This document shows, one piece after another, positions 1 through 64,000 of a DNA stretch of 64,000 nucleotides (position 1 is the stretch's first letter; each line of letters begins with the position of its first letter). The position numbers and the translations under genes are program-made. The notes beneath the pieces were generated by a model that saw only the letters and a list, made by a program, of their open reading frames with translations, did not search any database and was not told the DNA's origin. The stretch is from Pseudobacter ginsenosidimutans (GTDB lineage: Bacteria; Bacteroidota; Bacteroidia; Chitinophagales; Chitinophagaceae): the NCBI RefSeq assembly GCF_007970185.1, contig NZ_CP042431.1, positions 3,782,001 through 3,846,000 on the forward strand, written 5' to 3'.

Positions 1-2863
1 CACCGGAAGTATCAGTACTCTCCGGCTCAAGGACTACGACAGTCGTATCAACACCACCGATTTTTTGACGGGACTTCAAAATAAGATTCCCGGCCTGCTG
101 ATCGATAACAATATACAGTTTGAAGGAAATACCCTGTTCCAGATCCGTGGCATTTCCACTATTAACGGCAACAGGCAACCGCTGATTGTGGTCGATGGCT
201 TCCCAACAGAACTTACGCTGAATATGATCGATCCTTACGAAGTTGAATCTGTTACCGTTTTGAAAGATGCCGCCGCCGCCACCATTTATGGAGCCCGGTC
301 CTCCAATGGCGTGATCATCATCGAAAGGAAAAAAGCCAAAGCCGGTAAAATGAATGTCAACTTCCGCTCCACCACAGGCTTTACTCCACGCGAGAACTAT
401 GAGCGCTACCGCTGGGATAAAGACGCATCCAACACCATCATCAGTGCTGATAAGATTGTCTACGAGAATATCAGTCCCCTGGGTTGGATGTTGATAACAG
501 AGCCTGCTTACAGTGACCAATATCCGTATGGGGTTCCTGCTCAGATCATGGCGCATTGGAGGTCATCCACAGATCCCATCACAATTGAAGAGAGAGACCG
601 GCAACTGGCCGAACTCGGGTCTTACAACAATACCAAAGATTATAAACGTCTTTTTCTGAGAACTGCCACCACCCAAACTTACAACCTCAGCATTTCCGGT
701 GGCAGCAGGGATGCTCTTTATTATCTCACGGCCAATTATCTTGGTAACCGCGCTACACAGATCAACAACAACAACAATCAATTCCGGCTTTCCGGTCGTA
801 CGATGCTGAATATCACCAAACGTTTATCGCTGGATATGACTACGGATTTTCAACAGGCAAGGGTCAATGCAGCGCCGGTACCGGATATTCACAGTATTTA
901 TCCATATGAGCATTTGCAGGATGAAAATGGTAACCCGATGCCTGTGTTCAACGGATCGTATTCCAATTCCTTTTATAATAATTTCCTGTTGTCTAAAAAT
1001 TTAAAAGACAACAGGTATTATCCACTGGTGGATGTTGATGAAGTAAGCAACAAATCTGTGACCCTCATCAACCGGATTACCGGTAACTTCCGTTACAATA
1101 TCGGTTATGGGCTCAATTTCAATCTCGGCGGCGTATTTGAAGTATCACGCATGGACGGCGATCAACTGTACGGGAAAAAATCTTCAAAAGCGCAACAATA
1201 TATTAACCGCTATACTTCATTTGATGCCGTCAATAACCGTTATACTTCAAGAGTGCCTGATGGCGGCATCCTGCAAAAGCAAGACCAAAGCAAACAGAGT
1301 TATACAGTTCGGGCACAGTTGAACTTTGATAAACAAATAGCCGGTGACCATGATCTCAATGCTATACTGGGTGCTGAAATAAGGGATCTTCTGGAGCGCT
1401 CCAACGGTGAGGCATATTTCGGATATGATGATCAGACGCTGCTGCACCAGCCGCTGGACTTTCGATCATTGCAGGATTATTTTCCAACCATGGCCAGGTC
1501 GAATCCCGCGTTATTGTATGATGATTTTTTCAAAGTCGGATACAGGAATGACCGCTATATATCTATTTACTCCAATCTTGTGTATACTTACCTGGGTAAA
1601 TATTCTTTATCCGGAAGTTTACGGATAGATCAATCCAATTTGTTTGGCACAGATCCCAAATACCGCTATAAGCCCTTATGGTCATTGGGAGCCGCCTGGA
1701 ATATCCACAAGGAAAATTTCATGCAGAATATGGAATGGTTGAAGTCTTTAAAGCTCCGTGCAGCTTATGGATTTAACGGGAATGTGGCCAGGAACTCGTT
1801 GCCCGAGGTTATTGCAAAGGCGGGTTTGACCAACAGTATCAACGCATCCTATGCATTGCCGATGCTGAGCCTGCTCTCATTGGCCAATAGCGGGCTGCGT
1901 TGGGAGCAAACCCAGAATTTCAATGCGGGCATCGACTATGAATTATTCAAGGGCATTACCGGTAGTGTGGATTATTATGTCAAAAAAAGCACGGATATTC
2001 TCGCCAATAACCAGATAGATGCCACCAAAGGCGCGCCCTCGGCCCTGGTGAACCAGGCCTCGATCCGTAACAATGGGGTGGAGGTAAGTCTCCACGCAGA
2101 CTGGATCACCCGTAAAAGATTCAACTGGAATTCCGGTCTGATCTTCTCTTATAACAACAGCAAAGTGCTGAACGTTTACAATAAGGATATCGGCAGCAGC
2201 GCCACTTCCTATAGCTATGTATTTGGCACCAATGCCAATTACCTGAAAGGCTATGCAGTGGGCGCCATGTTCGGTTATAGATACAAGGGAGTAGATGCTG
2301 AAGGGCATCCGCTGATCTTAGATAAGGATGGAGAAGGAAAGCGTTTCTTTACAGGTACCGATAATGGAATTAACGATGTGGTATACCTGGGCAGTTCCAT
2401 TCCGAAATACAATATGGGGCTCAGTAATAGGGTAGACATGGGTAATTTCTACTTTTATTGCATGATCAATTTTTACGGCGGTTTCAATATCCGTGTACCC
2501 GTTCCGAATGCCAGGGAGACCAGACCATTGGAGGGCGCCAATAATTTCTGGAAAAAGCCCGGTGATGAAACCAAACCCGGCATCTTGCCAGCCATCGCTA
2601 CTACCTATTATTCCTATCTGAGATATACAGACCAATACATTGTCAACAGCGCCTATCTCACTCTGGGTGATCTCACTGCCTCCTACACTTTCAAGAACAG
2701 CAGGTTTTTGAAGAAACAGGGTATCAATCTGGAGGTAAGGGCACAGGCATCCAATTTATACACTGTCGCATTCAACAAATATGATTACAGTATTGCGACG
2801 GGCAGTTATGAAAAAACATACATGACGCCCACGTATACAATGGCGTTGAATGTCAATTTCTGA
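1..2863 (+). CDS. SusC/RagA-family TonB-linked outer-membrane protein, 5' truncated by the window
   Basis: The frame is open from the window edge, so the signal peptide and N-terminal carboxypeptidase-like domain lie outside. What remains starts inside the TonB plug: GLQNKIPGLL, then QIRGISTINGNRQPLIVVDG and VTVLKDAAAATIYGARSSNG, the hallmark SusC plug motifs. About 800 residues of alternating beta-barrel sequence follow and end in the aromatic C-terminus MALNVNF. SusC proteins form the TonB-energised barrel that imports an oligomeric ligand delivered by the SusD lid. The next gene is a SusD lipoprotein 16 bp downstream and a TlpA-like gene follows, so this is the first gene seen of a SusC-SusD-TlpA operon. 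The substrate cannot be read from the sequence, and no glycosidase is adjacent. Confidence 0.95.
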   Translation, partial: TGSISTLRLKDYDSRINTTDFLTGLQNKIPGLLIDNNIQFEGNTLFQIRGISTINGNRQPLIVVDGFPTELTLNMIDPYEVESVTVLKDAAAATIYGARSSNGVIIIERKKAKAGKMNVNFRSTTGFTPRENYERYRWDKDASNTIISADKIVYENISPLGWMLITEPAYSDQYPYGVPAQIMAHWRSSTDPITIEERDRQLAELGSYNNTKDYKRLFLRTATTQTYNLSISGGSRDALYYLTANYLGNRATQINNNNNQFRLSGRTMLNITKRLSLDMTTDFQQARVNAAPVPDIHSIYPYEHLQDENGNPMPVFNGSYSNSFYNNFLLSKNLKDNRYYPLVDVDEVSNKSVTLINRITGNFRYNIGYGLNFNLGGVFEVSRMDGDQLYGKKSSKAQQYINRYTSFDAVNNRYTSRVPDGGILQKQDQSKQSYTVRAQLNFDKQIAGDHDLNAILGAEIRDLLERSNGEAYFGYDDQTLLHQPLDFRSLQDYFPTMARSNPALLYDDFFKVGYRNDRYISIYSNLVYTYLGKYSLSGSLRIDQSNLFGTDPKYRYKPLWSLGAAWNIHKENFMQNMEWLKSLKLRAAYGFNGNVARNSLPEVIAKAGLTNSINASYALPMLSLLSLANSGLRWEQTQNFNAGIDYELFKGITGSVDYYVKKSTDILANNQIDATKGAPSALVNQASIRNNGVEVSLHADWITRKRFNWNSGLIFSYNNSKVLNVYNKDIGSSATSYSYVFGTNANYLKGYAVGAMFGYRYKGVDAEGHPLILDKDGEGKRFFTGTDNGINDVVYLGSSIPKYNMGLSNRVDMGNFYFYCMINFYGGFNIRVPVPNARETRPLEGANNFWKKPGDETKPGILPAIATTYYSYLRYTDQYIVNSAYLTLGDLTASYTFKNSRFLKKQGINLEVRAQASNLYTVAFNKYDYSIATGSYEKTYMTPTYTMALNVNF

Positions 2864-2879
2864 TCTTAAAAAAAAGACA

Positions 2880-4256
2880 ATGAAGAGAAAAATCTTTTTA
2901 TACAGCATACTGGTACTCGTCTCCGCCTGCTTTTTGACGGCCTGCAATAAATACCTGGACCTGGAGCCGAAGGGGGTAAAAGTATTGACCACCACCACAG
3001 ATTATGACCAATGGATGAACAGCACTGCCATCATCAACTGTATTCCCAATGAACTGAATTTGCTGGCAGACAATGTAGACAACGCTATCATTCCTACGCC
3101 ACCTATCAGTGCCAGCGACTTTGTTTACACCTGGCAGCCGCAGTTTTCAGTGGATGTTGCCGCTACTCCTCTTATTTGGGCAAGGCTCTACTCAAACATA
3201 TATTACTGTAATACTGTGCTGCAGGGCATTGACGAAGCTTCGGGGCCGGCAGAGAAAAAAAGGCAATTGAAAGCTGAAGCTCTGCTGGTTCGTGCATCTT
3301 ATTATTTGTACCTCGTAAACCTTTATGGCAAACCGTACAAAGCAAGCACGGCGGCTACTGACCCGGCTGTCCCCTTCGTAACATCCAATGACCTGGAGGC
3401 ATCAGTACCTGCACGCAGCTCCGTTCAGGAGATCTACCAACATATCATTACGGATATAACAGCAGCAATTCCGGACCTTCCGGCAAATAATGAGATTACC
3501 CGTTTCAGAAGCAGCGTAGCCGCAGGGTATAGTATGCTGGCCAGGGCTTACCTGTATATGGGAGATTTTCCGAAGGCCGCACAGAATGCCCAACTGGCTT
3601 TGGATAAAGGCCCTGATGAAATAGTGGATTATTCCGGTATGGCCGATCCCAAACCCATTGCGTTTATGGCTTACAGGCCCGATGTGATTTGGGGCCAGAT
3701 GGCCGTGGCGGCAGCCAACAGGGAAATTCCAACGCTCGATTTTCTTCGCAGCTTTGATACCAAGGACAAACGCCTCCTGTTCTTTTATACCCCTCTTGGC
3801 AATTTCAGTTTTCCAACAAGAGGTGCTGTAAGGTTCCAGCCCAATCCCTCTTTTGCAACCAGTCAACCCAACTATGGAACATCCGTAGCTGAAATGCGAC
3901 TGATCCTGGCGGAAGCGGCAGCACGCGCCAATGACCTGCCAACGGCCATAAATGAATTGCATCTTGTACGTAAGTGCCGGTTTGCACCGGCTGATTATGT
4001 AAAATACGAATCTGATGACCAGGATGAAGTATTTAAAAAAGTACTCACTGAAAGAACTTTTGAACTTGCATATTCTGCTCATCGCTGGTTTGATATGCGC
4101 AGGTTGGATGCTGAAGGATTGATGCCGGAAGTGAAAAGATATGACGGACAGGGAAATGTGATCGCTACCCTTTCGCCTAACAGTAATAAATATACGCTTC
4201 AGATCCCCATGCAGGTACTTTACTACAATACTAACTGGCCACAAAACCCGCAATAA
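2880..4256 (+). CDS. SusD/RagB-family outer-membrane lipoprotein
   Basis: The chosen start gives MKRKIFLYSILVLVSACFL followed by TAC, a lipoprotein signal with the lipidated Cys at residue 22; an in-frame ATG 30 bp upstream overlaps susC and only adds a charged tail. The mature start CNKYLDLEPKG is typical of SusD proteins. Helical TPR-like segments (RASYYLYLVNLYGKPY, MLARAYLYMGDFPKAAQNA) and the C-terminal ERTFELAYSAHRWFDMRRL motif support the SusD/RagB family. It should sit on the cell surface as a lid over the upstream SusC barrel. At 458 residues it is within the family range. The TlpA-like gene starts 2 bp after its stop. Confidence 0.95.
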   Translation: MKRKIFLYSILVLVSACFLTACNKYLDLEPKGVKVLTTTTDYDQWMNSTAIINCIPNELNLLADNVDNAIIPTPPISASDFVYTWQPQFSVDVAATPLIWARLYSNIYYCNTVLQGIDEASGPAEKKRQLKAEALLVRASYYLYLVNLYGKPYKASTAATDPAVPFVTSNDLEASVPARSSVQEIYQHIITDITAAIPDLPANNEITRFRSSVAAGYSMLARAYLYMGDFPKAAQNAQLALDKGPDEIVDYSGMADPKPIAFMAYRPDVIWGQMAVAAANREIPTLDFLRSFDTKDKRLLFFYTPLGNFSFPTRGAVRFQPNPSFATSQPNYGTSVAEMRLILAEAAARANDLPTAINELHLVRKCRFAPADYVKYESDDQDEVFKKVLTERTFELAYSAHRWFDMRRLDAEGLMPEVKRYDGQGNVIATLSPNSNKYTLQIPMQVLYYNTNWPQNPQ

Positions 4257-4258
4257 AC

Positions 4259-5368
4259 ATGAAAAAAAATATTCTGATCCTGATACTGGCGCTGCCCCTC
4301 TCATTATTTTCTCAACAGGTAAGCTATAAGGTCAGGGGGAAAATCGATGCCCGGAATGCACCACAGGGGATTTACCTGTATCATGGAAATTCATTGTCAG
4401 ACCGGGCTGACACTGCCCGCATAAAGAAGGGAGAATTTATGTTTGAAGGTTCTGTTACGGCTCCTAAATCAGTTAATATCATTTTCCAATATGGCGCCAG
4501 GCAGAAGAGCCTGAATCTTTACCTGGAGCCCGGTGTTATCACCATCAATGGAGCAGATTCTTTGGAAGCAGCCACTGTTGAAGGTGGTGCAGTCAATGCA
4601 GAAAATGAGATGTTGAAAGCCTCATTGAAAAGGCAGGACCAAAGAAAGAAGGATCTGATCGATGTTTTCAAGTCTTTATCGGAAGAAAAACGCAAGGATT
4701 CACAACTGAAAGCTGCTCTCGATGCAGGTTTGATATTGATTAAAGAAGGGAAAAGACAGGCATATATCGATTTTATCAGGCAAAACCCTGGCAGTTTCGT
4801 CAGCCTGGATGCATTGAAAACTCTTGGAGGTGTTATTCCCGATCATGATCTGGTAGCGCCGCTATTCAATTCACTTGCGCCCGGTATACAAAATACGGAA
4901 TCTGGTAAAGAATATGCCAGGCGTTTGGATGCCATTGCTGCAACAACCATCGGCAAAATGGCACCAGACTTTACACAAAATGATACACTCGGCAATCCGG
5001 TAAGGCTCTCGGACCTGAGAGGGAAATATGTACTGATCGAATTCTGGGCGTCCTGGTGCGGCCCCTGCCGGGTGGAAAACCCGGTTTTGGTCAGCATTTA
5101 TAATGAGTATCACAATAAAAACTTTGAGATCCTGGGCATTTCAATGGACGACGAAAAAGGTAAAAATGCCTGGCTGGCTGCCATTCGAAAAGATAATTTG
5201 CCCTGGATAAATGTTTCCGATCTCAAAGCAAAAGAGAATATCCCGGGCAGGTTGTTTGATATCAAAGCGATTCCTCAGAATGTACTGGTAGATACCACTG
5301 GTAAGATCATCGGCAGAAATGTAAAAGGGGAAGCACTGCGTAAAAAATTAAATGAAATATTGCAATAG
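4259..5368 (+). CDS. TlpA-family thiol-disulfide oxidoreductase with N-terminal DUF4369-like domain
   Basis: A short signal peptide (MKKNILILILALPLSLFS) is followed by a beta-rich N-terminal domain of the DUF4369 type (YKVRGKIDARNAPQGIYLYH), a helical linker, and a C-terminal AhpC/TSA-thioredoxin fold with the redox motif FWASWCGPCRVENP near residue 266 and the cis-proline region KAIPQNVLVD. TlpA proteins reduce disulfides in the cell envelope. It is the third gene of the SusC-SusD-TlpA operon and a strong intrinsic terminator follows about 100 bp later. The substrate is unknown; the coupling to SusCD suggests handling of an imported cysteine-containing ligand or upkeep of the transporter (inference). 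Confidence 0.9.
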   Translation: MKKNILILILALPLSLFSQQVSYKVRGKIDARNAPQGIYLYHGNSLSDRADTARIKKGEFMFEGSVTAPKSVNIIFQYGARQKSLNLYLEPGVITINGADSLEAATVEGGAVNAENEMLKASLKRQDQRKKDLIDVFKSLSEEKRKDSQLKAALDAGLILIKEGKRQAYIDFIRQNPGSFVSLDALKTLGGVIPDHDLVAPLFNSLAPGIQNTESGKEYARRLDAIAATTIGKMAPDFTQNDTLGNPVRLSDLRGKYVLIEFWASWCGPCRVENPVLVSIYNEYHNKNFEILGISMDDEKGKNAWLAAIRKDNLPWINVSDLKAKENIPGRLFDIKAIPQNVLVDTTGKIIGRNVKGEALRKKLNEILQ

Positions 5369-5466
5369 TTGATTGCTCCTGCAATTTGATGAGATTTGCG
5401 ATTAACAGTTTTCCTGCTAAATTTCTTATCCACCGCCACGGGAAATTACACCCGCCAATAATAGAG

Positions 5467-5498
5467 AAAGCCTGTAAGGATTCCTTGCAGGCTTTTTT
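5467..5498 (+). terminator. Intrinsic terminator after the first SusCD-TlpA operon
   Basis: AAAGCCTG-T-AAGG pairs with CCTT-G-CAGGCTTT around a tight loop and runs into six T residues. It separates the first operon from the sigma factor gene. Confidence 0.85.
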
Positions 5499-5633
5499 CA
5501 TGCCCGATTTTTTTATTTTCGCTATCTTTCACCAGTTAAGGCCTGAGATCAGATAACCCTATACAGGTATGTCTCCCGGCCAGCTGCCTATCCTGCTATC
5601 ATCGATGCTTGCTGATCTAACTGAAAATTTCAA

Positions 5634-6233
5634 GTGTTAGCGTTGCCGGAAATTCATCCATATAATTTCAAAGAACTGCTTTGGGAAATAGCGGAAGGAA
5701 ATGAAAACTCCTTTGCTGTTCTCTATCGTCACTATGCACGTACACTGCTGCCTTTTTTCAGAAAATTCACCCGCGACGAGTCTTCCGCCAGCGATATGCT
5801 GCAGAATACCTTCCTGTCTATCTGGCTCGACAGGGCTAAACTGCCCGATATCGATAACCTCGATGCTTTTGTGTATAAAGTGGCTGCAAACCGGGCCTAT
5901 ACCTGGATGGCGAAACTAAGGTCTGTTGAAAGGCTCGATGCCATTGCCGCATCCCGTGCTGCACCTGCACAGGATATTACTTACCAGGATGTCTTATTCC
6001 GTGAAGCTCAGAAGCTGGTGCAGGAAGCAGTGGATGAAATGCCTGCCAAACGTAAACAGATCTTTCAATTGTATAAAGAGAAAGGTCTAAAGTACAATGA
6101 GATCGCAATGCAACTCAATATTTCGGCCAGTACAGCCCGGAATGCAGTGGCGGCAGCACTCGATTCCATAAGGGCCAAACTCGTTGAATCCGGCCTCTAT
6201 ATTTTTTTTATACTTTTTTTTGGTTCCCGATAG
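5634..6233 (+). CDS. ECF-type RNA polymerase sigma factor (FecI-like, Bacteroidota expansion)
   Basis: The protein has 199 residues. Sigma-70 region 2 is seen at about residues 22-66 (FAVLYRHYARTLLPFFRKF, then SDMLQNTFLSIWLDR) and region 4 at about 135-183 (EMPAKRKQIFQLYKEKGL, YNEIAMQLNISASTARN). The start is a GTG; no in-frame ATG lies closer to the conserved region. The C-terminus is unusually hydrophobic (YIFFILFF), a feature seen in Chitinophagaceae relatives. The next gene, 50 bp on, is a FecR-type anti-sigma factor and a SusC with an STN domain follows, so the expected model is cell-surface signalling: ligand-bound SusC signals through FecR to free this sigma factor, which then transcribes the downstream susCD-tlpA genes. 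Confidence 0.93.
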   Translation: MLALPEIHPYNFKELLWEIAEGNENSFAVLYRHYARTLLPFFRKFTRDESSASDMLQNTFLSIWLDRAKLPDIDNLDAFVYKVAANRAYTWMAKLRSVERLDAIAASRAAPAQDITYQDVLFREAQKLVQEAVDEMPAKRKQIFQLYKEKGLKYNEIAMQLNISASTARNAVAAALDSIRAKLVESGLYIFFILFFGSR

Positions 6234-6283
6234 ACAAAATGAATGGCTGCTCAGCCATTATTGATAGAACCTAATTTGATACT

Positions 6284-7480
6284 GTGAACGAGCGGCTACA
6301 ATACTTGATCAACCGATGCAATAAAGGGCAGTTGTCTGACCAGGAATGGCAGGAACTGAAAACACTGGCTACAGAAGAAAACCATGAAGTGTTTACTTCC
6401 GTGCTGGAGGCGCAGCTTCATCAGACAACGGAAAAGCTTGCCGAAGATGAGGTATCCTGGGAATTTGAGATCCGGCAGATCGTTGCTGTGGATCAGGTTT
6501 CCCGTAAAGTTGCTTCTATACCTCGCATAGCATACCTGCGCAGATGGTGGGTAGCGGCTTCAGTAGTACTGCTGTTGACGGCAGGATATTTCTTCTGGTG
6601 GAGTGCTGCCGAACGAAAATCAGGCTCCCTGCCTGTAGTGGCAAAGAACAACGATGTGGCTCCGGGAAAACAAGGAGCAATGCTTACTCTCCACAATGGT
6701 GCAGTGGTGCTGCTGGATACAATGAAGAATGGGATAGTGGCGCTGCAGGATGGAGCCGTGGCCCGTGTTGAGAATGGTATACTGCGATATGAAGGAAATG
6801 CAGGAAGGGAAGTTTACAATACAATGTCTACTCCCAAAGGACGGCAGTTCCAGGTGATCCTGCCAGATGGTTCAAATGTTTGGCTGAATGCAGCCAGCTC
6901 CATTCGTTATCCTGCCAGTTTCACCGGTAAGGAAAGAAAGGTGGAGATCAGTGGCGAAGCCTATTTCGAAGTAACCAGCAATCCGCAAATGCCTTTCCGT
7001 GTTGTGATAGATCATCAGGCAGAAGTGGAAGTGCTGGGCACTGCGTTCAATATAAATGCTTACCTGGATGATAAACGTATCAACACTACATTGCTGGAAG
7101 GAAGCATCAAAGTAAGCAGGCTGACCAATACTGGTAAGGACCGGCAAGCAGCATCCGGTGTGATCCTGAAGCAGGGACAGGAAGTACAGATCGGCCAGGA
7201 TCAGCAATCAGCGCCTCAGATCATCGATAAGGCCGATATAGAAAAAGTGATGGCCTGGAAAAATGGATTGTTCAATTTCAATGATATGCCTTTGCCAACT
7301 GTAATGAATCAATTGGCAAGATGGTATGATATCGACATAAAATATGAAGGGGAAATTCCCGACCGGATATTTGCCGGAGAAATCACAAGGGATCTGTCTT
7401 TATCTCAATTACTGTTATTGTTCAAAGACATCGGTATCAGGTACGAGATAAAGGGGCGCACACTCATCATCAAACCTTAA
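6284..7480 (+). CDS. FecR-family anti-sigma factor with DUF4974 C-terminal domain
   Basis: The cytoplasmic N-terminus (about 85 residues) is followed by one membrane helix (WWVAASVVLLLTAGYFFWW). The periplasmic FecR domain lies at about residues 175-250 with TPKGRQFQVILPDGSNVWLN, SSIRYPASF and VEISGEAYFEV, and a C-terminal DUF4974 domain reads FNFNDMPLPTVMNQLARWYD to the end. The start is GTG, MNERLQYLINR. FecR proteins bind the ECF sigma factor inside the cell and sense the STN domain of the partner transporter outside. Gene order sigma-fecR-susC makes this the regulator of the SusC at 7647-11378. Confidence 0.94.
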   Translation: MNERLQYLINRCNKGQLSDQEWQELKTLATEENHEVFTSVLEAQLHQTTEKLAEDEVSWEFEIRQIVAVDQVSRKVASIPRIAYLRRWWVAASVVLLLTAGYFFWWSAAERKSGSLPVVAKNNDVAPGKQGAMLTLHNGAVVLLDTMKNGIVALQDGAVARVENGILRYEGNAGREVYNTMSTPKGRQFQVILPDGSNVWLNAASSIRYPASFTGKERKVEISGEAYFEVTSNPQMPFRVVIDHQAEVEVLGTAFNINAYLDDKRINTTLLEGSIKVSRLTNTGKDRQAASGVILKQGQEVQIGQDQQSAPQIIDKADIEKVMAWKNGLFNFNDMPLPTVMNQLARWYDIDIKYEGEIPDRIFAGEITRDLSLSQLLLLFKDIGIRYEIKGRTLIIKP

Positions 7481-7646
7481 TACAGCCCGAACATCAACTT
7501 GCTCGTCATATAAGCGAAAAGCTTACCAGCATCAAATGTTATCCAAATAAAAACCGGCTCCCGTGGAGCAGGAACCGGTATACGTCTGGATAATAAAAAA
7601 GGTCCTCGCAGACTGCTTAATTATCAAACCAAACAAATGCAAAAGT

Positions 7647-10600
7647 ATGCAAATTGTTCAGATTCCCTATGCACTACCGGGAAGATGGCTCACCGCCAAA
7701 ACGCTGCTGATCATGAAACTAACGGCCATGCTTTTATTGATCGCCTGTATGCAGGTAACTGCCAATGGATTTTCGCAGGCATCGGTCACATTCTCCGGCG
7801 ATAATGTGAGGATCGAAAAGATCATGAATGTTATCAAGAAACAAACCGGATATGTTTTTTTCTTCGACAAAACGATCCTGGAATCCGCCCATCCCGTTTC
7901 CATTCGCGCGCGGGACATGCCACTGGCTGAGTTTCTGGACCAGGTGCTCAGTGAACAACCTTTCAGGTATACGTTCAGGAACAAAACCATTGTGCTTTCC
8001 GGCAAACCCGCTGCCATGCTACCATCTGCAGAAGTCCTACTGCTCTGGCCTCCGCCGGTTGATCTCAAAGGGAAGGTTTTGAATGAAACCGGTGAACCGG
8101 TGGTAGCCACTATTACTGTAAAAGGATCCCCCAAAGCAACTACCACCAATCTCAATGGAGAATTCACGCTGAAAGATGTGGATGAAAATGCAATACTGAT
8201 CATTAGTGGGGTCAGCATCGAAACGATCGATGTAAAAGTGAACGGAAGAAAAGACCTGGGTGCGATAACGGTAAAAGTCAGGATAAAATCTGAGGAAGAA
8301 GTAACTATCGTGGTGAATACCGGTTACCAGAAATTATCGAAAGAAAGAAGCGCAGGATCCTATTCCAAACCAAACCTTGCAGTGGTGATGGAAAGAAGCA
8401 GTTCCATGAATATACTGCAACGTCTTGACGGACTGGTGCCCGGACTAACGGTGAACAATGCTCCGAATTCTCCTAATCCTCTCCTGATCCGCGGACTGAA
8501 CACCCTGGGTGTTCCGGATGCTTATAACCGTTACTCCAATAATTCCGGCACCAACAGGAATCCGCTCTTTATTGTAGATGGAATTCAAATGGATGATATT
8601 GCTTCCATCAACCCGCAGGACGTTGCCGATATTACCGTATTGAAAGATGCTACAGCTGCTTCCATCTGGGGCGCCCGGGCTTCGAATGGTGTGATAGTGA
8701 TCACCAGCCGCAAAGGCAATATGAACGAGAAGATCAGGGTCAGGTACAATGCCTTCATGAATTTTCAGGGAATGCCGGACCTGGAATATATGCCGGTGCT
8801 GAGCAGCAAGCAATATATTCAAACTGTTGAAGAGATCTTCGATCCTGTTACCTTTCCCTGGCAAGATGTAAGTTCTTTTTCCAATAGCGCCGGTTCCGGT
8901 GTGCCGCCACATGAAGTAATCTTATACAACAGGTACAGGGGGCTTATCTCCGAATCGGATGCCCGCAAAAGTCTCGATAGCCTGGCTTCCATCAACAACC
9001 TGCAACAGATCGAAGACCTCTGGTTCCGCAAAGCATCGCTGATGAACCATACGGTATCTGTGTCAGGCGGATCAAAAGCCTATTCTTTTTATGGTTCACT
9101 GGCCTATACAGATACCCGTTCTCCCAGGCCCGGCGATGAAAATCATTCGTATAAAGTAAACTTTCGGCAAGACCTCAATCTGAACAAACATATTCAGCTT
9201 TATCTGATCACAGACCTCACCAATACAAGGACCTCATCCAAAAGGAATATCAATATCGATAACCGATTCTATCCTTACCAGTTATTCAGGGATGCCAATG
9301 GAAATAACCTGCCGATGGGATATATGGGCATAGCCAGTGATTCCGTTATGAAAGATTTTCAGAATAAGAGCCGGTTGAATCTCGACTATATTCCCCTTGA
9401 TGAATTCAATTACGGATATACCAAAAGCGATGGCATCCTCGGAAGGATCACAGCAGGACTGACTGTCAGACTCGTGAATGGACTCAGGTTCGAAGGATTG
9501 TACGGGTATGTGAAGGGAACCAATAAGACCACCAGTTTCGATGGAGAAAAGAGTTATGGAGTAAGAACGGAACTGGCCGCATTAACGGTAGCTCCAACTA
9601 CTCCCAATGGAAAGCCCACCTACTACCTGCCTTCCACAGGCGGCAAGTACAATGTGAACAACAGGAACCAGACCAACTGGACCATCAGAAATCAATTGGT
9701 CTATGATAATGCCTGGAACAACAGGCTTCATCAATTGACACTGCTGGCAGGCCAGGAAGCACAGGAATTGTTTTCCAATACCAATGCCAGTACAGTCTGG
9801 GGATATGATGAAGCCCTTCAGACATTTGCGCTGATCGATTATGCTGCATTGCGTACCAATGGGGTAGCCAATACCGTTATACCTTCCACTTTCGGAAGGA
9901 ATTATTTCTATGGCGTTCCATTTTTCCAGTCGGAAAGCCAGACAAGATTTACTTCCTACTATGCAAACGCCGGATATACCTACAATAGAAAATATACGAT
10001 CAACGGTAGCTGGCGGGTAGATAAAAGCAATCTGTATGGGTTGGACAAATCTGCCCAGAACAGACCGGTATGGAGCACTGGTTTGAAATGGACGCTCAGT
10101 GAAGAGCAATTCATGAGCGGACTGGATTGGATTGAGCAACTGGCTTTCAGGGCAACCTATGGCATTACCGGTAATTCGCCTGCGCCGGGCACTGCTTCTT
10201 CCTACGATGTATTGTCTGCTGCATCCAATGCAAATCTTCCCGGCGGCATCGGTCTCAGCATTGCTACAGCCGCAAACCCACGCCTGACCTGGGAAAGCAC
10301 CAAAACGATCAACCTGGGTCTGGACTTCAGTCTGGTGAAAAGCAGGCTTAGCGGGTCATTGGATTATTACAGCAAAAAAACGGAGAACCTGTTAGGTCGC
10401 ATGCCGGCTAATGGCTTTACCGGTTATTCTGCCATCATTGGAAATTTTGGCGACCTGAAAAATACGGGAATAGAACTCAGCCTGAACTCCATCAATCTGC
10501 GTACAAAAAATTTCAGCTGGAGCAGTTTGCTGAATATTGCCTACAATAAAAATACGATCACACAGCTCAATAGCCCTATTGCTGTTACTACAGCCCGGGA

Positions 10601-11378
10601 CAAGATCAATTCACAATACCTGACCGGTTATGCCGCCTTTGCGATTTTTGCTTACCAGTTTGCCGGCCTCGATGAAATGGGAGATCCGAAGATCAGGCTG
10701 GCCGATGGAAAAACTACCAAAGAAACATCTGCCGCTTTCCCGGAAGACATCGTTTTTATGGGCACTTACCAGCCCGTATGGAGTGGCGGCTTCACCAATT
10801 TCTTCCGCTATAAAGGATTTGGATTGACCACCAATATGGTTTTCAATCTGGGGCATGTGATGAGAAGGGATGTGTCCGGATTTTACTTTCCCTATGCCAG
10901 CAACAGGCCGGTGCATGGAAGCATATTGGGAGGTAGCGATAACAGCGGATTTCTCGGTGGACAGATCCATCCCGATTTCCTGAACAGATGGCAAAAAGAA
11001 GGAGATGAACAGAGAACGAATGTTCCTTCCTATGTAGCCGATGTTTCAACAAGTGAGAGCCGGAGAGAACTTGCTTATTATTCGAGAGGCGATATCAATG
11101 TGGTAAGCGCTTCGTTTATCAAACTCCGTGATATCACTTTGTCTTACAGTCTTCCCCAAAACATCATAAGCAGATTGAGATCGGATGAGATCACATTCAG
11201 GGTGCAGGTGTCGAATATCATGCTGTGGAAAGCCAATCGCTACGATATCGATCCTGAATTCCATGAACCATCTTATGGAGTAAGGCTTCCATCCAATCCA
11301 CTGGCCGATGCTTCCGCAGCGCCCAATTACAGGTGGAATCAGGGAACCATAACGGTAGGAGTGAACGTAATCTTTTGA
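7647..11378 (+). CDS. SusC/RagA-family TonB-dependent transporter with N-terminal STN signalling domain
   Basis: I chose ATG 7647 because it gives a normal hydrophobic signal ending ANGFSQ; the open frame continues 84 bp upstream to a GTG. Domains in order: an STN (secretin/TonB N-terminal) domain at about residues 45-115 of the mature region (VFFFDKTILESAHPVSIRAR), a carboxypeptidase-regulatory-like beta domain (LKGKVLNETGEPVVATITVK), the plug (LDGLVPGLTVNNAP, LFIVDGIQMDDI, ITVLKDATAASIWGARASNG) and a beta-barrel ending GTITVGVNVIF. At about 1243 residues it is full length. The STN domain is the hallmark of transporters that also signal through FecR to an ECF sigma factor, matching the two genes just upstream. 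Confidence 0.95.
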   Translation: MQIVQIPYALPGRWLTAKTLLIMKLTAMLLLIACMQVTANGFSQASVTFSGDNVRIEKIMNVIKKQTGYVFFFDKTILESAHPVSIRARDMPLAEFLDQVLSEQPFRYTFRNKTIVLSGKPAAMLPSAEVLLLWPPPVDLKGKVLNETGEPVVATITVKGSPKATTTNLNGEFTLKDVDENAILIISGVSIETIDVKVNGRKDLGAITVKVRIKSEEEVTIVVNTGYQKLSKERSAGSYSKPNLAVVMERSSSMNILQRLDGLVPGLTVNNAPNSPNPLLIRGLNTLGVPDAYNRYSNNSGTNRNPLFIVDGIQMDDIASINPQDVADITVLKDATAASIWGARASNGVIVITSRKGNMNEKIRVRYNAFMNFQGMPDLEYMPVLSSKQYIQTVEEIFDPVTFPWQDVSSFSNSAGSGVPPHEVILYNRYRGLISESDARKSLDSLASINNLQQIEDLWFRKASLMNHTVSVSGGSKAYSFYGSLAYTDTRSPRPGDENHSYKVNFRQDLNLNKHIQLYLITDLTNTRTSSKRNINIDNRFYPYQLFRDANGNNLPMGYMGIASDSVMKDFQNKSRLNLDYIPLDEFNYGYTKSDGILGRITAGLTVRLVNGLRFEGLYGYVKGTNKTTSFDGEKSYGVRTELAALTVAPTTPNGKPTYYLPSTGGKYNVNNRNQTNWTIRNQLVYDNAWNNRLHQLTLLAGQEAQELFSNTNASTVWGYDEALQTFALIDYAALRTNGVANTVIPSTFGRNYFYGVPFFQSESQTRFTSYYANAGYTYNRKYTINGSWRVDKSNLYGLDKSAQNRPVWSTGLKWTLSEEQFMSGLDWIEQLAFRATYGITGNSPAPGTASSYDVLSAASNANLPGGIGLSIATAANPRLTWESTKTINLGLDFSLVKSRLSGSLDYYSKKTENLLGRMPANGFTGYSAIIGNFGDLKNTGIELSLNSINLRTKNFSWSSLLNIAYNKNTITQLNSPIAVTTARDKINSQYLTGYAAFAIFAYQFAGLDEMGDPKIRLADGKTTKETSAAFPEDIVFMGTYQPVWSGGFTNFFRYKGFGLTTNMVFNLGHVMRRDVSGFYFPYASNRPVHGSILGGSDNSGFLGGQIHPDFLNRWQKEGDEQRTNVPSYVADVSTSESRRELAYYSRGDINVVSASFIKLRDITLSYSLPQNIISRLRSDEITFRVQVSNIMLWKANRYDIDPEFHEPSYGVRLPSNPLADASAAPNYRWNQGTITVGVNVIF

Positions 11379-11400
11379 TCACAGTTACAATTGAAAACAA

Positions 11401-12885
11401 ATGAGACGAATTACAAATTATAGCCTGCATTGTTTTTCCCTGGTTCTGTTGCTGGTGAGCATGAGCTCCTGCAAAAAAGAATTCCTGGAGATCAATCCAA
11501 AGGGAAAACTGATCGCAAAGAACCTGCTCGACTATCAACGACTATTATACAATGCACCCTTTGTAGCAGATTATGCTGCCGGGGCGAATATGGATGCACA
11601 GGTAGCGCTCGGTGATGAAATTGCGGCAGTAGAGCCTCATTTCAGGGGTGTCAGCTACGGGTTCATTCCTTATGACCCGATCAGGATGCAACGACTTTTC
11701 AAATGGGAAGATGTAGTGTATCAACCAGAGAAAGATGCCCACGAGATGGGGCTGATGAAAACGATCTACCTGTACAATAAGGTGATCAATGAAGTGATGG
11801 GATTGACTGAAGGCACGGAACAGGACAGGAAAATTCTCATCGCCCAGGCAAAAGCGAGCAGGGCCTGGACCAATTTCCTAATGATCAATTATTATGGACT
11901 GCCCTATAAGGAATCGAGCGCAGCCACTGATCCCGGCTTTCCGATCATTACCGAAGCGGATGTAACTGCAACCTCCTTTACGCGCGCTACAGTGAAAGAG
12001 GTATATGATTTCATATTGAATGATCTTACCACTGCGATCCCCGATCTGCCGGCTTCCCTGACAAACCGTTATATCATGTCAGGCACAGCTGCGAAAGTGT
12101 TGCTGGGCAAAGTGTATATGTTCATGGGCAAATTCAATGAAGCACTTCCTTTACTGAATGCGGCAGTTGATAATGTAACGGAAGCTGCCATTCCGTTACA
12201 ATTGTATGATTATAATGCAACCTTCGGTACTGGAGGATCCTTTCTTCCCATCGGTGCATTCGGTCCTGTTTATCCAAATGCAACCAACAATGCGGAGAAC
12301 CTGTATACAAAGCAATTCTCCAATTACTGGAGTTTTACCAATAATGAATTTGTACTCACGCCTCAGGCCTTTTCTCTTTTCAAAAATTCCGATTGGCGTT
12401 TGAAGTTCTTTTCAAATATTCCTTATTCGGCTTCCACGCCTTATCCTCATGGTCTCATGCGGCGTATCGGTCCCATCTCCGTACTGTTTGGTGTGATGCT
12501 GCCCGATCTTTATTTGTTGAGAGCAGAGTGCAGGGCAAGGCTCAATGATCTGAGCGGAGGTAAGGCCGATGTTGAAACGCTTCGCAAGAAAAGAATGCCT
12601 GTAGCTGAGGCAGCTGTTCCCGATGCAATTACTGCTGATAGAATAGCACTGGTAAAATTCATTCTCGAAGAGCGTATCCGGGAGTTCGCCGTACAAGGAT
12701 ACAGGTGGTTCGATATGCGCAGACTATCTGTAGATCCGGATTTCAGTGCCACCGTCGGTTATACACATACGTTATACAAAGAAGATGGGGGCACCACCAG
12801 TTTTACTTTGAGACCAGAACGATTTGCACTGCGGTTCGCGCAAAAATTGATGAGCCAGAATCCTGGAATGGAAAACAATCCTTAA
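11401..12885 (+). CDS. SusD/RagB-family outer-membrane lipoprotein
   Basis: The protein has 494 residues with a lipoprotein signal ending VSMSSC (lipidated Cys24) and the mature start CKKEFLEINPKGKL typical of SusD. Helical segments ASRAWTNFLMINYYGLPYK and LLGKVYMFMGKFNEALPLL and the late motif EERIREFAVQGYRWFDMRRL match the family. It is 22 bp downstream of the STN-type SusC and 16 bp upstream of a second TlpA-like gene, so it should be the surface lid of that transporter. It differs clearly from the first SusD of the window (2880-4256), so the two modules are not a recent duplication. Confidence 0.95.
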   Translation: MRRITNYSLHCFSLVLLLVSMSSCKKEFLEINPKGKLIAKNLLDYQRLLYNAPFVADYAAGANMDAQVALGDEIAAVEPHFRGVSYGFIPYDPIRMQRLFKWEDVVYQPEKDAHEMGLMKTIYLYNKVINEVMGLTEGTEQDRKILIAQAKASRAWTNFLMINYYGLPYKESSAATDPGFPIITEADVTATSFTRATVKEVYDFILNDLTTAIPDLPASLTNRYIMSGTAAKVLLGKVYMFMGKFNEALPLLNAAVDNVTEAAIPLQLYDYNATFGTGGSFLPIGAFGPVYPNATNNAENLYTKQFSNYWSFTNNEFVLTPQAFSLFKNSDWRLKFFSNIPYSASTPYPHGLMRRIGPISVLFGVMLPDLYLLRAECRARLNDLSGGKADVETLRKKRMPVAEAAVPDAITADRIALVKFILEERIREFAVQGYRWFDMRRLSVDPDFSATVGYTHTLYKEDGGTTSFTLRPERFALRFAQKLMSQNPGMENNP

Positions 12886-12901
12886 CATTCAAAATCTCTA
12901 A

Positions 12902-14101
12902 ATGATGAAATACATAGTTGATAATAAAATCAGAAGAACCTGTTTTTGCTCTGTAATACTGATGCTCTTTTTAATCCCTTCCGCATCCCTCCGTGCCCAG
13001 ACGGGACCCTCATCCATGAAAGACAGCGCCACCATTAAAGTGAAGATGGCCAATGCAGGGATGTACCCTATGTTCTTTCCTTACAATATTGGTGATAAGT
13101 GGCATTTTGATTCTGCTTATACATTGAAAGATGGCTACAGGATCTACCGGTTATGGATAAAGGAACCCAGGCAGCAGCGTATGATTGTACGAAATCCATC
13201 GATGAATATCAACGTTCCCGGTGCATCCATCCCAGGGCCACAACCAGTATTCCTGTTGAAGGCAGGCGCAACGGTTATTGTAGAAGGTGATGCGAATGAT
13301 CCATTGTTCCTCACTGTGAAAAGTGCCGACAAGGAGATCAATGATTATGAAAAGTACCGGTCTGTTGCCAAAAAGATGGAAGCAGAACGCTGGGAAATTA
13401 TCAAAAGCATTTACAAAACAGCCGATCAGAAAGCCAGTCCTGAACAGGATGCCAGGAGGGAAGCTATAGATTCATCACTGAGCGAATGGCAGAAGACCTT
13501 TGTAAAGCAGCATGCCAGTTCATATGCCGCCCTGGAGGTTTTTTCCTGGTACTATTATCTGATCAACAACAGGGAAGCTTCAAATACCTTGGCAGGGTTT
13601 CCGGAAAAAGTAAGGAACAGCGTATTGGGAAAAACCATAAAAACTGAACTGGATAATGTGGGCGTCACATCTGAAGACAGGGTCATTAAGCCTTTCAAAG
13701 CGAAAGGTCTTGATGGGAATATGGTGGACATTGCTGCGATGAAGGGAAAAGTGGTGTTGATCGATTTTTGGGGAAGCTGGTGCGGCCCTTGTAGAAAAAG
13801 CCATCCCCATCTTAAGGCTGTGTATGAAAAGTATAAATCCAAAGGGCTCGAAATAGTAGGAGTGGCAGTTGAAAACGGCACAAAGGAAAAGCAACAGGAA
13901 AGCTGGAAGAAAGCCATTGCAGAAGACGGCATTACCTGGCTGCAGGTGTTGAATAACCGGGAAACGAATGATATCGCAAAAGAGTATGGAGTGAAAGTGT
14001 TTCCTACCAAGATCCTGGTGGATAAGAATGGAAAGATAGTGCTGAGGAGTGTTGGGGATGGTAATGAGCTGGATGAGAAACTGGCAGAGTTGCTGGATTG
14101 A
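12902..14101 (+). CDS. TlpA-family thiol-disulfide oxidoreductase
   Basis: A signal peptide (LILMLFLIPSASLRAQ region) is followed by a beta/helical N-terminal half of about 230 residues without a recognised name, then a redoxin/thioredoxin domain with FWGSWCGPCRKSHPHL (CxxC near residues 294-297) and the cis-proline region GVKVFPTKILVDKNGK. Two adjacent ATG codons start the gene; either is possible. It closes the sigma-fecR-susC-susD-tlpA cluster. As in the first module, an envelope disulfide reductase is the only enzyme attached to the transporter. Its substrate is not predictable. The 266 bp that follow, up to the convergent regulator gene, hold nothing I recognise. Confidence 0.9.
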   Translation: MMKYIVDNKIRRTCFCSVILMLFLIPSASLRAQTGPSSMKDSATIKVKMANAGMYPMFFPYNIGDKWHFDSAYTLKDGYRIYRLWIKEPRQQRMIVRNPSMNINVPGASIPGPQPVFLLKAGATVIVEGDANDPLFLTVKSADKEINDYEKYRSVAKKMEAERWEIIKSIYKTADQKASPEQDARREAIDSSLSEWQKTFVKQHASSYAALEVFSWYYYLINNREASNTLAGFPEKVRNSVLGKTIKTELDNVGVTSEDRVIKPFKAKGLDGNMVDIAAMKGKVVLIDFWGSWCGPCRKSHPHLKAVYEKYKSKGLEIVGVAVENGTKEKQQESWKKAIAEDGITWLQVLNNRETNDIAKEYGVKVFPTKILVDKNGKIVLRSVGDGNELDEKLAELLD

Positions 14102-14367
14102 TATTACACTTCATTTTTTCTGCGGTAAATTAAAAAGAAGGAATCTTTTTTGTAATGGGATACCAATAAACATCTTTAATAAAAGGGTCAAGTCAATGTG
14201 GATCTAATTTCAAGGGTCTGCTGTCAGATTGTTGCAGCTGATTGCAGATTGTTCCGGAATACCCTGCAAACGTTTGGTGGCAACTTTTGCGAGCACTGTC
14301 TGGATTTTTTTCTGTAGTAGTGAATTCTTCCCGGGAATAGTTTGTCAAACAAGCCAGACCGGTGGAA

Positions 14368-15345
14368 CTACATCTCTACGGCAACCTTTGCAAATTTGTT
14401 CCTGTATTCGATTGGCGTCAGTCCTGTAACTTTCCTGAAAGTATCCCGGAAAGTTTTGGTATCAGTATATCCCACGTCAAGCATTACTTCGCTTACATTT
14501 TTCCGTGAAGCTTCAAAGGACCTCTTGGCAGCTTCCATACGCACTCTTTGGATGTATTCCAGAGGAGTGTTGTTGGTTGCCTGACGGAACCTGCGTTCGA
14601 AGGTGCGGCGGCCGGAATTGACGATGGCAGCCAATTCATCGATCGTGATCTTGTCGTTGTAGTTTTTCTCGATGTACTCCTGCACCTTCATGATCTCATC
14701 GTCCGCATGTTTTTTCTGTCCTTTGAATATGGTGAATGGGGCCTGACTGTTGCGGCCAATATCCAGTGCGAAGTTTTTCGAGATCAATATAGCCGTTTCA
14801 CGGTCGGAGAACTTTTCAATCAGGTATAAGATCAGATTCCAAAGGCTGCTGGCGCCACCGCTGCTGTAAATATTTCCCACCTCAGTGATAATGGCGCCAT
14901 CCACCACGTCTATTTGTGGGTATCGTACTTTGAACTCATCGAGGTAAGCCCAGTGGGTGGAACATTTTTTTCCGTTTAACAGTCCGGTTTCCGCCAGGAG
15001 GAAGGCGCCTAAACACAAACTGGCGATACTGCAGCCATTCCTGTACAGTTTTTGGATGTAAGGAATAACATCACTATTGATCTTTATTCCATCCTCAATA
15101 TCGCCGTAAACAGGCGGTATGATCAACAGGTCGGTTTTATTCACATCGCTGATCAGGCGATCAGTTTTGATCGTGTATTCACCGTCGTTTGCCGAAACCA
15201 GGTTGGTAAGGCCCGCGTATTCCACTTCAAAAATGGGCTTTTTGCCCAGCGCTCCAAGAAAGTCATTGGCTGCCTTGAATGCGCGGTACGGCGGTGTTAC
15301 CGCTTCTATTACGCCTTTCTCAGGGGCAAAAACTGTTACCTGCAT
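14368..15345 (-). CDS. GlxA-family transcriptional regulator (DJ-1/PfpI domain plus AraC HTH)
   Basis: Residues 1-185 form a DJ-1/PfpI-like amidotransferase fold (VTVFAPEKGVIEAVTPPYRA, SLCLGAFLLAETGLLNGK with the nucleophile-elbow-type Cys, then CSTHW). Residues about 215-325 are an AraC/XylS double helix-turn-helix (ITIDELAAIVNSGRRTFERR, VSEVMLDVGYTDTKTFRDTF, GLTPIEYRNKF). Such proteins act as transcription factors that sense small molecules with the DJ-1-like domain. It is divergent from a VOC/glyoxalase-fold gene with 136 bp between the starts, so it probably controls that gene and the ones after it (inference). Confidence 0.92.
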   Translation of the reverse strand: MQVTVFAPEKGVIEAVTPPYRAFKAANDFLGALGKKPIFEVEYAGLTNLVSANDGEYTIKTDRLISDVNKTDLLIIPPVYGDIEDGIKINSDVIPYIQKLYRNGCSIASLCLGAFLLAETGLLNGKKCSTHWAYLDEFKVRYPQIDVVDGAIITEVGNIYSSGGASSLWNLILYLIEKFSDRETAILISKNFALDIGRNSQAPFTIFKGQKKHADDEIMKVQEYIEKNYNDKITIDELAAIVNSGRRTFERRFRQATNNTPLEYIQRVRMEAAKRSFEASRKNVSEVMLDVGYTDTKTFRDTFRKVTGLTPIEYRNKFAKVAVEM

Positions 15346-15481
15346 AAGCTTTAAACTTTATAGTAAAAATAGTGCATCACTGTCATTTTTACCCACCGAA
15401 GTTGTCGCATTACCACAACACTGGTTTCATGCTTTCGGGCCATTTTTGTGTTATCAAACTAATAACCAAAAAATATTCAAC

Positions 15482-15886
15482 ATGGCAAAGAAAATCTTTA
15501 TTAATCTGCCCGTAGCTGACTTGAAAAAGTCAATGGAATTCTATACAAAAACTGGTTTTACCAATAATCCTGCTTTCACGGATGAAACTGCAGCCTGTAT
15601 GGTATTGAGCGAAGAAATTTACGTAATGCTCCTGACCCATGACAAGTTCTTGCAGTTCACCAGCAAAAAGATCATTGATGCCAGAACAGATATCGGTGTG
15701 ATCAACTCCATTTCTGTTGATAGCGCTGAAGAAGTAAATGCAATGGCGGATGCAGCTTTAAATGCCGGTGGCAGTGAACCCGGCTCGCCAAAGGACTATG
15801 GTTTCATGCAACAAAGAAGCTATAGCGACCTTGATGGTAACCATTGGGAAGTATTGTATATGGACATGAGCAAATTTCCCGGCTAA
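15482..15886 (+). CDS. VOC (glyoxalase/bleomycin-resistance fold) family protein
   Basis: I place the start at ATG 15482 (MAKKIFINLPVADLKKS), not at the longer open frame beginning at 15119, because that extension is antisense to the regulator gene and the VOC fold begins here. The protein has 134 residues: one pair of beta-alpha-beta-beta-beta modules (LPVADLKKSMEFYTKTGF and YGFMQQRSYSDLDGNHWEVL), the usual size for a single-chain VOC subunit. The terminal FxDLDGNHWE metal-site Glu is present. Related proteins are annotated as glyoxalase-like lactoylglutathione lyases, but the real reaction is not predictable. It is divergent from a GlxA-type regulator. Confidence 0.88.
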   Translation: MAKKIFINLPVADLKKSMEFYTKTGFTNNPAFTDETAACMVLSEEIYVMLLTHDKFLQFTSKKIIDARTDIGVINSISVDSAEEVNAMADAALNAGGSEPGSPKDYGFMQQRSYSDLDGNHWEVLYMDMSKFPG

Positions 15887-15922
15887 GCGTAATCTGGTGA
15901 CGGATCATAAACCAATTGAGTT

Positions 15923-16324
15923 TTGAAAGATGAATTGGCATTTGCGGTGCACCTTTCCTTCAACGGAAACTGCAGACAGGCATTCCACTATTACCAAATA
16001 TGTTTTGGTGGAGAATTGACGTTGCAAACGCTGGCTGACACGCCACTTGGTGTTGGGATGAGCAAAGAAATGCGAAGGGCGGTAGTGTGGGCCACATTGA
16101 GAAATGAGTATTTTAATCTGGTGGGATCGGATTTGTCGGATGAGTGCAATATTGTTACAGGCAATAGTGTAAGCATTTTGATCGAATGCTCCTCCTTTAC
16201 CGAGCGCTCCAGGCTGATCAATAAACTCACCGGCAGGAACTTCTGCGCTATGGGAAATGGCAACCCGTTGGTAAACATCGTTGACATTTACCGGACCAGC
16301 TGGCTATTAAGTGTTCACTCATAA
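15923..16324 (+). CDS. PhnB-like VOC-family protein
   Basis: The translation starts near FAVHLSFNGNCRQAFHYYQI, followed by CFGGELTLQTLADTPLG, the typical opening of PhnB-like (3-demethylubiquinone-methyltransferase-fold) VOC proteins, and later SDECNIVTGNSVSILIEC. It has 133 residues. The start is uncertain: the only upstream option in frame is TTG 15923; no ATG is in frame before the conserved Phe-rich strand. It sits 36 bp after the first VOC gene and 11 bp before the DoxX-like gene, suggesting one transcript. The C-terminus ends a little differently from usual PhnB proteins (YRTSWLLSVHS). Confidence 0.75.
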   Translation: MKDELAFAVHLSFNGNCRQAFHYYQICFGGELTLQTLADTPLGVGMSKEMRRAVVWATLRNEYFNLVGSDLSDECNIVTGNSVSILIECSSFTERSRLINKLTGRNFCAMGNGNPLVNIVDIYRTSWLLSVHS

Positions 16325-16335
16325 AATCATACAAA

Positions 16336-16755
16336 ATGAAAAAGACAAAAATCATATTCTGGGCCTCAACTATTTTTATCTTTCTATTCGAGGGTATTAT
16401 GCCCCTCATTACCTTATTGTTTGCACCGCAGTATATCAATGCCGGCACCAGCCCACTCGGCTATCCTGATTATTTTGCGGTAGCACTGGCCCTCTTTAAA
16501 TTTATCGGGGCGTTGGCCATATTGCTGCCTGCCATACCTGACCGGTTAAAGGAATGGGCTTACGCGGGACTTACTTTTAATCTCATATTTGCTATGATCA
16601 GTCATGCCGTGGTAGATGGAAACATAGGTTTTATTTTACTGCCCGCAGGAATTATGGCCATTCTCGCCATGTCTTATTTTTCAAAAAACGTAATTCAGAG
16701 AGCTGACATCAGAAGAAAGCAGGGGAACATTCCTGTGTTCAATCAAATGGCATAG
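16336..16755 (+). CDS. DoxX-like family membrane protein
   Basis: A 139-residue protein with four predicted membrane segments: IIFWASTIFIFLFEGIMPLI, FAVALALFKFIGALAILLPA, WAYAGLTFNLIFAMISHAVV and IGFILLPAGIMAILAMSYFS. The GALAILLPAIPDRLKEWAYA segment is typical of the DoxX-like (DoxX_2) family, small inner-membrane proteins often found next to VOC or stress genes. No enzymatic residues can be named. It is the last of three short forward genes; a bidirectional terminator follows. Confidence 0.82.
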   Translation: MKKTKIIFWASTIFIFLFEGIMPLITLLFAPQYINAGTSPLGYPDYFAVALALFKFIGALAILLPAIPDRLKEWAYAGLTFNLIFAMISHAVVDGNIGFILLPAGIMAILAMSYFSKNVIQRADIRRKQGNIPVFNQMA

Positions 16756-16814
16756 CATAAATAACTTCTGTCCTGAATTTATTGGCTGCATCCGAAGAGC
16801 ATTGAATTGAAATC

Positions 16815-16844
16815 AAAAAGCCTCCACAATTTGTGAAGGCTTTT
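16815..16844. terminator. Bidirectional terminator between DoxX-like and LLM oxidoreductase genes
   Basis: AAAAGCCT-C-CACA and TGTG-A-AGGCTTTT form a stem with A/T runs on both sides, placed between two convergent genes, so it can serve both strands. Confidence 0.75.
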
Positions 16845-16862
16845 CTCCGTGTGAGGGTTGGA

Positions 16863-17885
16863 TTATCTCCATCCCAATCCCGGCGCAACATACTCCAGGA
16901 TGGAAGACAATACATGAATATTATAGTCAACTCCTAATGTATTGGGGATTGTCAAAAGCAAAGTATCTGCTTCCTGAATAGCTTCGTCTGCAGCCAGTTC
17001 TTTGATAAGCTGATCCGGCTCTGCTGCATAGCTTCTTCCAAAAATGGCATTTCTGCCCGGCTCAATCATTCCGATCTGGTCCCTCCGGTTGGCTTCCTGC
17101 CCAAAGTAACGGTGATCCTGCTCATTGACGATTGCGAAAATTGAACGGCTCACCGAAACTCTCGGTTCACGTTGATGCCCCGCTTTTTTCCAGGCCTCTT
17201 TATACAATCTGATCTGCTCCGCCTGTTGTATATGGAATGGTTTGCCGCTTTCGTCAAACTTCAGCGTGGAGCTTTGCAGGTACATACCATTTTCAGCAGC
17301 CCAGACAGCAGTGGCATTGGAGGCTGCTCCCCACCAGATGCGTTCGCGCAAGCCCTCTGAATATGGTTCCAGCCGGAGCAGTCCGGGAGGGTTGGGGAAC
17401 ATCGGATTAGGATTCGGTTGTGCAAACCCGATACCACGCAGTTTATCCAGGAATTCCAATGCCTTACGGCGACCCATATCCGCATCTGATTCTCCTTCTG
17501 CCGGTTCATATCCAAAATATCGCCAGCCGTCGATCACCTGCTCGGGCGATCCTCTGCTGATACCCAACTGCAGCCTTCCCTGTGAGATCAGGTCTGCAGC
17601 ACCGGCGTCCTCCACCATGTAGAGCGGATTTTCATAACGCATATCAATCACGCCTGTTCCGATCTCGATTGTACTGGTTTTGGCTCCGATTGCAGAAAGC
17701 AAGGGGAATGGCGATGCCAGTTGGGCTGCAAAATGATGTACACGGAAATAAGCTCCGTCAAGGCCAATTGCTTCCGCAGCTACAGCCAGGTCAATGGATT
17801 GCAGCAATGTGTCGCTTGCTGAACGGGTTTGGTAGGCCGGGTGTTTGGCCCAGTGCCCAAACGAAAGAAATCCTATCTTCTTCAT
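16863..17885 (-). CDS. LLM-class (luciferase-like) flavin-dependent oxidoreductase
   Basis: The protein has 340 residues and opens MKKIGFLSFGHWAKHP, followed by AAEAIGLDGAYFRVHHFAAQ, SPFPLLSAIGAKTSTIEIGT and the flavin-site-like GRLQLGISRGSPEQVIDGW. This is the (beta/alpha)8 bacterial-luciferase-like monooxygenase fold that uses FMN or F420; FMN is more likely in this phylum. The substrate is unknown. The gene is monocistronic: the upstream neighbour (Fic) is 157 bp away on the same strand and the downstream end meets a terminator. Confidence 0.88.
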   Translation of the reverse strand: MKKIGFLSFGHWAKHPAYQTRSASDTLLQSIDLAVAAEAIGLDGAYFRVHHFAAQLASPFPLLSAIGAKTSTIEIGTGVIDMRYENPLYMVEDAGAADLISQGRLQLGISRGSPEQVIDGWRYFGYEPAEGESDADMGRRKALEFLDKLRGIGFAQPNPNPMFPNPPGLLRLEPYSEGLRERIWWGAASNATAVWAAENGMYLQSSTLKFDESGKPFHIQQAEQIRLYKEAWKKAGHQREPRVSVSRSIFAIVNEQDHRYFGQEANRRDQIGMIEPGRNAIFGRSYAAEPDQLIKELAADEAIQEADTLLLTIPNTLGVDYNIHVLSSILEYVAPGLGWR

Positions 17886-18042
17886 ATGTTTTCTTTCAGA
17901 TTAAATTATTCTGATTAGCTGGCATTATGGAATTTGCTGGTGACCAGTCAAATTCTTACTCAGCTCCAAAGGAATTTATTCTATACAATTATAAACAAAG
18001 GATTGTTGGGAAGAGAGTTGGATCTTTAGATCAGGATGCTAT

Positions 18043-18867
18043 TTAAAAGAACATGGAGAATCCTTTGCCATCGATCCTCTTATTCTTTTTAGAAGGTTCC
18101 GTGCCAATATCTTTTCTGAACTGTTGCATTTCGTTCAGTAAAAATTTCTTATACTGTTCTGTCATGAATGCGGTAAAAATGGAAATGTCTTCTTGTTTTC
18201 TTGCTTGCTGTAATGCGTCATAATAATCTACTTTGTCTTCCTGGTAAACGATGGCCAGCGGCAGATCAAAGTAGCACTGTATATAATTCATCAATAGACG
18301 GCTTGTGCGCCCATTCCCGTTATAGAAGGGATGGATGCTAACCAGGTCGAAGTGTGCAATAAAGGAGAGGAGTAACTGTTCTTCTATAGTGCTTACGGAA
18401 GAAAAGTCTTTATCTAGTTTATCAACTAACCCGCTTGTGTAGCGTTCTACTTTTTCGAAGTTGACGAAATAGCTTCCACCGGCACTTACGTTCCCTTTGC
18501 GGAATATTCCTTTTGAAGCATCGATCTCTCCAAAAACAGTATTGTAAACACCGCCGGTATGCCTCATGACCCTGGCGTTAATGGATTGTATAAAATTTAC
18601 TGTAACCGGCGTTTTTTTTCGGGCAGCATCCAGCACAAAAAGCAAGGCGTCGTAGTGGTCTTTTACCATCAGGCTGTGTTCGAGAGGTTTTCCTTTAGGT
18701 GTAACGCCTTCTTCCAAAAGTAAGCGGGTTTCATTTTCCGTCAGAGTTGAGCCCTCTATGCTACTGGAGTGATGAACAATAGAGAACTGATTGAATTTGT
18801 CATAATCGATTACGTCATGCAGATTCAGGGACTGGTATTCATCTATTATGGATTTGACACCAACCAT
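18043..18867 (-). CDS. Fic-domain protein, class II (N-terminal inhibitory helix)
   Basis: A 274-residue protein with the complete Fic active-site motif HPFYNGNGRTSR (His179 as catalytic base). The N-terminal stretch SSSIEGS at residues 34-40 matches the [S/T]xxxE[G/N] inhibitory motif whose Glu blocks ATP gamma-phosphate binding, which places it in class II with self-inhibition. Fic enzymes usually transfer AMP to a target protein hydroxyl. No antitoxin gene is adjacent, consistent with built-in inhibition. The target is unknown. It lies just after the 3' end of a tRNA-Leu gene, separated by a terminator, a common insertion spot, but I saw no flanking direct repeat. Confidence 0.93.
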   Translation of the reverse strand: MVGVKSIIDEYQSLNLHDVIDYDKFNQFSIVHHSSSIEGSTLTENETRLLLEEGVTPKGKPLEHSLMVKDHYDALLFVLDAARKKTPVTVNFIQSINARVMRHTGGVYNTVFGEIDASKGIFRKGNVSAGGSYFVNFEKVERYTSGLVDKLDKDFSSVSTIEEQLLLSFIAHFDLVSIHPFYNGNGRTSRLLMNYIQCYFDLPLAIVYQEDKVDYYDALQQARKQEDISIFTAFMTEQYKKFLLNEMQQFRKDIGTEPSKKNKRIDGKGFSMFF

Positions 18868-18909
18868 AGTTGTTACGAAGATAAATTAGAAGTGAAATCT
18901 AAACTAAAG

Positions 18910-18945
18910 AAAAAAGGTTGCAAGCATTGCTTACAACCTTTTTTT
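18910..18945 (-). terminator. Terminator downstream of tRNA-Leu
   Basis: On the minus strand AAGGTTGTAAGC and GCTTGCAACCTT pair around a short loop and end in a T-run; it directly follows the tRNA 3' end and precedes the fic start. The A/T tails on both sides mean it may work in both directions. Confidence 0.8.
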
Positions 18946-18950
18946 CTGCG

Positions 18951-19034
18951 TGCCCAGGACTGGATTCGAACCAGCACACCCTTGCGAGCGCTGCGACCTG
19001 AACACAGTGCGTCTACCAATTTCGCCACCTGGGC
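18951..19034 (-). tRNA. tRNA-Leu (anticodon CAG)
   Basis: On the minus strand the acceptor arm GCCCAGG pairs with CCTGGGC with discriminator A. The D-arm region carries AAATTGGTAGACGC. The anticodon stem CTGTG/CGCAG encloses the loop TTCAGGT, giving anticodon CAG. A long variable arm (class II tRNA) and the T-arm GCTGG-TTCGAAT-CCAGT follow. CCA is not encoded, which fits the presence of a CCA-adding enzyme gene in the window. Length is 84 nt. Confidence 0.96.
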
Positions 19035-19129
19035 AGGTGTTAAACCGTTGATTCAAAGTTACTTGAATGTTCCGGTATCGTGTTCGGGGTTGCAAATATA
19101 AAAATTATATTCAACTCACCAAAAATATG

Positions 19130-20062
19130 TCAGCTATTTTCTCTCGCTGTTTTCCAACCGATTAGCAAAACACCGGTCACTACTAGCATTGTGCCCACAA
19201 TCTGCTCGAAAAAAATTTCTTCTCCCAGGATCCAGTATGCCTGTAAGATGGTGGAAACGGGTCCGATCCCTGAAATGATCGCCACATTATTTGAACCGAT
19301 CTGCTTCATGCCAAGCGAGATCAGAAAGCTCGGGATCACTGTTGCAAATATTGCGAGCAACAATCCGTAGAGCCAGGCGCTACCGGCAGCACTGCGCAGC
19401 ATTTCAAAATTGCCGGCAAACAAAAAATGTAAAAAGATACCAGCTGTTGCGGCCAGCATCGCATAAGCAGTGAATCTTCCTGCTCCAACAGTGGGAATGA
19501 TATGCCCGCTGCCGGCGATATAAATGGAATAAGTGATAGCGCAAAGGAAAATGAGGAAACAGCCCCAGTAGAAATCCGGACTGCTTGTATCCAGCTGTAA
19601 TTCGCCTGCAAAGGCAAGACCAATACCTAGATAAGTAAGCAGTAATGCAATCCACTGCAGCCGGTTGATCTTCTGCTTGAAATAATAACCATTGATCAGC
19701 ACGGCAAACGTGGGGTAGAGGAAGAGGATCAATCGTTCCAGTCCTGCAGACACATATTGCAGTCCCATGAAATCGAACAGGCTGCTCAGGTAATATCCGA
19801 AAATGCCTAAAACCACTACCCAGGTCCATTGATTCCTGGATAGTGGTTTATTCTCTTGTTTCCTTGCGGCCAAGATAGCGGCCACACTATAAAAAGGGAG
19901 GGAAAATATCATTCTCAATGTGAGCAATGTAAGCGCATTGATGGCTGTATGCGCAAAGGCCACTTTGATGATGATGGCCTTGGTGGAAAATAACACGGCT
20001 CCCAGGAAAGTGATTACAAAACCTGCCAGTGTGATCCGGTTATTTTTTTTCAATTGCTCCAT
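19130..20062 (-). CDS. EamA/DMT-family inner-membrane transporter
   Basis: A 310-residue hydrophobic protein with about ten membrane helices arranged as two EamA repeats (LAGFVITFLGAVLFSTKAII in the first and FYWGCFLIFLCAITYSIYIA in the second; GPVSTILQAYWILGEEIFF is the typical second-repeat end). DMT-family members export or import amino acids, nucleosides or other metabolites; the substrate cannot be assigned. It lies 31 bp downstream of dapD on the same strand and may be co-transcribed with it, but a role in lysine or diaminopimelate transport is only a guess. Confidence 0.88.
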   Translation of the reverse strand: MEQLKKNNRITLAGFVITFLGAVLFSTKAIIIKVAFAHTAINALTLLTLRMIFSLPFYSVAAILAARKQENKPLSRNQWTWVVVLGIFGYYLSSLFDFMGLQYVSAGLERLILFLYPTFAVLINGYYFKQKINRLQWIALLLTYLGIGLAFAGELQLDTSSPDFYWGCFLIFLCAITYSIYIAGSGHIIPTVGAGRFTAYAMLAATAGIFLHFLFAGNFEMLRSAAGSAWLYGLLLAIFATVIPSFLISLGMKQIGSNNVAIISGIGPVSTILQAYWILGEEIFFEQIVGTMLVVTGVLLIGWKTARENS

Positions 20063-20093
20063 CCAAGTATAACCCTGTGGGTCACCTGCTGAA

Positions 20094-20906
20094 TTACACT
20101 GATACGTTGAAATCGCGCAGAGCGTCGTTCAGGCTTGTTTTGAGATCTGTGCTGGGTTTGCGCTGACCGATGATCAGGGCGCAGCTAACGCCATATTCAC
20201 CTGCAGGGAATTTCTTTGTGTAGTTGCCGGGGATCACCACGCTGCGTTCGGGAACATAGCCTTTCATTTCAACAGGCTCTGATCCGCTCACATCGATGAT
20301 CTTGGTGCTTTGCGTGAGTACCACATTGGCGCCGAGTACAGCTTCTTTTCCAACACGCACACCTTCCACCACAATACAACGGCTGCCAATGAATGCGCCA
20401 TCTTCCACAATCACAGGAGAGGCCTGCAGTGGTTCCAGCACTCCGCCGATACCAACGCCTCCGCTCAGGTGAACACCTTTACCGATCTGTGCGCAGCTGC
20501 CCACGGTAGCCCAGGTGTCTACCATCGTTCCTTCATCTACATATGCGCCGATGTTCACATAGGAAGGCATCAGCACCACATTCTTTGCCAGGTAAGCGCC
20601 ATAGCGGGCCACAGCATGAGGAACAGCCCTTACGCCGAGGTCCTTATAATTTTTCTTCAAGGTCATTTTATCATAGAACTCGAATGGTTCGAGACTGTAG
20701 GTCTGCATGGTCTGTGTAGCGAAATACAGGAGGATGGCTTGCTTAACCCATTCGTTCACTACCCAGTTATCGCCTTCGGGTGAAGCCACGCGCAGTCTTC
20801 CTTTATCAACCTCTTCAATCACTGCCCTTACCGCATCTGTATATTTATTGTCTTTTACAAGTTCCCTGTTGTTCCAGGCTTCGGCTATCAGTTGTTGAAG
20901 TTCCAT
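20094..20906 (-). CDS. dapD: 2,3,4,5-tetrahydropyridine-2,6-dicarboxylate N-succinyltransferase
   Basis: The start MELQQLIAEAWNNRELVKD (ATG at 20906) matches DapD proteins better than the ATG nine codons upstream. The 270-residue protein has an N-terminal helical domain and a left-handed beta-helix of hexapeptide repeats (VNIGAYVDEGTMVDTWATVG, CAQIGKGVHLSGGVGIGGVL, EDGAFIGSRCIVVEGVRVGK). DapD makes N-succinyl-2-amino-6-ketopimelate in the succinylase branch of diaminopimelate/lysine synthesis, in the cytoplasm. It is divergent from the threonylcarbamoyl-AMP synthase gene. Confidence 0.97.
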   Translation of the reverse strand: MELQQLIAEAWNNRELVKDNKYTDAVRAVIEEVDKGRLRVASPEGDNWVVNEWVKQAILLYFATQTMQTYSLEPFEFYDKMTLKKNYKDLGVRAVPHAVARYGAYLAKNVVLMPSYVNIGAYVDEGTMVDTWATVGSCAQIGKGVHLSGGVGIGGVLEPLQASPVIVEDGAFIGSRCIVVEGVRVGKEAVLGANVVLTQSTKIIDVSGSEPVEMKGYVPERSVVIPGNYTKKFPAGEYGVSCALIIGQRKPSTDLKTSLNDALRDFNVSV

Positions 20907-20981
20907 GCGAGATATTTTCTGCAAACTTAACAATTGAGCGCCAATAAAACATATGGAAAAAAGCCCGGATCATTACCATCC

Positions 20982-21012
20982 TTTGAAGCTTGTTTCCGAT
21001 GGATTACATTTG
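20982..21012 (+). promoter_or_regulatory. Bacteroidota-type promoter of the threonylcarbamoyl-AMP synthase gene
   Basis: TTTG at 20982-20985, a 19-bp spacer and TACATTTG at 21005-21012 match the Bacteroidota consensus (TTTG at -33, TAnnTTTG at -7) exactly. The -7 box ends 4 bp before the chosen ATG at 21017, so the transcript probably starts at or within a few bases of the start codon and is leaderless or nearly so. This also argues for ATG 21017 over the ATG at 20990, which lies inside the promoter. Confidence 0.75.
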
Positions 21013-21016
21013 CAGC

Positions 21017-21583
21017 ATGGAATTCAACCACGATGTGGAAAAATCCCTGGAAGTGCTGGACCAGGGTGGCCTGATACTGTACCCAACGGACACTGTGTGG
21101 GGGATCGGTTGTGACGCTACCAATGCGGAGGCTGTAAAGAAGATCTATGAGCTGAAGCAAAGGGCAGCTTCCAAAAGTATGATCGTGCTCCTGGCGGATG
21201 AGCGGGATATCCTGCAATATGTGGCAGGTATCGATCTGGCCGTATTCGATTATCTTGACAATGCGAGCAAGCCAACAACGGTGATCTATAATGGAGCCAT
21301 TGGTCTGGCAGATAACCTGGTGAATGAAGATGGCTCCATCGCCATCAGGATCGTGAAGGAAGATTTTTGTAGACACCTGATCAAGCGTTTCAGGAAACCT
21401 GTCGTAAGCACTTCCGCCAATCTCAGCGGAGAGCCCACGCCCCGCAATTTTGCAGAGATACCGGAGCATATTCAAAAGGCTGTCGATTATGTGGTGGAGT
21501 ATCGTCAGAATGATCATTCCATTGCGGCTCCTTCCGCCGTTGTGCGTTGGGAGAATGGTGAAGTCAACGTAATCAGGCCCTGA
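21017..21583 (+). CDS. tsaC: L-threonylcarbamoyladenylate synthase (Sua5/YciO/YrdC family)
   Basis: The start MEFNHDVEKSLEVLDQGGLI is set by the promoter just upstream; a longer reading from 20990 would begin inside it. The 188-residue protein has the YrdC fold motifs YPTDTVWGIGCDATN, KIYELKQRAASKSMIVLLAD and PVVSTSANLSGEPTP (ATP/threonine site). It makes threonylcarbamoyl-AMP from threonine, bicarbonate and ATP, the first step of the universal t6A37 tRNA modification. It is the short YrdC/TsaC form without the Sua5 C-terminal domain. A heptosyltransferase gene starts 16 bp later. Confidence 0.95.
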   Translation: MEFNHDVEKSLEVLDQGGLILYPTDTVWGIGCDATNAEAVKKIYELKQRAASKSMIVLLADERDILQYVAGIDLAVFDYLDNASKPTTVIYNGAIGLADNLVNEDGSIAIRIVKEDFCRHLIKRFRKPVVSTSANLSGEPTPRNFAEIPEHIQKAVDYVVEYRQNDHSIAAPSAVVRWENGEVNVIRP

Positions 21584-21599
21584 TCTATATTCAATATCT

Positions 21600-22607
21600 A
21601 TGGCTAAAGAAAAGATCCTTGTTATTCAGACTGCTTTTATCGGCGATGTGGTGCTGGCCACCGGCATCGTTGAAAAGTTGCACCGGCATTACCCTTCGGC
21701 AGCTATTGATATGATGGTGAGAAAAGGGAATGAAGGATTGCTGAAAGATCATCCTTATCTCCATGAAGTGATCGTGTGGAATAAGAAAGATGGAAAAATG
21801 AAAAATCTTTTTCAGCTCCTGAAAAAGATCCGCGCTACCAGGTATGATATGGTGTTCAATGTGCAACGCTTTGCTGCCACCGGCATCCTCACTGCTTTCT
21901 CCGGCGCAAAATATACTGTTGGGTACGATAAGAATCCACTCAGTCGTTTCTTCACCAAACGTGTGAAGCATGTGATTGCAAGTGGCGGCGTTACCAAACA
22001 CGAGATCGAGCGATGCAATGAACTGATCAAAGACATCACCGGCGATGATACACCGGAAAAACCGCATCTCTATCCCTCAGCAGTAGACGAAGAGATCGTG
22101 GCTCATTATAAAGGTAGTCCTTATATCACCATTTCTCCCGCATCGGTTTGGTTCACCAAGCAATATCCTGCTGAGCAATGGGCCAGTTTTGTGAACAAGG
22201 TTTCGCGGTATTATACCATTTTCCTGCTCGGTGGTCCGGGGGATAAAACACTGGCTGAAAAGATCCGCACCAACGTGCATCATCCGGGCGTGGTGAATCT
22301 CTGCGGCAAGCTCAGCTTCCTGCAATCTGCCGCGCTGATGAGGGATGCTGTAATGAATTATGTGAACGATTCCGCGCCCATGCATTTCGCGTCTGCTGTG
22401 AATGCACCGGTAACGGCTGTTTACTGTTCTACTTTGCCTTCTTTTGGCTTCGGGCCATTGTCCGATAAACAGTTCATCGTGGAAGTGATGGAACCGCTGC
22501 CCTGCAGGCCCTGCGGCCTTCATGGTAAGAAAGCCTGTCCGCTCGGTCATTTCAAATGCGCCAAAGAAATACAGGACGATCAACTGCTCAACAGTTTAAG
22601 GGCCTAG
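21600..22607 (+). CDS. Glycosyltransferase family 9 (lipopolysaccharide heptosyltransferase-like)
   Basis: The 335-residue protein has the GT-B layout of ADP-heptose:LPS heptosyltransferases: KILVIQTAFIGDVVLATGIV at the N-terminus, PYITISPASVWFTKQYPAEQ at the start of the second domain, FLLGGPGDKTLAEKI, and the acceptor/donor-site region YVNDSAPMHFASAVNAPVTA. The C-terminal Cys-rich stretch CRPCGLHGKKACPLGHFKC is typical of this GT9 subgroup. It transfers a heptose or similar sugar to the lipid A-core on the cytoplasmic face of the inner membrane. It is likely in one transcript with the upstream tRNA-modification gene. Confidence 0.92.
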   Translation: MAKEKILVIQTAFIGDVVLATGIVEKLHRHYPSAAIDMMVRKGNEGLLKDHPYLHEVIVWNKKDGKMKNLFQLLKKIRATRYDMVFNVQRFAATGILTAFSGAKYTVGYDKNPLSRFFTKRVKHVIASGGVTKHEIERCNELIKDITGDDTPEKPHLYPSAVDEEIVAHYKGSPYITISPASVWFTKQYPAEQWASFVNKVSRYYTIFLLGGPGDKTLAEKIRTNVHHPGVVNLCGKLSFLQSAALMRDAVMNYVNDSAPMHFASAVNAPVTAVYCSTLPSFGFGPLSDKQFIVEVMEPLPCRPCGLHGKKACPLGHFKCAKEIQDDQLLNSLRA

Positions 22608-22641
22608 CCACCGGCTTCCCCCTCTTATGCTACACTTGTTT

Positions 22642-22649
22642 TACATTTG
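22642..22649 (+). promoter_or_regulatory. -7 promoter box upstream of cca
   Basis: TACATTTG is a perfect match to TAnnTTTG and ends 8 bp before the cca ATG. I see no good TTTG at the -33 spacing, so confidence is modest. If used, the mRNA leader would be only a few bases long. Confidence 0.45.
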
Positions 22650-22657
22650 CACTGCTT

Positions 22658-24073
22658 ATGGATATTCAATGCTCGGAAAAGGAATTGTTCGTTTTTAATA
22701 AGATCGCGCATGCTGCCGCAGACCTGGGAGTTCCCTGTTATGTGATCGGTGGTTTTGTGCGCGACAAGATCCTGGGAAGGAAAACGAAGGACGCAGACAT
22801 CGTGTGCGTTGGGGATGGCATTACACTGGCCCACAAAGTGGCCGAGCGTTTTCAGCCCAAACCTACCGTGGCATTCTTCAAGACATTCGGAACCGCTCAG
22901 ATAAAAGTGGATGATTGGGAGATCGAATTCGTGGGCGCACGCAAGGAAAGTTATCGCTACCATAGCCGCAATCCGGAAGTGGAGCCGGGCAATTTGAAAG
23001 ATGACCAGGACCGACGCGATTTCACCATCAATGCACTTGCCATCAGTCTCAACAAAGATGATTTCGGCAAACTCATCGATCCCTTCAATGGCATTACTGA
23101 TCTCGAAAATAAACTGATCCGTACACCGCTGGACCCCTCACAAACTTTCAGTGATGATCCATTGCGCATGATGCGTGCTATCCGCTTTGCGAGCCAGCTT
23201 GAATTTACCATCCATCCACCGGTGTTCCAGAGCATCAAAGACAATATGGAGCGGATCCGCATTGTATCACAGGAACGCATCACCGATGAATTCAATAAGA
23301 TCCTCTGCAGTAACAAACCCAGCATCGGGCTTGATCTGCTGTATCAAAGCGGATTGCTGCATATCATCTTCCCACAACTCGTGGACCTGGCAGGAGCGGA
23401 GTATGTGGATGGATACGGACATAAGGACAATTTCTACCACACCTTGCAGGTGGTTGATAATATCTCGCGCCATACCAATGATCTCTGGTTGCGCTGGGCA
23501 GCTTTATTGCATGATATTGCTAAACCCGCCACCAAGAAATTTGAGCAGGGGCATGGCTGGACATTTCACGGGCATGAAGTGGTGGGAGGCAGGATGGTGC
23601 CGAAGATCTTCGCCAAACTGAAACTGCCGCAAAATGAAAAGATGCGGCTCGTGCGCAAACTGGTGGAACTGCATCTCAGACCCATCTCACTTACAAAGGA
23701 GAATATAACGGACTCGGCCATTCGCAGATTGCTGTTCGATTCAGGTGAAGACGTGGATAGCCTCATGCTGCTTTGCGAAGCGGACATCACTTCGAAGAAC
23801 AAACAGAAAGTGAAGCGCTTTCTCGAAAACTTCGAAATGGTGCGGGAGAGAATGAAAGAAGTGGAGGAAAAAGATAAGATCCGCAACTGGCAACCTCCCA
23901 TCACGGGTGAAATGATCATGGAGGTTTTCAATCTTCCACCTTCAAAACCTGTTGGTGACCTGAAAAATGCCATCAGGGAAGCCATTCTTGATGGTGAAAT
24001 AGAAAATAATTATGATGCAGCTTACCGCTTCATGATGAAAAAAGCCGCTGAAATGGGACTTCTGAAAAGTTAG
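22658..24073 (+). CDS. cca: CCA-adding tRNA nucleotidyltransferase with HD domain
   Basis: I chose ATG 22658 (MDIQCSEKELFVFNKIA) instead of the 34-codon extension that overlaps the previous gene. The nucleotidyltransferase motif reads YVIGGFVRDKILGRK then TKDADIV (catalytic Asp pair), followed by the FEFVGARKESY-like and RRDFTINALAI motifs and the neck RMMRAIRFASQLEFTI. An HD domain (WAALLHDIAKP) occupies the C-terminal half. The 471-residue enzyme adds or repairs the tRNA 3' CCA, fitting the tRNA-Leu gene here that lacks an encoded CCA. Confidence 0.94.
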   Translation: MDIQCSEKELFVFNKIAHAAADLGVPCYVIGGFVRDKILGRKTKDADIVCVGDGITLAHKVAERFQPKPTVAFFKTFGTAQIKVDDWEIEFVGARKESYRYHSRNPEVEPGNLKDDQDRRDFTINALAISLNKDDFGKLIDPFNGITDLENKLIRTPLDPSQTFSDDPLRMMRAIRFASQLEFTIHPPVFQSIKDNMERIRIVSQERITDEFNKILCSNKPSIGLDLLYQSGLLHIIFPQLVDLAGAEYVDGYGHKDNFYHTLQVVDNISRHTNDLWLRWAALLHDIAKPATKKFEQGHGWTFHGHEVVGGRMVPKIFAKLKLPQNEKMRLVRKLVELHLRPISLTKENITDSAIRRLLFDSGEDVDSLMLLCEADITSKNKQKVKRFLENFEMVRERMKEVEEKDKIRNWQPPITGEMIMEVFNLPPSKPVGDLKNAIREAILDGEIENNYDAAYRFMMKKAAEMGLLKS

Positions 24074-24118
24074 AATATTGTCTTATTTTTGAAACGAACG
24101 ATCATTATATTCGTAATT

Positions 24119-24685
24119 ATGGCTGTACTTAAATTCAGGGTTTATTTAGAAGAAGACGATAGCATCTACCGGGATGTTGCGATCAAGCATACGCAATCAT
24201 TCTTTCAATTGCACCAGGTGATACTTAAATCGTATGAATTCGATAATAAACACCAGGCAACTTTTTACAGGAGTAATGATAACTGGCAGCGCGGCCGTGA
24301 GATCACGCTGGAGAAATATGAAAAAAGATATGAAGCTCCACCGTTACTCATGCAGGAAACGCTGATCGGGTCAGAGATCAAGAACCCGAGCCAGAAGTTC
24401 ATCTACATCTATGACTTTGTCAAGAACTGGAGCTTCCTGGTTGAGCTGATCGGCGTTACCAAGGATGAGAATTCCAGGCTGGAATATCCTGCTGTGATCA
24501 GAACAGAAGGCATTGCGCCCTCACAGAACGGAACAAAAGGACTGATGGGGCACGATAAACTCTCCGAAGTGGAAGAGAAATACGATCTCCTGATCGGCAC
24601 TGAAGGGTTTGGAGAAAAGAATGAAGACGGAGAAGACCTGCCTTCCGAAGAGTCCGGCGAAGCCAGTGGTGAGGAAGAGCAATAA
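24119..24685 (+). CDS. Plasmid pRiA4b ORF-3-like family protein of unknown function
   Basis: The ATG at 24119 (MAVLKFRVYLEEDDSIYRDV) is preferred over a TTG ten codons earlier. The 189-residue protein carries the layout of the pRiA4b ORF-3 fold: an opening beta strand, THSFFQLHQ-type helix (QSFFQLHQVILKSYEFD), then YDFVKNWSFLVELIGVT and a Pro/acid segment; the last 40 residues are strongly acidic (EKNEDGEDLPSEESGEASGE). The family has no defined biochemical role. The gene sits 45 bp after cca and 2 bp before miaA, so it is probably translated from the same mRNA as two tRNA-maturation enzymes. Confidence 0.7.
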   Translation: MAVLKFRVYLEEDDSIYRDVAIKHTQSFFQLHQVILKSYEFDNKHQATFYRSNDNWQRGREITLEKYEKRYEAPPLLMQETLIGSEIKNPSQKFIYIYDFVKNWSFLVELIGVTKDENSRLEYPAVIRTEGIAPSQNGTKGLMGHDKLSEVEEKYDLLIGTEGFGEKNEDGEDLPSEESGEASGEEEQ

Positions 24686-24687
24686 TC

Positions 24688-25593
24688 ATGGCCAATAAAA
24701 CTGTCATCATTATCGGTGGGCCCACAGCCTCCGGCAAAACTGCGCTCGCCATCCGGCTGGCCCAATACTTCAATACCAACATCATATCCGCAGATTCCCG
24801 GCAATGTTACCGGGAAATGACCATCGGGGTGGCAAAACCTTCCGAGGAGGAATTGCAACTGGTGAAACATTATTTCATCAATTCACATTCCATTCACCAG
24901 GGTGTTACTGCCGCCACTTTTGAACAATACGCCCTGGAAGCTTCAAAGGAGATTTTCAGTGAAAAGGATATTGCTGTTATGGTTGGCGGCACCGGGCTCT
25001 ACATCAAAGCTTTCTGTGAAGGCCTGGATGATATTCCCGCTATCGATCCCGCCATCCGTGAGCAGATCAATGCAGACTATGCGCAACACGGCCTGGTCTG
25101 GCTGCAACAACAGGTTGCCACTCTTGATCCCATCTACTACAGTAACGGGGAGATCCTCAATCCCCAGCGCCTGATCCGCGCACTGGAAGTGAAACTGCAT
25201 ACAGGCCGCTCCATTCGCGAATTCCAGCAAAAGAAGAATATTACAAGGGATTTCGATACCATCAAACTGTCCCTCGAATTACCGAAAGAGATCCTCCACC
25301 AGCGCATCCATCTCCGGGTAGACCAGATGATGGAACAGGGACTGCTGGCCGAGGTTCAATCACTTCATCCTTACAAAGATCTCAATGCCCTGCGAACAGT
25401 TGGCTACGCAGAACTGTTTAACTATATCGACAGTAAAGGCACCCTCGAAAATGCAGTGGAAGCCATTAAAAGCAACACCAGGTATTACGCCAAAAGACAA
25501 ATGACCTGGTTCAAAAAAGATAAGGCATTCCAATGGTTTTCGCCCGGTGAGGAAGAAGCGATCCTGGAAATGCTGCACAGAGAAATTAAATAA
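24688..25593 (+). CDS. miaA: tRNA dimethylallyltransferase
   Basis: The P-loop IIGGPTASGKTALAIRLA at residues 8-25 is followed by IISADSRQCYREMTIGVAKP (catalytic Asp-Ser-Arg-Gln), VMVGGTGLYIKAF and the C-terminal TRYYAKRQMTWFKKD motif. At 301 residues it is full length. MiaA adds the isopentenyl group to A37 of tRNAs that read UNN codons. It is the last gene of the forward tRNA-maturation run and its stop is followed by 327 bp containing the candidate ncRNA and its terminator. Confidence 0.97.
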   Translation: MANKTVIIIGGPTASGKTALAIRLAQYFNTNIISADSRQCYREMTIGVAKPSEEELQLVKHYFINSHSIHQGVTAATFEQYALEASKEIFSEKDIAVMVGGTGLYIKAFCEGLDDIPAIDPAIREQINADYAQHGLVWLQQQVATLDPIYYSNGEILNPQRLIRALEVKLHTGRSIREFQQKKNITRDFDTIKLSLELPKEILHQRIHLRVDQMMEQGLLAEVQSLHPYKDLNALRTVGYAELFNYIDSKGTLENAVEAIKSNTRYYAKRQMTWFKKDKAFQWFSPGEEEAILEMLHREIK

Positions 25594-25768
25594 AATGTGA
25601 AAAAAATAATCAGGGGTTATTTCCAACGAGGAAAATGATTTTTTACCTTGTAGCGTCGATTGTAATTGGCTGTATTGAAATGTGTTTTGAAGCCTATCAG
25701 AAGTTATTACAAAAAATTGCAATAAAAAGTTAAATACTGAAATATTTTAATGTTTTAGCCGAACTTTG

Positions 25769-25897
25769 TACTACGCGAGTCTCAGGTAATTTCAGTTATC
25801 CGAATTCACGAAATTATCGCGTTACGAGACAAAAGTGAAGGGTTAAGGTTTTAGTAAACCTTACAAATCAAAAAGCCCCTTGCCATAGGGGGCTTTT
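25769..25897 (+). ncRNA. Candidate structured small RNA between miaA and the FadL-like gene
   Basis: No frame is coding here, yet three hairpins stand in a row. The first pairs GTCTC (25779-83) with GAGAC (25826-30) and GGTAATTTC (25785-93) with GAAATTATC (25810-18) below a 16-nt loop. The second pairs TAAGGTTT (25844-51) with AAACCTTA (25856-63). The third is an intrinsic terminator. A competing helix ACGCGA (25773-78) with TCGCGT (25817-22) excludes the first one. A -7-like box GAACTTTG (25761-25768) lies directly upstream. A 6S-like or regulatory RNA is possible; the family is not identified. The rest of the 327-bp gap (25594-25760) shows nothing I can name. Confidence 0.5.
25871..25897 (+). 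terminator. Intrinsic terminator of the ncRNA candidate (or of the miaA run)
   Basis: AAAAGCCCC and GGGGCTTTT pair around an eight-base loop. The A-run on the other side means it can also stop the convergent minus-strand porin transcript. Confidence 0.8.
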
Positions 25898-25920
25898 GAT
25901 ATTTATGTACTACGCGAACT

Positions 25921-27534
25921 TTATAATTTGATTCCAACGGTGAGGATCACCTGCCCGTTGTTCTGAGTGGTTTCTGCGAATGTATTGGCGCGATCCGGAT
26001 TATCGAGCCGGTATGGGAAGTCTACGTTCTTGTAAATACTGTGCACGTAAGTAACATCAACAAATATGCCTTTGTCTCTGTAACCGAGGCCACCACTGAG
26101 ATTGGTCCTGCTGGCATTCAGAGCGCCATCTTTGTAAGGATTGCCGTAATGTGCAAATCCAAGTCTTGTCATCAGTGTATTGAACTTAAGCTCACCACCT
26201 ACACGGAAATTGAATGTTCCCTTGTATTCTCCCTTGATCACATTGTTGAGGTCCTTGAAGTATTGATCATCTCCCTCATTTTCGTATTCATCTGCTGAAT
26301 GCATTCTTGATGAACCGTAGGTAACATATTCAATATCGGCTGAGATGAATCCCTGTTGTTTGGTTACATCTTCCACCGCATTGAACATCCAGGCACCGCT
26401 GGCGATGAAGCGCCAGGGTGAAGTGTTGTTATATTTGAAGCTGGGGTTGGAGCCGTTGAAAAAATCGCGACTGGCTACTGAGACCTGATTGGTAAAGCCG
26501 CCATTTCCATCACGTATATCGTCAAGGGTATCAAGGTTGGTGGTCATGATGCTGCTGAATTTGTCGCGCAGTCCATAGAATGTTGGAGAGTGAACCGCCA
26601 AACCGATGCGCAGTGGCGCTACAGGTTTGAAGATCATGCCCAGCCTGGCATTGAAGCCAACTCCTTTGGAGCTGTATTCCTCTTTGTATTCACTGAAATC
26701 GAATTCATCGTTGCCTGTTCCGTTCACATCAGATTCCCGGTATATGGAAGTCCTGTTGTAGTTCACGATGGGGATGCCGATGCTGCCACCGAGATAGAAC
26801 TTATCATTCATGCTCGCTCCCATACCCAATGAGATCTCTGTAATGCCTCCGGTGGTTTTGATGGTCTTCTCCTGGTTGAGGGGAAATGCTTCTTCCGCGC
26901 GGGAGAATACAGTACCTACTCCATTGTTGTCCCTTACTGCATCGATGAGATAAGTATACAAGCCCATCTTGGTGAGCAGGGAGAGAGAATTTTCATCAAG
27001 CGCATCGTCTATGATCTGTTCATCGGAGTAATCAGGATATCTTTCGCGCTGACTTCTATAATAACGGGCAAATTCATCGGCCATGTTCTCGCTATAGGAG
27101 CTGTAATCGTTCACGCCTTTGTAATGCGTCATGCCATTGAAATTGGCGGTCTGGTTGATACCGATGGCGAAAGCCTTGCTGCCCCAATTGCTGTAGCGGT
27201 CAGACCAGCCGGTAACGAATCCGGAGGTTCCCAAGCTGAAGCGGTTGAAAGCGTTGCCCTGCGCATCGGTGCCGCGGAAGCTGCCCTTGCCATTATAGAA
27301 ACCGAACATGGGGCTGAGCACAATCTCACTGGTCTTGTAAAAGCCGAGCCCTGCCGGGTTGGTGAAGAGTGTACTGATATCTCCGCCGAGTGCGCCATTG
27401 GCGCCTCCGATAGCCTGTGAGCGGGCGGTTCCTCCGGGTACGGTATAGCCCATCCTCAGTGCATCTTCCGGGATCTGGGCCAGGGCGGGGACGCTGCAAG
27501 CCAGAAAGAGGGCAGTATAAACTTGTTTTTTCAT
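25921..27534 (-). CDS. OmpP1/FadL-family outer-membrane transport protein
   Basis: I chose the ATG at 27534 (MKKQVYTALFLACSVPALAQ, a clean signal peptide); the frame continues 20 codons upstream without a signal-like start. The mature protein shows RMGYTVPGGTARSQAIGGAN, GDISTLFTNPAGLGFYKTSE (the FadL-type NPAG motif) and FYLGGSIGIPIVNYNRTSIY, and ends in a beta-signal VILTVGIKL. FadL-like barrels let hydrophobic molecules cross the outer membrane. In Bacteroidota many such proteins have no known cargo. It stands alone; its 3' end meets the ncRNA terminator. Confidence 0.87.
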   Translation of the reverse strand: MKKQVYTALFLACSVPALAQIPEDALRMGYTVPGGTARSQAIGGANGALGGDISTLFTNPAGLGFYKTSEIVLSPMFGFYNGKGSFRGTDAQGNAFNRFSLGTSGFVTGWSDRYSNWGSKAFAIGINQTANFNGMTHYKGVNDYSSYSENMADEFARYYRSQRERYPDYSDEQIIDDALDENSLSLLTKMGLYTYLIDAVRDNNGVGTVFSRAEEAFPLNQEKTIKTTGGITEISLGMGASMNDKFYLGGSIGIPIVNYNRTSIYRESDVNGTGNDEFDFSEYKEEYSSKGVGFNARLGMIFKPVAPLRIGLAVHSPTFYGLRDKFSSIMTTNLDTLDDIRDGNGGFTNQVSVASRDFFNGSNPSFKYNNTSPWRFIASGAWMFNAVEDVTKQQGFISADIEYVTYGSSRMHSADEYENEGDDQYFKDLNNVIKGEYKGTFNFRVGGELKFNTLMTRLGFAHYGNPYKDGALNASRTNLSGGLGYRDKGIFVDVTYVHSIYKNVDFPYRLDNPDRANTFAETTQNNGQVILTVGIKL

Positions 27535-27662
27535 AATCGTAGCTATTGCCTGTGTTGCAATCCTTGAGGTAATACAATAAAAAGGAGGAAGCAAAATTCA
27601 AGGGATCTCAAATCCTGGTTCCTCCGGTATAATTTGTTGATAGTGTACTCAACCAGTAAAAA

Positions 27663-28550
27663 TTAGTTGCGGCCTGGCCTGCTTACGCCACCACCACCGC
27701 CACTGCTTCCACCGCTGCTGCCACCACTGGAGCTGCCGCCGCCGTAACTACCGCCGCTGCTGCGACCATAATTGCCGGTGTTGTTGGAAGGTGGAGTGTA
27801 AGTCCTGTTCTGGCGGTCGCTGTTTCCGCGGGTATTGTAGTAGCGGCCGTTACCGTTTCCGCCATTGTTACCGGAGCGGTAAGAGTTGGTTGTAGTGCGA
27901 TTGGTGTTGTTATAAACCCCGATGCCGGAAGGCAGTCTGTAAGAACTGCGGGTATTCCTGCTGTTCAGAGAAGTATTACGGTTGTTGTAGGTTCCGTTAT
28001 AGCTGCTCATATTGAAGTTGCGCACCTTGGTGTACATTCCGGGATTGTCCTTTGGATTCACCACAATGCCGCCACCGCAATAGGGATTGTAAAAACTGTT
28101 CCAGTAGTAATAGCTGTTCCATCCGTGGTTCCAGCCGCCATAGCCGTACATTGGATTGTAGAAGCCACTATACCAGGGAGAATAGTAATTGCCGAATCCG
28201 AGACCAAGACTCATACCGGGGCCGTAGCCACCGTACATTCCCCAGTCGTTCCAGTAATTATCGAACATGCTCCAGCGTGAGTATGCGTATGGATTGCGCA
28301 CTCTCATGCGGAGATATGCATCATCATCGTAATAATAATCATCGTTGTAATTATTGTATCTGGAAGATGACTGGTAACGCGAGCTTTGTCTGTCTCTCAC
28401 ATCAACATAATCATCTCCGCCTCCACCGGCTACGACGGTCCGTTCAGGGGAATAATAAACGTCATCCGGCGTTTGCCCAGACTTGTATACTGAACAACTG
28501 GTAAAACCAGTGGCTATAAGTACTGCTAAGAGGATAAACCGGGACTTCAT
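27663..28550 (-). CDS. Low-complexity Tyr/Asn/Gly-rich lipoprotein of unknown function
   Basis: A lipoprotein signal (MKSRFILLAVLIATGFTSC, Cys19) is followed by CSVYKSGQTPDDVYYSPERT. Residues about 55-180 are rich in Tyr, Asn, Asp, Gly and Trp, and the tail is made of Gly/Ser repeats (GGSYGGGSSSGGSSGGSSGG) ending GGVSRPGRN. No fold is recognisable; it may be an extended or disordered envelope protein. The FadL-like gene lies 128 bp downstream on the same strand. The repetitive coding sequence gives spurious open frames on other strands. Confidence 0.75.
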   Translation of the reverse strand: MKSRFILLAVLIATGFTSCSVYKSGQTPDDVYYSPERTVVAGGGGDDYVDVRDRQSSRYQSSSRYNNYNDDYYYDDDAYLRMRVRNPYAYSRWSMFDNYWNDWGMYGGYGPGMSLGLGFGNYYSPWYSGFYNPMYGYGGWNHGWNSYYYWNSFYNPYCGGGIVVNPKDNPGMYTKVRNFNMSSYNGTYNNRNTSLNSRNTRSSYRLPSGIGVYNNTNRTTTNSYRSGNNGGNGNGRYYNTRGNSDRQNRTYTPPSNNTGNYGRSSGGSYGGGSSSGGSSGGSSGGGGGVSRPGRN

Positions 28551-28584
28551 GGTTGCGATTTTAACGTTTTACAATGCGAAGTAC

Positions 28585-28592
28585 TACTTTTG
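28585..28592 (+). promoter_or_regulatory. -7 promoter box upstream of proS
   Basis: TACTTTTG matches TAnnTTTG exactly, about 88 bp before the proS ATG in the gap between divergent genes. The -33 region at the right spacing is only T-rich, so this is a candidate. Confidence 0.4.
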
Positions 28593-28679
28593 CTTACTTC
28601 ACAATTTAAAATTACAATAAATTGACCGTGACAGCGATTAAAATGTTGCGGGGGGAGTGTTAAAAATTATCAAGAAACT

Positions 28680-30158
28680 ATGAGCAAAGAGATCACCAGC
28701 AGAAGCGAAGATTACTCGCAATGGTACAATGACCTGGTAATAAAAGGGAGCCTGGCAGATTATTCCGCGGTACGCGGTTGTATGGTAATTAAACCATATG
28801 GGTTCGCGCTCTGGGAGAACATGCGCGATGCACTGGACAAGATGTTCAAAGACACCGGACATGTGAATGCTTATTTCCCGTTGTTCGTTCCCAAAAGCCT
28901 CTTCGAAGCCGAAGAAAAGAATGCAGAAGGTTTCGCCAAAGAGTGCGCAGTGGTTACTCACTATCGTCTCAAATCAAATCCCGATAAAAAAGGCGCGCTG
29001 ATGGTTGATCCGGAAGCGAAGCTGGAAGAAGAGCTGGTGGTCCGCCCCACCAGTGAAGCCATCATCTGGAACACTTACAAGAACTGGATCCAGAGTTACC
29101 GCGACCTGCCCATTCTCATCAACCAGTGGGCGAACGTGGTCCGCTGGGAGATGCGTACCCGTTTGTTCCTCCGTACTGCAGAGTTCCTCTGGCAGGAAGG
29201 CCATACTGCGCATTCTTCTGCACAGGAAGCCGTGGAAGAAACAGTAAAAATGCTGAACGTGTATGAAGATTTCGTGGAAAACTGGATGGCCCTCCCCGTT
29301 ATTAAAGGCGTGAAAACAGAAAGTGAAAGATTTGCCGGCGCCGTTGATACTTATTGTATCGAAGCGCTGATGCAGGATGGTAAAGCCCTCCAGGCCGGTA
29401 CATCCCATTTCCTCGGGCAGAACTTCGCCAAGGCTTTCGATGTGAAATTCTCCGATAAGGAAAACAAACTCGATTACGTATGGGCCACCAGCTGGGGCGT
29501 GAGCACCCGTCTGATCGGCGCTCTCGTAATGGCGCATAGTGATGATGATGGACTGATCCTTCCTCCAAGAATTGCACCCATGCAGGTAGTGATCGTTCCT
29601 ATTTACAAAGGTGAAGACAGCCGTGCGCAGATCAATGCGAAAGGGCAGGAGCTGGTGAACAGTTTCAAAGCTGCCGGCATCCGCGTGAAATTTGATGACA
29701 ATGATAATTCAAGGCCGGGCTGGAAATTCGCCGAATATGAAATGAAGGGAGTTCCCGTTCGAATCGCCATCGGCGTCCGCGACCTGGAGAACAATGTTGT
29801 GGAACTGGCGAGAAGGGATACTAAGGAAAAGACCACCGTGAGCCTGGACGGTCTTACGGAAAGAGTGTCTGCCCTGCTGACCGAGATCCAGCAAGCCATT
29901 TACAACAAAGCCCTGGAGTATCGCAACAGCCATATCACCAAAGTGGATACCTGGGACCAGTTTGTGGAAACCCTGAACGGCAAAGCCGGATTCATCTCCG
30001 CGCACTGGGACGGAACCGCTGAAACAGAGGAGAAGATCAAGGAGATGACAAAGGCCACTATCCGCTGCATTCCTCTTGACAATGAGCAGGAAGAAGGCAA
30101 ATGTGTGCTTACAGGTAACCCCAGCAAACAGCGGGTATTGTTCGCTCAGGCATATTGA
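28680..30158 (+). CDS. proS: Prolyl-tRNA synthetase (archaeal/eukaryotic-type, ProS type 3)
   Basis: The 492-residue class II synthetase has motif 1/2 regions [20 protein letters not shown] and [20 protein letters not shown] (motif 2 Arg), [20 protein letters not shown] (motif 3) and the anticodon-binding domain [12 protein letters not shown]. There is no large bacterial editing insertion between motifs 2 and 3, and the C-terminal Zn-type extension ([18 protein letters not shown], ending FAQAY) is present; this is the short ProS form common in Bacteroidota. It charges tRNA-Pro in the cytoplasm. It starts a forward-strand region after a 129-bp divergent gap. Confidence 0.97.
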
Positions 30159-30272
30159 TACGCATGAACGATTTCATAAGAGTGATTATTAAGGTCTTGT
30201 GAATTAATATATTTTAAGAATTCATTTTTTTTCATTTTCTTGTAACCCAATATTCAAAAAACCGCCTATTTC

Positions 30273-30608
30273 ATGGAAAATTTAAGTCAACCCCAAAGCA
30301 ACCAACCTAAAGCCATGCTGCCTAATGCAACTGCAGTACTGGTAATGGGAATTTTGTCAATCGTATGTTCATGCTTTTTTGTAGGTCTGGTACTGGGCAT
30401 TATCGGTCTGGTATTAGGTAACAAAAGCAGGAAACTGTACAAGGAGAATCCCGCAATCTGGGATGGATATGGTCAACTCAATGCAGGTTGGATCATGTCT
30501 ATCATCGGACTAGCGCTCAGCGCCCTTTACATTCTCTATTACATTGTTGTAATAGCGATCCTCGGCGCAGCAGCCACTTCCTTCTGGAACATGAACCAAC
30601 ATTTATAA
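30273..30608 (+). CDS. Small membrane protein (CCC-motif / DUF4190-like)
   Basis: A 111-residue protein with a Gln/Pro-rich N-terminal tail and two membrane segments (VLVMGILSIVCSCFFVGLVL and GWIMSIIGLALSALYILYYI). The layout GILSIVCSCFFVGLVLGIIG followed by LGNKSRKLYKENP is that of the CCC-motif/DUF4190-like small membrane proteins in Bacteroidota. The Cys pair sits in the first helix. Function is unknown. A strong hairpin terminator follows, so it is probably transcribed separately from the DUF2752 gene. Confidence 0.75.
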   Translation: MENLSQPQSNQPKAMLPNATAVLVMGILSIVCSCFFVGLVLGIIGLVLGNKSRKLYKENPAIWDGYGQLNAGWIMSIIGLALSALYILYYIVVIAILGAAATSFWNMNQHL

Positions 30609-30623
30609 TTGCTTACAATGAAC

Positions 30624-30670
30624 AAAGGGTGATTGAAGAAAATCCAAGATTATTTTCAATCACCCTTTTT
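30624..30670 (+). terminator. Intrinsic terminator after the CCC-motif gene
   Basis: AAAGGGTGATTGAA and TTCAATCACCCTTT form a long near-perfect stem ending in a T-run. It overlaps the start region of the next small gene only slightly upstream. Confidence 0.85.
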
Positions 30671-30690
30671 CATTTTCAAGACACTGGCCC

Positions 30691-30999
30691 ATGTTCCTCT
30701 GGATGGACAATTTTATGCTGCCCTGCATGTACAAGCAGCTCTTCAATGTGGATTGCCCGATGTGTGGCGCACAACGCTCACTGGCAGCGGCCCTCAAAGG
30801 AGATTTTGCCTCCAGCTTTTACCTCTACCCGCCACTTGTTCCTGTACTTGTTCTGATTGTTCTATCCCTGCTCTGGCTCTGTAGTAAAAGAATTGTCAGT
30901 AAGAGGTTCCTGGTAAATTATGCCTGGACCGTGCTGGCATTGGTGATGATCAGCTATATCGTGAAGCTGTTCATTTATCCACATTCGATCACCTCTTAA
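30691..30999 (+). CDS. DUF2752-containing membrane protein
   Basis: A 102-residue protein with the DUF2752 signature VDCPMCGAQRSLAAALKGDF (CPxCGxxR) followed by the SFYLYPP segment and two hydrophobic helices (PVLVLIVLSLLWLC, WTVLALVMISYIVKLF). DUF2752 proteins are small inner-membrane proteins with a conserved Cys pair; no activity is assigned. The ATG used is the first in frame that leaves the terminator upstream intact. It starts only 20 bp after the terminator and lies 10 bp before the next gene. Confidence 0.82.
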   Translation: MFLWMDNFMLPCMYKQLFNVDCPMCGAQRSLAAALKGDFASSFYLYPPLVPVLVLIVLSLLWLCSKRIVSKRFLVNYAWTVLALVMISYIVKLFIYPHSITS

Positions 31000-31009
31000 A
31001 AGTTAGACA

Positions 31010-31483
31010 TTGGAACAAAATTCAACAAGCCTGCTGGATCTTTCGATAGACCAGCCCTGCGCCAACTATTTGCTGGAAGCAGCCAAATGGAACAAATTCA
31101 TCTCCATCGTTTGGTTTGTACTCTGTGGACTGATGGCTGTGTTTTCCCTTTTTGCCGGAAGTATCATCGCCACCATGTACGGCTCCATGCCTGGCATGAG
31201 CGACACCATGAGCATGCTGGGAACAGGCGGAGGTGTTATGATCACGCTCTTCTATTTGCTGATCACTGCCATCTATCTCATCCCTAATTTCTGGAGATAC
31301 AGATTCTCCGTTCAGGCCATTGCTGCCGTCAGGAGTAATGACCAGGTACAGCTCAACCTGAGCCTGAACAATTTTCGCAAATACTCCAAATACTGGGGTA
31401 TCCTCACCATTATCATCATTGCATTCTACGTACTCATTTTTGTTTTCTCCATTATTGGCGGAGCGCTGATGATGAGCCGTTGA
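31010..31483 (+). CDS. DUF5362-like small membrane protein
   Basis: A 157-residue protein with four membrane segments: FISIVWFVLCGLMAVFSLFA, MITLFYLLITAIYLIPNFW, a linker helix QAIAAVRSNDQVQLNLSLNN, and YWGILTIIIIAFYVLIFVFS. The pattern of an amphipathic Asn-rich helix (LNNFRKYSKYWGI) before the last helix is that of the DUF5362 family. The only plausible start is TTG 31010, 10 bp after the previous stop. Function is unknown. Its stop is 1 bp from the stop of the convergent RDD gene. Confidence 0.68.
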   Translation: MEQNSTSLLDLSIDQPCANYLLEAAKWNKFISIVWFVLCGLMAVFSLFAGSIIATMYGSMPGMSDTMSMLGTGGGVMITLFYLLITAIYLIPNFWRYRFSVQAIAAVRSNDQVQLNLSLNNFRKYSKYWGILTIIIIAFYVLIFVFSIIGGALMMSR

Positions 31484-31484
31484 T

Positions 31485-32231
31485 CTAACGTGTGGTGTAA
31501 TAGTTGTAATCCTTCATCAGGGTGTGCAGGAACTGGAAGGAATCTTCATCGCTTTGCAGGTTCAGCTTGGCTTTGATGCGGTCTGCTATGCGCATGGCCA
31601 TGCCCATATCGCCACGGCTGGTGATGCTTTGGAGAATGCCCTTGAGGGTATTGATGTCTTTATCGCTCAATCTCATTACTTCCGGGTAACGTGGCTGGTA
31701 GGTGGATTCCACTTCTGTGAAAATAGTATCGTAGATATTGGGATTGGTGCGGAAGTCGATCAGGATGGTGCCTGCCAGGATATCGCCTATACGCTGGCTT
31801 TTGGGTGTGAACAGCGTTACGGCAATGCCGGTGAAGATCAGCGGAAAGCTCCACCAGGGGAGGGCCTGTGAAGTTACCAGGGCCATGAACCCGAAGGGGG
31901 AGTCAATCAGTCTGAACAGCCAGCGGATCAGGTACTGGTTGATGGTGGGCGTGCCGCCATCTTCTGCAATCACACGCAGGCCCATGGCGTATTTGCCAAG
32001 ACTGGTGCCATTCAGCATGATCTCACTCAGGAGGTGGTACAAAAGATAGGGTAGAATGAAAATATATCCCAGCCAGCCGGCGCCGGCTGTTATCGCCAGC
32101 ACATTCACCACAATCAGGTAAACAATGCACACTGCCCCATCGATCAGCCAGGCCAAAAGACGTTTACCGAAAGACGCCACCGGAATTTCCACTTCGAGAT
32201 TGAAACCTGTATCTAATTTGAGCAATGCCAT
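31485..32231 (-). CDS. RDD-family membrane protein
   Basis: A 248-residue protein whose first 150 residues form the RDD domain: FGKRLLAWLIDGAVCIVYLI (the R and D that name the family), a second helix LGYIFILPYLLYHLLSEIML, and TSLGKYAMGLRVIAEDG. A cytoplasmic helical tail follows (VMRLSDKDINTLKGILQSIT). RDD proteins are membrane proteins, some with ion-exchange activity. It is divergent (100 bp) from the SpoIIM-DUF4129-DUF4350-MoxR-DUF58 genes, a neighbourhood repeated in Bacteroidota, so a joint role is likely (inference). Confidence 0.88.
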   Translation of the reverse strand: MALLKLDTGFNLEVEIPVASFGKRLLAWLIDGAVCIVYLIVVNVLAITAGAGWLGYIFILPYLLYHLLSEIMLNGTSLGKYAMGLRVIAEDGGTPTINQYLIRWLFRLIDSPFGFMALVTSQALPWWSFPLIFTGIAVTLFTPKSQRIGDILAGTILIDFRTNPNIYDTIFTEVESTYQPRYPEVMRLSDKDINTLKGILQSITSRGDMGMAMRIADRIKAKLNLQSDEDSFQFLHTLMKDYNYYTTR

Positions 32232-32330
32232 TGATAAACAAATAAAAAGATAAAATGAATACCCTGATAGTAACGTTCTAAGATTTAACTATTATATTTA
32301 TTCCGGCATAAATTTATAAACTTCTGATCC

Positions 32331-33290
32331 GTGAGAGAAGGCCTTTTCTTAAAAAAGAATGTTGAGAAGTGGAAGCAATACCAATTCAACCAGCAGGCAG
32401 ACCCCGATGAAACTGCCAAACGTTTCACTGAACTGGTGGATGATCTTGGATACGCAAAAACTTTTTATCCAGAAAGCAGAGTCACCCGTTACCTGAACGG
32501 GATGGCTTCCCGCATCTATCTCGATATTTACCGCAATAAAAGAGAGCCCGGTTCCCGGATCCTCCGGTTCTGGAAGACCGATCTGCCGCTCGTCAATTAC
32601 AAACACCGCCGCGAATTATTCTGGGCATTCATCATATTCACCACCATGGCCATCATGGCTGCTTTCTCGGCGGCTCATGACGACAGTTTCGTGAGGGGCA
32701 TCCTCGGCGACGGGTATGTGGAAATGACGGAAGACAATATCGCGCAGGGAGATCCTTTTGGTGTGTATAAAGATGAGAACCGGATGGAAATGTTCCTCCG
32801 CATTGCGCTCAACAATATACAGGTGTCGTTCCTGGTATTTGTGGGCGGGCTTTTTTTGTCGCTCGGTTCTGTATGGCTGTTATTCGTCAACGGCGTGATG
32901 GTGGGCGCATTCCAGTATATGTTCTTTGCAAAAGGACTGGGCTGGGATTCCGTGCTGGTGATCTGGATACATGGTTCCCTGGAAATATCCGCCATCGTGA
33001 TCTCCGGTGCGGCGGGCTTCATACTTGGTAACAGCATCCTGTTCCCCGGAACAAGAAAACGGATCGATTCGCTGAAAGTGGGCGCCAAACACGGGGCCAT
33101 GCTGATCATCGGACTGGTGCCGATCTTCATTGCAGCCGCCTTCCTGGAAGGTTTCGTCACCAGGCTTACGCATATGCCCAAAGCCCTGAGCATATCCATC
33201 CTGGCCATCTCCTTTATTTTTATCATCTGGTATTTTGTGATCTATCCTATGATTGTGAACAGAAGATCGCAATCCCCTGAATTGTCATAA
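32331..33290 (+). CDS. Stage II sporulation protein M (SpoIIM)-family membrane protein
   Basis: A 319-residue protein starting with GTG. After a cytoplasmic N-terminus with ETAKRFTELVDDLGYAKTFY come four or five membrane segments: LFWAFIIFTTMAIMAAFSAA, NIQVSFLVFVGGLFLSLGSV, VIWIHGSLEISAIVISGAAG (conserved HGxxE) and MLIIGLVPIFIAAAFLEGFV. The HGSLE motif and NNIQVSF are SpoIIM-family marks. The name comes from sporulating Firmicutes; here it is not evidence for sporulation. First gene of a tight five-gene operon with spacings of about 0-40 bp. Confidence 0.88.
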   Translation: MREGLFLKKNVEKWKQYQFNQQADPDETAKRFTELVDDLGYAKTFYPESRVTRYLNGMASRIYLDIYRNKREPGSRILRFWKTDLPLVNYKHRRELFWAFIIFTTMAIMAAFSAAHDDSFVRGILGDGYVEMTEDNIAQGDPFGVYKDENRMEMFLRIALNNIQVSFLVFVGGLFLSLGSVWLLFVNGVMVGAFQYMFFAKGLGWDSVLVIWIHGSLEISAIVISGAAGFILGNSILFPGTRKRIDSLKVGAKHGAMLIIGLVPIFIAAAFLEGFVTRLTHMPKALSISILAISFIFIIWYFVIYPMIVNRRSQSPELS

Positions 33291-33296
33291 TCACTC

Positions 33297-34118
33297 ATGG
33301 TTTTACTGAACTCATATCGTTCCTGTGCAAATTGGCGCTTACTGATGGTAGTGATAGCCGTCTTTTGCTGCTCGCTGGCCAGCGCTCAGGAAGTTATTGT
33401 GGATACTGCGCCGCCACAGGCTAAGTATTCCGTGGAAGATGAAGAAGGGGAAGACGAAGGAACCGGCGCTATAACTACCCCTGCAGAACCTGCATTGCGC
33501 AAAGTGCCGGATTCCATCGTGAAGCGCTACAAGGCCGATCCTGATTTCGCGTATGCGAATGATCCTGAATATTGGGATAAACCAGAGCAAAAAAAGAAAA
33601 AAGACAATAACAAACCCAAAAGGGAAAGAGAAGAACGCGACCTTTCCATGCTGGATTTCTCCGGCGTGTTTGGCGTTGTGAAAGTAATATTCATTGCCCT
33701 GTTGATTGCTCTCCTTGCTTTCCTGGTATATAAACTGATGGGCGACCGCTGGCCATGGCAGCAACCGGCAAGATTGAAAGAAGATGAACAGGCTACGGCA
33801 GAAGAGGAGCTGAATGAAGATGAACTGCAGCAAAAGATCCGTGAATCCATCGATCAGCAAAAATTCAGGATGGCTATCCGCTACAGCTATCTCTTCACGC
33901 TTCGCAGGATGGATGAAAAAGGATGGATACATCTCGATGCCAAATCTACCAACCACGATTATGTGAAACAGATGAAAGCAAACGATCCGCAGGGAACATT
34001 TGCTTATCTCACCAATATCTATGATTATGTATGGTATGGTGAATTTGAACTGAACAAAGAACAGTTCGGTCTCGTGTACAAAGATTTCCAGAATTTCCTA
34101 AATACGTACAGCCATTGA
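33297..34118 (+). CDS. DUF4129-containing membrane protein
   Basis: The 273-residue protein has a signal-like start (LLMVVIAVFCCSLASAQE), a low-complexity acidic/Lys-rich stretch (KPEQKKKKDNNKPKREREER), one membrane helix (VVKVIFIALLIALLAFLVYK) and a cytoplasmic C-terminal DUF4129-like domain (FRMAIRYSYLFTLRRMDEKG, FAYLTNIYDYVWYGEFEL). DUF4129 is regularly encoded beside MoxR and DUF58 genes. It overlaps the next start by 4 bp, consistent with translational coupling. Role unknown. Confidence 0.85.
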   Translation: MVLLNSYRSCANWRLLMVVIAVFCCSLASAQEVIVDTAPPQAKYSVEDEEGEDEGTGAITTPAEPALRKVPDSIVKRYKADPDFAYANDPEYWDKPEQKKKKDNNKPKREREERDLSMLDFSGVFGVVKVIFIALLIALLAFLVYKLMGDRWPWQQPARLKEDEQATAEEELNEDELQQKIRESIDQQKFRMAIRYSYLFTLRRMDEKGWIHLDAKSTNHDYVKQMKANDPQGTFAYLTNIYDYVWYGEFELNKEQFGLVYKDFQNFLNTYSH

Positions 34119-35290
34119 AAAAGCTACTGACATATCAATGGTTGCTGCTGGCACTGCTGTCCACTGTGCTCATTATGTCCTGTGGGCCGAAGAAAAAGAA
34201 AGTCCTGGACAAGCGCGTAACACTGCTGCGAACAGACAAGATCCCCTATGGCACGTGGTATGCTTTCGAGAATCTGCAGCATATTTTCCCGGACGCTACA
34301 GTGGATGTGGACAAAAGCGGCCTGATGCAACAGGGAGAAAAGAATACTGCATACATTATCATTTACAGGAATGTGCTACCAACAGAAGAGGAATCCATCA
34401 CGCTGGGCAATTTCATCTCCGGAGGCGGTCATCTCTTTCTGTCTGCCTGGCGCTTCAATGAGCATATCCTGGATTCGCTGCATCTTGAAATGTCTACCGA
34501 TTTCTTTTCGCAACAGCGTGCCGTGACTATCGACGACCCCGTTACCGGAAAGACCGATACATTTTCATATCCTGGAATGCCCTTTGAAGCTTATTTCTCG
34601 AAGTTTGACTCCAGCATCACCACTGTTCTTGGACATAACGCTGATGGTAAACCGAATTTCCTGAAATTTACCTATAACAACGGCGGCGTTCTGTACCTGC
34701 ATTGTGCGCCACAGGCCCTGAGCAATTTCTTCCTGTTGCACAAAGACAATAAAAGATATTATGATGCTGTGATGAGCCATTTGCCTTCCTCTATCACAGA
34801 TATTCAATGGAACGAATATTTCCGCACACACCGCAAGAACGAGGATGAGAAATTCTCTGCCCTGGGCTGGCTCAGGAACCAGCCTTCGCTGGCTGCCGCC
34901 ATGTGGCTGCTGCTCCTGCTGGCATTGCTGGTGTACCTGTTCGAATCCAAACGCAAGCAGCGTGTGGTGCCTGTGCGTCCGCCATTGAAGAATGCCACCG
35001 TGGAATTTGCCAGAACAGTGGGCCGCCTCTACCTGCAGCGTAAGGACAATAACAACCTCGCTTACAAAATGGCTGCTATCTTTATGGACCATGTGCGGAG
35101 GAAGTTCAATGTGCGCACTACCATGGATGATGAATTTGTTGAAAAATTATCCCATAAATCAGGATATGATAAAGTAGCGCTCGCCAATCTGTTGTACCAG
35201 TTGAAATACGCGCAGGCCAACGAGGGCGTAAGCGATATGGAATTGCTGGAATTGCAGCAGAAGCTGGACCATTTCTATCAGCATACCTGA
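34115..35290 (+). CDS. DUF4350-containing lipoprotein/membrane protein
   Basis: A TTG start (KKLLTYQWLLLALLSTVLIM then SC) gives a lipoprotein-like signal. The DUF4350 region (IPYGTWYAFENLQHIFPDAT, AYIIIYRNVLPTEEE, FISGGGHLFLSAWRFNE) fills the first 230 residues, then a membrane helix AAAMWLLLLLALLVYLFESK and a cytoplasmic tail (FARTVGRLYLQRKDNNNLAY). The 4-bp overlap with the DUF4129 gene supports the TTG start. The DUF4350 fold resembles GATase-type periplasmic domains of unknown role. Third gene of the operon. Confidence 0.82.
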   Translation: MKKLLTYQWLLLALLSTVLIMSCGPKKKKVLDKRVTLLRTDKIPYGTWYAFENLQHIFPDATVDVDKSGLMQQGEKNTAYIIIYRNVLPTEEESITLGNFISGGGHLFLSAWRFNEHILDSLHLEMSTDFFSQQRAVTIDDPVTGKTDTFSYPGMPFEAYFSKFDSSITTVLGHNADGKPNFLKFTYNNGGVLYLHCAPQALSNFFLLHKDNKRYYDAVMSHLPSSITDIQWNEYFRTHRKNEDEKFSALGWLRNQPSLAAAMWLLLLLALLVYLFESKRKQRVVPVRPPLKNATVEFARTVGRLYLQRKDNNNLAYKMAAIFMDHVRRKFNVRTTMDDEFVEKLSHKSGYDKVALANLLYQLKYAQANEGVSDMELLELQQKLDHFYQHT

Positions 35291-35328
35291 TCCATCAAAC
35301 AATTACTTATACAAACGCATACTTATAC

Positions 35329-36309
35329 ATGGAAACGAACGAAATTTTTCAGAGCCGCACCGATTTAGGCATCCTGCACCAGAGCGTACACATCCTGAAG
35401 CAGGAGATCGGAAAAGTGATCGTAGGCCAGGAAGAAATGGTAGAGCTGTTGCTGGCCGCCATTCTTGCAGACGGTCATGTGCTCATTGAAGGTGTGCCCG
35501 GTGTTGCCAAAACCCTTACGGCGAAACTGCTGAGCAAATGTATCTCTGTTGATTTTTCCCGTATCCAGTTCACGCCGGATATGATGCCGAGCGATGTGAT
35601 CGGTACTTCCGTTTTCAATCCGAAAGAAAGCAATTTCCAGTTCAAGCGTGGACCTATCTTCAGCAATATCGTGCTGATAGATGAGATCAACCGTGCGCCT
35701 GCCAAAACACAGTCGGCCCTCTTTGAGGTGATGGAAGAAAAACAGGTTACGGTTGATGGTCATAGTTATGCGCTGGAATCCCCCTTCATGGTGGTGGCCA
35801 CGCAGAATCCGATAGAGCAGGAGGGAACCTATCACCTGCCTGAAGCTCAGCTGGACCGTTTCCTGTTCAAGATCATCGTTTCCTATCCCACACAGGAGCA
35901 GGAATACCAGGTAGTGATGCAACATCACCAGAGCAACCTGAAAGATATGATGGGCCAGGTGAACGAGGTGCTGACCGGGGCGCAGATCGAAAACCTGCGT
36001 CAACAGGTGCGTGCCCTGCATGTTGAGCCCAAACTGATCGGCTTCATCACTGGCATCGTAGCCAATACACGCAATCATAAAGCGATCTACCTGGGGGCAT
36101 CGCCCCGCGCCAGTATCGGTATCCTGAACGGAGCAAAGGCATTGGCGGCTATCCGTGGACGTGATTTCATCACACCGGAAGATATCATTCATATCACGCC
36201 AGCTGTACTCCGCCACCGCCTGGTGCTGACGCCCGAAAAAGAAATGGAAGGCGCCAATACCGATGACGTGATCAGGGATATTATTACACAAATAGAGGTT
36301 CCAAGATAA
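35329..36309 (+). CDS. MoxR-family AAA+ ATPase
   Basis: A 326-residue ATPase with Walker A GVPGVAKT (residues 55-62), Walker B NIVLIDEINRAPAKTQSALF, sensor 1 FMVVATQNPIEQEGTYHLPE and sensor 2 GASPRASIGILNGAKALAAI. MoxR ATPases act as chaperones that help membrane or VWA-domain proteins mature. The partner here is the DUF58 protein encoded 3 bp downstream plus the membrane proteins upstream. No VWA protein is found nearby, unlike the BatABC form of this system. Confidence 0.95.
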   Translation: METNEIFQSRTDLGILHQSVHILKQEIGKVIVGQEEMVELLLAAILADGHVLIEGVPGVAKTLTAKLLSKCISVDFSRIQFTPDMMPSDVIGTSVFNPKESNFQFKRGPIFSNIVLIDEINRAPAKTQSALFEVMEEKQVTVDGHSYALESPFMVVATQNPIEQEGTYHLPEAQLDRFLFKIIVSYPTQEQEYQVVMQHHQSNLKDMMGQVNEVLTGAQIENLRQQVRALHVEPKLIGFITGIVANTRNHKAIYLGASPRASIGILNGAKALAAIRGRDFITPEDIIHITPAVLRHRLVLTPEKEMEGANTDDVIRDIITQIEVPR

Positions 36310-36312
36310 AAG

Positions 36313-37656
36313 ATGCTGAAGCGTTTCATAAAACCATTGTTCTTCGGCCGCGCATTCTATTGGGGATTTGCGGTGCTGATCCTGTTGTTTGTGCTATCCT
36401 ACAACTGGTTGTACCTGTACAGTATCGCCAAATACGCGGTATTGTTTTTTGCTGCCCTGGTGCTGCTGGATTACCTGATCCTCTTTGCAAAAACAAATGG
36501 CATCAATGCAGAACGGAATATGGCGGACCGTTTCAGCAACGGTGATGAGAATACCGTGAGCATTCACCTGAAGAGCAGTTACAGTTTTCCTGTTTTCCTG
36601 AAAGTGATCGAAGAGCTGCCTGTGCAGTTCCAGCGCAGGGACTTTTTGATGAAAGCCAGCCTGGGCATTGGGAAAGAAACCATACTGCATTATAAGCTGC
36701 GGCCGGTAGAGCGTGGCGAGTATACTTTCCATTATACCAATGTGTTTGTGAAAAGTGTACTGGGACTGATCATCCGCCGATACCAGGAAAGCGGGGAGTC
36801 CACTGTGATCAAAGTGATGCCTTCTTTCTTTGCCCTTCGCCAGTTTGAGCTGCGCGCCATGAGCAATAACCTGGCAGACGCCGGCAGCAGGAAGATCCGC
36901 AAGATCGGCCATAGTCTTGAGTTTGAACAGATCAAGGAATATGTTACGGGAGATGATATCCGTAGCCTCAACTGGAAAGCCACAGCCCGCAAAGGCGGAC
37001 AACTGATGGTGAACAATTATTCCGATGAGAGAAGCCAGCAGATCTATTGTGTGATAGACAAAGGCCGAGTGATGAAGATGCCTTTCGAAGGTGTGAGCCT
37101 GCTTGATTATGCCATCAATGCCACGCTGGTGCTCACGAGAGTGGCTCTGCTGCGGCAGGACAAAGCCGGCATGGTCACTTTTGCGGATACGCTCGGCCAG
37201 TTTGTGCCTGCCGACAGGAAGGCCGGACAAATGAACCTGGTGCTGGAAACTCTCTACAACCAGCAAACGCAGTTCCTGGAATCCGATTACGAAAAGCTCT
37301 ATGCGCTGGTGCGCACCCGCATCACACAGCGCAGCCTCATAGTATTGTTTTCCAATTTCGAATCTGTGGGAGGGCTGCAAAGACAGTTGCCTTATATCCG
37401 CAGTATTGCCCGCAACCACCTGGTGCTGGTGGTGTTCTTCGAGAATACGGAATTGAAACAACTCACCGGACAGAAAGTGACCGATATCGAAAGTCTCTAC
37501 ATGCGCACAATTGCAGAAAGGATCGGTCATGAAAAACGACTGATCGTGAAAGAGCTGCAACAGCATGGCATCTCCACCATTCTCACCACGCCGCAGAACC
37601 TGACCGTGGAAACCGTGAATAAATACCTTGAGCTGAAAGCGAGGCAGGCTATTTAA
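36313..37656 (+). CDS. DUF58-containing membrane protein
   Basis: A 447-residue protein with two N-terminal membrane helices (FYWGFAVLILLFVLSYNWLY, YAVLFFAALVLLDYLILFAK), a beta domain, then the DUF58 motif EFEQIKEYVTGDDIRSLNWK-like core and a VWA-like C-terminal half (QIYCVIDKGRVMKM, SLLDYAINATLVLTRVALL). DUF58 proteins are constant partners of MoxR ATPases. It ends the operon; truB starts 23 bp later and has its own promoter-like box. Confidence 0.92.
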   Translation: MLKRFIKPLFFGRAFYWGFAVLILLFVLSYNWLYLYSIAKYAVLFFAALVLLDYLILFAKTNGINAERNMADRFSNGDENTVSIHLKSSYSFPVFLKVIEELPVQFQRRDFLMKASLGIGKETILHYKLRPVERGEYTFHYTNVFVKSVLGLIIRRYQESGESTVIKVMPSFFALRQFELRAMSNNLADAGSRKIRKIGHSLEFEQIKEYVTGDDIRSLNWKATARKGGQLMVNNYSDERSQQIYCVIDKGRVMKMPFEGVSLLDYAINATLVLTRVALLRQDKAGMVTFADTLGQFVPADRKAGQMNLVLETLYNQQTQFLESDYEKLYALVRTRITQRSLIVLFSNFESVGGLQRQLPYIRSIARNHLVLVVFFENTELKQLTGQKVTDIESLYMRTIAERIGHEKRLIVKELQQHGISTILTTPQNLTVETVNKYLELKARQAI

Positions 37657-37679
37657 CCGGCTATTCCTATCTTCGCCGC

Positions 37680-38393
37680 ATGGAATCTACACCGGTAAAT
37701 GTATTTGAGCAGGGGACGGTATTGCTGATCAATAAGCCTCTTGAATGGACCTCTTTCGATGTGGTGCGCAAAGTGCGCAATATGATCCGCATCAAGAAAG
37801 TGGGTCACGCAGGTACCCTCGATCCGCTGGCTACCGGCCTGCTGATCGTTTGCACCGGCAAATTCACGAAGCGCATCAATGAATACATGGCCCGTGAAAA
37901 AGAGTATACCGGTACTTTCACCCTGGGCGCCACTACGCCTACTTACGACCTGGAAAGTGAACCGGAGAATTTCAAAGAGTTCCAGCACCTCACTCATGAG
38001 CAGCTTCTCGCTGCCACTCTTCCTTTCACCGGCGATATCCTGCAAATGCCTCCCATGCATTCTGCCATCAAGAAAGATGGGAAGCGGCTCTATGAACTGG
38101 CGCGTAAGGGACTGGAAGTAAAAGTGGACCCGCGTCCTGTAACTATCAAAACCTTCGAGATCACTTCCGTGGACCTGCCGGTTGTGCATTTCCGTGTGGT
38201 CTGTTCAACGGGCACGTATATACGCAGCCTGGCACAGGATTACGGTGCAGAGCTGGGGTGCGGCGCTTATCTCAGCAGCCTGGTGCGTACTCGCATCGGT
38301 GATTTTACGCTGGACCAGTCCATGACCATGGAGCAGGTAGCCACTTATATCGATGTAGTGAAAACAGGCGCTGAGCCTGATCAGAAAGGATAA
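37680..38393 (+). CDS. truB: tRNA pseudouridine(55) synthase
   Basis: The 237-residue protein has the TruB catalytic motif KVGHAGTLDPLATGLLIVC (catalytic Asp in GTLDPLA), the upstream INKPLEWTSFDVVRKVR and the later FRVVCSTGTYIRSLAQDYG. It makes pseudouridine 55 in the T-loop of tRNA. It lacks a C-terminal PUA extension of the long forms. A TATCTTCG box (one mismatch from TAnnTTTG) ends 4 bp before the ATG, so the mRNA may be nearly leaderless. Its 3' end overlaps the convergent tamL gene by 13 bp. Confidence 0.96.
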   Translation: MESTPVNVFEQGTVLLINKPLEWTSFDVVRKVRNMIRIKKVGHAGTLDPLATGLLIVCTGKFTKRINEYMAREKEYTGTFTLGATTPTYDLESEPENFKEFQHLTHEQLLAATLPFTGDILQMPPMHSAIKKDGKRLYELARKGLEVKVDPRPVTIKTFEITSVDLPVVHFRVVCSTGTYIRSLAQDYGAELGCGAYLSSLVRTRIGDFTLDQSMTMEQVATYIDVVKTGAEPDQKG

Positions 38394-40762
38394 CCGATAC
38401 CCAGCTGGAATTGTCCGCTGGTGATCTCAAGCTTGTGGAACCAGCCTCCATTTGTATTGGCAAATACCGGGTTCTTGAGTTTATAGGCCCAGTCGAGCCG
38501 GATGAGGAAGAAATCGAAATCGAAACGAAGACTGGTGCCCCCGCCTACGGCAATATCTTTGTACAATCTGTCTAACCGGAAACTGGCATCATCGATGCTC
38601 TTACCGGTGTTATCGAATTCCTTGCTCCAGATATTCCCGATATCAACGAAGAGTGCGCTGGCCACTTTGATACCTGCGATGGTAGTGAGGTTGAAGCGGT
38701 ACTCCATATTCATTTCGAGCTGCATATTGCCGAAGCGGTCGATAGCGGAAGTGGAGTCTGTGGGCTCGTACAGGGTTGCAGAGCCGGGGCCAAGTCTTCT
38801 GATCTGCCAGGCGCGCATGCTGTATGGACCGCCTGCGGAGAAGGCCTTGAAGAATGGGAGATTGTATTCCCTGATGATGGCGCCATTGGTATCTGTGGTC
38901 TTCCCATAGATAAGGCCCACGCCGCCATAGGCGCGGAATGCGAGAGAGGATCTTCCGTAGTCGATATAATGTTTCACTTCAGCATCCAGTTTCACATAAC
39001 GGCGAAGGTCACCCAGTTCCAGGTTTTTGATCAGTCCGAAGATGGCTCCGCTTTCTTCCACACGTCCGCGCAGGAGCGTGGTTCGTTTACCCCTGGTAGT
39101 TACTGTGCTGGCGCTGAGCACCTGGCTGATGATCATACCGTCGTTGAAGGCGAAGCGGTACGCGGAAATATCTTTTTCCAGACGGCGTAAACTATCGGTC
39201 TTGCGCACACTGGTATATTCGAAATTGAGCGGGATGTATTGCCAGTTGACCCTTCTTCGCGGTGTTTCGCTGCTGCCGCGCACGCGGCCGCTGATCCATT
39301 CGTAACCCCAGCTGGCTTTCATACTGGGCACCTGGAAGAATTCGCGGCGGTTGGTATAGCCCGCTTCCAGGCTCAGCACGGTACGTGGACTGAGGATACG
39401 GTCTTCCCGGCTGCTGCTCTGTTTCCAGGGCAGGATGAATTTCGGGAAATAGATATTGTGTGAAAAGCTGGCCTGCAATGTCTGCACCAGGTTGGTTCCC
39501 AGCTCGATCCCGAAACGTGCATTGGTGCTGGTCTGTATGGCTTCGCGATAAGCATTGCGGTCCAGCAGGCGGAAGTTGAGACCGATGCCGAAGAAGCGGC
39601 CATTGGACAGGAAGTCGCTCACATTACGGCTGGCTTCCACATCCACAGTGATGCTTTGTTTCTTGGCAGGATAGAGGCGGAGTGTGGCATCCAGCAGCGG
39701 CACTGAATCGTAACGTTCTCGAAGATCGAGGTCCACATTCTGCCATGGCCCCAGCTGGTTGAAATTATTGATGGTGCGGTAATACCTTCTTTGCCGGTAA
39801 AGTGCTCCGGGACGGAGTGAAATATTCTCGGCAATAAAAGGCAGCTTGAACTTGCGTGTATTGTAAAAGAATTTGAACTGCTCGATGGTAGTGGTATCCC
39901 TTTTGGCATCCGAAGTATCTTCCATCAGGTACAGGTCAGGGTACACAGATACATTGCCTATGTAGAATTTGTTCAGGTGTGTACTGTCTTTCGGTTCCCG
40001 CTGTTTGAAAACTACATTGATGGTGGGCTTTTCTCTTTTGCGCCTTAGCGAGTCCAGCAGCTGGATCTGTTCGAAAGGATCGAGTGTGGGATCGATGAGG
40101 GCGGCAACTACTGTATCCACTTCTGCGTATACACTTTCCCGGGTGATCTTGTAATAGCCATTGTCGCGGAACGAAGTCAGCAGCCGGTCGATCTCCGTGG
40201 AGATGACATCTGTAGTGTAGGGCGCCTTCTTCTTGAGATCTGAGCGGTTTTGGTATTCCAGCGCCAGCTGCTGCAGCTCGGGAGTGGTTAGCGCATAGCC
40301 GATACTGTCAATGGTCAGCTGCACACCAGGGTCTACATTTAATGTGATATAAGTGCGATTCCGCTTATTGACTGTTTTGAAGTAAAAAGTATCTGATATA
40401 TTCGACTGAAAGAAACCGTTAGCCTTGAGAAGGGCGGTCATGAAAACCTTGGAGCGTCCGATATTGGTGGTATCGAAGATGGGAGGCTTCACATAATTCA
40501 TCACGATGCCTGCCCAGGAGACCACACGAACTTTAAGACTATCGTCGAGCTGGTTCTGCAGTTTGTTCACCAGTTCCCTTTTCTTGTATCCTGGCATACT
40601 GCCTTTGATCTCGATATTGGTCTGATAAACGAATGTCTTGCCGATCATGGCTTTCTTCACAGTAGGGATGCAGCTGTTTCCCAGCATCATGCAAAGCAGG
40701 CAATAAACTACCCACCGTGATTGCTTTACAAATGCAGTAACTTGCTGGCCGGATGATATCAT
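38381..40762 (-). CDS. tamL: TamL-like lipidated Omp85/BamA-TamA family outer-membrane protein
   Basis: The ATG at 40762 gives a lipoprotein signal ending CLLCMMLGNSC (Cys31); an earlier in-frame ATG lies inside the divergent gene. POTRA-like repeats fill the N-terminal half (NIEIKGSMPGYKKRELVNKL, ITLNVDPGVQLTIDSIGYAL), then a 16-strand Omp85 barrel (KAFSAGGPYSMRAWQIRRLG, RFDFDFFLIRLDWAYKLKNP) with the conserved RGWxxR-like motif and a terminal FQLGIGYPF. TamL is the lipidated TamA variant of Bacteroidota. A tamB gene, its usual partner, is not next to it. It is divergent from a SpoU methyltransferase with only 18 bp between starts. Confidence 0.87.
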   Translation of the reverse strand: MISSGQQVTAFVKQSRWVVYCLLCMMLGNSCIPTVKKAMIGKTFVYQTNIEIKGSMPGYKKRELVNKLQNQLDDSLKVRVVSWAGIVMNYVKPPIFDTTNIGRSKVFMTALLKANGFFQSNISDTFYFKTVNKRNRTYITLNVDPGVQLTIDSIGYALTTPELQQLALEYQNRSDLKKKAPYTTDVISTEIDRLLTSFRDNGYYKITRESVYAEVDTVVAALIDPTLDPFEQIQLLDSLRRKREKPTINVVFKQREPKDSTHLNKFYIGNVSVYPDLYLMEDTSDAKRDTTTIEQFKFFYNTRKFKLPFIAENISLRPGALYRQRRYYRTINNFNQLGPWQNVDLDLRERYDSVPLLDATLRLYPAKKQSITVDVEASRNVSDFLSNGRFFGIGLNFRLLDRNAYREAIQTSTNARFGIELGTNLVQTLQASFSHNIYFPKFILPWKQSSSREDRILSPRTVLSLEAGYTNRREFFQVPSMKASWGYEWISGRVRGSSETPRRRVNWQYIPLNFEYTSVRKTDSLRRLEKDISAYRFAFNDGMIISQVLSASTVTTRGKRTTLLRGRVEESGAIFGLIKNLELGDLRRYVKLDAEVKHYIDYGRSSLAFRAYGGVGLIYGKTTDTNGAIIREYNLPFFKAFSAGGPYSMRAWQIRRLGPGSATLYEPTDSTSAIDRFGNMQLEMNMEYRFNLTTIAGIKVASALFVDIGNIWSKEFDNTGKSIDDASFRLDRLYKDIAVGGGTSLRFDFDFFLIRLDWAYKLKNPVFANTNGGWFHKLEITSGQFQLGIGYPF

Positions 40763-40780
40763 CACTAAAATCGAAGCGTA

Positions 40781-41512
40781 ATGTTGGTTAAAACGCAGGT
40801 CAAATATATTCAAAGTTTAAGCCAGAAAAAATTAAGGGATGAAGAAGGAGTATTTGTAGCGGAAGGTCCCAAGATCGTGGAAGAGTTACTGCAGGCCGGA
40901 AATACAGACCTGGTTCAGCTTTACGCCGAGCAAGCCTGGATACAGAAACAGGCATTTCTTCCACAGAATGCAGTGCAGACGGTCACTCCTGCCGACCTGG
41001 AGCGCATCTCCTTCTTGCAGACACCGCACCAGGTGCTGGGCGTTTTCCGCAAACCTGCCTTCCCGGCGGGTCTCAGCCTTCGAAATAAAATTTCGTTAAT
41101 GCTCGATACCGTTCAGGACCCCGGCAACCTGGGCACCATCATCCGTTGCGCCGACTGGTTCGGGATCAGCACTGTAATCTGTAGCCGCGATTCGGCCGAT
41201 GTATTCAATCCCAAGGTAGTGCAATCCACCATGGCGGGCATTTCCAGGGTCCGCGTTTTGTACGAAGACCTTCCTCAATTCCTGCAGCAGCACTCCGATA
41301 TTCCCGTATATGCGGCCACGTTGAATGGCACGCCGCTGCCGAAGCTCGGGCAGCTGAAAGAAGGCATACTGCTGATTGGTAACGAAAGTAAGGGCATCAG
41401 CAATGAACTTCTTGAGATGAGCAGTCATAAGGTTACCATTCCGCGGGTTGGCAAAGCGGAATCGCTGAATGCCGCAGTGGCAACGGGGATTATTCTTTCG
41501 CATATAGTATAA
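40781..41512 (+). CDS. TrmH/SpoU-family RNA 2'-O-methyltransferase
   Basis: The 243-residue protein has an N-terminal substrate-binding domain (LSQKKLRDEEGVFVAEGPKI) and a SPOUT catalytic domain with ISLMLDTVQDPGNLGTIIRC (motif 1), VVQSTMAGISRVRVLY and the trefoil-knot motifs ILLIGNESKGISNELLEMSS and VTIPRVGKAESLNAAVATG. It methylates a ribose in tRNA or rRNA; which one is not clear. The divergent start 18 bp from tamL leaves no room for separate promoters. A repeat hairpin element begins 21 bp after its stop. Confidence 0.93.
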   Translation: MLVKTQVKYIQSLSQKKLRDEEGVFVAEGPKIVEELLQAGNTDLVQLYAEQAWIQKQAFLPQNAVQTVTPADLERISFLQTPHQVLGVFRKPAFPAGLSLRNKISLMLDTVQDPGNLGTIIRCADWFGISTVICSRDSADVFNPKVVQSTMAGISRVRVLYEDLPQFLQQHSDIPVYAATLNGTPLPKLGQLKEGILLIGNESKGISNELLEMSSHKVTIPRVGKAESLNAAVATGIILSHIV

Positions 41513-41533
41513 CGTTGGGATGATGGTTTTTTA

Positions 41534-41684
41534 GGGCCCGGGGGTATGTGTAATCCGGCTGGGAAACGAACCGGCGCGGGAGGATATATGTTGGGCAATA
41601 GTGGGTTGGATTGGGCTGTGGTAATTCTGTTGGGCTGTTTCGCTTACGTTTCCGGGGCCGGAATTACACATACCCTCCGGGCCC
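41534..41684 (+). repeat. Covarying hairpin repeat, copy 1
   Basis: 151 bp. Left arm GGGCCCGG, GGGTATGTGTAA, CCGGC, GGAAACG pairs in the same order with the right arm (CGTTTCC, GCCGG, TTACACATACCC, CCGGGCCC at 41677-41684), a stem of over 30 bp. The loop strand is C-poor and G-rich (runs at GCGGGAGG, GTTGGGC, GTGGGTTGG, TTGGGC) and holds the shared blocks GCGGGAGGAT, GTAATTCTGTTGGGC and TTCGCTTA. It starts 21 bp after the SpoU methyltransferase stop, G-rich strand sense. It is likely a structured transcript end or ssDNA hairpin, not a gene. Confidence 0.75.
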
Positions 41685-41951
41685 CGCACGATGCTGGTGC
41701 AGCAGTGGACCGATATGCAATGGGGATGATTGAATGGATTCAGCCTCTATATTCCTGCCTTTCTCTTTTTCTTCTTTCTTATATCAACTCTGCAGCTACT
41801 CTATCAGCACTTTTCTGATGCCGTTGTAGTGCCAATTGATTGCTACATCGGCGCTATTGGTTTGCCTTTCAAGTTTAATGTTGCGCAGATGCGGCTTCTT
41901 TCTATGCTGGATTTTGGCTGCTGGTACCAGGGCAATTGTTGTTGCACATTC
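41685..41951. other. Unassigned DNA between two inverted repeat elements
   Basis: 267 bp enclosed by copies 1 and 2 of the hairpin repeat in opposite orientation. It contains no credible gene, RNA or terminator. A minus-strand frame (41796-42032) translates into protein-like sequence with a stop, which may be decayed coding DNA, but I cannot name it. Confidence 0.4.
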
Positions 41952-42113
41952 GGGGAAGTGAGTCGAAGTGATATGAAAAGCCGTCCTTGCGAAATGTAAG
42001 CGAAGCAGTACAATAATATTCCACAGCCCCATCTATCCCCACAAAAGTCCATCAAATATCCTCCCGTGCTGGTTCATTTCCCAGCCGGCGTTCATATCCT
42101 TCGACGAACCCCC
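41952..42113 (-). repeat. Covarying hairpin repeat, copy 2 (inverted)
   Basis: 162 bp on the minus strand. Outer arms GTCGAAGGATATGAA and TTCATATCACTTCGAC pair with small bulges, then GCCGGC/GCCGTC and GGAAATG/CATTTC. The arm sequence is unlike that of copy 1. The loop again reads GCACGGGAGGATAT then a G-rich stretch, a diverged form of the GTAATTCTGTT block and TTCGCTTACATTT. It lies 13 bp after the stop of the minus-strand LolC/E-type permease, G-rich strand sense to it. Copies 1 and 2 therefore each follow the stop codon of one of two convergent genes. Confidence 0.75.
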
Positions 42114-42126
42114 AGTAAAGAAAGAG

Positions 42127-43356
42127 TTACCTGAATTGTATCGCCCGTACCGGCTGAATCATCTTTACAATAATGGTGGGGATCAGCAGCACCAGGAAGC
42201 AGATCAGGAAGGTGCCGGCATTGACGAGCGCTACCTGCCACCACACGATAAATACTTCGATCTTCGAAATGTAGTAGGCGTCTTCAGGAAGGCTCACCAG
42301 TCCGTAATGCTGCTGCAGCCAGCAAACTGCCAGACCGATCAGGTTGCCGAAGAAGAGGCCGGTAAAGATGATCACCGCACCATGGAAGAGGAAGATCTTC
42401 TGGATGGTCCAGTTGCTGGCGCCAAGCGCTTTGAGCAATCCAACCATGCGGATGCGCTCCATCACCAGGATGAGGAGGCAGGTGATGAGATTGAGCGTTG
42501 CTATCACGATCATGATGATGATCACGATCATGATGGTCTTGTTCTGCAGGCCCAGCCAGTCGAAGATATTGGGGAAGATATTCTTGATAGTATTGCCACG
42601 CATGCCCATGGGAAGGTCGGGGATGATGGCTTCGTTCACCTCATCCATCTGGTTGAGGTTGTTCAGGATGAGCTCGTATCCGCCGATCTGTTCGGGCTGC
42701 CAGTTGTTGAGGCGCTGGAGCAGACGGAGGTCACCGATGGCGATGAGCTTGTCGTATTCCTCGATGCCGGTTTTGTAGATGCCCGTTACCGTTAGTTTGC
42801 GGGTGCGCGGCGGGGCGCCCTGCTGGATGAAGTAAACGAGGAGGGCATCATTCACTTTCAGGTTGAGCCGGTTGGCGATATGCTGCGAGAGATTGATCTC
42901 GTTGCTGTAGCCACTATCGGGAAAATTGATCCAGCGGCCTTCTATGAGGAATCCCTTGAGATTGGAGAAATCATAATCCTTTTCCACGCCTTTGATGAGA
43001 ACGCCTTCGATGGTCTCCTCGGATTTAAGGATGGCATTGCGGGTGGCGAATGCCTGAACGGATTTGATCTGAGGATGCAGTTTGGGAAGATTGGTGACGG
43101 AGTCATTCTTGCGGATGGGGATCTCTTCTGCAATGGTGACACGCGAGCCACCCCAGCTCTGGATGCGGATATGTCCCCAGAAACTGAAAACTTTCTGGCT
43201 GATGGTTTCCTTGAATCCATTGGTGAAGGCCATGGTGAGGATCATCACGGCCACGCTGATGATAGTGGCGCCTATGGATAAGCGGATCACGAACCTGGAG
43301 AATGATTTTTGCGTGTTGAAAGCGATCCGTTTGGCAATATAGGCGGCGATATTCAA
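42127..43356 (-). CDS. FtsX-like ABC transporter permease (LolC/LolE type)
   Basis: A 409-residue protein with an N-terminal membrane helix (RLSIGATIISVAVMILTMAF), a periplasmic MacB/LolE core domain of about 230 residues, and three C-terminal helices typical of FtsX (TIMIVIIIMIVIATLNLITC, FLFHGAVIIFTGLFFGNLIG, FLICFLVLLIPTIIVKMIQP). The sequence ANRLNLKVNDALLVYFIQQG and EYDKLIAIGDLRLLQRL fits lipoprotein-releasing permeases. It would act with an ATPase encoded elsewhere to pass lipoproteins to the periplasmic carrier; the ATPase is not in the window. Confidence 0.88.
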   Translation of the reverse strand: MNIAAYIAKRIAFNTQKSFSRFVIRLSIGATIISVAVMILTMAFTNGFKETISQKVFSFWGHIRIQSWGGSRVTIAEEIPIRKNDSVTNLPKLHPQIKSVQAFATRNAILKSEETIEGVLIKGVEKDYDFSNLKGFLIEGRWINFPDSGYSNEINLSQHIANRLNLKVNDALLVYFIQQGAPPRTRKLTVTGIYKTGIEEYDKLIAIGDLRLLQRLNNWQPEQIGGYELILNNLNQMDEVNEAIIPDLPMGMRGNTIKNIFPNIFDWLGLQNKTIMIVIIIMIVIATLNLITCLLILVMERIRMVGLLKALGASNWTIQKIFLFHGAVIIFTGLFFGNLIGLAVCWLQQHYGLVSLPEDAYYISKIEVFIVWWQVALVNAGTFLICFLVLLIPTIIVKMIQPVRAIQFR

Positions 43357-43473
43357 GATGGGTATGTTTATTGCGCCTCAAAAATAGCCGCTGGCTTCAA
43401 ATACTGCCAAAGTTTTTTCTTTATTTATGTTATAATTGTGCACAGTACATTTACGAAGTAAACAGATCAACCG

Positions 43474-44772
43474 ATGAAAACCTTGTACCTGCTTTGTTTG
43501 ATGGCGATCTCAGGAGTGTCGATGGCACAGATCCCGGACGCAGTTTATGCGCCCAATATCAAGTCTGTTCAGCTGTTCCGCAGTGGGGATCAGCTCAGTT
43601 ATCCCGTTATCCGCCTCAACAGCAGTGAAAAACTGGAACTGCATTTCGACGAGATCGGCGGAGGCGTGAAACCATATTCCTACACTTTCCAGCTCTGCAA
43701 TGCAGACTGGACGCCGGCTTTGTTGAGTCAGTTCGATTATATGCGTGGCTTCATGCAGCAGCGTATCAATACCTATCGCACGTCCAGCATCGCTTTCACC
43801 AGGTATACGCATTACCAGGCCTCGCTGCCGGACCAGAACTGTTTTCCCACCCGATCCGGCAATTATATCCTCCGTGTTTTTCTGAATGCTGATACCAGTA
43901 AGACCGTTTTCACCAAAAGATTCCTGGTGGTGGATGAAAAAGCCAGCGTTCCCGTACAGATCCAGCAGCCATTCAACGGACAATTCTTCCGCACAGGTCA
44001 GAAAGTGCAGTTCAAAGTGCAGCTCAGCGATGCGCTCAGGGTGAGCAACCACCTGCAGCAGGTGCGTGTGGCTATTCTTCAGAATTACCGATGGGACAAT
44101 GCCCATATCGATCTCAAGCCTACTTTCTTCTCCCGCAATACACTTGAATACAATACAGAGAACGATGCCATCTTTCCGGCAGGAAAGGAGTGGAGATGGG
44201 TGGATATTCGCAGTATCCGCTTTCTCAGCGCACAGATCGCCAGTGTGAAGAACAAGCCCACCAGCACCGATATCTTCATGCATCCTGATACAGACAGAAG
44301 CGGACAACGATTCAATTTCTTCAGGGATGCCAATGGCATGTATACCATCGAAACCACGGAAAGCATCAACCCGCTCTGGCAAACTGATTACGCTACTGTC
44401 TTCTTTTCGTATGTGCCAAAGGGTAATATTCCTTTCCCGGATAAAGACATTTATCTTTTTGGTCAGTTGACAGGTTACAATCTCAACGATTCAGCCAAAA
44501 TGGTTTGGAACGAAGGAAAAGGTGCGTATGAAACAAGCCTGTTTTTGAAGCAGGGTTATTATGATTATTGTTATGTGACCATCGATAAGAATGATCCCAA
44601 ACGCCAGGCCAGCTTCGAGTTCACGGAAGGTAATTTCTGGGAGAGCGAAAATGAATACATGATCCTGGTTTATTACCGGCCGATCGGTGGCAGGGCCGAT
44701 GAATTGATATCGGTAGGAAGAGTGAATTCATATACGGGAAGGCAGGGGATCATGAGAGGGCAGAGTTATTAG
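43474..44772 (+). CDS. Type IX secretion system plug protein (DUF5103)
   Basis: A 432-residue protein with signal peptide MKTLYLLCLMAISGVSMAQ, then an N-terminal beta-sandwich domain typical of DUF5103 (SVQLFRSGDQLSYPVIRLNS, YSYTFQLCNADWTPALLSQF, YMRGFMQQRINTYRTSS), followed by an Ig-like/CBM48-like region (YATVFFSYVPKGNIPFPDKD, DIYLFGQLTGYNLNDSAKMV). DUF5103 proteins were seen to plug the SprA translocon of the type IX secretion system. Its presence suggests the organism secretes proteins by T9SS or glides. No other T9SS gene is in the window. Confidence 0.85.
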   Translation: MKTLYLLCLMAISGVSMAQIPDAVYAPNIKSVQLFRSGDQLSYPVIRLNSSEKLELHFDEIGGGVKPYSYTFQLCNADWTPALLSQFDYMRGFMQQRINTYRTSSIAFTRYTHYQASLPDQNCFPTRSGNYILRVFLNADTSKTVFTKRFLVVDEKASVPVQIQQPFNGQFFRTGQKVQFKVQLSDALRVSNHLQQVRVAILQNYRWDNAHIDLKPTFFSRNTLEYNTENDAIFPAGKEWRWVDIRSIRFLSAQIASVKNKPTSTDIFMHPDTDRSGQRFNFFRDANGMYTIETTESINPLWQTDYATVFFSYVPKGNIPFPDKDIYLFGQLTGYNLNDSAKMVWNEGKGAYETSLFLKQGYYDYCYVTIDKNDPKRQASFEFTEGNFWESENEYMILVYYRPIGGRADELISVGRVNSYTGRQGIMRGQSY

Positions 44773-44873
44773 AAGCCTGATGGAGTAAAGGATCTGGCGG
44801 ATGCAGCTAATTATGCGGAGAATGATTTTCAATATTTTGAGCCATTTGATTTTCAAATGAATTCATTTCTCCT

Positions 44874-44881
44874 TATCTTTG
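44874..44881 (+). promoter_or_regulatory. -7 promoter box of the SRP RNA gene
   Basis: TATCTTTG matches TAnnTTTG exactly; the SRP RNA 5' end at about 44886 lies 5 bp downstream, as expected. TTTC at 44851 sits at the -33 position with the same 19-bp spacing as the tsaC promoter, one base off TTTG. Confidence 0.6.
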
Positions 44882-44885
44882 CGGC

Positions 44886-44981
44886 CGGCAGGTCTTACAC
44901 GACCAGCTCCTGCAGACTCCCCCAGGGCCGGAAGGCAGCAAGGGTACGCGGTTGTAGCGGTGCGATGTAAGTAATCTGCCG
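44886..44981 (+). ncRNA. ffs: Signal recognition particle RNA (small bacterial type)
   Basis: The conserved SRP apical core CAGGGCCGGAAGGCAGCAAG is present at 44923-44942. The ends CGGCAG (44886) and CTGCCG (44976) pair and are followed by a T-run that serves as terminator. It is about 96 nt, a small form like the bacterial 4.5S RNA. It binds Ffh for co-translational targeting. A TAnnTTTG box sits just upstream. Confidence 0.95.
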
Positions 44982-45040
44982 ATTTTTTTTCTATTTTTCC
45001 TCTCCATTATACTCCGTACCACTTATCTAAATTTTTTGTT

Positions 45041-45718
45041 ATGAAATTCTTCATTGATACAGCCAATATTGCACAGATCAGGGAAGCCCATGATCTCGGT
45101 ATTCTCGATGGTGTAACCACCAATCCTTCGCTGATGGCTAAAGAAGGCATTCGCGGAGAAGAAGCCATCAATAAACATTATCTCGATATCTGCGAGCTCG
45201 TGGATGGCGGTGATGTGAGCGCTGAAGTGATTTCAACCGATCTCGCCGGTATGATCGAAGAAGGTAAAAAACTCGCAGCTATCCATCCGAACATCGTGGT
45301 GAAGATCCCCATGACCAAAGATGGTGTGAAAGCACTCAAATATTTTTCCGACAACGGAATCAAAACCAACTGTACACTCGTATTCTCCGCCGGTCAGGCT
45401 ATCCTGGCTGCGAAAGCTGGCGCCAACTACGTTTCTCCTTTCATCGGTCGTATCGATGACAGCAACTGGGACGGCGTACAACTCATCGAGCAGATCGCTC
45501 ATATCTACAGCCTGCAGGGCTTCAAGACTGAGATCCTGGCAGCAAGTATCCGCAGCCCGCTTCACATTGTGAAATGCGCTGAAGTAGGAGCCGATGTTTG
45601 CACCAGCCCGCTGGATGCCATCCTGGGTCTGCTGAAACACCCGCTGACTGATATCGGTCTCGCGAAATTTGTAGAAGACGCGAAGAAAATGCAGGAACAG
45701 AAAGCTCCGGTAAAATAA
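45041..45718 (+). CDS. tal: Transaldolase (small TalC/MipB-type)
   Basis: A 225-residue TIM barrel opening MKFFIDTANIAQIREAHDLG with LDGVTTNPSLMAKEG, the Schiff-base Lys88 in NIVVKIPMTKDG, and GANYVSPFIGRIDD. Two positions separate transaldolase from fructose-6-phosphate aldolase in this subfamily: SAEV (Glu62, where the aldolase has Gln) and SPF (Phe134, where it has Tyr). Both fit transaldolase. The name 'fructose-6-phosphate aldolase' often given to such proteins is therefore less likely. It works in the non-oxidative pentose phosphate pathway. A good terminator follows. Confidence 0.9.
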   Translation: MKFFIDTANIAQIREAHDLGILDGVTTNPSLMAKEGIRGEEAINKHYLDICELVDGGDVSAEVISTDLAGMIEEGKKLAAIHPNIVVKIPMTKDGVKALKYFSDNGIKTNCTLVFSAGQAILAAKAGANYVSPFIGRIDDSNWDGVQLIEQIAHIYSLQGFKTEILAASIRSPLHIVKCAEVGADVCTSPLDAILGLLKHPLTDIGLAKFVEDAKKMQEQKAPVK

Positions 45719-45772
45719 ATTCAACCCTCGCCAGGTATTTGGAGTGAAATACACCTTGTGCCTGGCAGGTGG

Positions 45773-45811
45773 AAAGGCAAAGCGGAAATGATTTCGCTTT
45801 GCCTTTTTTTT
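45773..45811 (+). terminator. Intrinsic terminator of the transaldolase gene
   Basis: AAAGGCAAAGCG and CGCTTTGCCTTT form a strong stem, extended by GAAA/TTTC with one bulge, followed by seven T residues. Copy 3 of the hairpin repeat begins 33 bp later. Confidence 0.85.
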
Positions 45812-45843
45812 ATGCGATCATCTTTTAGAGTATTGGGGCGTTC

Positions 45844-45988
45844 GGCAAAGGTTATGAACCGACGGCTGTAAAACATACCCGGCGCGGGAGAATGTTGGAT
45901 GAGCGTTGGTGGGTTGGATGGGGCAGAGGTAATGCTGTTGGGCTTCTTCGCTTATGTTTTGAAGGCCGTCTTGTCATAAACCTTTGCC
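45844..45988 (+). repeat. Covarying hairpin repeat, copy 3
   Basis: 145 bp. Left arm GGCAAAGGTTATGA, GACGGC, AAAACAT pairs with right arm ATGTTTT, GCCGTC, TCATAAACCTTTGCC. This arm sequence is unrelated to copies 1 and 2, but the loop keeps GGCGCGGGAGAATG, GTAATGCTGTTGGGC, TTCGCTTATG and G-runs. It lies between two convergent genes, 3' of tal in the sense direction. Confidence 0.75.
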
Positions 45989-46013
45989 TCACTGGCTGGT
46001 GTTGCAGCAGCTT

Positions 46014-46448
46014 TTATCCGCGCTTCCTCTTCCTGGCGGGCTGCCTGCCTGAAGGTTGCATCACTTCTTCCATCGATTTCAATACCTCGTCATCGGGTAA
46101 TTTCTTGATGTAGATGGTGATGCTTTCGCGCAAAGATGTGTCTGCTTTCAGGATCGCTTTTACTACTACACTGTCTGCGTTGAACGTTGAATCGAAATAC
46201 AAATTGCAGCCGTCGAATTTACCTCCTGATGTGGTGAAGCTGATGTCTTCGGCAGACAATGGTTGCCATCTTCCATTGCTCATTTTTCCATCTACGTTGA
46301 TGTAATTGTACACACCGCCTTTCTTCAGGCTGTCTGTATACAAATGGAAAGCGATACTGTCCACTTTTACTTTTTCCTTTTCCTTTTGGGCGAAAAGGGG
46401 AGAAGTAGAAAACGAAACAAGCGCTATGGCAACTAAGATTCTTATCAT
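46014..46448 (-). CDS. Small secreted protein of unknown function
   Basis: ATG 46448 gives a signal peptide MIRILVAIALVSFSTSPLFA followed by QKEKEKVKVDSIAFHLYTDS. The mature 125 residues look like a beta-sandwich (YNYINVDGKMSNGRWQPLSA, GKFDGCNLYFDSTFNADSVV) and end in a basic tail (GRQPARKRKRG). I do not recognise the family. The frame runs 25 codons further upstream but without a sensible start. It is divergent from the AraC-MGMT gene. Confidence 0.7.
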   Translation of the reverse strand: MIRILVAIALVSFSTSPLFAQKEKEKVKVDSIAFHLYTDSLKKGGVYNYINVDGKMSNGRWQPLSAEDISFTTSGGKFDGCNLYFDSTFNADSVVVKAILKADTSLRESITIYIKKLPDDEVLKSMEEVMQPSGRQPARKRKRG

Positions 46449-46576
46449 ATCAGGCGTCAAGTTAATGAAAATGCGGCTTATGGTGCTCAGACGGTTTCCG
46501 CAAGAAGCGGGTTGCTTCAACAACGCTATTGTGGGAGTTTTGTGATAGTATCGTTCACAACAAAAAACTGTAGCGT

Positions 46577-47470
46577 ATGTTATTTGAAAAGAGAGAACTT
46601 TACCGTTCCTTGACAGCAGAACAACATCAATACAATACTATCGCCAGGGCCATCGAGTACCTGTATGCCAACTTCAAAGACCAGCCTGACCTGGAAGAAG
46701 TGGCCGCGCAGGTGCATGTGAGCCCCTTTCATTTCCAGCGCATGTTCACGGATTGGGCGGGCATCAGTCCCAAACGTTTCATGCAATACCTGACGGCCGA
46801 TTTTCTCAAAGAGAAACTGAGGGATTTTTCCAGTATAGCCGATGCTGCCGATGCCGCAGGGCTCAGCAGCCAGAGCCGTGTGTACGATCTGTTTGTAACG
46901 CTGGAAGCCGTTACACCACAGGAGTTCAGGGAAAAAGGAGAGGGCATCGTCATCGATTATGGTTTCCATTCAACACCATTTGGCGAAGTGATCATCGGCG
47001 CCACGCCGCGCGGCATCTGCTACCTGCATTTTCTGGCGGATGCAGATCATGAAAAAGCCATTCAGCAATTGCAGTTGAGTTGGGAGAAAGCCGTGCTGCA
47101 ACACAATCCGCAAAAGACAGCCCTTTTGACTGAAATGGTTTTCGATCCTTCCAAAAGAAAGGAAAAACTGAACGTGCTGGTGAAAGGAACCAATTTCCAG
47201 GTAAAGGTTTGGAATGCACTCTTAAAAATTCCTTCCGGATCGCTGACCACTTACCAGGATGTGGCCAGGGAGATCGGGAACCCGCGTGCACTGCAGGCCG
47301 TAGGATCCGCTGTAGGAGCCAATCCAGTTGCTTTTCTCATCCCCTGTCACCGGGTGATCCGTAAGAACCTGGTGCTGGCCGACTATATGTGGGGACCGGA
47401 ACGCAAGAAAGCCATCCTCGGATGGGAGCTTAGTCGCGATATTATTGTACCGGAAACCGGTATTTTATAG
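46577..47470 (+). CDS. AraC-type HTH fused to O6-methylguanine-DNA methyltransferase (Ada-like, no N-Ada domain)
   Basis: The 297-residue protein has an AraC double HTH (LEEVAAQVHVSPFHFQRMFT, GLSSQSRVYDLFVTLEAVTP) at residues 38-118 and an MGMT domain (residues 130-290) with ALLKIPSGSLTTYQDVAREI and the active site FLIPCHRVIRKN (acceptor Cys257). E. coli Ada also has an N-terminal methylphosphotriester domain with a Zn-bound Cys; here it is absent, so this form cannot be switched on by phosphotriester methylation. It probably repairs O6-alkylguanine; any regulatory role is unclear. Confidence 0.92.
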   Translation: MLFEKRELYRSLTAEQHQYNTIARAIEYLYANFKDQPDLEEVAAQVHVSPFHFQRMFTDWAGISPKRFMQYLTADFLKEKLRDFSSIADAADAAGLSSQSRVYDLFVTLEAVTPQEFREKGEGIVIDYGFHSTPFGEVIIGATPRGICYLHFLADADHEKAIQQLQLSWEKAVLQHNPQKTALLTEMVFDPSKRKEKLNVLVKGTNFQVKVWNALLKIPSGSLTTYQDVAREIGNPRALQAVGSAVGANPVAFLIPCHRVIRKNLVLADYMWGPERKKAILGWELSRDIIVPETGIL

Positions 47471-47618
47471 CGTTTCCGGCTCTTTTTATCCCCACGAACT
47501 GCACAAGTGAAGTAATGGTGCATAAGAATCTATTGAATTTGGAGGACGGTAACAAAGCAAAACCTATTTTGTACCTCAAAGCTGTTATATTTGCTGTCCT
47601 TTAAAAAAATAGACAAAA

Positions 47619-50600
47619 GTGCGATTAAAGAGTTTAGAAATTAAGGGCTTTAAAAGTTTCGCGGATAAGACCGTGCTGAACTTCGACACTGGTATCACCG
47701 GCGTTATCGGCCCCAATGGATGTGGCAAGAGTAATATCATTGACTCCATCCGTTGGGTGATCGGTGAACAGAAGATCAGTCATCTCCGCTCTGAAAACCT
47801 CGAAAGCCTGGTTTTCAATGGCTCCAAAACCCGCTCCGCCAGTGGCCTCGCGGAAGTTAGCCTTACCTTCGAGAACACCAAGAATCTCCTGCCCACAGAA
47901 TTCAATACGGTTACCGTAACGCGTAAATTCTACAAAAGCGGGGAGTCCGAGTATCGTCTCAATGATGTGCAATGCCGCCTCAAGGATATCCAGAACCTCT
48001 TCATGGATACCGGGGTGAGCACAGACTCCTATGCCATCATCGAACTGGGTATGGTGGACGAGATCATCAAAGACAAAGAGAACAGCCGCCGCCGCATGCT
48101 GGAACAGGCCGCTGGTATCACTATCTATAAAACACGTAAGAAAGAAGCCAAACAAAAGCTGGACGCCACCGAACAGGATCTTGCCCGTATCGAAGACCTG
48201 CTGTTCGAGATCAACAACCAGTTGAAAATGCTCGAGAACCAGGCCAAGAAAGCGGAGAAATTCTATGAGATCAAGAAGGAATACCGCGAGTACTCCATCG
48301 AACTGGCCAAAGCTTCACTGGAAGGTTTCAATCTCACTTACCGCGATCTGAATACTCAATCTGAAACCGAAACAGATAAAAAGATCCGCCTTGAAGCCAT
48401 CATCGCCAACGAAGAAGCAGGCATCGAAGCAGAAAAAGTAGGTTTCATCGAAAAAGAACGCGCCCTGCAAAGCATGCAGCATGAGTTCAACGACCTCCTG
48501 CAATTACTGCGCACCAAGGAAAACGATAAGAACCTCGCTTCTCAAAAACTGAACTTCCTCAAGGAACGCGAAAACAGTCTCCAGGAATTCCTCAACAAAT
48601 CTGAAGGAACACTCAAAGGACTGGAAGAAAGCATCGAATTCACCAAGCTCCAGATCGGAGAGGAAGAAGGAAAACTGGAAGGCCTCGAACAACAGCTCGA
48701 AGACCTGAAAGCCTCATCAGAAGAGAAACGTGGCATCTTCGATACAAAGCGTGTGCATGTAGACAGTCTCCGCAGCGAGAACCTGGCCATGCAGCGCAAC
48801 CAGTTTGAAGCCGAGAAAAAAGTGGCCGTTGCCGATACTTCTATTCAAAACCTTCAATCCAGCATCTCGCAGATTGAAGAAGAGAAAGAAGTTCGTCGCA
48901 GCCAGCTCAAGCAGCTCGAAGAAGAAATGATGACGCGTGAGCAGGAGCTCGAAAGCCGCAAGCGCGATCTGCAACAACTCCAGGAGCAACATGAGCGCAC
49001 CAAGGAGCAGATCCTTCAGTCGCAGTCCGAAATGGAAATCCTTCGTCAGCAACTGGCCGAAGAGAACCGTAAACTGGATGCCAAACGCAACGAATACGAC
49101 CTGCTGAAGAGTCTTATCGACTCCATGGAAGGTTATCCCGAGAGCGTAAAATTCCTGCACAACAATCCTAACTGGAACCATACAGCGCCCATTCTTTCCG
49201 ATATCATTTATGTAAAAGAGGAATTCCGCGCAGCTGTGGAGAACGTGCTGGAGCCTTACCTCAACTACTATGTGGTGAACAACCTCCAGGAAGGTATGCA
49301 GGCCGTTCACCTGTTGGATAATAACAAAAAAGGGAAAGCGAACTTCTTCCTGCTGGACAAGCTCACTAACGCCGATGCTTCTGCGCACAGCGCACCCGCC
49401 GATACCATTCCTGCCATGCAGGTGATTGAGGTGGATGAGCAGTACCGTCAACTGGCAGAACACCTGCTGGGCAATGTGTTCATCGCGGAGAATGAGAGCG
49501 CCCTGGAAAATTCCAATGGCTCAGTGGTGCTGGAAAAGACCGGTAAATATGTAAAAGGGAAATTCTCCCTCACCGGAGGCAGTGTAGGAGTATTCGAAGG
49601 AAAGAAGATCGGCCGCGCCAAGAACCTCGAGAAATTATTCGAAGAGATCCAGGTGCAGGAGAAGATCGTTGCAGACCTGAAAATGGCGATCCAGGCCAAG
49701 CACAATGAAGTGATCGGCTACAATGAACAATTGAAGGAAACCGCCATCAAACAGGCGCAGGAAGATATCAACCGTCTTACCAACCAGGTATTCTCGCTCC
49801 AGAACAAGATCGAGAGCCTGCACGGTTTGCAAAGCTCCTCCCAGAACAGGATGGAAGACCTGCAGATGAACCTGCAGAACACTTCCGCTTCCATCGAAGG
49901 CACACGCCAGGAATGGATGAAACTGGTAGACACACTGAATGAGATCCGCGAAACCCTGCGCGTAGCGGAAGAAGAATACAAATATGCTGAAAGCCAGTAC
50001 CAGCAGGCAACTGCATCGTACAACGAGTTCAACCTGCAGGTAACGCGACAGCATAGCCGAATCAACCAGCTGAAACAGGAATCAGAGTTCAAAGGCAATC
50101 AGCTCCGCGACCTCAAGACACAGATCGAAAGCAACAACGCACAACTGAAAATGACCGTTGAGAGCCTCACGGAAAACGAAGAAGTGCTTGCCAATGCTGA
50201 GAATGGACTGGTAGACATGATGCGCCGCAAGGAAGAAGAAGAAAAGAAACTGAACGAAGCCGACCAGGCCTTCTATAATATGCGCAACGCGCTCAATGAA
50301 AAGGAATCCGAACTGCGGGCCAAAGTGAAAGAGCGTGAGCAACTGGATCATCTCCTCACCGAGATCAAAGACAAGCTCACTGAACTGAAGCTCCAGCTGG
50401 CCGGTATGAAGGAAAGGCTCAACGTGGAATTTCGCATCGACCTCGATGAGATCATCGATCAGCCAAGGACCAACGATATACCCACTGAAGAGCTCCAGGA
50501 AAAATGCGATCGCATGAAGAAACGCCTGGAGAATCTCGGGGAAGTGAATCCCACAGCCATCGAAGCCTTCATGGAAATGAAGAAACGTTATGAGTTCATC

Positions 50601-51140
50601 CTCGAACAGAAGAACGACCTCGTAACGGCCAAGGACAGCCTGATGCAGACCATCCAGGAAGTGGAAGCCACTGCCAACCAGCAGTTCCTCGACACATTCA
50701 ACCAGGTACGCGAGAACTTCCAGAAAGTGTTCAAGGCCCTCTTCACGGAAGATGATACCGCTGACATGATCCTGGAGAATCCTGAGAACCTGGCCGAGAC
50801 AGGTATCGATATCGTCGCGAAGCCAAAAGGTAAACGCCCTTCATCCATCACGCAATTGAGTGGTGGAGAGAAGACCCTTACGGCCACCGCGCTGCTCTTC
50901 GCCATCTACCTGATCAAACCGGCTCCTTTCTGTATCCTGGATGAGGTGGACGCGCCGCTGGATGATGCCAACGTTGGCAAGTTCACGCAGATGATCCGCA
51001 AGTTCAGTGAAGAAAGCCAGTTCATCATTGTAACGCACAACAAAATGACCATGAGCGCCGTAGACGTGATCTATGGCGTTACCATGCAGGAACCTGGTGT
51101 AAGCAAACTGGTACCCGTGGATTTCCGCGGACTCAACTAA
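47619..51140 (+). CDS. smc: Chromosome segregation protein SMC
   Basis: A 1173-residue SMC protein. Walker A GPNGCGKSN at residues 32-40, long coiled coils, a hinge at about 500-670 (ESVKFLHNNPNWNHTAPILS at its start, then IQVIEVDEQYR-like sequences), second coiled coil, then the ABC signature QLSGGEKTLTATALLFAIYL and Walker B FCILDEVDAPLDDAN. The start is a GTG (MRLKSLEIKGFKSFADKT), the natural SMC N-terminus. SMC dimers with ScpA/ScpB extrude DNA loops and help chromosomes segregate; neither scp gene is here. A terminator follows 32 bp after the stop. Confidence 0.97.
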   Translation: MRLKSLEIKGFKSFADKTVLNFDTGITGVIGPNGCGKSNIIDSIRWVIGEQKISHLRSENLESLVFNGSKTRSASGLAEVSLTFENTKNLLPTEFNTVTVTRKFYKSGESEYRLNDVQCRLKDIQNLFMDTGVSTDSYAIIELGMVDEIIKDKENSRRRMLEQAAGITIYKTRKKEAKQKLDATEQDLARIEDLLFEINNQLKMLENQAKKAEKFYEIKKEYREYSIELAKASLEGFNLTYRDLNTQSETETDKKIRLEAIIANEEAGIEAEKVGFIEKERALQSMQHEFNDLLQLLRTKENDKNLASQKLNFLKERENSLQEFLNKSEGTLKGLEESIEFTKLQIGEEEGKLEGLEQQLEDLKASSEEKRGIFDTKRVHVDSLRSENLAMQRNQFEAEKKVAVADTSIQNLQSSISQIEEEKEVRRSQLKQLEEEMMTREQELESRKRDLQQLQEQHERTKEQILQSQSEMEILRQQLAEENRKLDAKRNEYDLLKSLIDSMEGYPESVKFLHNNPNWNHTAPILSDIIYVKEEFRAAVENVLEPYLNYYVVNNLQEGMQAVHLLDNNKKGKANFFLLDKLTNADASAHSAPADTIPAMQVIEVDEQYRQLAEHLLGNVFIAENESALENSNGSVVLEKTGKYVKGKFSLTGGSVGVFEGKKIGRAKNLEKLFEEIQVQEKIVADLKMAIQAKHNEVIGYNEQLKETAIKQAQEDINRLTNQVFSLQNKIESLHGLQSSSQNRMEDLQMNLQNTSASIEGTRQEWMKLVDTLNEIRETLRVAEEEYKYAESQYQQATASYNEFNLQVTRQHSRINQLKQESEFKGNQLRDLKTQIESNNAQLKMTVESLTENEEVLANAENGLVDMMRRKEEEEKKLNEADQAFYNMRNALNEKESELRAKVKEREQLDHLLTEIKDKLTELKLQLAGMKERLNVEFRIDLDEIIDQPRTNDIPTEELQEKCDRMKKRLENLGEVNPTAIEAFMEMKKRYEFILEQKNDLVTAKDSLMQTIQEVEATANQQFLDTFNQVRENFQKVFKALFTEDDTADMILENPENLAETGIDIVAKPKGKRPSSITQLSGGEKTLTATALLFAIYLIKPAPFCILDEVDAPLDDANVGKFTQMIRKFSEESQFIIVTHNKMTMSAVDVIYGVTMQEPGVSKLVPVDFRGLN

Positions 51141-51171
51141 GTTACTAACGTTCACATATAGATGAATATAT

Positions 51172-51196
51172 AAAGCCCGTGCTTGCACGGGCTTTT
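51172..51196 (+). terminator. Intrinsic terminator of smc
   Basis: AAAGCCCGTGC and GCACGGGCTTT form a perfect stem with a two-base loop and a T tail. Confidence 0.88.
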
Positions 51197-51219
51197 ACGT
51201 GAACTTCTCAACAACATAT

Positions 51220-51549
51220 ATGAAGACCATTCTCTTACTGGTAGCGTCCAATATTTTCATGACCATCGCCTGGTATGGACATCTCAAGAACCAGAATATC
51301 CCGATGTGGAAGGCTATCCTCGTGGCCTGGGGCATTGCCTTCTTCGAGTATTGTCTGATGGTGCCTGCCAACAGGCTGGGCTATGGCAACGGATTCAACG
51401 GTTTCCAGCTGAAGATGACCCAGGAAGTGATCACCCTCGTTGTGTTCACGGTGTTTGCAGTATTCTATCTGAAAGAACCATTTCACTGGAAGTACCTGGT
51501 GAGCTTTGTGCTGTTGCTGGGAGCGGTATATTTTGCTTTCAAGAAATAA
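51220..51549 (+). CDS. DUF486/DMT-type small membrane protein
   Basis: ATG 51220 (MKTILLLVASNIFMTIAWYG) is preferred over a GTG 21 bp upstream that lies at the edge of the smc terminator. The 109-residue protein has four membrane segments with the pattern AWYGHLK, AILVAWGIAFFEYCLMVPAN, MTQEVITLVVFTVFAVFYLK and YLVSFVLLLGAVYFAFKK. The AWYGHL and FFEYCLMVPANR motifs mark the DUF486 branch of the DMT superfamily. Function unknown. Confidence 0.88.
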   Translation: MKTILLLVASNIFMTIAWYGHLKNQNIPMWKAILVAWGIAFFEYCLMVPANRLGYGNGFNGFQLKMTQEVITLVVFTVFAVFYLKEPFHWKYLVSFVLLLGAVYFAFKK

Positions 51550-51583
51550 ACAGCGTGTGCACGGTGGCTAGCCAGAGGTGAGC

Positions 51584-51617
51584 AAAAAAAAGTCACTCGC
51601 CGGGGAGGCGAGCGACT
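51584..51617 (-). terminator. Intrinsic terminator of the YCF48-like gene
   Basis: On the minus strand AGTCGCTCGCC and GGCGAGTGACT pair with one mismatch and run into an eight-T tail. It sits 19 bp after the stop of the gene on that strand. Confidence 0.85.
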
Positions 51618-51636
51618 GCCAGCACTTCGAATATTT

Positions 51637-52623
51637 TTAATACACTAATTTTGCAATCTTCCCATCTCCTGCCAGAATCACCGTCCTGCCTGCTTTTGAG
51701 CGTTTCACCACATTGTAGCTTTCTTTGGAGATGAGTGTCCAGTGCATGCCGAGGTCATTGGAAACATCCACACCACTTGTGCCACAGCAGATGAGTTGTC
51801 CGCCTGTGATGAATTCCACACCGCTCCTGTAACCATGTGGCGGTACAGCCGGCTTACGGAATGCTGCAGGCTGACTGAGTTTGAAGAGCACACAGTTACC
51901 TTCAGTGGAAGTATCGGAAGTATAATTGCCACCTACCACGGCTGCCTGGTCTTTGTAAACAGCCAGGGAATAAGCGCCGGTGGTCTCTTTCCCTTTTACC
52001 ATTGGCAGCTCGATGGCATTATCGGGTGTGAGTATGCGCGAAACCATTCCTCCTGAAACAGCTGTGAATTTATTCTTTGCATGATAAATGATATTGGTGC
52101 CGCTGGCTGCGAAGAATGCTTCGCCCTTGCCGGCTTTGATAGGGGAGCCGCGGTATTTGTCCCATGAGTTGCCGCCATCTTTGGTAGTGAGCAGGTATAC
52201 TTCATCGTTGATGGGATCTCCGATCACGATGCCATTCTTTGCATCTGCAAAGTCCATTGCGTCCATGAACACGCCTTTGGTGGTATCGGTGAATACGTTG
52301 TTCCATGTTTTGCCACCATCTGTTGTTTTGAGGATATTACCCGGCTCTGCGATAGCGATCACTATAGCAGTATTGGCGTCAAATGCTTCAATGTCGCGGA
52401 ACTCACGTTTTTCAAATCCCGGTACTATGTTCCATTCCCAGGTTTTGCCGCCATCGGTAGACCGGCCAACGGTGCCACCGCTGCCGCTGGTCCAGATCAG
52501 GTTATCGTTAAGCACACAAAGCCCGCGCAGGCTGGATTTGATGCCTGTCTTCAAAATTTCTATTTTCTGTGAATATCCTGTAAGGGAGAGTAAACATGCG
52601 ATGATGAGTAACCGAACTTGCAT
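51637..52623 (-). CDS. YCF48/BNR-repeat beta-propeller secreted protein
   Basis: A signal peptide (MQVRLLIIACLLSLTGYS) and a 328-residue beta-propeller. Repeated BNR/Asp-box-like motifs SGSGGTVGRSTDGGKTWEW, ILKTTDGGKTWNNVF, LLTTKDGGNSWDKY and SNDLGMHWTLISK match the YCF48-like (photosystem II assembly factor-like) family, which in non-photosynthetic Bacteroidota has no known role. Sialidase-type enzymes share the Asp-box but the catalytic residues of sialidase are not visible. Copy 4 of the hairpin repeat lies in its upstream region. Confidence 0.85.
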   Translation of the reverse strand: MQVRLLIIACLLSLTGYSQKIEILKTGIKSSLRGLCVLNDNLIWTSGSGGTVGRSTDGGKTWEWNIVPGFEKREFRDIEAFDANTAIVIAIAEPGNILKTTDGGKTWNNVFTDTTKGVFMDAMDFADAKNGIVIGDPINDEVYLLTTKDGGNSWDKYRGSPIKAGKGEAFFAASGTNIIYHAKNKFTAVSGGMVSRILTPDNAIELPMVKGKETTGAYSLAVYKDQAAVVGGNYTSDTSTEGNCVLFKLSQPAAFRKPAVPPHGYRSGVEFITGGQLICCGTSGVDVSNDLGMHWTLISKESYNVVKRSKAGRTVILAGDGKIAKLVY

Positions 52624-52695
52624 ATAGCAGCAGATTTAATGGCTCTAAAAGTAGTGATTATTGACCATCGCTCCATATTAGTTTGATTGCATCTG

Positions 52696-52820
52696 TAAAT
52701 GTTCCGGCATCGAAAACATAAGCGAATAACTTCAATAGAATTACCACACCTCACCCCAACCAATCTACAGCCCAACAAACATTCTCCAGCGCTGGTTTGT
52801 TTTTCAGCCGGCGTTCATAC
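52696..52820 (-). repeat. Covarying hairpin repeat, copy 4
   Basis: 125 bp on the minus strand. Inner arms GCCGGC/GCCGG and AAAACA/TGTTTT pair well; the outer arm (GTATGAAC against GTTCATT-like sequence) is weaker than in the other copies. The loop keeps CAGCGCTGGAGAATG, TTGGGCTGTAG, GTAATTCTATTG and TTCGCTTATGTTTT with G-runs. It lies about 70 bp upstream of the YCF48-like gene, G-rich strand sense to it. The 52624-52927 gap holds this repeat and a terminator, nothing else. Confidence 0.68.
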
Positions 52821-52855
52821 CGGCTTTGCGCAACCAGGCACAACAGCCAAAAAAG

Positions 52856-52893
52856 AAAAAGCCTTGGCTGAGTAATCAGCTAAGGCCTTTTTT
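52856..52893. terminator. Strong bidirectional terminator hairpin
   Basis: AAAAAGCCTT-G-GCTGA and TCAGC-T-AAGGCCTTTTTT pair around GTAA. Placed between the repeat copy 4 and the orphan ORF; probably the terminator of a transcript from the right. Confidence 0.75.
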
Positions 52894-52927
52894 GTTTCAG
52901 TCGATCTGCAAATAATTTTCCTAAGTA

Positions 52928-53251
52928 TTGGATCTTTCGGTCGAGTGGCTGTTTGGAGCCGGGGTTTTAAGGATATCGACTGAGAATTTCAATGGAACTT
53001 GGACTCAAAACGGTTTTCTAGATGATATTGAACACGGATCAGGTGGTTTTTCCAGGACAATTATGTTTCCTAATAAAGATTTTACGCTTACAAAAGGACC
53101 AGGTACTTGTACTGAAGGATACTGGTTTACTGTTGAATTTTCAAAAGTATTGGAAAGGAAGAATGGATTTCTGAGGGATATTCAGAAGGATATTTGGATC
53201 AGATGTAGAAACAAAATTACGAACCCTCGATTTATTGACATAGAGCAATAA
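52928..53251 (+). CDS. Orphan ORF of unknown function, possibly a gene remnant
   Basis: The frame gives 107 residues from a TTG and contains Trp/Phe-rich sequence (NFNGTWTQNGFLDDIEHGSG, YWFTVEFSKVLERKNGFLRD). No signal peptide, membrane segment or known motif is visible, and no ATG start lies near. Its DNA is clearly more AT-rich than the neighbouring genes and it follows a terminator, so it may be acquired DNA or the 3' remnant of a longer gene. It is a weak call. Confidence 0.4.
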   Translation: MDLSVEWLFGAGVLRISTENFNGTWTQNGFLDDIEHGSGGFSRTIMFPNKDFTLTKGPGTCTEGYWFTVEFSKVLERKNGFLRDIQKDIWIRCRNKITNPRFIDIEQ

Positions 53252-53348
53252 TGCCCTTTTTTTGCTGTTCAGTTATTACGTTAAGAATAGTATAAAAAAC
53301 ATGTATATCATCGTATATTCCGATGGAAATACGCGTAATTCTACCAGT

Positions 53349-54797
53349 CTAGAATCCTTTTTTGCCTGATTGTAAGGGGGGAAGCACAAAATTGTCCAGC
53401 GCACTTTTCTGTGCGATGGTATTTTCCACCTCCGCGATGGTCCGCGGGGCATTGCGTGATAACAGCTCATAATCCTTCTCTCTGATCAGCAGATCGTCCT
53501 CGATGCGAACCGCGATGGTCCACCATTTTGGATCACAGTTGCTGTTTTTCGGAATATAGATGCCTGGTTCGATTGTGATCACCATTCCTTTTTTAACGGT
53601 ACCGTAATTTCCGCGGTCGTGCACATCCAGTCCGATATGATGACCCAGGCCATGGGGATAATACTTGCCTGCTTCCGATTTGTTTTTGGCGATGCCCAGG
53701 TTTACGAGTCCTTCGAGGATCACTTCACGGGAAACTTTGTCGAGCTCCTGCCAGCTGGCGCCGTCTTTACATAATTTGAAAGCGGCTTCCTGTGCGTCGT
53801 ATACAAGTTGATAGATGAGTTTCTGTTCAGCGGTGAATTTACCATTGGCGGGAATGGTGCGGGTAACATCTGCCGTGTAGCCGTGATATTGCGCGCCCAC
53901 GTCCATCAGCACCATACGGTTGGCCACCTGGAGATCGTTGTTTTCCTGGTAATGCAGCACGCAGCCGTTGTTGCCTGCGCCTACGATACTCGGGTAGCCT
54001 ACTTCTTCTGCGCCGTATTTTTTATGCACGAATTCATGCAGGCCCTGGATCTCACGTTCAGACATATCCGGTTTTACGGCTTTCATCACTTCCACCTGTC
54101 CATTGCAGGAGATCTCCACGGCTTTTCGGAGCAGCGCGATCTCTTCTTCGGTCTTGATCTCCCGCAGCTGGGCTGTGTATTTGTAATAAAGGGTAGTATT
54201 GAATTTCCCTTTTCCATTCAGGGAATCTGAATAACCGGACCTTGCGATGAACTGGTTCATGAGTGCATACAGCCCTTCGCCACGTGTCTGTTTGCGATCC
54301 ATATCCTGTGGAAAACCGTAGAGCAGTACCTGACTGAATTTATCGAAGCTGATGGGATGCTTGCTGAAATCGCCGCCATTGAACACCTGTGCGATCTTCA
54401 GTTTTTGTTTCACTCCTTCTGCTCCGAGGCGGATGCCGGTCCACTGTTCGGCGCCGGGATCGCGTTTCTGTACAAAGAAAAGTTCTTTGTAAGTACTGCC
54501 ATCGGCTGCAGTTTGCGGCTCCTTGAAGATAAAGAGCATGGCATTGGGTTCTGTGTAGCCGGTAAAATAATACAGATCGGGGTTGGGATGATAAACATAG
54601 TCAACGTCGTTGGAGAATTTCCGCATGGGATAGGCGAATACTACGGTAACGGAATTGTCTGGCATCAGTTCCCGGAGGGCTTCTCTTCTTCCTGCATGGA
54701 ATTCAGGACTGAGATAATCCTGGGGTAAATTGTTTTCCTGTGCGGATGCAACGGAAACCAACAGCAGGAACATCATAACAGGGAAGCTTATACGCAT
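53349..54797 (-). CDS. Secreted Xaa-Pro aminopeptidase (aminopeptidase P family, M24)
   Basis: A signal peptide (MRISFPVMMFLLLVSVASAQ) is followed by the aminopeptidase P N-terminal domain (FHAGRREALRELMPDNSVTV) and the pita-bread M24 domain. Metal ligands are in place: MDVGAQYHGYTADVTRTIP (two Asp), HGLGHHIGLDVHD (His), VITIEPGIYIP (Glu) and VRIEDDLLI (Glu). The 482-residue enzyme removes N-terminal residues before proline; the signal peptide places it in the periplasm or at the surface. It is monocistronic. Confidence 0.94.
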   Translation of the reverse strand: MRISFPVMMFLLLVSVASAQENNLPQDYLSPEFHAGRREALRELMPDNSVTVVFAYPMRKFSNDVDYVYHPNPDLYYFTGYTEPNAMLFIFKEPQTAADGSTYKELFFVQKRDPGAEQWTGIRLGAEGVKQKLKIAQVFNGGDFSKHPISFDKFSQVLLYGFPQDMDRKQTRGEGLYALMNQFIARSGYSDSLNGKGKFNTTLYYKYTAQLREIKTEEEIALLRKAVEISCNGQVEVMKAVKPDMSEREIQGLHEFVHKKYGAEEVGYPSIVGAGNNGCVLHYQENNDLQVANRMVLMDVGAQYHGYTADVTRTIPANGKFTAEQKLIYQLVYDAQEAAFKLCKDGASWQELDKVSREVILEGLVNLGIAKNKSEAGKYYPHGLGHHIGLDVHDRGNYGTVKKGMVITIEPGIYIPKNSNCDPKWWTIAVRIEDDLLIREKDYELLSRNAPRTIAEVENTIAQKSALDNFVLPPLQSGKKGF

Positions 54798-55092
54798 ACA
54801 GTTGTTTTTGGTGAGTTTAGAGCGAACTGCATAAATATAAAAAAAGAAACAAAGCCCGGAAAGCGAGGCGGGGCGAATGGCAGAAGTGCAGGCCGGCAGG
54901 CCATTACAGCAGTTGAATGGTAGATGTTGAAGGTTCTGTTGCAGGATTTTCCATCAGTGGAAACCCATTGCAAGTAGTTATGATCCAATCCATCGTATTT
55001 TATGCAGAATTAGCGAAGTACAATTACTGAAAAATGAAATGGTTACAATATTTGAACCCTTTTAAGCGATTTTACAGCGTAACGAAAGAGCA

Positions 55093-55824
55093 GTGAAAAA
55101 TCAATTATATCATTTGATATCAGTGTTGACGGTCGTGGCATATTTTCTGCCCATTGCGATCGTGGCGATCAGAAGACTGTGGAAGGAAACTACTTTACTT
55201 GTTTTTGCAGCTTACTGGGCCCTCAGCGGATTTATCAACATCACAGATAAGATTACCGGCATTCCGGAAAATGTAATGGTCAATATCGGCATCATTTATA
55301 ATATGCTCGATATGCCGCTGGTGATTGCCATTTATTGTTTTACCACCAAACTAAGCGGGATCCGCAATTTCACTCGCATTGTACTTCCCATTTATTTACT
55401 GGCGCTCTGTTTGAACCCGTTTTTTCAGGGTTTGAACTATGATGGTCTCAAATACTTGCTGGGACTGGGTTTGATACTGGTGTTCACCATCATTATCTGG
55501 GACCTGGTGTATCACCTGCGCAAGCTTGAGCATTCTTCGCGCGAAAAGGCGCAGATGCTGATCGACGCAGCCCTGCTGTTCCAGTATGGCACTTATGTGA
55601 TCATTTATATATTCGATTACTTCTGGGTGAAAGCCAGCAATGAAACCGATAATTTCATTATCTATTATATCTCCAGTATCGTTGCGCTCACGGTAGGTAG
55701 TTGCGCTTACCTGCTGGTTCGGAGGCAGGAACCTGCGAAATCCCGACACAAAAAGATCCGGTCAGACCGTAACTCTGACGAACGCAACAAATCGCAGGAA
55801 GATTCCATTTTTACAACTTATTAG
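55093..55824 (+). CDS. Multi-pass membrane protein of unknown function
   Basis: A GTG-started 243-residue protein with about seven hydrophobic segments (LISVLTVVAYFLPIAIVAIR, LLVFAAYWALSGFINITDKI, IVLPIYLLALCLNPFFQG, YLLGLGLILVFTIIIWDLVY, FIIYYISSIVALTVGSCAYL) and a basic C-terminal tail. I do not recognise a family. An AATATTTG box (7 of 8 to TAnnTTTG) lies about 40 bp upstream. The 295 bp before the gene show only this promoter-like box. Confidence 0.65.
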   Translation: MKNQLYHLISVLTVVAYFLPIAIVAIRRLWKETTLLVFAAYWALSGFINITDKITGIPENVMVNIGIIYNMLDMPLVIAIYCFTTKLSGIRNFTRIVLPIYLLALCLNPFFQGLNYDGLKYLLGLGLILVFTIIIWDLVYHLRKLEHSSREKAQMLIDAALLFQYGTYVIIYIFDYFWVKASNETDNFIIYYISSIVALTVGSCAYLLVRRQEPAKSRHKKIRSDRNSDERNKSQEDSIFTTY

Positions 55825-55852
55825 AAAATCAGCTCAATTCTTTGAGCAGCGC

Positions 55853-56758
55853 CTACAGGTCGATAATAGCAAATGCTTTCTCACTGAGGTAGGGGCCGCC
55901 GGGATATTTGGCCGTGTAGTCAAGGTTGATCCAGTATTGTCCATCCTGTTCGTGATAAAAGATATTCTCGATGGCCTGATCGCTGAAGAGATGGATAATA
56001 GCCTGCTGCATTCTTTCAAATGCTTTTTCATCTCCCACATACAATTCAGGATAGAGATGACCTTCAGTCAATACCATCCGGCAATGGCCGCCGATGGCTT
56101 TGAGCGCTGAGGTCATGAGGATGGTATGATCATCACAGTCGCCGCCCATTCCGTTCTGAATGGTTTCCCTTGGCGTGGCGAAATATTCATCACGCTCGGA
56201 GTCCGATACATACTTGAAATGGTTGTTGATGTATTTGAAGAGTGAGAGCTGCCGAACGATGGGACCATACTTGGTATGGTATTCGTCGAAGTAATCCAGG
56301 GAATGTTCCACCGAAAAATTACGCACCACAGAGTCCTGCGAATTCACTTTGGATTGAAGGGCCTTTACTGTTTTTGCGAGGGGGCCTTCGAAGATGGTGG
56401 GGCTCAGTACAAGGTCGATCTCCTTCTGGCTTTTGCGTCCCCAGTTCTGTTCCACCATGGTCCTGTAATCAGACATGATGCGTTTGAAACCGTAACCGTT
56501 GGTGAGCTGGTTATATAGCAGTACCAGCACCAGCAGGGCCACTGCGGGGATGAGGAGGAAACGGAAGAGGCGCAGAACTATCCAGGTGAATACGGCGGCC
56601 AGTATAATGGACACCGTGAGATCGAGGTTCCAGTTCCCGATGATCAATGGCGGAATATACCGGTTGATCAATGGGGCAAGCGGTAATACTGTAAGCGCAC
56701 TAATTATCACCAGCAACCATTTGCGGGTTGCCTTGTACTTATCATCCTGATAGTTCAT
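55853..56758 (-). CDS. Transglutaminase-like membrane protein
   Basis: ATG 56758 (MNYQDDKYKATRKWLLVIIS) is preferred to a TTG ten codons upstream. Three N-terminal membrane segments precede a periplasmic domain with the transglutaminase-like core GGDCDDHTILMTSALKAIGG (catalytic Cys) followed by CRMVLTEGHLYPELYVG and a late Asp region, the Cys-His-Asp order of the family. In bacteria these domains can be proteases or cross-linking enzymes; the activity is not predictable. The stop codon of the unknown membrane gene is 28 bp from this gene's end; they converge. Confidence 0.82.
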   Translation of the reverse strand: MNYQDDKYKATRKWLLVIISALTVLPLAPLINRYIPPLIIGNWNLDLTVSIILAAVFTWIVLRLFRFLLIPAVALLVLVLLYNQLTNGYGFKRIMSDYRTMVEQNWGRKSQKEIDLVLSPTIFEGPLAKTVKALQSKVNSQDSVVRNFSVEHSLDYFDEYHTKYGPIVRQLSLFKYINNHFKYVSDSERDEYFATPRETIQNGMGGDCDDHTILMTSALKAIGGHCRMVLTEGHLYPELYVGDEKAFERMQQAIIHLFSDQAIENIFYHEQDGQYWINLDYTAKYPGGPYLSEKAFAIIDL

Positions 56759-57047
56759 GCCGGGCGTCAACTTATTTAATAAACTCAAATCGTATCAATT
56801 TATGAAATTCAACAATCCATATACGATATGCTGCAATATAGGAACGCAATTGACCGGTACAAATTTTTCTTACGGGTGAATGTATGCAAATTTTAGGCAA
56901 TGGTCTGCCGGAGCAGAAAGCTTCCGGTCACCGCAAAGCAGTGAAGTCAGGTGCAGGTGTAAAAAGGGAGCAGGCAGAAGCGAAGAAAAAATGTTTATAG
57001 GGTGGGAGAAGTAGTGGCGGGACCGGAAGGCCCCGCCTATGAATTTT

Positions 57048-57314
57048 TTATTCATCATCCTCCTCATAATAGGCATCTTCATTATCGTTGTACACAGATT
57101 GCCATTCGCGTACTTTGTCGTCGCTCAGTAATTCCAGGATGTCGAAAATGGGATCATTTTTCTTCTTCCATTCCATCACAGGACCTTCTGCATAGCGTGT
57201 TACATACAGGCAATGATCGGTGTCAACGGTAACCTTGATCAGGGTAACAGGGCTTTCTTCTTTCTCCTGTACCAGGTAATAACAGCCAGTCTCTAACAGA
57301 GCATAAGAATACAT
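57048..57314 (-). CDS. Small acidic protein of unknown function
   Basis: ATG 57314 gives 88 residues (MYSYALLETGCYYLVQEKEE); a GTG five codons upstream is the alternative. It is rich in Glu/Asp and Tyr and ends NDNEDAYYEEDDE. The middle (VDTDHCLYVTRYAEGPVMEW) looks like a small beta protein. No domain is recognised and no signal peptide is present. Confidence 0.6.
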   Translation of the reverse strand: MYSYALLETGCYYLVQEKEESPVTLIKVTVDTDHCLYVTRYAEGPVMEWKKKNDPIFDILELLSDDKVREWQSVYNDNEDAYYEEDDE

Positions 57315-57604
57315 ACGGATCTCCTCCACTCTTTTTTAAAGTTTACAAAAAGAAGAATTAATGGTAGTAAGTCAGTTGGCTTCCCGTTAACCCGGGCGGT
57401 AGAATTTAATGAGCCTGGTAAGGCGAATCGTGGATTGGTTTTGGGATATTTCCACAGGACCAAGGTTCAGGTCAAATGTAAGACTTTATCCTTTCCCGGA
57501 ATGCACCGGGAGGGTACCGCTTGTAAATTTTAGATATTGTTAATTTTTCATCCCTGATTATCAGTTCTTTATCCTTTTAACGATGTTCAGATGCCAGCTT
57601 CAGC
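57315..57604. other. Intergenic region between the small acidic gene and the GAPDH-like gene
   Basis: About 290 bp with no gene. It contains a short CCCGG/CCGGG hairpin near 57497-57512 and AT-rich DNA leading to the promoter-like box at 57605. I see no other structure. Confidence 0.5.
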
Positions 57605-57612
57605 TATATTTG
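57605..57612 (+). promoter_or_regulatory. -7 promoter box of the GAPDH-like gene
   Basis: TATATTTG matches TAnnTTTG exactly, 24 bp before the ATG, which leaves a short leader. No clear -33 TTTG at the standard spacing. Confidence 0.45.
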
Positions 57613-57636
57613 CGCCTGCTTTAATGTTAGAAACCT

Positions 57637-58623
57637 ATGCGAATAGCCATTAATGGGATGGGCAGGATCGGGCGACTGCTTTTCCGTCGCCTTGTGAACC
57701 ATCCCGATATAGACCTTGTAGCCGTGAATGATATCATGGAGCCCGCCAATCTGGAATACCTTCTTCGATATGATTCTGTCTATGGAACATTTCCTCCCTC
57801 TATGGCCCTGGAAAACAACCAGTTGAAAACAGGAGGCAAGTCCGTTTCCGTATTCCAGCAATCTGACCCAACCGCACTTCCCTGGAAAGACCTCGGTATC
57901 GATGTAGTGCTGGAATGCTCTGGCATGTTCACCAATAAAGCCGGCGCCGGCATTCACCTGCAGGGCGGGGCTAAAAAGGTGCTGCTGTCCACCACCGGAT
58001 CAGCAGATATTCCACTCATGATCTATGGATACAATCAGCATGCCCTCACCGCTGAGACCCCAATTCTGAGCCCGGGCGGCTGTATGACCAATTGCTCCAC
58101 ACATATCCTCTATATCCTCAATGCCATTGGTATTGAGTCCGTGCAACTGAATATCCTGCACTCTTACACATCACGCCAGGAACTGGTGGATGCGCCGCAC
58201 AAGCAGTTCCGCAGGGGACGTGCTGCTGCCGAGAGCATCATTCCTGTGGAGATCGATCTGCAAACATCGCTGGAGAAACTATTCCCGATGATGGCGGAGA
58301 AGATCGCTGCCGTGTCTACCCGCGTGCCCGTTGCCAATGGCGCGATGGCGGATTTCACTTTGCAACTGAAGAATAAAGTCACCAAGGAAGAGATCAACAA
58401 GCTGTTCCGCACGGCTGCCCTGAATGAATACAAGGGAATCCTGGAATATACCGAGGATCCGCTGGTAAGCCTGGACATCAAGGGTAACACGCATTCCGTG
58501 ATCGTTGATGGAACGCTCACCACTGTGGTAGGCAATCACCTGAAGCTGATCACCTGGTTCGATAACGAATATGGCTATACGAGCCGTATGATCGACTGGC
58601 TGTTGTACATGCGTCAACTATAA
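57637..58623 (+). CDS. Divergent glyceraldehyde-3-phosphate dehydrogenase-family protein
   Basis: The 328-residue protein has the GAPDH Rossmann start MRIAINGMGRIGRLLFRRLV and NDIMEPANLEYLLRYDSVYG. The active site reads GGCMTNCST (Cys149; canonical SCTTNC) with the His in LNILHSYTS (His175). The catalytic Cys and His are kept, but the STGAA phosphate-site stretch is replaced: IIPVEIDLQTSLEKLFP instead of IIPTSTGAAKAV. The end WFDNEYGYTSRM is normal. It may be a paralogue with different phosphate handling, such as an erythrose-4-phosphate or other aldehyde dehydrogenase; a standard GapA is expected elsewhere. The gene is monocistronic. Confidence 0.88.
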   Translation: MRIAINGMGRIGRLLFRRLVNHPDIDLVAVNDIMEPANLEYLLRYDSVYGTFPPSMALENNQLKTGGKSVSVFQQSDPTALPWKDLGIDVVLECSGMFTNKAGAGIHLQGGAKKVLLSTTGSADIPLMIYGYNQHALTAETPILSPGGCMTNCSTHILYILNAIGIESVQLNILHSYTSRQELVDAPHKQFRRGRAAAESIIPVEIDLQTSLEKLFPMMAEKIAAVSTRVPVANGAMADFTLQLKNKVTKEEINKLFRTAALNEYKGILEYTEDPLVSLDIKGNTHSVIVDGTLTTVVGNHLKLITWFDNEYGYTSRMIDWLLYMRQL

Positions 58624-58631
58624 GGTTGCAT

Positions 58632-58949
58632 TCAGAGATGATCGAGATCAGCGAAGGAGATAGGCTTGGTCAGTACCTGGAACTGAAGGCCCGGAATATC
58701 CGGCGTCTTTGGCTGGTAGCCGCTCATCAGGTATAATTTCAATTCAGGATTCACTTTCAGAAAAGATTCCACCTGCATCCATCCGATGCCGTCCGGGAGG
58801 TTATTGTCCAGGAACAGGATGTCCGGGTGCAGGGTTTGCATTTCCTGCACGCCTTCCTGCAGGGTATGCGTGTAATGAACAACGTAGTTTTTGCGGGAGA
58901 AGTACACTTTCAACAGTGAACAAAGGTCCTGCTCGTCGTCTATGATCAA
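58632..58949 (-). CDS. Receiver-only response regulator
   Basis: The receiver fold IIDDEQDLCSLLKVYFSRKN, DILFLDNNLPDGIGW (phosphoacceptor Asp) and VLTKPISFADLDHL (Lys) is clear. The start is uncertain: no ATG or GTG is in frame near, and beginning at TTG 58949 cuts into the first beta strand (KKILIIDDEQ in the open frame upstream; a CTG and other codons precede it). It ends after the receiver domain, so there is no output domain. The partner kinase is unknown. Confidence 0.75.
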   Translation of the reverse strand: MIIDDEQDLCSLLKVYFSRKNYVVHYTHTLQEGVQEMQTLHPDILFLDNNLPDGIGWMQVESFLKVNPELKLYLMSGYQPKTPDIPGLQFQVLTKPISFADLDHL

Positions 58950-59104
58950 TATTTTCTTCGGGGTGCTCAGGTATTCGGCTTTTTGAACTAACGTTTAGCT
59001 CACTTGTTTAGTTGTGTAAGACCATCTGCATTTTAAGCTGCCTGCATTGAAAGGCATTGTTTTTTAGCAGAAAATTTCGTTCCAAAAATAAAAAAATCAA
59101 TCAT

Positions 59105-59449
59105 ATGGCGGCTGTAGAAGAAAGAAATGAAACCGGACAACTCGCAGATGATGTGATCGAATTAGTACAAACGTACTACAAACTCACGCTGGTAACGGCC
59201 ACCAGGAAGTCTTCAGGGGTTGCGGCATCCATTGTGGTGGTGTTGATAATTTCTGTATTCTTTCTGTTGGTGATCGCATTCGGAGGTCTGTCACTGGGGT
59301 ATTGGTTGGGGAACATCCTCAGCAATATGGCCACCGGCTACCTGATCACGGCTGGTTTCTACCTGCTGGTAGCATTCATTCTGATTGTATCAAGAAAAAA
59401 ACTCTTCGCTTATGTCAGAAACATTATCGTCCGTAAAATATACGAGTAA
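59105..59449 (+). CDS. Holin-family-like small membrane protein
   Basis: ATG 59105 is chosen (MAAVEERNETGQLADDVIEL); the frame continues 16 codons upstream. The 114-residue protein has a cytoplasmic helix and two long hydrophobic segments (AASIVVVLIISVFFLLVIAF, YLITAGFYLLVAFILIVSRK), the layout of holin-superfamily-III/Holin-X-like proteins in non-phage contexts. It overlaps the next gene by 38 bp. No phage gene is nearby, so phage lysis is not implied. Confidence 0.7.
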   Translation: MAAVEERNETGQLADDVIELVQTYYKLTLVTATRKSSGVAASIVVVLIISVFFLLVIAFGGLSLGYWLGNILSNMATGYLITAGFYLLVAFILIVSRKKLFAYVRNIIVRKIYE

Positions 59450-59777
59450 TCCGGTGATCCGGTCTTATGCGGACCTGCTGAAAGAGGAAGAAGCGCTGCG
59501 TCATCAGCTGAGTTTGCAACAGGACGTTGTTGCGGACCAGTGGGAAACGGTGAAGGAGCAATATGCTCCTGCAGCAAAAATGATTTCTTCAGTAGGAAAA
59601 TTCACTTCAGGAAAGGGGATAATAGCTGCCGGTCTGAACCTTGGGCTGGGATTGCTTTTCAGGAAAACAGGCGCACCTGTGATCAGGAATATGGCAACAG
59701 GATATGTTGCGGAAAAAGCGGCAGGACTGCTGGCAGGATTATTCAAAAAGAAGAAAAAGATTCCGGCCCTCAAATAA
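59412..59777 (+). CDS. Small protein with hydrophobic Gly-rich C-terminus, partner of the holin-like gene
   Basis: ATG 59412 (MSETLSSVKYTSNPVIRSYA) is the start that best fits; it overlaps the upstream gene by 38 bp in another frame, a sign of coupling. The 121-residue protein has a helical N-terminus (LLKEEEALRHQLSLQQDVVA) and a Gly/Ala-rich segment (GIIAAGLNLGLGLLFRKTGA) and a Lys-rich end. I do not recognise its family. Its stop abuts the stop of the response regulator gene on the other strand. Confidence 0.65.
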   Translation: MSETLSSVKYTSNPVIRSYADLLKEEEALRHQLSLQQDVVADQWETVKEQYAPAAKMISSVGKFTSGKGIIAAGLNLGLGLLFRKTGAPVIRNMATGYVAEKAAGLLAGLFKKKKKIPALK

Positions 59778-60209
59778 TTAAAATGGGATGGAAGCAGTAT
59801 TCATCCAATAGCTGCGGATCTCAAAGATCACTTTCACCAATGCATCGAAGCTCACGGGCTTCACTACATAGGTATTCGCTCCCAGTTCATAACAACGCCT
59901 GATCTCGTTTTCATTTTTAGTGGTGGTGAAAACAATAACAGGGATCTTCTTTAATTCAGGATGTTGTTTGATCTCCTTCAGTACTTCACGTCCATCTTTC
60001 TTCGGCATATTGAGGTCCAGAAGAATGAAACCGGGATAATTGATATCGAGGGTTTTGCTATGCATAATACCGGTAAGGTATTCAATTAACTCTATCCCGT
60101 TCTCAACAAATTCAAGTGAATCCGTAAAGCCGTTTTCTTCGAATGCAGTCTGCAACAGGAACCTGTCGTCGGCATCGTCTTCGGCTATGAGGATAAAGAG
60201 TTTTTGCAT
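59778..60209 (-). CDS. Receiver-only response regulator (CheY-like)
   Basis: A complete receiver domain in 143 residues: LIAEDDADDRFLLQTAFEEN (acidic pair), FILLDLNMPKKDGREVLKEI (phosphoacceptor Asp65), IPVIVFTTTKNENEIRR and NTYVVKPVSFDALVKV (Lys). No output domain. Such single-domain regulators of the 'AEDDADD' type often work with hybrid histidine kinases in Bacteroidota. No kinase gene is adjacent. It faces the holin-like pair across a shared stop region. Confidence 0.92.
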   Translation of the reverse strand: MQKLFILIAEDDADDRFLLQTAFEENGFTDSLEFVENGIELIEYLTGIMHSKTLDINYPGFILLDLNMPKKDGREVLKEIKQHPELKKIPVIVFTTTKNENEIRRCYELGANTYVVKPVSFDALVKVIFEIRSYWMNTASIPF

Positions 60210-60384
60210 AAAGGGTTGGTAACGTTTCTACAAATGTAATTCCCGGATATGGAATAACAATGGGTACTGGGTATATTTAGCCACTCTATTCTTGCTTCAG
60301 GAAATCCTGTTAGCGCACTGCAGAAACCCGCAGCATCTGCTATGGGGCAGCTTGTAGCAATCACACCCCATCAACATTTTGAGT

Positions 60385-60507
60385 ATGAAAAGTACAAATA
60401 GTACAAAGCTTTACCTGTTGGTAAGCGGTACGGTTTTTTTACTTATCCATTCAGAACAAAGCGAAAAGGGAATCAAAAATGTTGAACCATTAAAATGTGA
60501 AGTATGA
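60385..60507 (+). CDS. Candidate 40-residue small membrane protein
   Basis: The frame starts at ATG 60385 (MKSTNSTKLYLLVSGTVFLL) with one hydrophobic stretch followed by a charged tail. Its stop codon overlaps the ATG of the next gene as ATGA (60504-60507), a classic coupling arrangement. It is short and I know no family, so it is a candidate; it could also be the leader of the next gene. Confidence 0.45.
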   Translation: MKSTNSTKLYLLVSGTVFLLIHSEQSEKGIKNVEPLKCEV

Positions 60508-60875
60508 ACAAGCAAAATGATCCGAATAAGCAATCAGCTCAAAAACCTGAAGATAAATCAGCGAACAAACAGCACGGCAATAAGGATAACATAGAGCAGA
60601 ATTTCGATAAGGGTCATAACAAGAGCGGATATGCGGAAAAGGAACCCAGAGAGAAACCAAATCAAAGCGGTCATCAGCCTAAAGTAACCAATGAGGAAAA
60701 CGACATCACCAATACGGACCAACAGGACCGTATAGATGAAACGGAAGATCAGGGAACACAACGCGGTAAGTATTCAGACGATAAAGATCTCTCAGATAAC
60801 AAAGATCCGGAGATCGATACACCGATCCACGATCCTGAAAAAACTGAAAAGAAAATACCGTCTATCAAGCAATAG
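60504..60875 (+). CDS. Disordered hydrophilic protein of unknown function
   Basis: A 123-residue protein made of Lys, Asp, Asn, Gln, Glu and Pro (MNKQNDPNKQSAQKPEDKSA, GKYSDDKDLSDNKDPEIDTP) with no hydrophobic core, so it is probably intrinsically disordered, like desiccation- or stress-linked hydrophilins (inference). It overlaps the upstream 40-residue ORF by an ATGA. A terminator-like hairpin follows. Confidence 0.7.
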   Translation: MNKQNDPNKQSAQKPEDKSANKQHGNKDNIEQNFDKGHNKSGYAEKEPREKPNQSGHQPKVTNEENDITNTDQQDRIDETEDQGTQRGKYSDDKDLSDNKDPEIDTPIHDPEKTEKKIPSIKQ

Positions 60876-61004
60876 ACACCCGCCAGATAAGTGGATTCAT
60901 CAGCTTGGCATTTACGATACAATAGCAATAGGACGGTTTCTATATAAAAATGAAGAACCACACATTGTGCGGAAAGATTTTGGGGCAGACGTTGATTTGG
61001 TTGA

Positions 61005-61035
61005 AAGCCTCGCCGGAAATGGCGGGGCTATTTTT
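61005..61035 (+). terminator. Terminator after the hydrophilic-protein gene
   Basis: AGCC-T-CGCC and GGCG-G-GGCT pair around six bases and end in A plus five T. It lies about 130 bp after the gene stop. The 60876-61100 gap holds nothing else. Confidence 0.65.
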
Positions 61036-61100
61036 ATGCTTTCCCGGGAGGCGAACTAATACAGGTCACCTGCCGTCAGGTGGGTATCTGACAACAACAC

Positions 61101-61135
61101 AAAAAAAGCCAGGAGGTATTACACCATCCTGGCTT
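61101..61135 (-). terminator. Terminator of the DUF1328 gene
   Basis: On the minus strand AAGCCAGGA and TCCTGGCTT pair and run into a T tail. It follows the DUF1328 stop by about 40 bp and probably ends the DUF1328/amylase transcripts. Confidence 0.75.
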
Positions 61136-61176
61136 GCCCGCTTATAATTGTCCGTTGCCTTATGAAGTCAGTTGTA

Positions 61177-61344
61177 TTAATCAACACCCTTCGGTCGTCC
61201 TGCAATCAAACTCAGTAAGAAGAGGACTATAAAAATGAAGAACAATATTTTTGCAATGCCGGCAGCACCTGCTGCGATGCCACCGAATCCGAAGATAGCG
61301 GCTATGATCGCTACCACTAAGAATATGATTGTCCAGCGTAACAT
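61177..61344 (-). CDS. DUF1328-family small membrane protein
   Basis: The 55-residue product starts [20 protein letters not shown], continues [20 protein letters not shown] and ends [15 protein letters not shown]. Two membrane helices, the [18 protein letters not shown] block and the LI.GR(R/P) end are the DUF1328 (YtjA-like) pattern. These proteins are small inner-membrane proteins often induced by stress. The gene is 35 bp downstream of the amylase gene. It is below the size usually called by eye. Confidence 0.88.
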
Positions 61345-61379
61345 AGGCTTTCATTTTATTAATTATACTGTTTAAAATT

Positions 61380-62870
61380 TCATGCCAGCATGGCCATGGC
61401 TTCCTCGCGCACCCAAACGGAAACGCTTTCCCCATTGGCTTTAAAGGTTGCCTGCCCATGTTCATCTGTCTGCACTTTGTCCTGCCGGTTACCGGTACTG
61501 TCAATGAATGTTTTATTGGCGTGTGCAGGCCCCATATTCATCAATTTATCGCCCTCCTCTCCGTTACAGAGTACGATAGCGCAACCCGAAAACTCCATTT
61601 CTTCCACTCCTTTTCTTACCCAGCCGATGGTATTGGGATGATCAAAATGATCCTCCTGTTCCCCATACGAAAGCTTGTGGCGCACCTGCATCATTTTACC
61701 CAATGGGAATACGGGAACATGCTCGATGTTATGTCCATTGGTTTCATACCTGGCTCCGTAGAGATCAGGATAGAAAACGCAGGGCACGCCCTTTTCACGC
61801 AGCAAGACGAATGCATAGGCATGTTGCATGAACCAGTAATCCACCCAGCTTTCCAGGGATTGATGCGGCTGGCTGTCGTGATTGTTCACGAAGGTGAGTG
61901 CTTTGTCTGGCAATGCTTCCAGGATGGTGTTCTGGTACATGGTCCGCAGATCGTAATCTTTCTTCTTCATGGAGGCTTCATACATATTGAAGTGCAGCGG
62001 CACATCATACATGAGACAATACTGTTCCAGCTCATTGCAGTATTGTATGATGGAATCCTTGTTATGGCTCCAGTATTCGGCGATGCAGAAGAAATCCCTT
62101 CCATACACTTCCCGGATATACGGGATGAATTCTTTGAAAAATTTCACGGTGATATGTTTAACAGCATCGAGCCGGAACCCGTCTGCTCCCGTTGTTTCGA
62201 TATACCATTTGATCCAGTGTTTGAGCTCTTCCCTGACGAATTCACGATCGAACGCGATGTCTGAGCCCATGAGGTAGTCGAAATTCCCTTTTTCCCCGTC
62301 CATCATTTGTTCCCATCCGTCCTGCCCGTTCTGGTGTTCCAGCAGATAGATCTGTAGCTCGTTATCACGGCCCAGGCTAACCGCAGTAAAGGAATCATGG
62401 TTCCAGATATAGTTGGAGTATTTTCCTTTTCTTCCCGGGAAGGTGAATTTGGTGAAGGCATCGATACCGATGGATTCAGGATAGATCTCATTGCGGTTCT
62501 CAGCATTCACGCGGCGGGCCATGATATGCTCCTGTTCATCCGCCCCCTGTTTGTGATTGAGCACCAGGTCGGCGATGGCCTGGATGCCGGCATCATGGAG
62601 GGCTTTGATACATTGAAGATATTGTTCTTTGGTGCCGTACTTGGTGCGAACTGTCCCTTTCTGATCAAATTCGCCCAGATCGAAAAGATCATATACTGCG
62701 TATCCCGGTTCTGCTGTACCGTTAGCTGATTTGTAAGCAGGAGGCAGCCAAACATGTGTTACGCCCAGCGATGCCAGGTGGGCTGCCTGTTCCCGGCAAT
62801 GGTCCCACAGGGAACCATCATCAGGGTAGTACCAGTGAAAGAACTGGAACAGCGTTGAGTTTTTTTCCAT
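61380..62870 (-). CDS. Cytoplasmic alpha-amylase (glycoside hydrolase family 13)
   Basis: The 496-residue protein has no signal peptide (MEKNSTLFQFFHWYYPDDGS), so it is intracellular. The four GH13 motifs are present: AIADLVLNHK, GFRLDAVKHI (catalytic nucleophile Asp), FCIAEYWSHN (acid/base Glu) and FVNNHDSQPHQS (transition-state Asp). The overall layout is that of the GH13_5 bacterial cytoplasmic alpha-amylases. It hydrolyses alpha-1,4 glucans or imported maltodextrins. It lies 11 bp downstream of the Gfo/Idh/MocA gene, so they are probably co-transcribed. Confidence 0.95.
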   Translation of the reverse strand: MEKNSTLFQFFHWYYPDDGSLWDHCREQAAHLASLGVTHVWLPPAYKSANGTAEPGYAVYDLFDLGEFDQKGTVRTKYGTKEQYLQCIKALHDAGIQAIADLVLNHKQGADEQEHIMARRVNAENRNEIYPESIGIDAFTKFTFPGRKGKYSNYIWNHDSFTAVSLGRDNELQIYLLEHQNGQDGWEQMMDGEKGNFDYLMGSDIAFDREFVREELKHWIKWYIETTGADGFRLDAVKHITVKFFKEFIPYIREVYGRDFFCIAEYWSHNKDSIIQYCNELEQYCLMYDVPLHFNMYEASMKKKDYDLRTMYQNTILEALPDKALTFVNNHDSQPHQSLESWVDYWFMQHAYAFVLLREKGVPCVFYPDLYGARYETNGHNIEHVPVFPLGKMMQVRHKLSYGEQEDHFDHPNTIGWVRKGVEEMEFSGCAIVLCNGEEGDKLMNMGPAHANKTFIDSTGNRQDKVQTDEHGQATFKANGESVSVWVREEAMAMLA

Positions 62871-62881
62871 GGCAAACTTTT

Positions 62882-63871
62882 TTATTCGAATGGATAACGA
62901 ATGGAATGCTGGTGTCGGATAGTGTCCATCGTTTCGATGAGGTTGAGACTGAATTCAGGCGACATCTTTTCACTGCTGATCTTTCCCTGCCGGAGGCAAT
63001 CATACACTTCTTCCACTTCAAACTGCAGTCCGCGTCCCTCCCATTGCACCGGCTCTTCACATTTTACACCATGATATTTTTCATAAACAATGGAAGGCGG
63101 CTTTTCGTTCCAGGGATTGGTGATAATGATCTGTCCGCTTGTGCCAGTAATAGTGGCTGTATTGGGTGTTTGCGTGATCAGTGAAGATTCCAGCATGGCA
63201 TATTTATCAGCACCGAATTGCAACAGCATAGCGCAATTTTCGTCGATTCCTTTTTCGGAGCGTTTAATGGAAGAATGGATATTGGTAGGCTTGCCCATCA
63301 GGAGTTGCGACAGGAACACGGGGTAGATGCCGAGATCCAGGAGTGAGCCGCCGCCGAGTGAAGGTTCAAAATAACGACTGCCTTCTTCGCGCGGAGCCAG
63401 GAAGCTGAGTGAAGCATTGATATGCCTGAGCTCACCGATGGCTTCGTTCTGCAGCATCTCCTGTACCATGCCGATACTTGGCAGGAAGCGCGTCCACATT
63501 GCTTCCATGAGAAAAGTGTTGTACTGTTTTGCCGTTTCGAACATTTCGGCTACCTGACGTTTGCTGATGCCCATCGGTTTTTCGCAGAGCACAGGCAACT
63601 TATGTTTCAGACAAACCTGTGCTTCTTCGAAGTGCATCGGGTGCGGTGTGGCGATGTACACTGCATTCACCTGGGAGTGGGCTGCAAACTGTTCCAGATC
63701 GTCAAAGGAATCCGGCGCTTTAAACTTTTCTGCAAACTCGCGGGCAGTGCTCATCTCTCGGCTCAGTACCGCGCTGATACGGTGTTTGGCATTCTTTGCC
63801 AGGTGCAGGTCTTCTGCAAATGCTTCCGCAATATTTCCGGTGCCGATCACACCCCATAAAAATTCATCCAT
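62882..63871 (-). CDS. Gfo/Idh/MocA-family NAD(P)-dependent oxidoreductase
   Basis: The 329-residue protein has the Rossmann start FLWGVIGTGNIAEAFAEDLH and the family's CEKPMG motif (LKHKLPVLCEKPMGISKRQV; catalytic Lys in EKP), plus the later LGGGSLLDLGIYPVFLSQLL. These enzymes oxidise or reduce sugars and sugar alcohols; trans-1,2-dihydrobenzenediol dehydrogenase-like proteins share this layout. The substrate is not predictable. It is the first gene of a minus-strand pair with the amylase; 129 bp of upstream DNA before the window end hold nothing I recognise. Confidence 0.93.
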   Translation of the reverse strand: MDEFLWGVIGTGNIAEAFAEDLHLAKNAKHRISAVLSREMSTAREFAEKFKAPDSFDDLEQFAAHSQVNAVYIATPHPMHFEEAQVCLKHKLPVLCEKPMGISKRQVAEMFETAKQYNTFLMEAMWTRFLPSIGMVQEMLQNEAIGELRHINASLSFLAPREEGSRYFEPSLGGGSLLDLGIYPVFLSQLLMGKPTNIHSSIKRSEKGIDENCAMLLQFGADKYAMLESSLITQTPNTATITGTSGQIIITNPWNEKPPSIVYEKYHGVKCEEPVQWEGRGLQFEVEEVYDCLRQGKISSEKMSPEFSLNLIETMDTIRHQHSIRYPFE

Positions 63872-64000
63872 TCCGTTTTACTGTATTTGTATCGGATGGA
63901 TAATCAACTGTTATACCCTCATTGGCTGTGGAGATTACACCTCAGTAACTGGTACAGGAATTTTACAGGAACAGAAAAATGGAAAATGGCAAAACTGAAA

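Follow-up and report, generated by a model that had tools for sequence, protein, structure and literature searches.

The hairpin elements described here are members of a repeat family of which the 7.8 Mb genome G000, from a bacterium of the Chitinophagaceae, has at least 113 copies (150 candidates scored with a covariance model). In this family the arms differ from copy to copy, are complementary within each copy and have at many sites been inherited in place, and the cores at the hairpin tips follow the species, and not the site, in a more distant relative. The reading of these results that we tentatively prefer, and to which we would give just under an even chance, is that of an old, non-coding repeat of hairpin DNA, REPIN-like but much larger, whose arms stay complementary through upkeep at the level of DNA and whose cores are homogenised between sites.

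Four members of the family lie in the window, viz. the whole 64,000-nucleotide stretch of DNA that was analysed. The initial annotation had placed hairpin elements at 41534-41684, 41952-42113, 45844-45988 and 52696-52820; all of them are present and intergenic, and the complementary inner blocks reported for them (GGAAACG/CGTTTCC, GAAATG/CATTTC, AAAACAT/ATGTTTT and AAAACA/TGTTTT) were all found. The G-rich loop that it had described as conserved in all four is not identical among them, the block in element 4 being GCTGGAGAAT. The features of the window are as follows.

41534..41684, + strand: hairpin element 1 (5' arm starts at 41534, 3' arm ends at 41684; covariance-model match 41533-41676)
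41563-41568 / 41647-41652, + strand: inner stem of element 1, GAAACG / CGTTTC
41697..41704, + strand: 3' tail motif of element 1, GTGCAGCA
41685..41951, no strand: spacer separating the tail-to-tail elements 1 and 2 (the pair of the window); the longest spacer ORFs lie in other spacers
41940..41947, - strand: tail motif of element 2, GTGCAACA on the minus strand
41952..42113, - strand: hairpin element 2, paired with element 1 (covariance-model match 41966-42110)
41991-41996 / 42075-42080, plus-strand coordinates: inner stem of element 2, GAAATG / CATTTC
45844..45988, + strand: hairpin element 3, single, with no partner within 3 kb (covariance-model match 45839-45984)
45870-45876 / 45954-45960, + strand: inner stem of element 3, AAAACAT / ATGTTTT
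52696..52820, - strand: hairpin element 4, single (covariance-model match 52689-52834)

The outer arms of element 4 are the weakest among the first 30 copies (-18.6 kcal/mol). A fifth match of TTCGCTTACATTT in the window, at 14488, has no element around it as judged by eye.

Genome-wide, the unit is about 150-190 bp long and consists of locus-specific complementary arms and an apical core, about 80 nt long, that is common to the copies, the outermost sequence being the part least shared among copies. Close pairs account for 76 of the 113 copies; all 38 are arranged tail-to-tail (+ then -) whatever the direction of the genes, with spacers of 113-885 bp, and the other 37 copies are single. At least about half of the copies carry the tail GTGCANCA 3' of the stem; neither this tail nor the tail-to-tail pairing formed part of the initial annotation. 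With respect to genes, 74/113 copies lie downstream of a same-strand ORF end, and 53 of the 76 pair sides are at gene 3' ends and 23 at gene 5' ends. The elements had originally been assigned to no named family, and Rfam searches of the window and of 6 loci, at gathering and lenient thresholds (E up to 5 for the loci), returned nothing relevant. No insertion sequence of which the copies could be pieces was found, and there was no match in plasmids and phages (one element as query) or in viral contigs (one exact pattern). Positional profiles, which left out one of the 113 copies, revealed no T-rich stretch right after the 3' arm (112 copies) and no promoter signal at a fixed position up to 69 nt past the tail (64 aligned copies); an intrinsic terminator, which has a T run right behind a short GC hairpin, is therefore not supported by this profile.

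The statement that the arms differ between copies and yet pair within each copy holds far beyond chance. The mean energy of the outer-arm duplex is -40.1 kcal/mol within a copy versus -20.8 kcal/mol between copies, and none of 20000 permutations was as good; changes on both sides were seen at 19 of 26 pairs, a number reached in 0/500 shuffles. Complementary changes in the arms are abundant in the genome. The inner 5 bp are complementary in 30/30 of the first copies, in four variants, and the two varying inner pairs are 97-98% Watson-Crick over all 113 copies, with a few exceptions; these counts were taken outside the arm/core parser, since the parser demands complementary inner stems. In G001, the pair-type covariation measure fell within the range of the shuffles (110/500). 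Of the earlier proposal that selection acts on structure and not on sequence, the part that stands is that structure, rather than arm sequence, is common to the copies, whereas its RNA reading finds no support in the arms.

This last point rests on the mismatches in the stems. In the arms and inner stem (22 pairs, 113 copies) there are 52 G-T and 51 A-C, both equally rare, and 17 chosen pairs, leaving out 9 of the 26 model pairs, gave 36 G-T versus 43 A-C among 1916 cells. In SRP RNA of the same bacterial family, used as a control, the counts are 90 G-T versus 1 A-C of 896 (2/30 loci dropped), the structure there coming from RNAalifold, which itself favours G-U over A-C columns. Because G-T and A-C are equal, unlike in SRP RNA, the stems look maintained as DNA. 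The comparison of G000 with its sister species G004 (3/64 ortholog pairs dropped) points the same way: new single mismatches number 20 G-T versus 18 A-C, and 9 of the 15 Watson-Crick-to-Watson-Crick double changes in the arms are transversions (list read by hand) and therefore did not arise via a wobble path. Uncompensated arm changes exceed compensated ones in this comparison (74 versus 15, pairs chosen in G000). Some counts dissent. Over all 26 model pairs there are 118 G-T versus 75 A-C; however, 62 of the 118 come from one apical-helix pair in which the T is nearly invariant, and due to this the apical helix falls outside the symmetry argument. Stricter mismatch counts lean to A-C, both in G000 and G004 pooled, which are not independent (13 versus 29, p=0.02; 20/184 copies dropped), and in G001 (3 versus 14, p=0.013), so that the single-stranded C strand may have a role. 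The G001 counterpart of the chosen-pair count, leaving out 2/24 pairs, is 23 G-T versus 25 A-C, or 42 versus 28 when two bulge-edge pairs are added. The strand symmetry indicates, against these dissenting counts, that complementarity of the arms is maintained in the DNA and not as RNA, and this upkeep may reflect either selection on the DNA hairpin or correction of the arms by template switching.

Flanks shared with a G000 element locus are seen at 39/40 sampled loci of G004 (69 elements were found at the 40 loci; the genome has 103) and at 18/30 loci of G001 (30 of 33 matches sampled), and the + then - orientation is seen in 29/29 pairs at the sampled G004 loci and in 9/9 pairs in G001 (table read by hand). 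Many sites are therefore older than the split of G000 and G001 and have been inherited in place, and since 39 of 40 sampled sites are common to two species no recent movement is seen. G003 and G005 have no element at the window site, and in G005 a second site is empty as well; element ends vary by site, and the empty sites are too diverged for target duplications to be read. Weak matches in G007, G032 and G033 (E 0.002-4) were excluded from the counts, the one in G032 being, by eye, a short hairpin of another kind.

The arms and the cores behave differently at these shared sites. Between G000 and G004 (54 of 64 ortholog pairs; 10 unparsed), the best match of the arms is the ortholog in 52/54 cases but that of the core in only 26/54; mean ortholog identity is 0.91/0.93 for the arms and 0.83 for the core, against 0.58 and 0.67, respectively, between loci. 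In G001, where 3 of the 18 shared loci were unmapped, the cores of 15 elements are no closer to their G000 orthologs (0.556) than to any other G000 core (0.557) and are closer to other G001 cores (0.640, p=6e-5), while arm orthology is borderline (0.589 versus 0.560, p=0.053). Cores thus follow species and not site in this relative, indicating that cores are homogenised within species with the arms staying in place. Exchange of cores among sites is the simplest reading, although clean switches, in which a 16-nt stretch differs strongly between the orthologs and each version is also present at other loci, are few (1/54 by a strict and 4/54 by a looser definition, versus 0/590 mutated controls), and fast divergence under a shared constraint, rather than exchange, could account for part of the best-match results for cores. 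The same scarcity of switches, together with species-specific cores at shared sites, would suit a different explanation, viz. that cores are not exchanged but reshaped together in each lineage by a co-evolving binding protein. We consider this unlikely, as two cores of the G000 type persist in G001 (L063 and L066), the cores of pair partners are more alike than those of other copies, and the core switches exceed the controls.

It would be slightly less probable again that the pairs mark a transposon, non-autonomous or decayed, with the elements as its long terminal inverted repeats and the spacer as its cargo. The single orientation of all 38 close pairs regardless of gene direction and the sites found empty in relatives are what such a transposon would leave, and 3/38 spacers contain ORFs of at least 125 aa, two of them with Pfam matches (RibD_C; YycE/glyoxalase). 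However, these three ORFs are unrelated and none of them, when scanned, is a transposase; the spacers share mostly stretches of 20-50 bp only (one of 142 bp at 75%), and conserved spacer cargo was rejected on these grounds. In addition, the outermost sequence is the least shared, and among the 37 single copies, searched for about 2 kb on each side, a decayed partner was found only as one fragment at L156.

The initial annotation had named REP/BIME-like elements as an analogy and had suggested a search for RAYT-type genes. REP/BIME/REPIN repeats are indeed the nearest kind. According to PMC3116915 and PMC3733652, these too comprise about 100 interspersed intergenic palindromes, forming inverted doublets with a spacer, lying mostly between convergent or co-directional genes and showing compensatory changes; inverted doublets are seen here in 38/38 close pairs. 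The present family differs in its units of 150-190 bp with locus-specific arms and a shared core, and in its spacers of 113-885 bp. The GTAG or CGTC tag beside a 20-40 bp palindrome, by which REPs are defined in PMC3733652, is absent, the conserved neighbour of the ~150 bp unit being GTGCANCA.

It is in our view improbable that a RAYT-type Y1 transposase mobilises the elements, as REPs and REPINs, by working on hairpins of single-stranded DNA. Apart from the doublets, intergenic sites and compensatory changes common to REPINs (PMC3116915), a motif lies on the C strand 5' of the hairpin at a spacing that hardly varies, which resembles the REP plan of tag plus hairpin. However, one Y1_Tnp gene is present in each of 6/6 genomes of the genus, including the element-free G003 and G005, so its presence does not track the elements and RAYT was rejected as the driver. 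In every genome its neighbours, as named by eye, are aroF-like on one side and aroB-like on the other, and in G000 the nearest element is about 9.6 kb away; in 5/6 genomes the position aligned by eye to the putative catalytic Tyr, using the Y1 motif YIKNQKEHH (PMC6006769), is Phe. No cognate RAYT gene with the repeat on its flanks and a distribution matching that of the repeat was thus found in these genomes. The missing tag, units several-fold longer than REPs and the 39/40 sites common to two species also speak against such mobilisation.

ERIC/IRU, RUP, NEMIS/Correia and RU are MITE-like palindromes of roughly 100-170 bp, non-coding and intergenic, whose ends are generally conserved throughout the family. 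In the present family each site has ends of its own, and the copies have only the tip in common. Another resemblance is to template-switch hairpins, in which, according to PMC8794818, the stem stays complementary because one arm is copied from its partner; those are described for RNA genes, whereas the present elements are repeats dispersed over the genome, and the wobble counts in their arms are symmetric.

A structured RNA had also been suggested originally. As a small RNA or an element of 3'UTRs, with selection on its fold producing the compensatory changes, it would gain from the very strong covariation, the 74/113 copies after same-strand ORF ends, the 3'-end bias of pair sides, which would suit an mRNA role, the conserved apical core with its one wobble-rich pair and the weak C-strand wobble preference in two stricter counts, but it is the least probable of these alternatives given the lack of wobble excess in arms and inner stem, cores that track species, pairs at gene 5' ends too, and the absence of an Rfam match (window, 6 loci) or of a positional promoter signal near the tail.

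For the preferred reading, an old hairpin-DNA repeat, the following steps may be envisaged. Intrastrand template switching within a hairpin or cruciform would carry a mutation from one arm over to the other, selection for the hairpin perhaps acting as well. Cores would be homogenised by ectopic gene conversion, perhaps begun by breaks at the hairpin tip made by a nuclease of the SbcCD type as candidate enzyme. As regards a function in the cell, selfish or by-product persistence is taken as the default. A bolder version, which we regard as doubtful, sees the apical core as a selfish unit in its own right, spreading by hairpin-directed conversion between palindromic sites without the arms, so that the family is homogenised genome-wide without transposition and the private, vertically inherited stems are re-copied arm to arm.

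These elements point to an unusual mode of repeat-family evolution, in which stems are private and inherited in place and tips are shared and probably exchanged, possibly a case of concerted evolution halting at the hairpin arms. Covarying stems are usually strong evidence of a functional RNA; however, here very strong covariation occurs without a wobble preference in the arms, and counting G-U against A-C could offer a simple, generally applicable way to recognise palindrome upkeep at the DNA level. The family further offers about 100 natural replicates for measuring core exchange and arm-to-arm copying.

All four long hairpins that the initial annotation described in the window are present in the sequence, and a search of the 7.8 Mb genome of P. 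ginsenosidimutans (G000) with R1, a covariance model built from its first 30 copies, gave 116 matches at E <=1, at least 113 of which were counted as copies (E <1e-6), a number that may be a lower bound as 150 candidates were scored. A typical copy has outer arms of about 20-32 bp, an asymmetric inner bulge, an inner stem of 5-6 bp (AAA[CT][AG]/[CT][AG]TTT) and an approximately 80-nt core. The core contains GCGCGGGAGRAT, a GG-rich stretch and TTCGCTTA, the first and last of which may be replaced by variants. The tail, GTGCANCA, lies about 55 nt 3' of the CGC in TTCGC; in a 34-nt scan, 64 of 112 copies had it with no more than one mismatch, and exact matches peaked (25/112) in the 55-69 window. 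Control 15-nt windows outside the tail region gave at most one mismatch in 0-8 of 112 copies, except for 14 copies at 115-129, the site of a second short repeat.

The complementary changes in the arms that had been claimed from the four copies were confirmed. The inner stems, which are of four types, are complementary in all 30 copies, and 19 of the 26 stem pairs show changes on both sides, a number reached in 0/500 shuffles. The duplex energy of arms from the same copy is -40.1 kcal/mol versus -20.8 for arms from different copies (as low in 0/20000 permutations). In A3, the alignment of 113 copies, the 16 position pairs highest in mutual information are all stem pairs, with Watson-Crick frequencies of 65-98%, although these percentages are biased towards structure because A3 was fitted to R1.

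If an RNA fold were selected, G-U pairs would be expected to be tolerated and the mirror A-C pairs not. The control for such an RNA was the family of the following gene:

Window 44879-44985: Bacteroidales small SRP RNA gene

In 28 of 30 fetched Chitinophagaceae loci this control showed 90 G-T versus 1 A-C of 896, with a structure taken from RNAalifold, which itself favours G-U. The 17 hairpin pairs chosen first on A3 showed 36 G-T versus 43 A-C of 1916 (1720 being Watson-Crick), and the 22 arm and inner-stem pairs 52 versus 51. Because G-T and A-C are about equally frequent in the arms, as against 90 to 1 in the SRP RNA, the arms look, from these sequence comparisons, to be maintained as DNA. 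All 26 model pairs gave 118 G-T versus 75 A-C, and 62 of the 118 come from a single apical-helix pair (A3 columns 54/144; of 113 copies, 62 have G-T and 44 A-T), in which the T, unlike the arms, is nearly invariant; the apical helix of the core may be under a different constraint. In A2, the corresponding alignment for the sister family in the congeneric genome G001, the counts were 23 versus 25 of 660 when two bulge-edge pairs were left out and 42 versus 28 when they were included. New single mismatches between species comprised 20 G-T, 18 A-C and 36 others, in a comparison where breaks are inflated as pairs were defined in G000. Isolated mismatches in long runs were 13 G-T versus 29 A-C in G000 and the sister species G004 pooled (p=0.02) and 3 versus 14 in G001 (p=0.013); by these counts there is no G-strand RNA in either, and a weak wobble preference on the C strand is possible. 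Of the proposal that selection acts on structure, the strong covariation stands but the RNA reading is not supported in the arms, and on present evidence this is probably not an RNA family. A role for template switching in maintaining stems has been published (PMC8794818), and selection acting on a DNA hairpin would also be compatible.

The arms and cores appear to differ in their history. Between G000 and G004 orthologs (54 of 64 pairs parsed) identity is 0.91/0.93 in the arms and 0.83 in the core, whereas between loci of the same genome the cores (0.67) are more alike than the arms (0.58). With all other copies of both genomes as competitors, the best match was the ortholog for the arms in 52/54 cases and for the cores in 26/54 (29/54 against own-genome copies only). 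Fast core divergence under a shared constraint could by itself produce this core result. However, under a strict test, in which a 16-nt stretch has at most 9 identities to its ortholog (19/54 pairs) and both versions are present at other loci, switches were seen in 1/54 pairs at 15/16 identity and 4/54 at 14/16 versus 0/590 randomly mutated controls, and therefore some core exchange is direct, in a few copies only. In 15 G001 elements with a G000 counterpart by mapping, which was loose for a few, cores are as similar to orthologs (0.556) as to non-orthologs (0.557) and more similar to other G001 cores (0.640, p=6e-5); their arms retain a borderline ortholog signal (0.589 versus 0.560, p=0.053), three ranking first or second of 113. 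Cores of pair partners are slightly more alike than others (G000, 0.72 versus 0.67, p=1e-4; G004, 0.73 versus 0.70, p=0.02), and no such extra similarity was found for partner arms in these genomes; the nearest core was the partner in 6/66 cases (0.6 expected) and the nearest arm in 5/66. The main alternative is that the cores were reshaped by lineage-wide selection through a core-binding protein. We read the cores as homogenised between sites, for which ectopic gene conversion would be the simplest process.

Close pairing, at a distance below 1 kb, accounts for 76 of the 113 copies, and all 38 of these pairs are tail-to-tail (+ then -), with 113-885 bp between partners. All nine close pairs in G001 (from the hit table) are likewise +-, and 40 sampled G004 loci comprised 29 +-, 8 - and 3 +. 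With genes taken as longest ORFs by script, not curated calls, 53 of the 76 gene ends facing pairs are 3' ends, 34 of them within 30 bp of an element or overlapping it; two 3' ends flank 18 pairs and two 5' ends flank 3, and 17 are mixed. The orientation is thus a property of the pair and not of the genes. What the spacers have in common is mostly short pieces, one of them 142 bp long. ORFs of at least 125 aa are present in three spacers. Two of the three have Pfam matches (RibD_C domain; YycE/glyoxalase), and the pairs concerned, L114 and L100, each surround an ordinary gene. Six spacers (L087, L089, L092, L109, L113 and L116) contain a second short repeat, roughly GGATGGGGAAAAGTGCATCA and in several cases then AGTAAT, which has the GTGCANCA word in common with the tails.

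Of the six genomes available for the genus, four carry the R1 family, with 113, 103, 107 and 18 matches at E <=1e-6 (150 candidates scored each), and no matches at this threshold were found in G003 or G005; a stricter-filter search of 59 genomes, inclusive of its own, gave matches in the same four only. G001 contains mainly the sister family with a different core (33 matches at E <=1), with double changes in 22/24 stem pairs; its covariation by pair types, one measure among those run, was not above shuffles. Two G001 copies (L063 and L066) carry a G000-type core. When 195 genomes of the bacterial family were searched with R2, the model of this sister family, four had matches, G179 of another genus being the only addition (two matches, E 6.7e-10 and 0.008, genuine-looking by eye). 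An exact-pattern scan of a species-genome collection, which may omit the window's own genome, gave 30 loci, only in Pseudoflavitalea rhizosphaerae KACC 18655 and one Chitinophagaceae metagenome assembly, and no match was found in plasmids or phages with one element as query, or in viral contigs with one exact pattern. Flanks are common with a G000 element locus for 39/40 sampled G004 loci and 18/30 G001 loci. At the site of the window pair, the distance between the flanking genes is about 40-55 bp in G003, a few bp in G005 and, with no element visible, about 250 bp in G001; G002 has two elements, and of the two in G004 one has been truncated by loss of its 3' half. The G002 elements (L250, G002:C18:11050-12000) share an aberrant core, ACCACCGCAGTTGTGGTTTT, as would result if one partner had been converted by the other. 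At a second site, L095, the gap is about 20-30 bp in G005, and G003 is uninformative because the flanking genes are 19 kb apart. The family is old.

REPINs are inverted, intergenic doublets with compensatory changes (PMC3116915), and REPs are reported to sit, for the most part, between genes that are convergent or co-directional (PMC3733652). The suggested REP/BIME analogy holds for doublets, intergenic place and compensatory changes, but fails for tag, size and RAYT association. The RAYT-type gene that was looked for is not linked to the elements, as the only Y1_Tnp gene (E <=1e-5) occurs in 6/6 genus genomes, including two element-free ones, each time between genes identified by eye as aroF-like and aroB-like:

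G000:C1:7347186-7347515: Y1 transposase-like gene (L163), single copy

The residue aligned by eye with its catalytic Tyr is Phe in five of the six genomes, and the gene looks domesticated. No description of the hairpin family was found in the portion of the open-licence literature searched. These hairpins are a real, unusual and new form of interspersed palindromic DNA repeats, and their evolutionary mode, with private stems and shared tips, is the surprising part.
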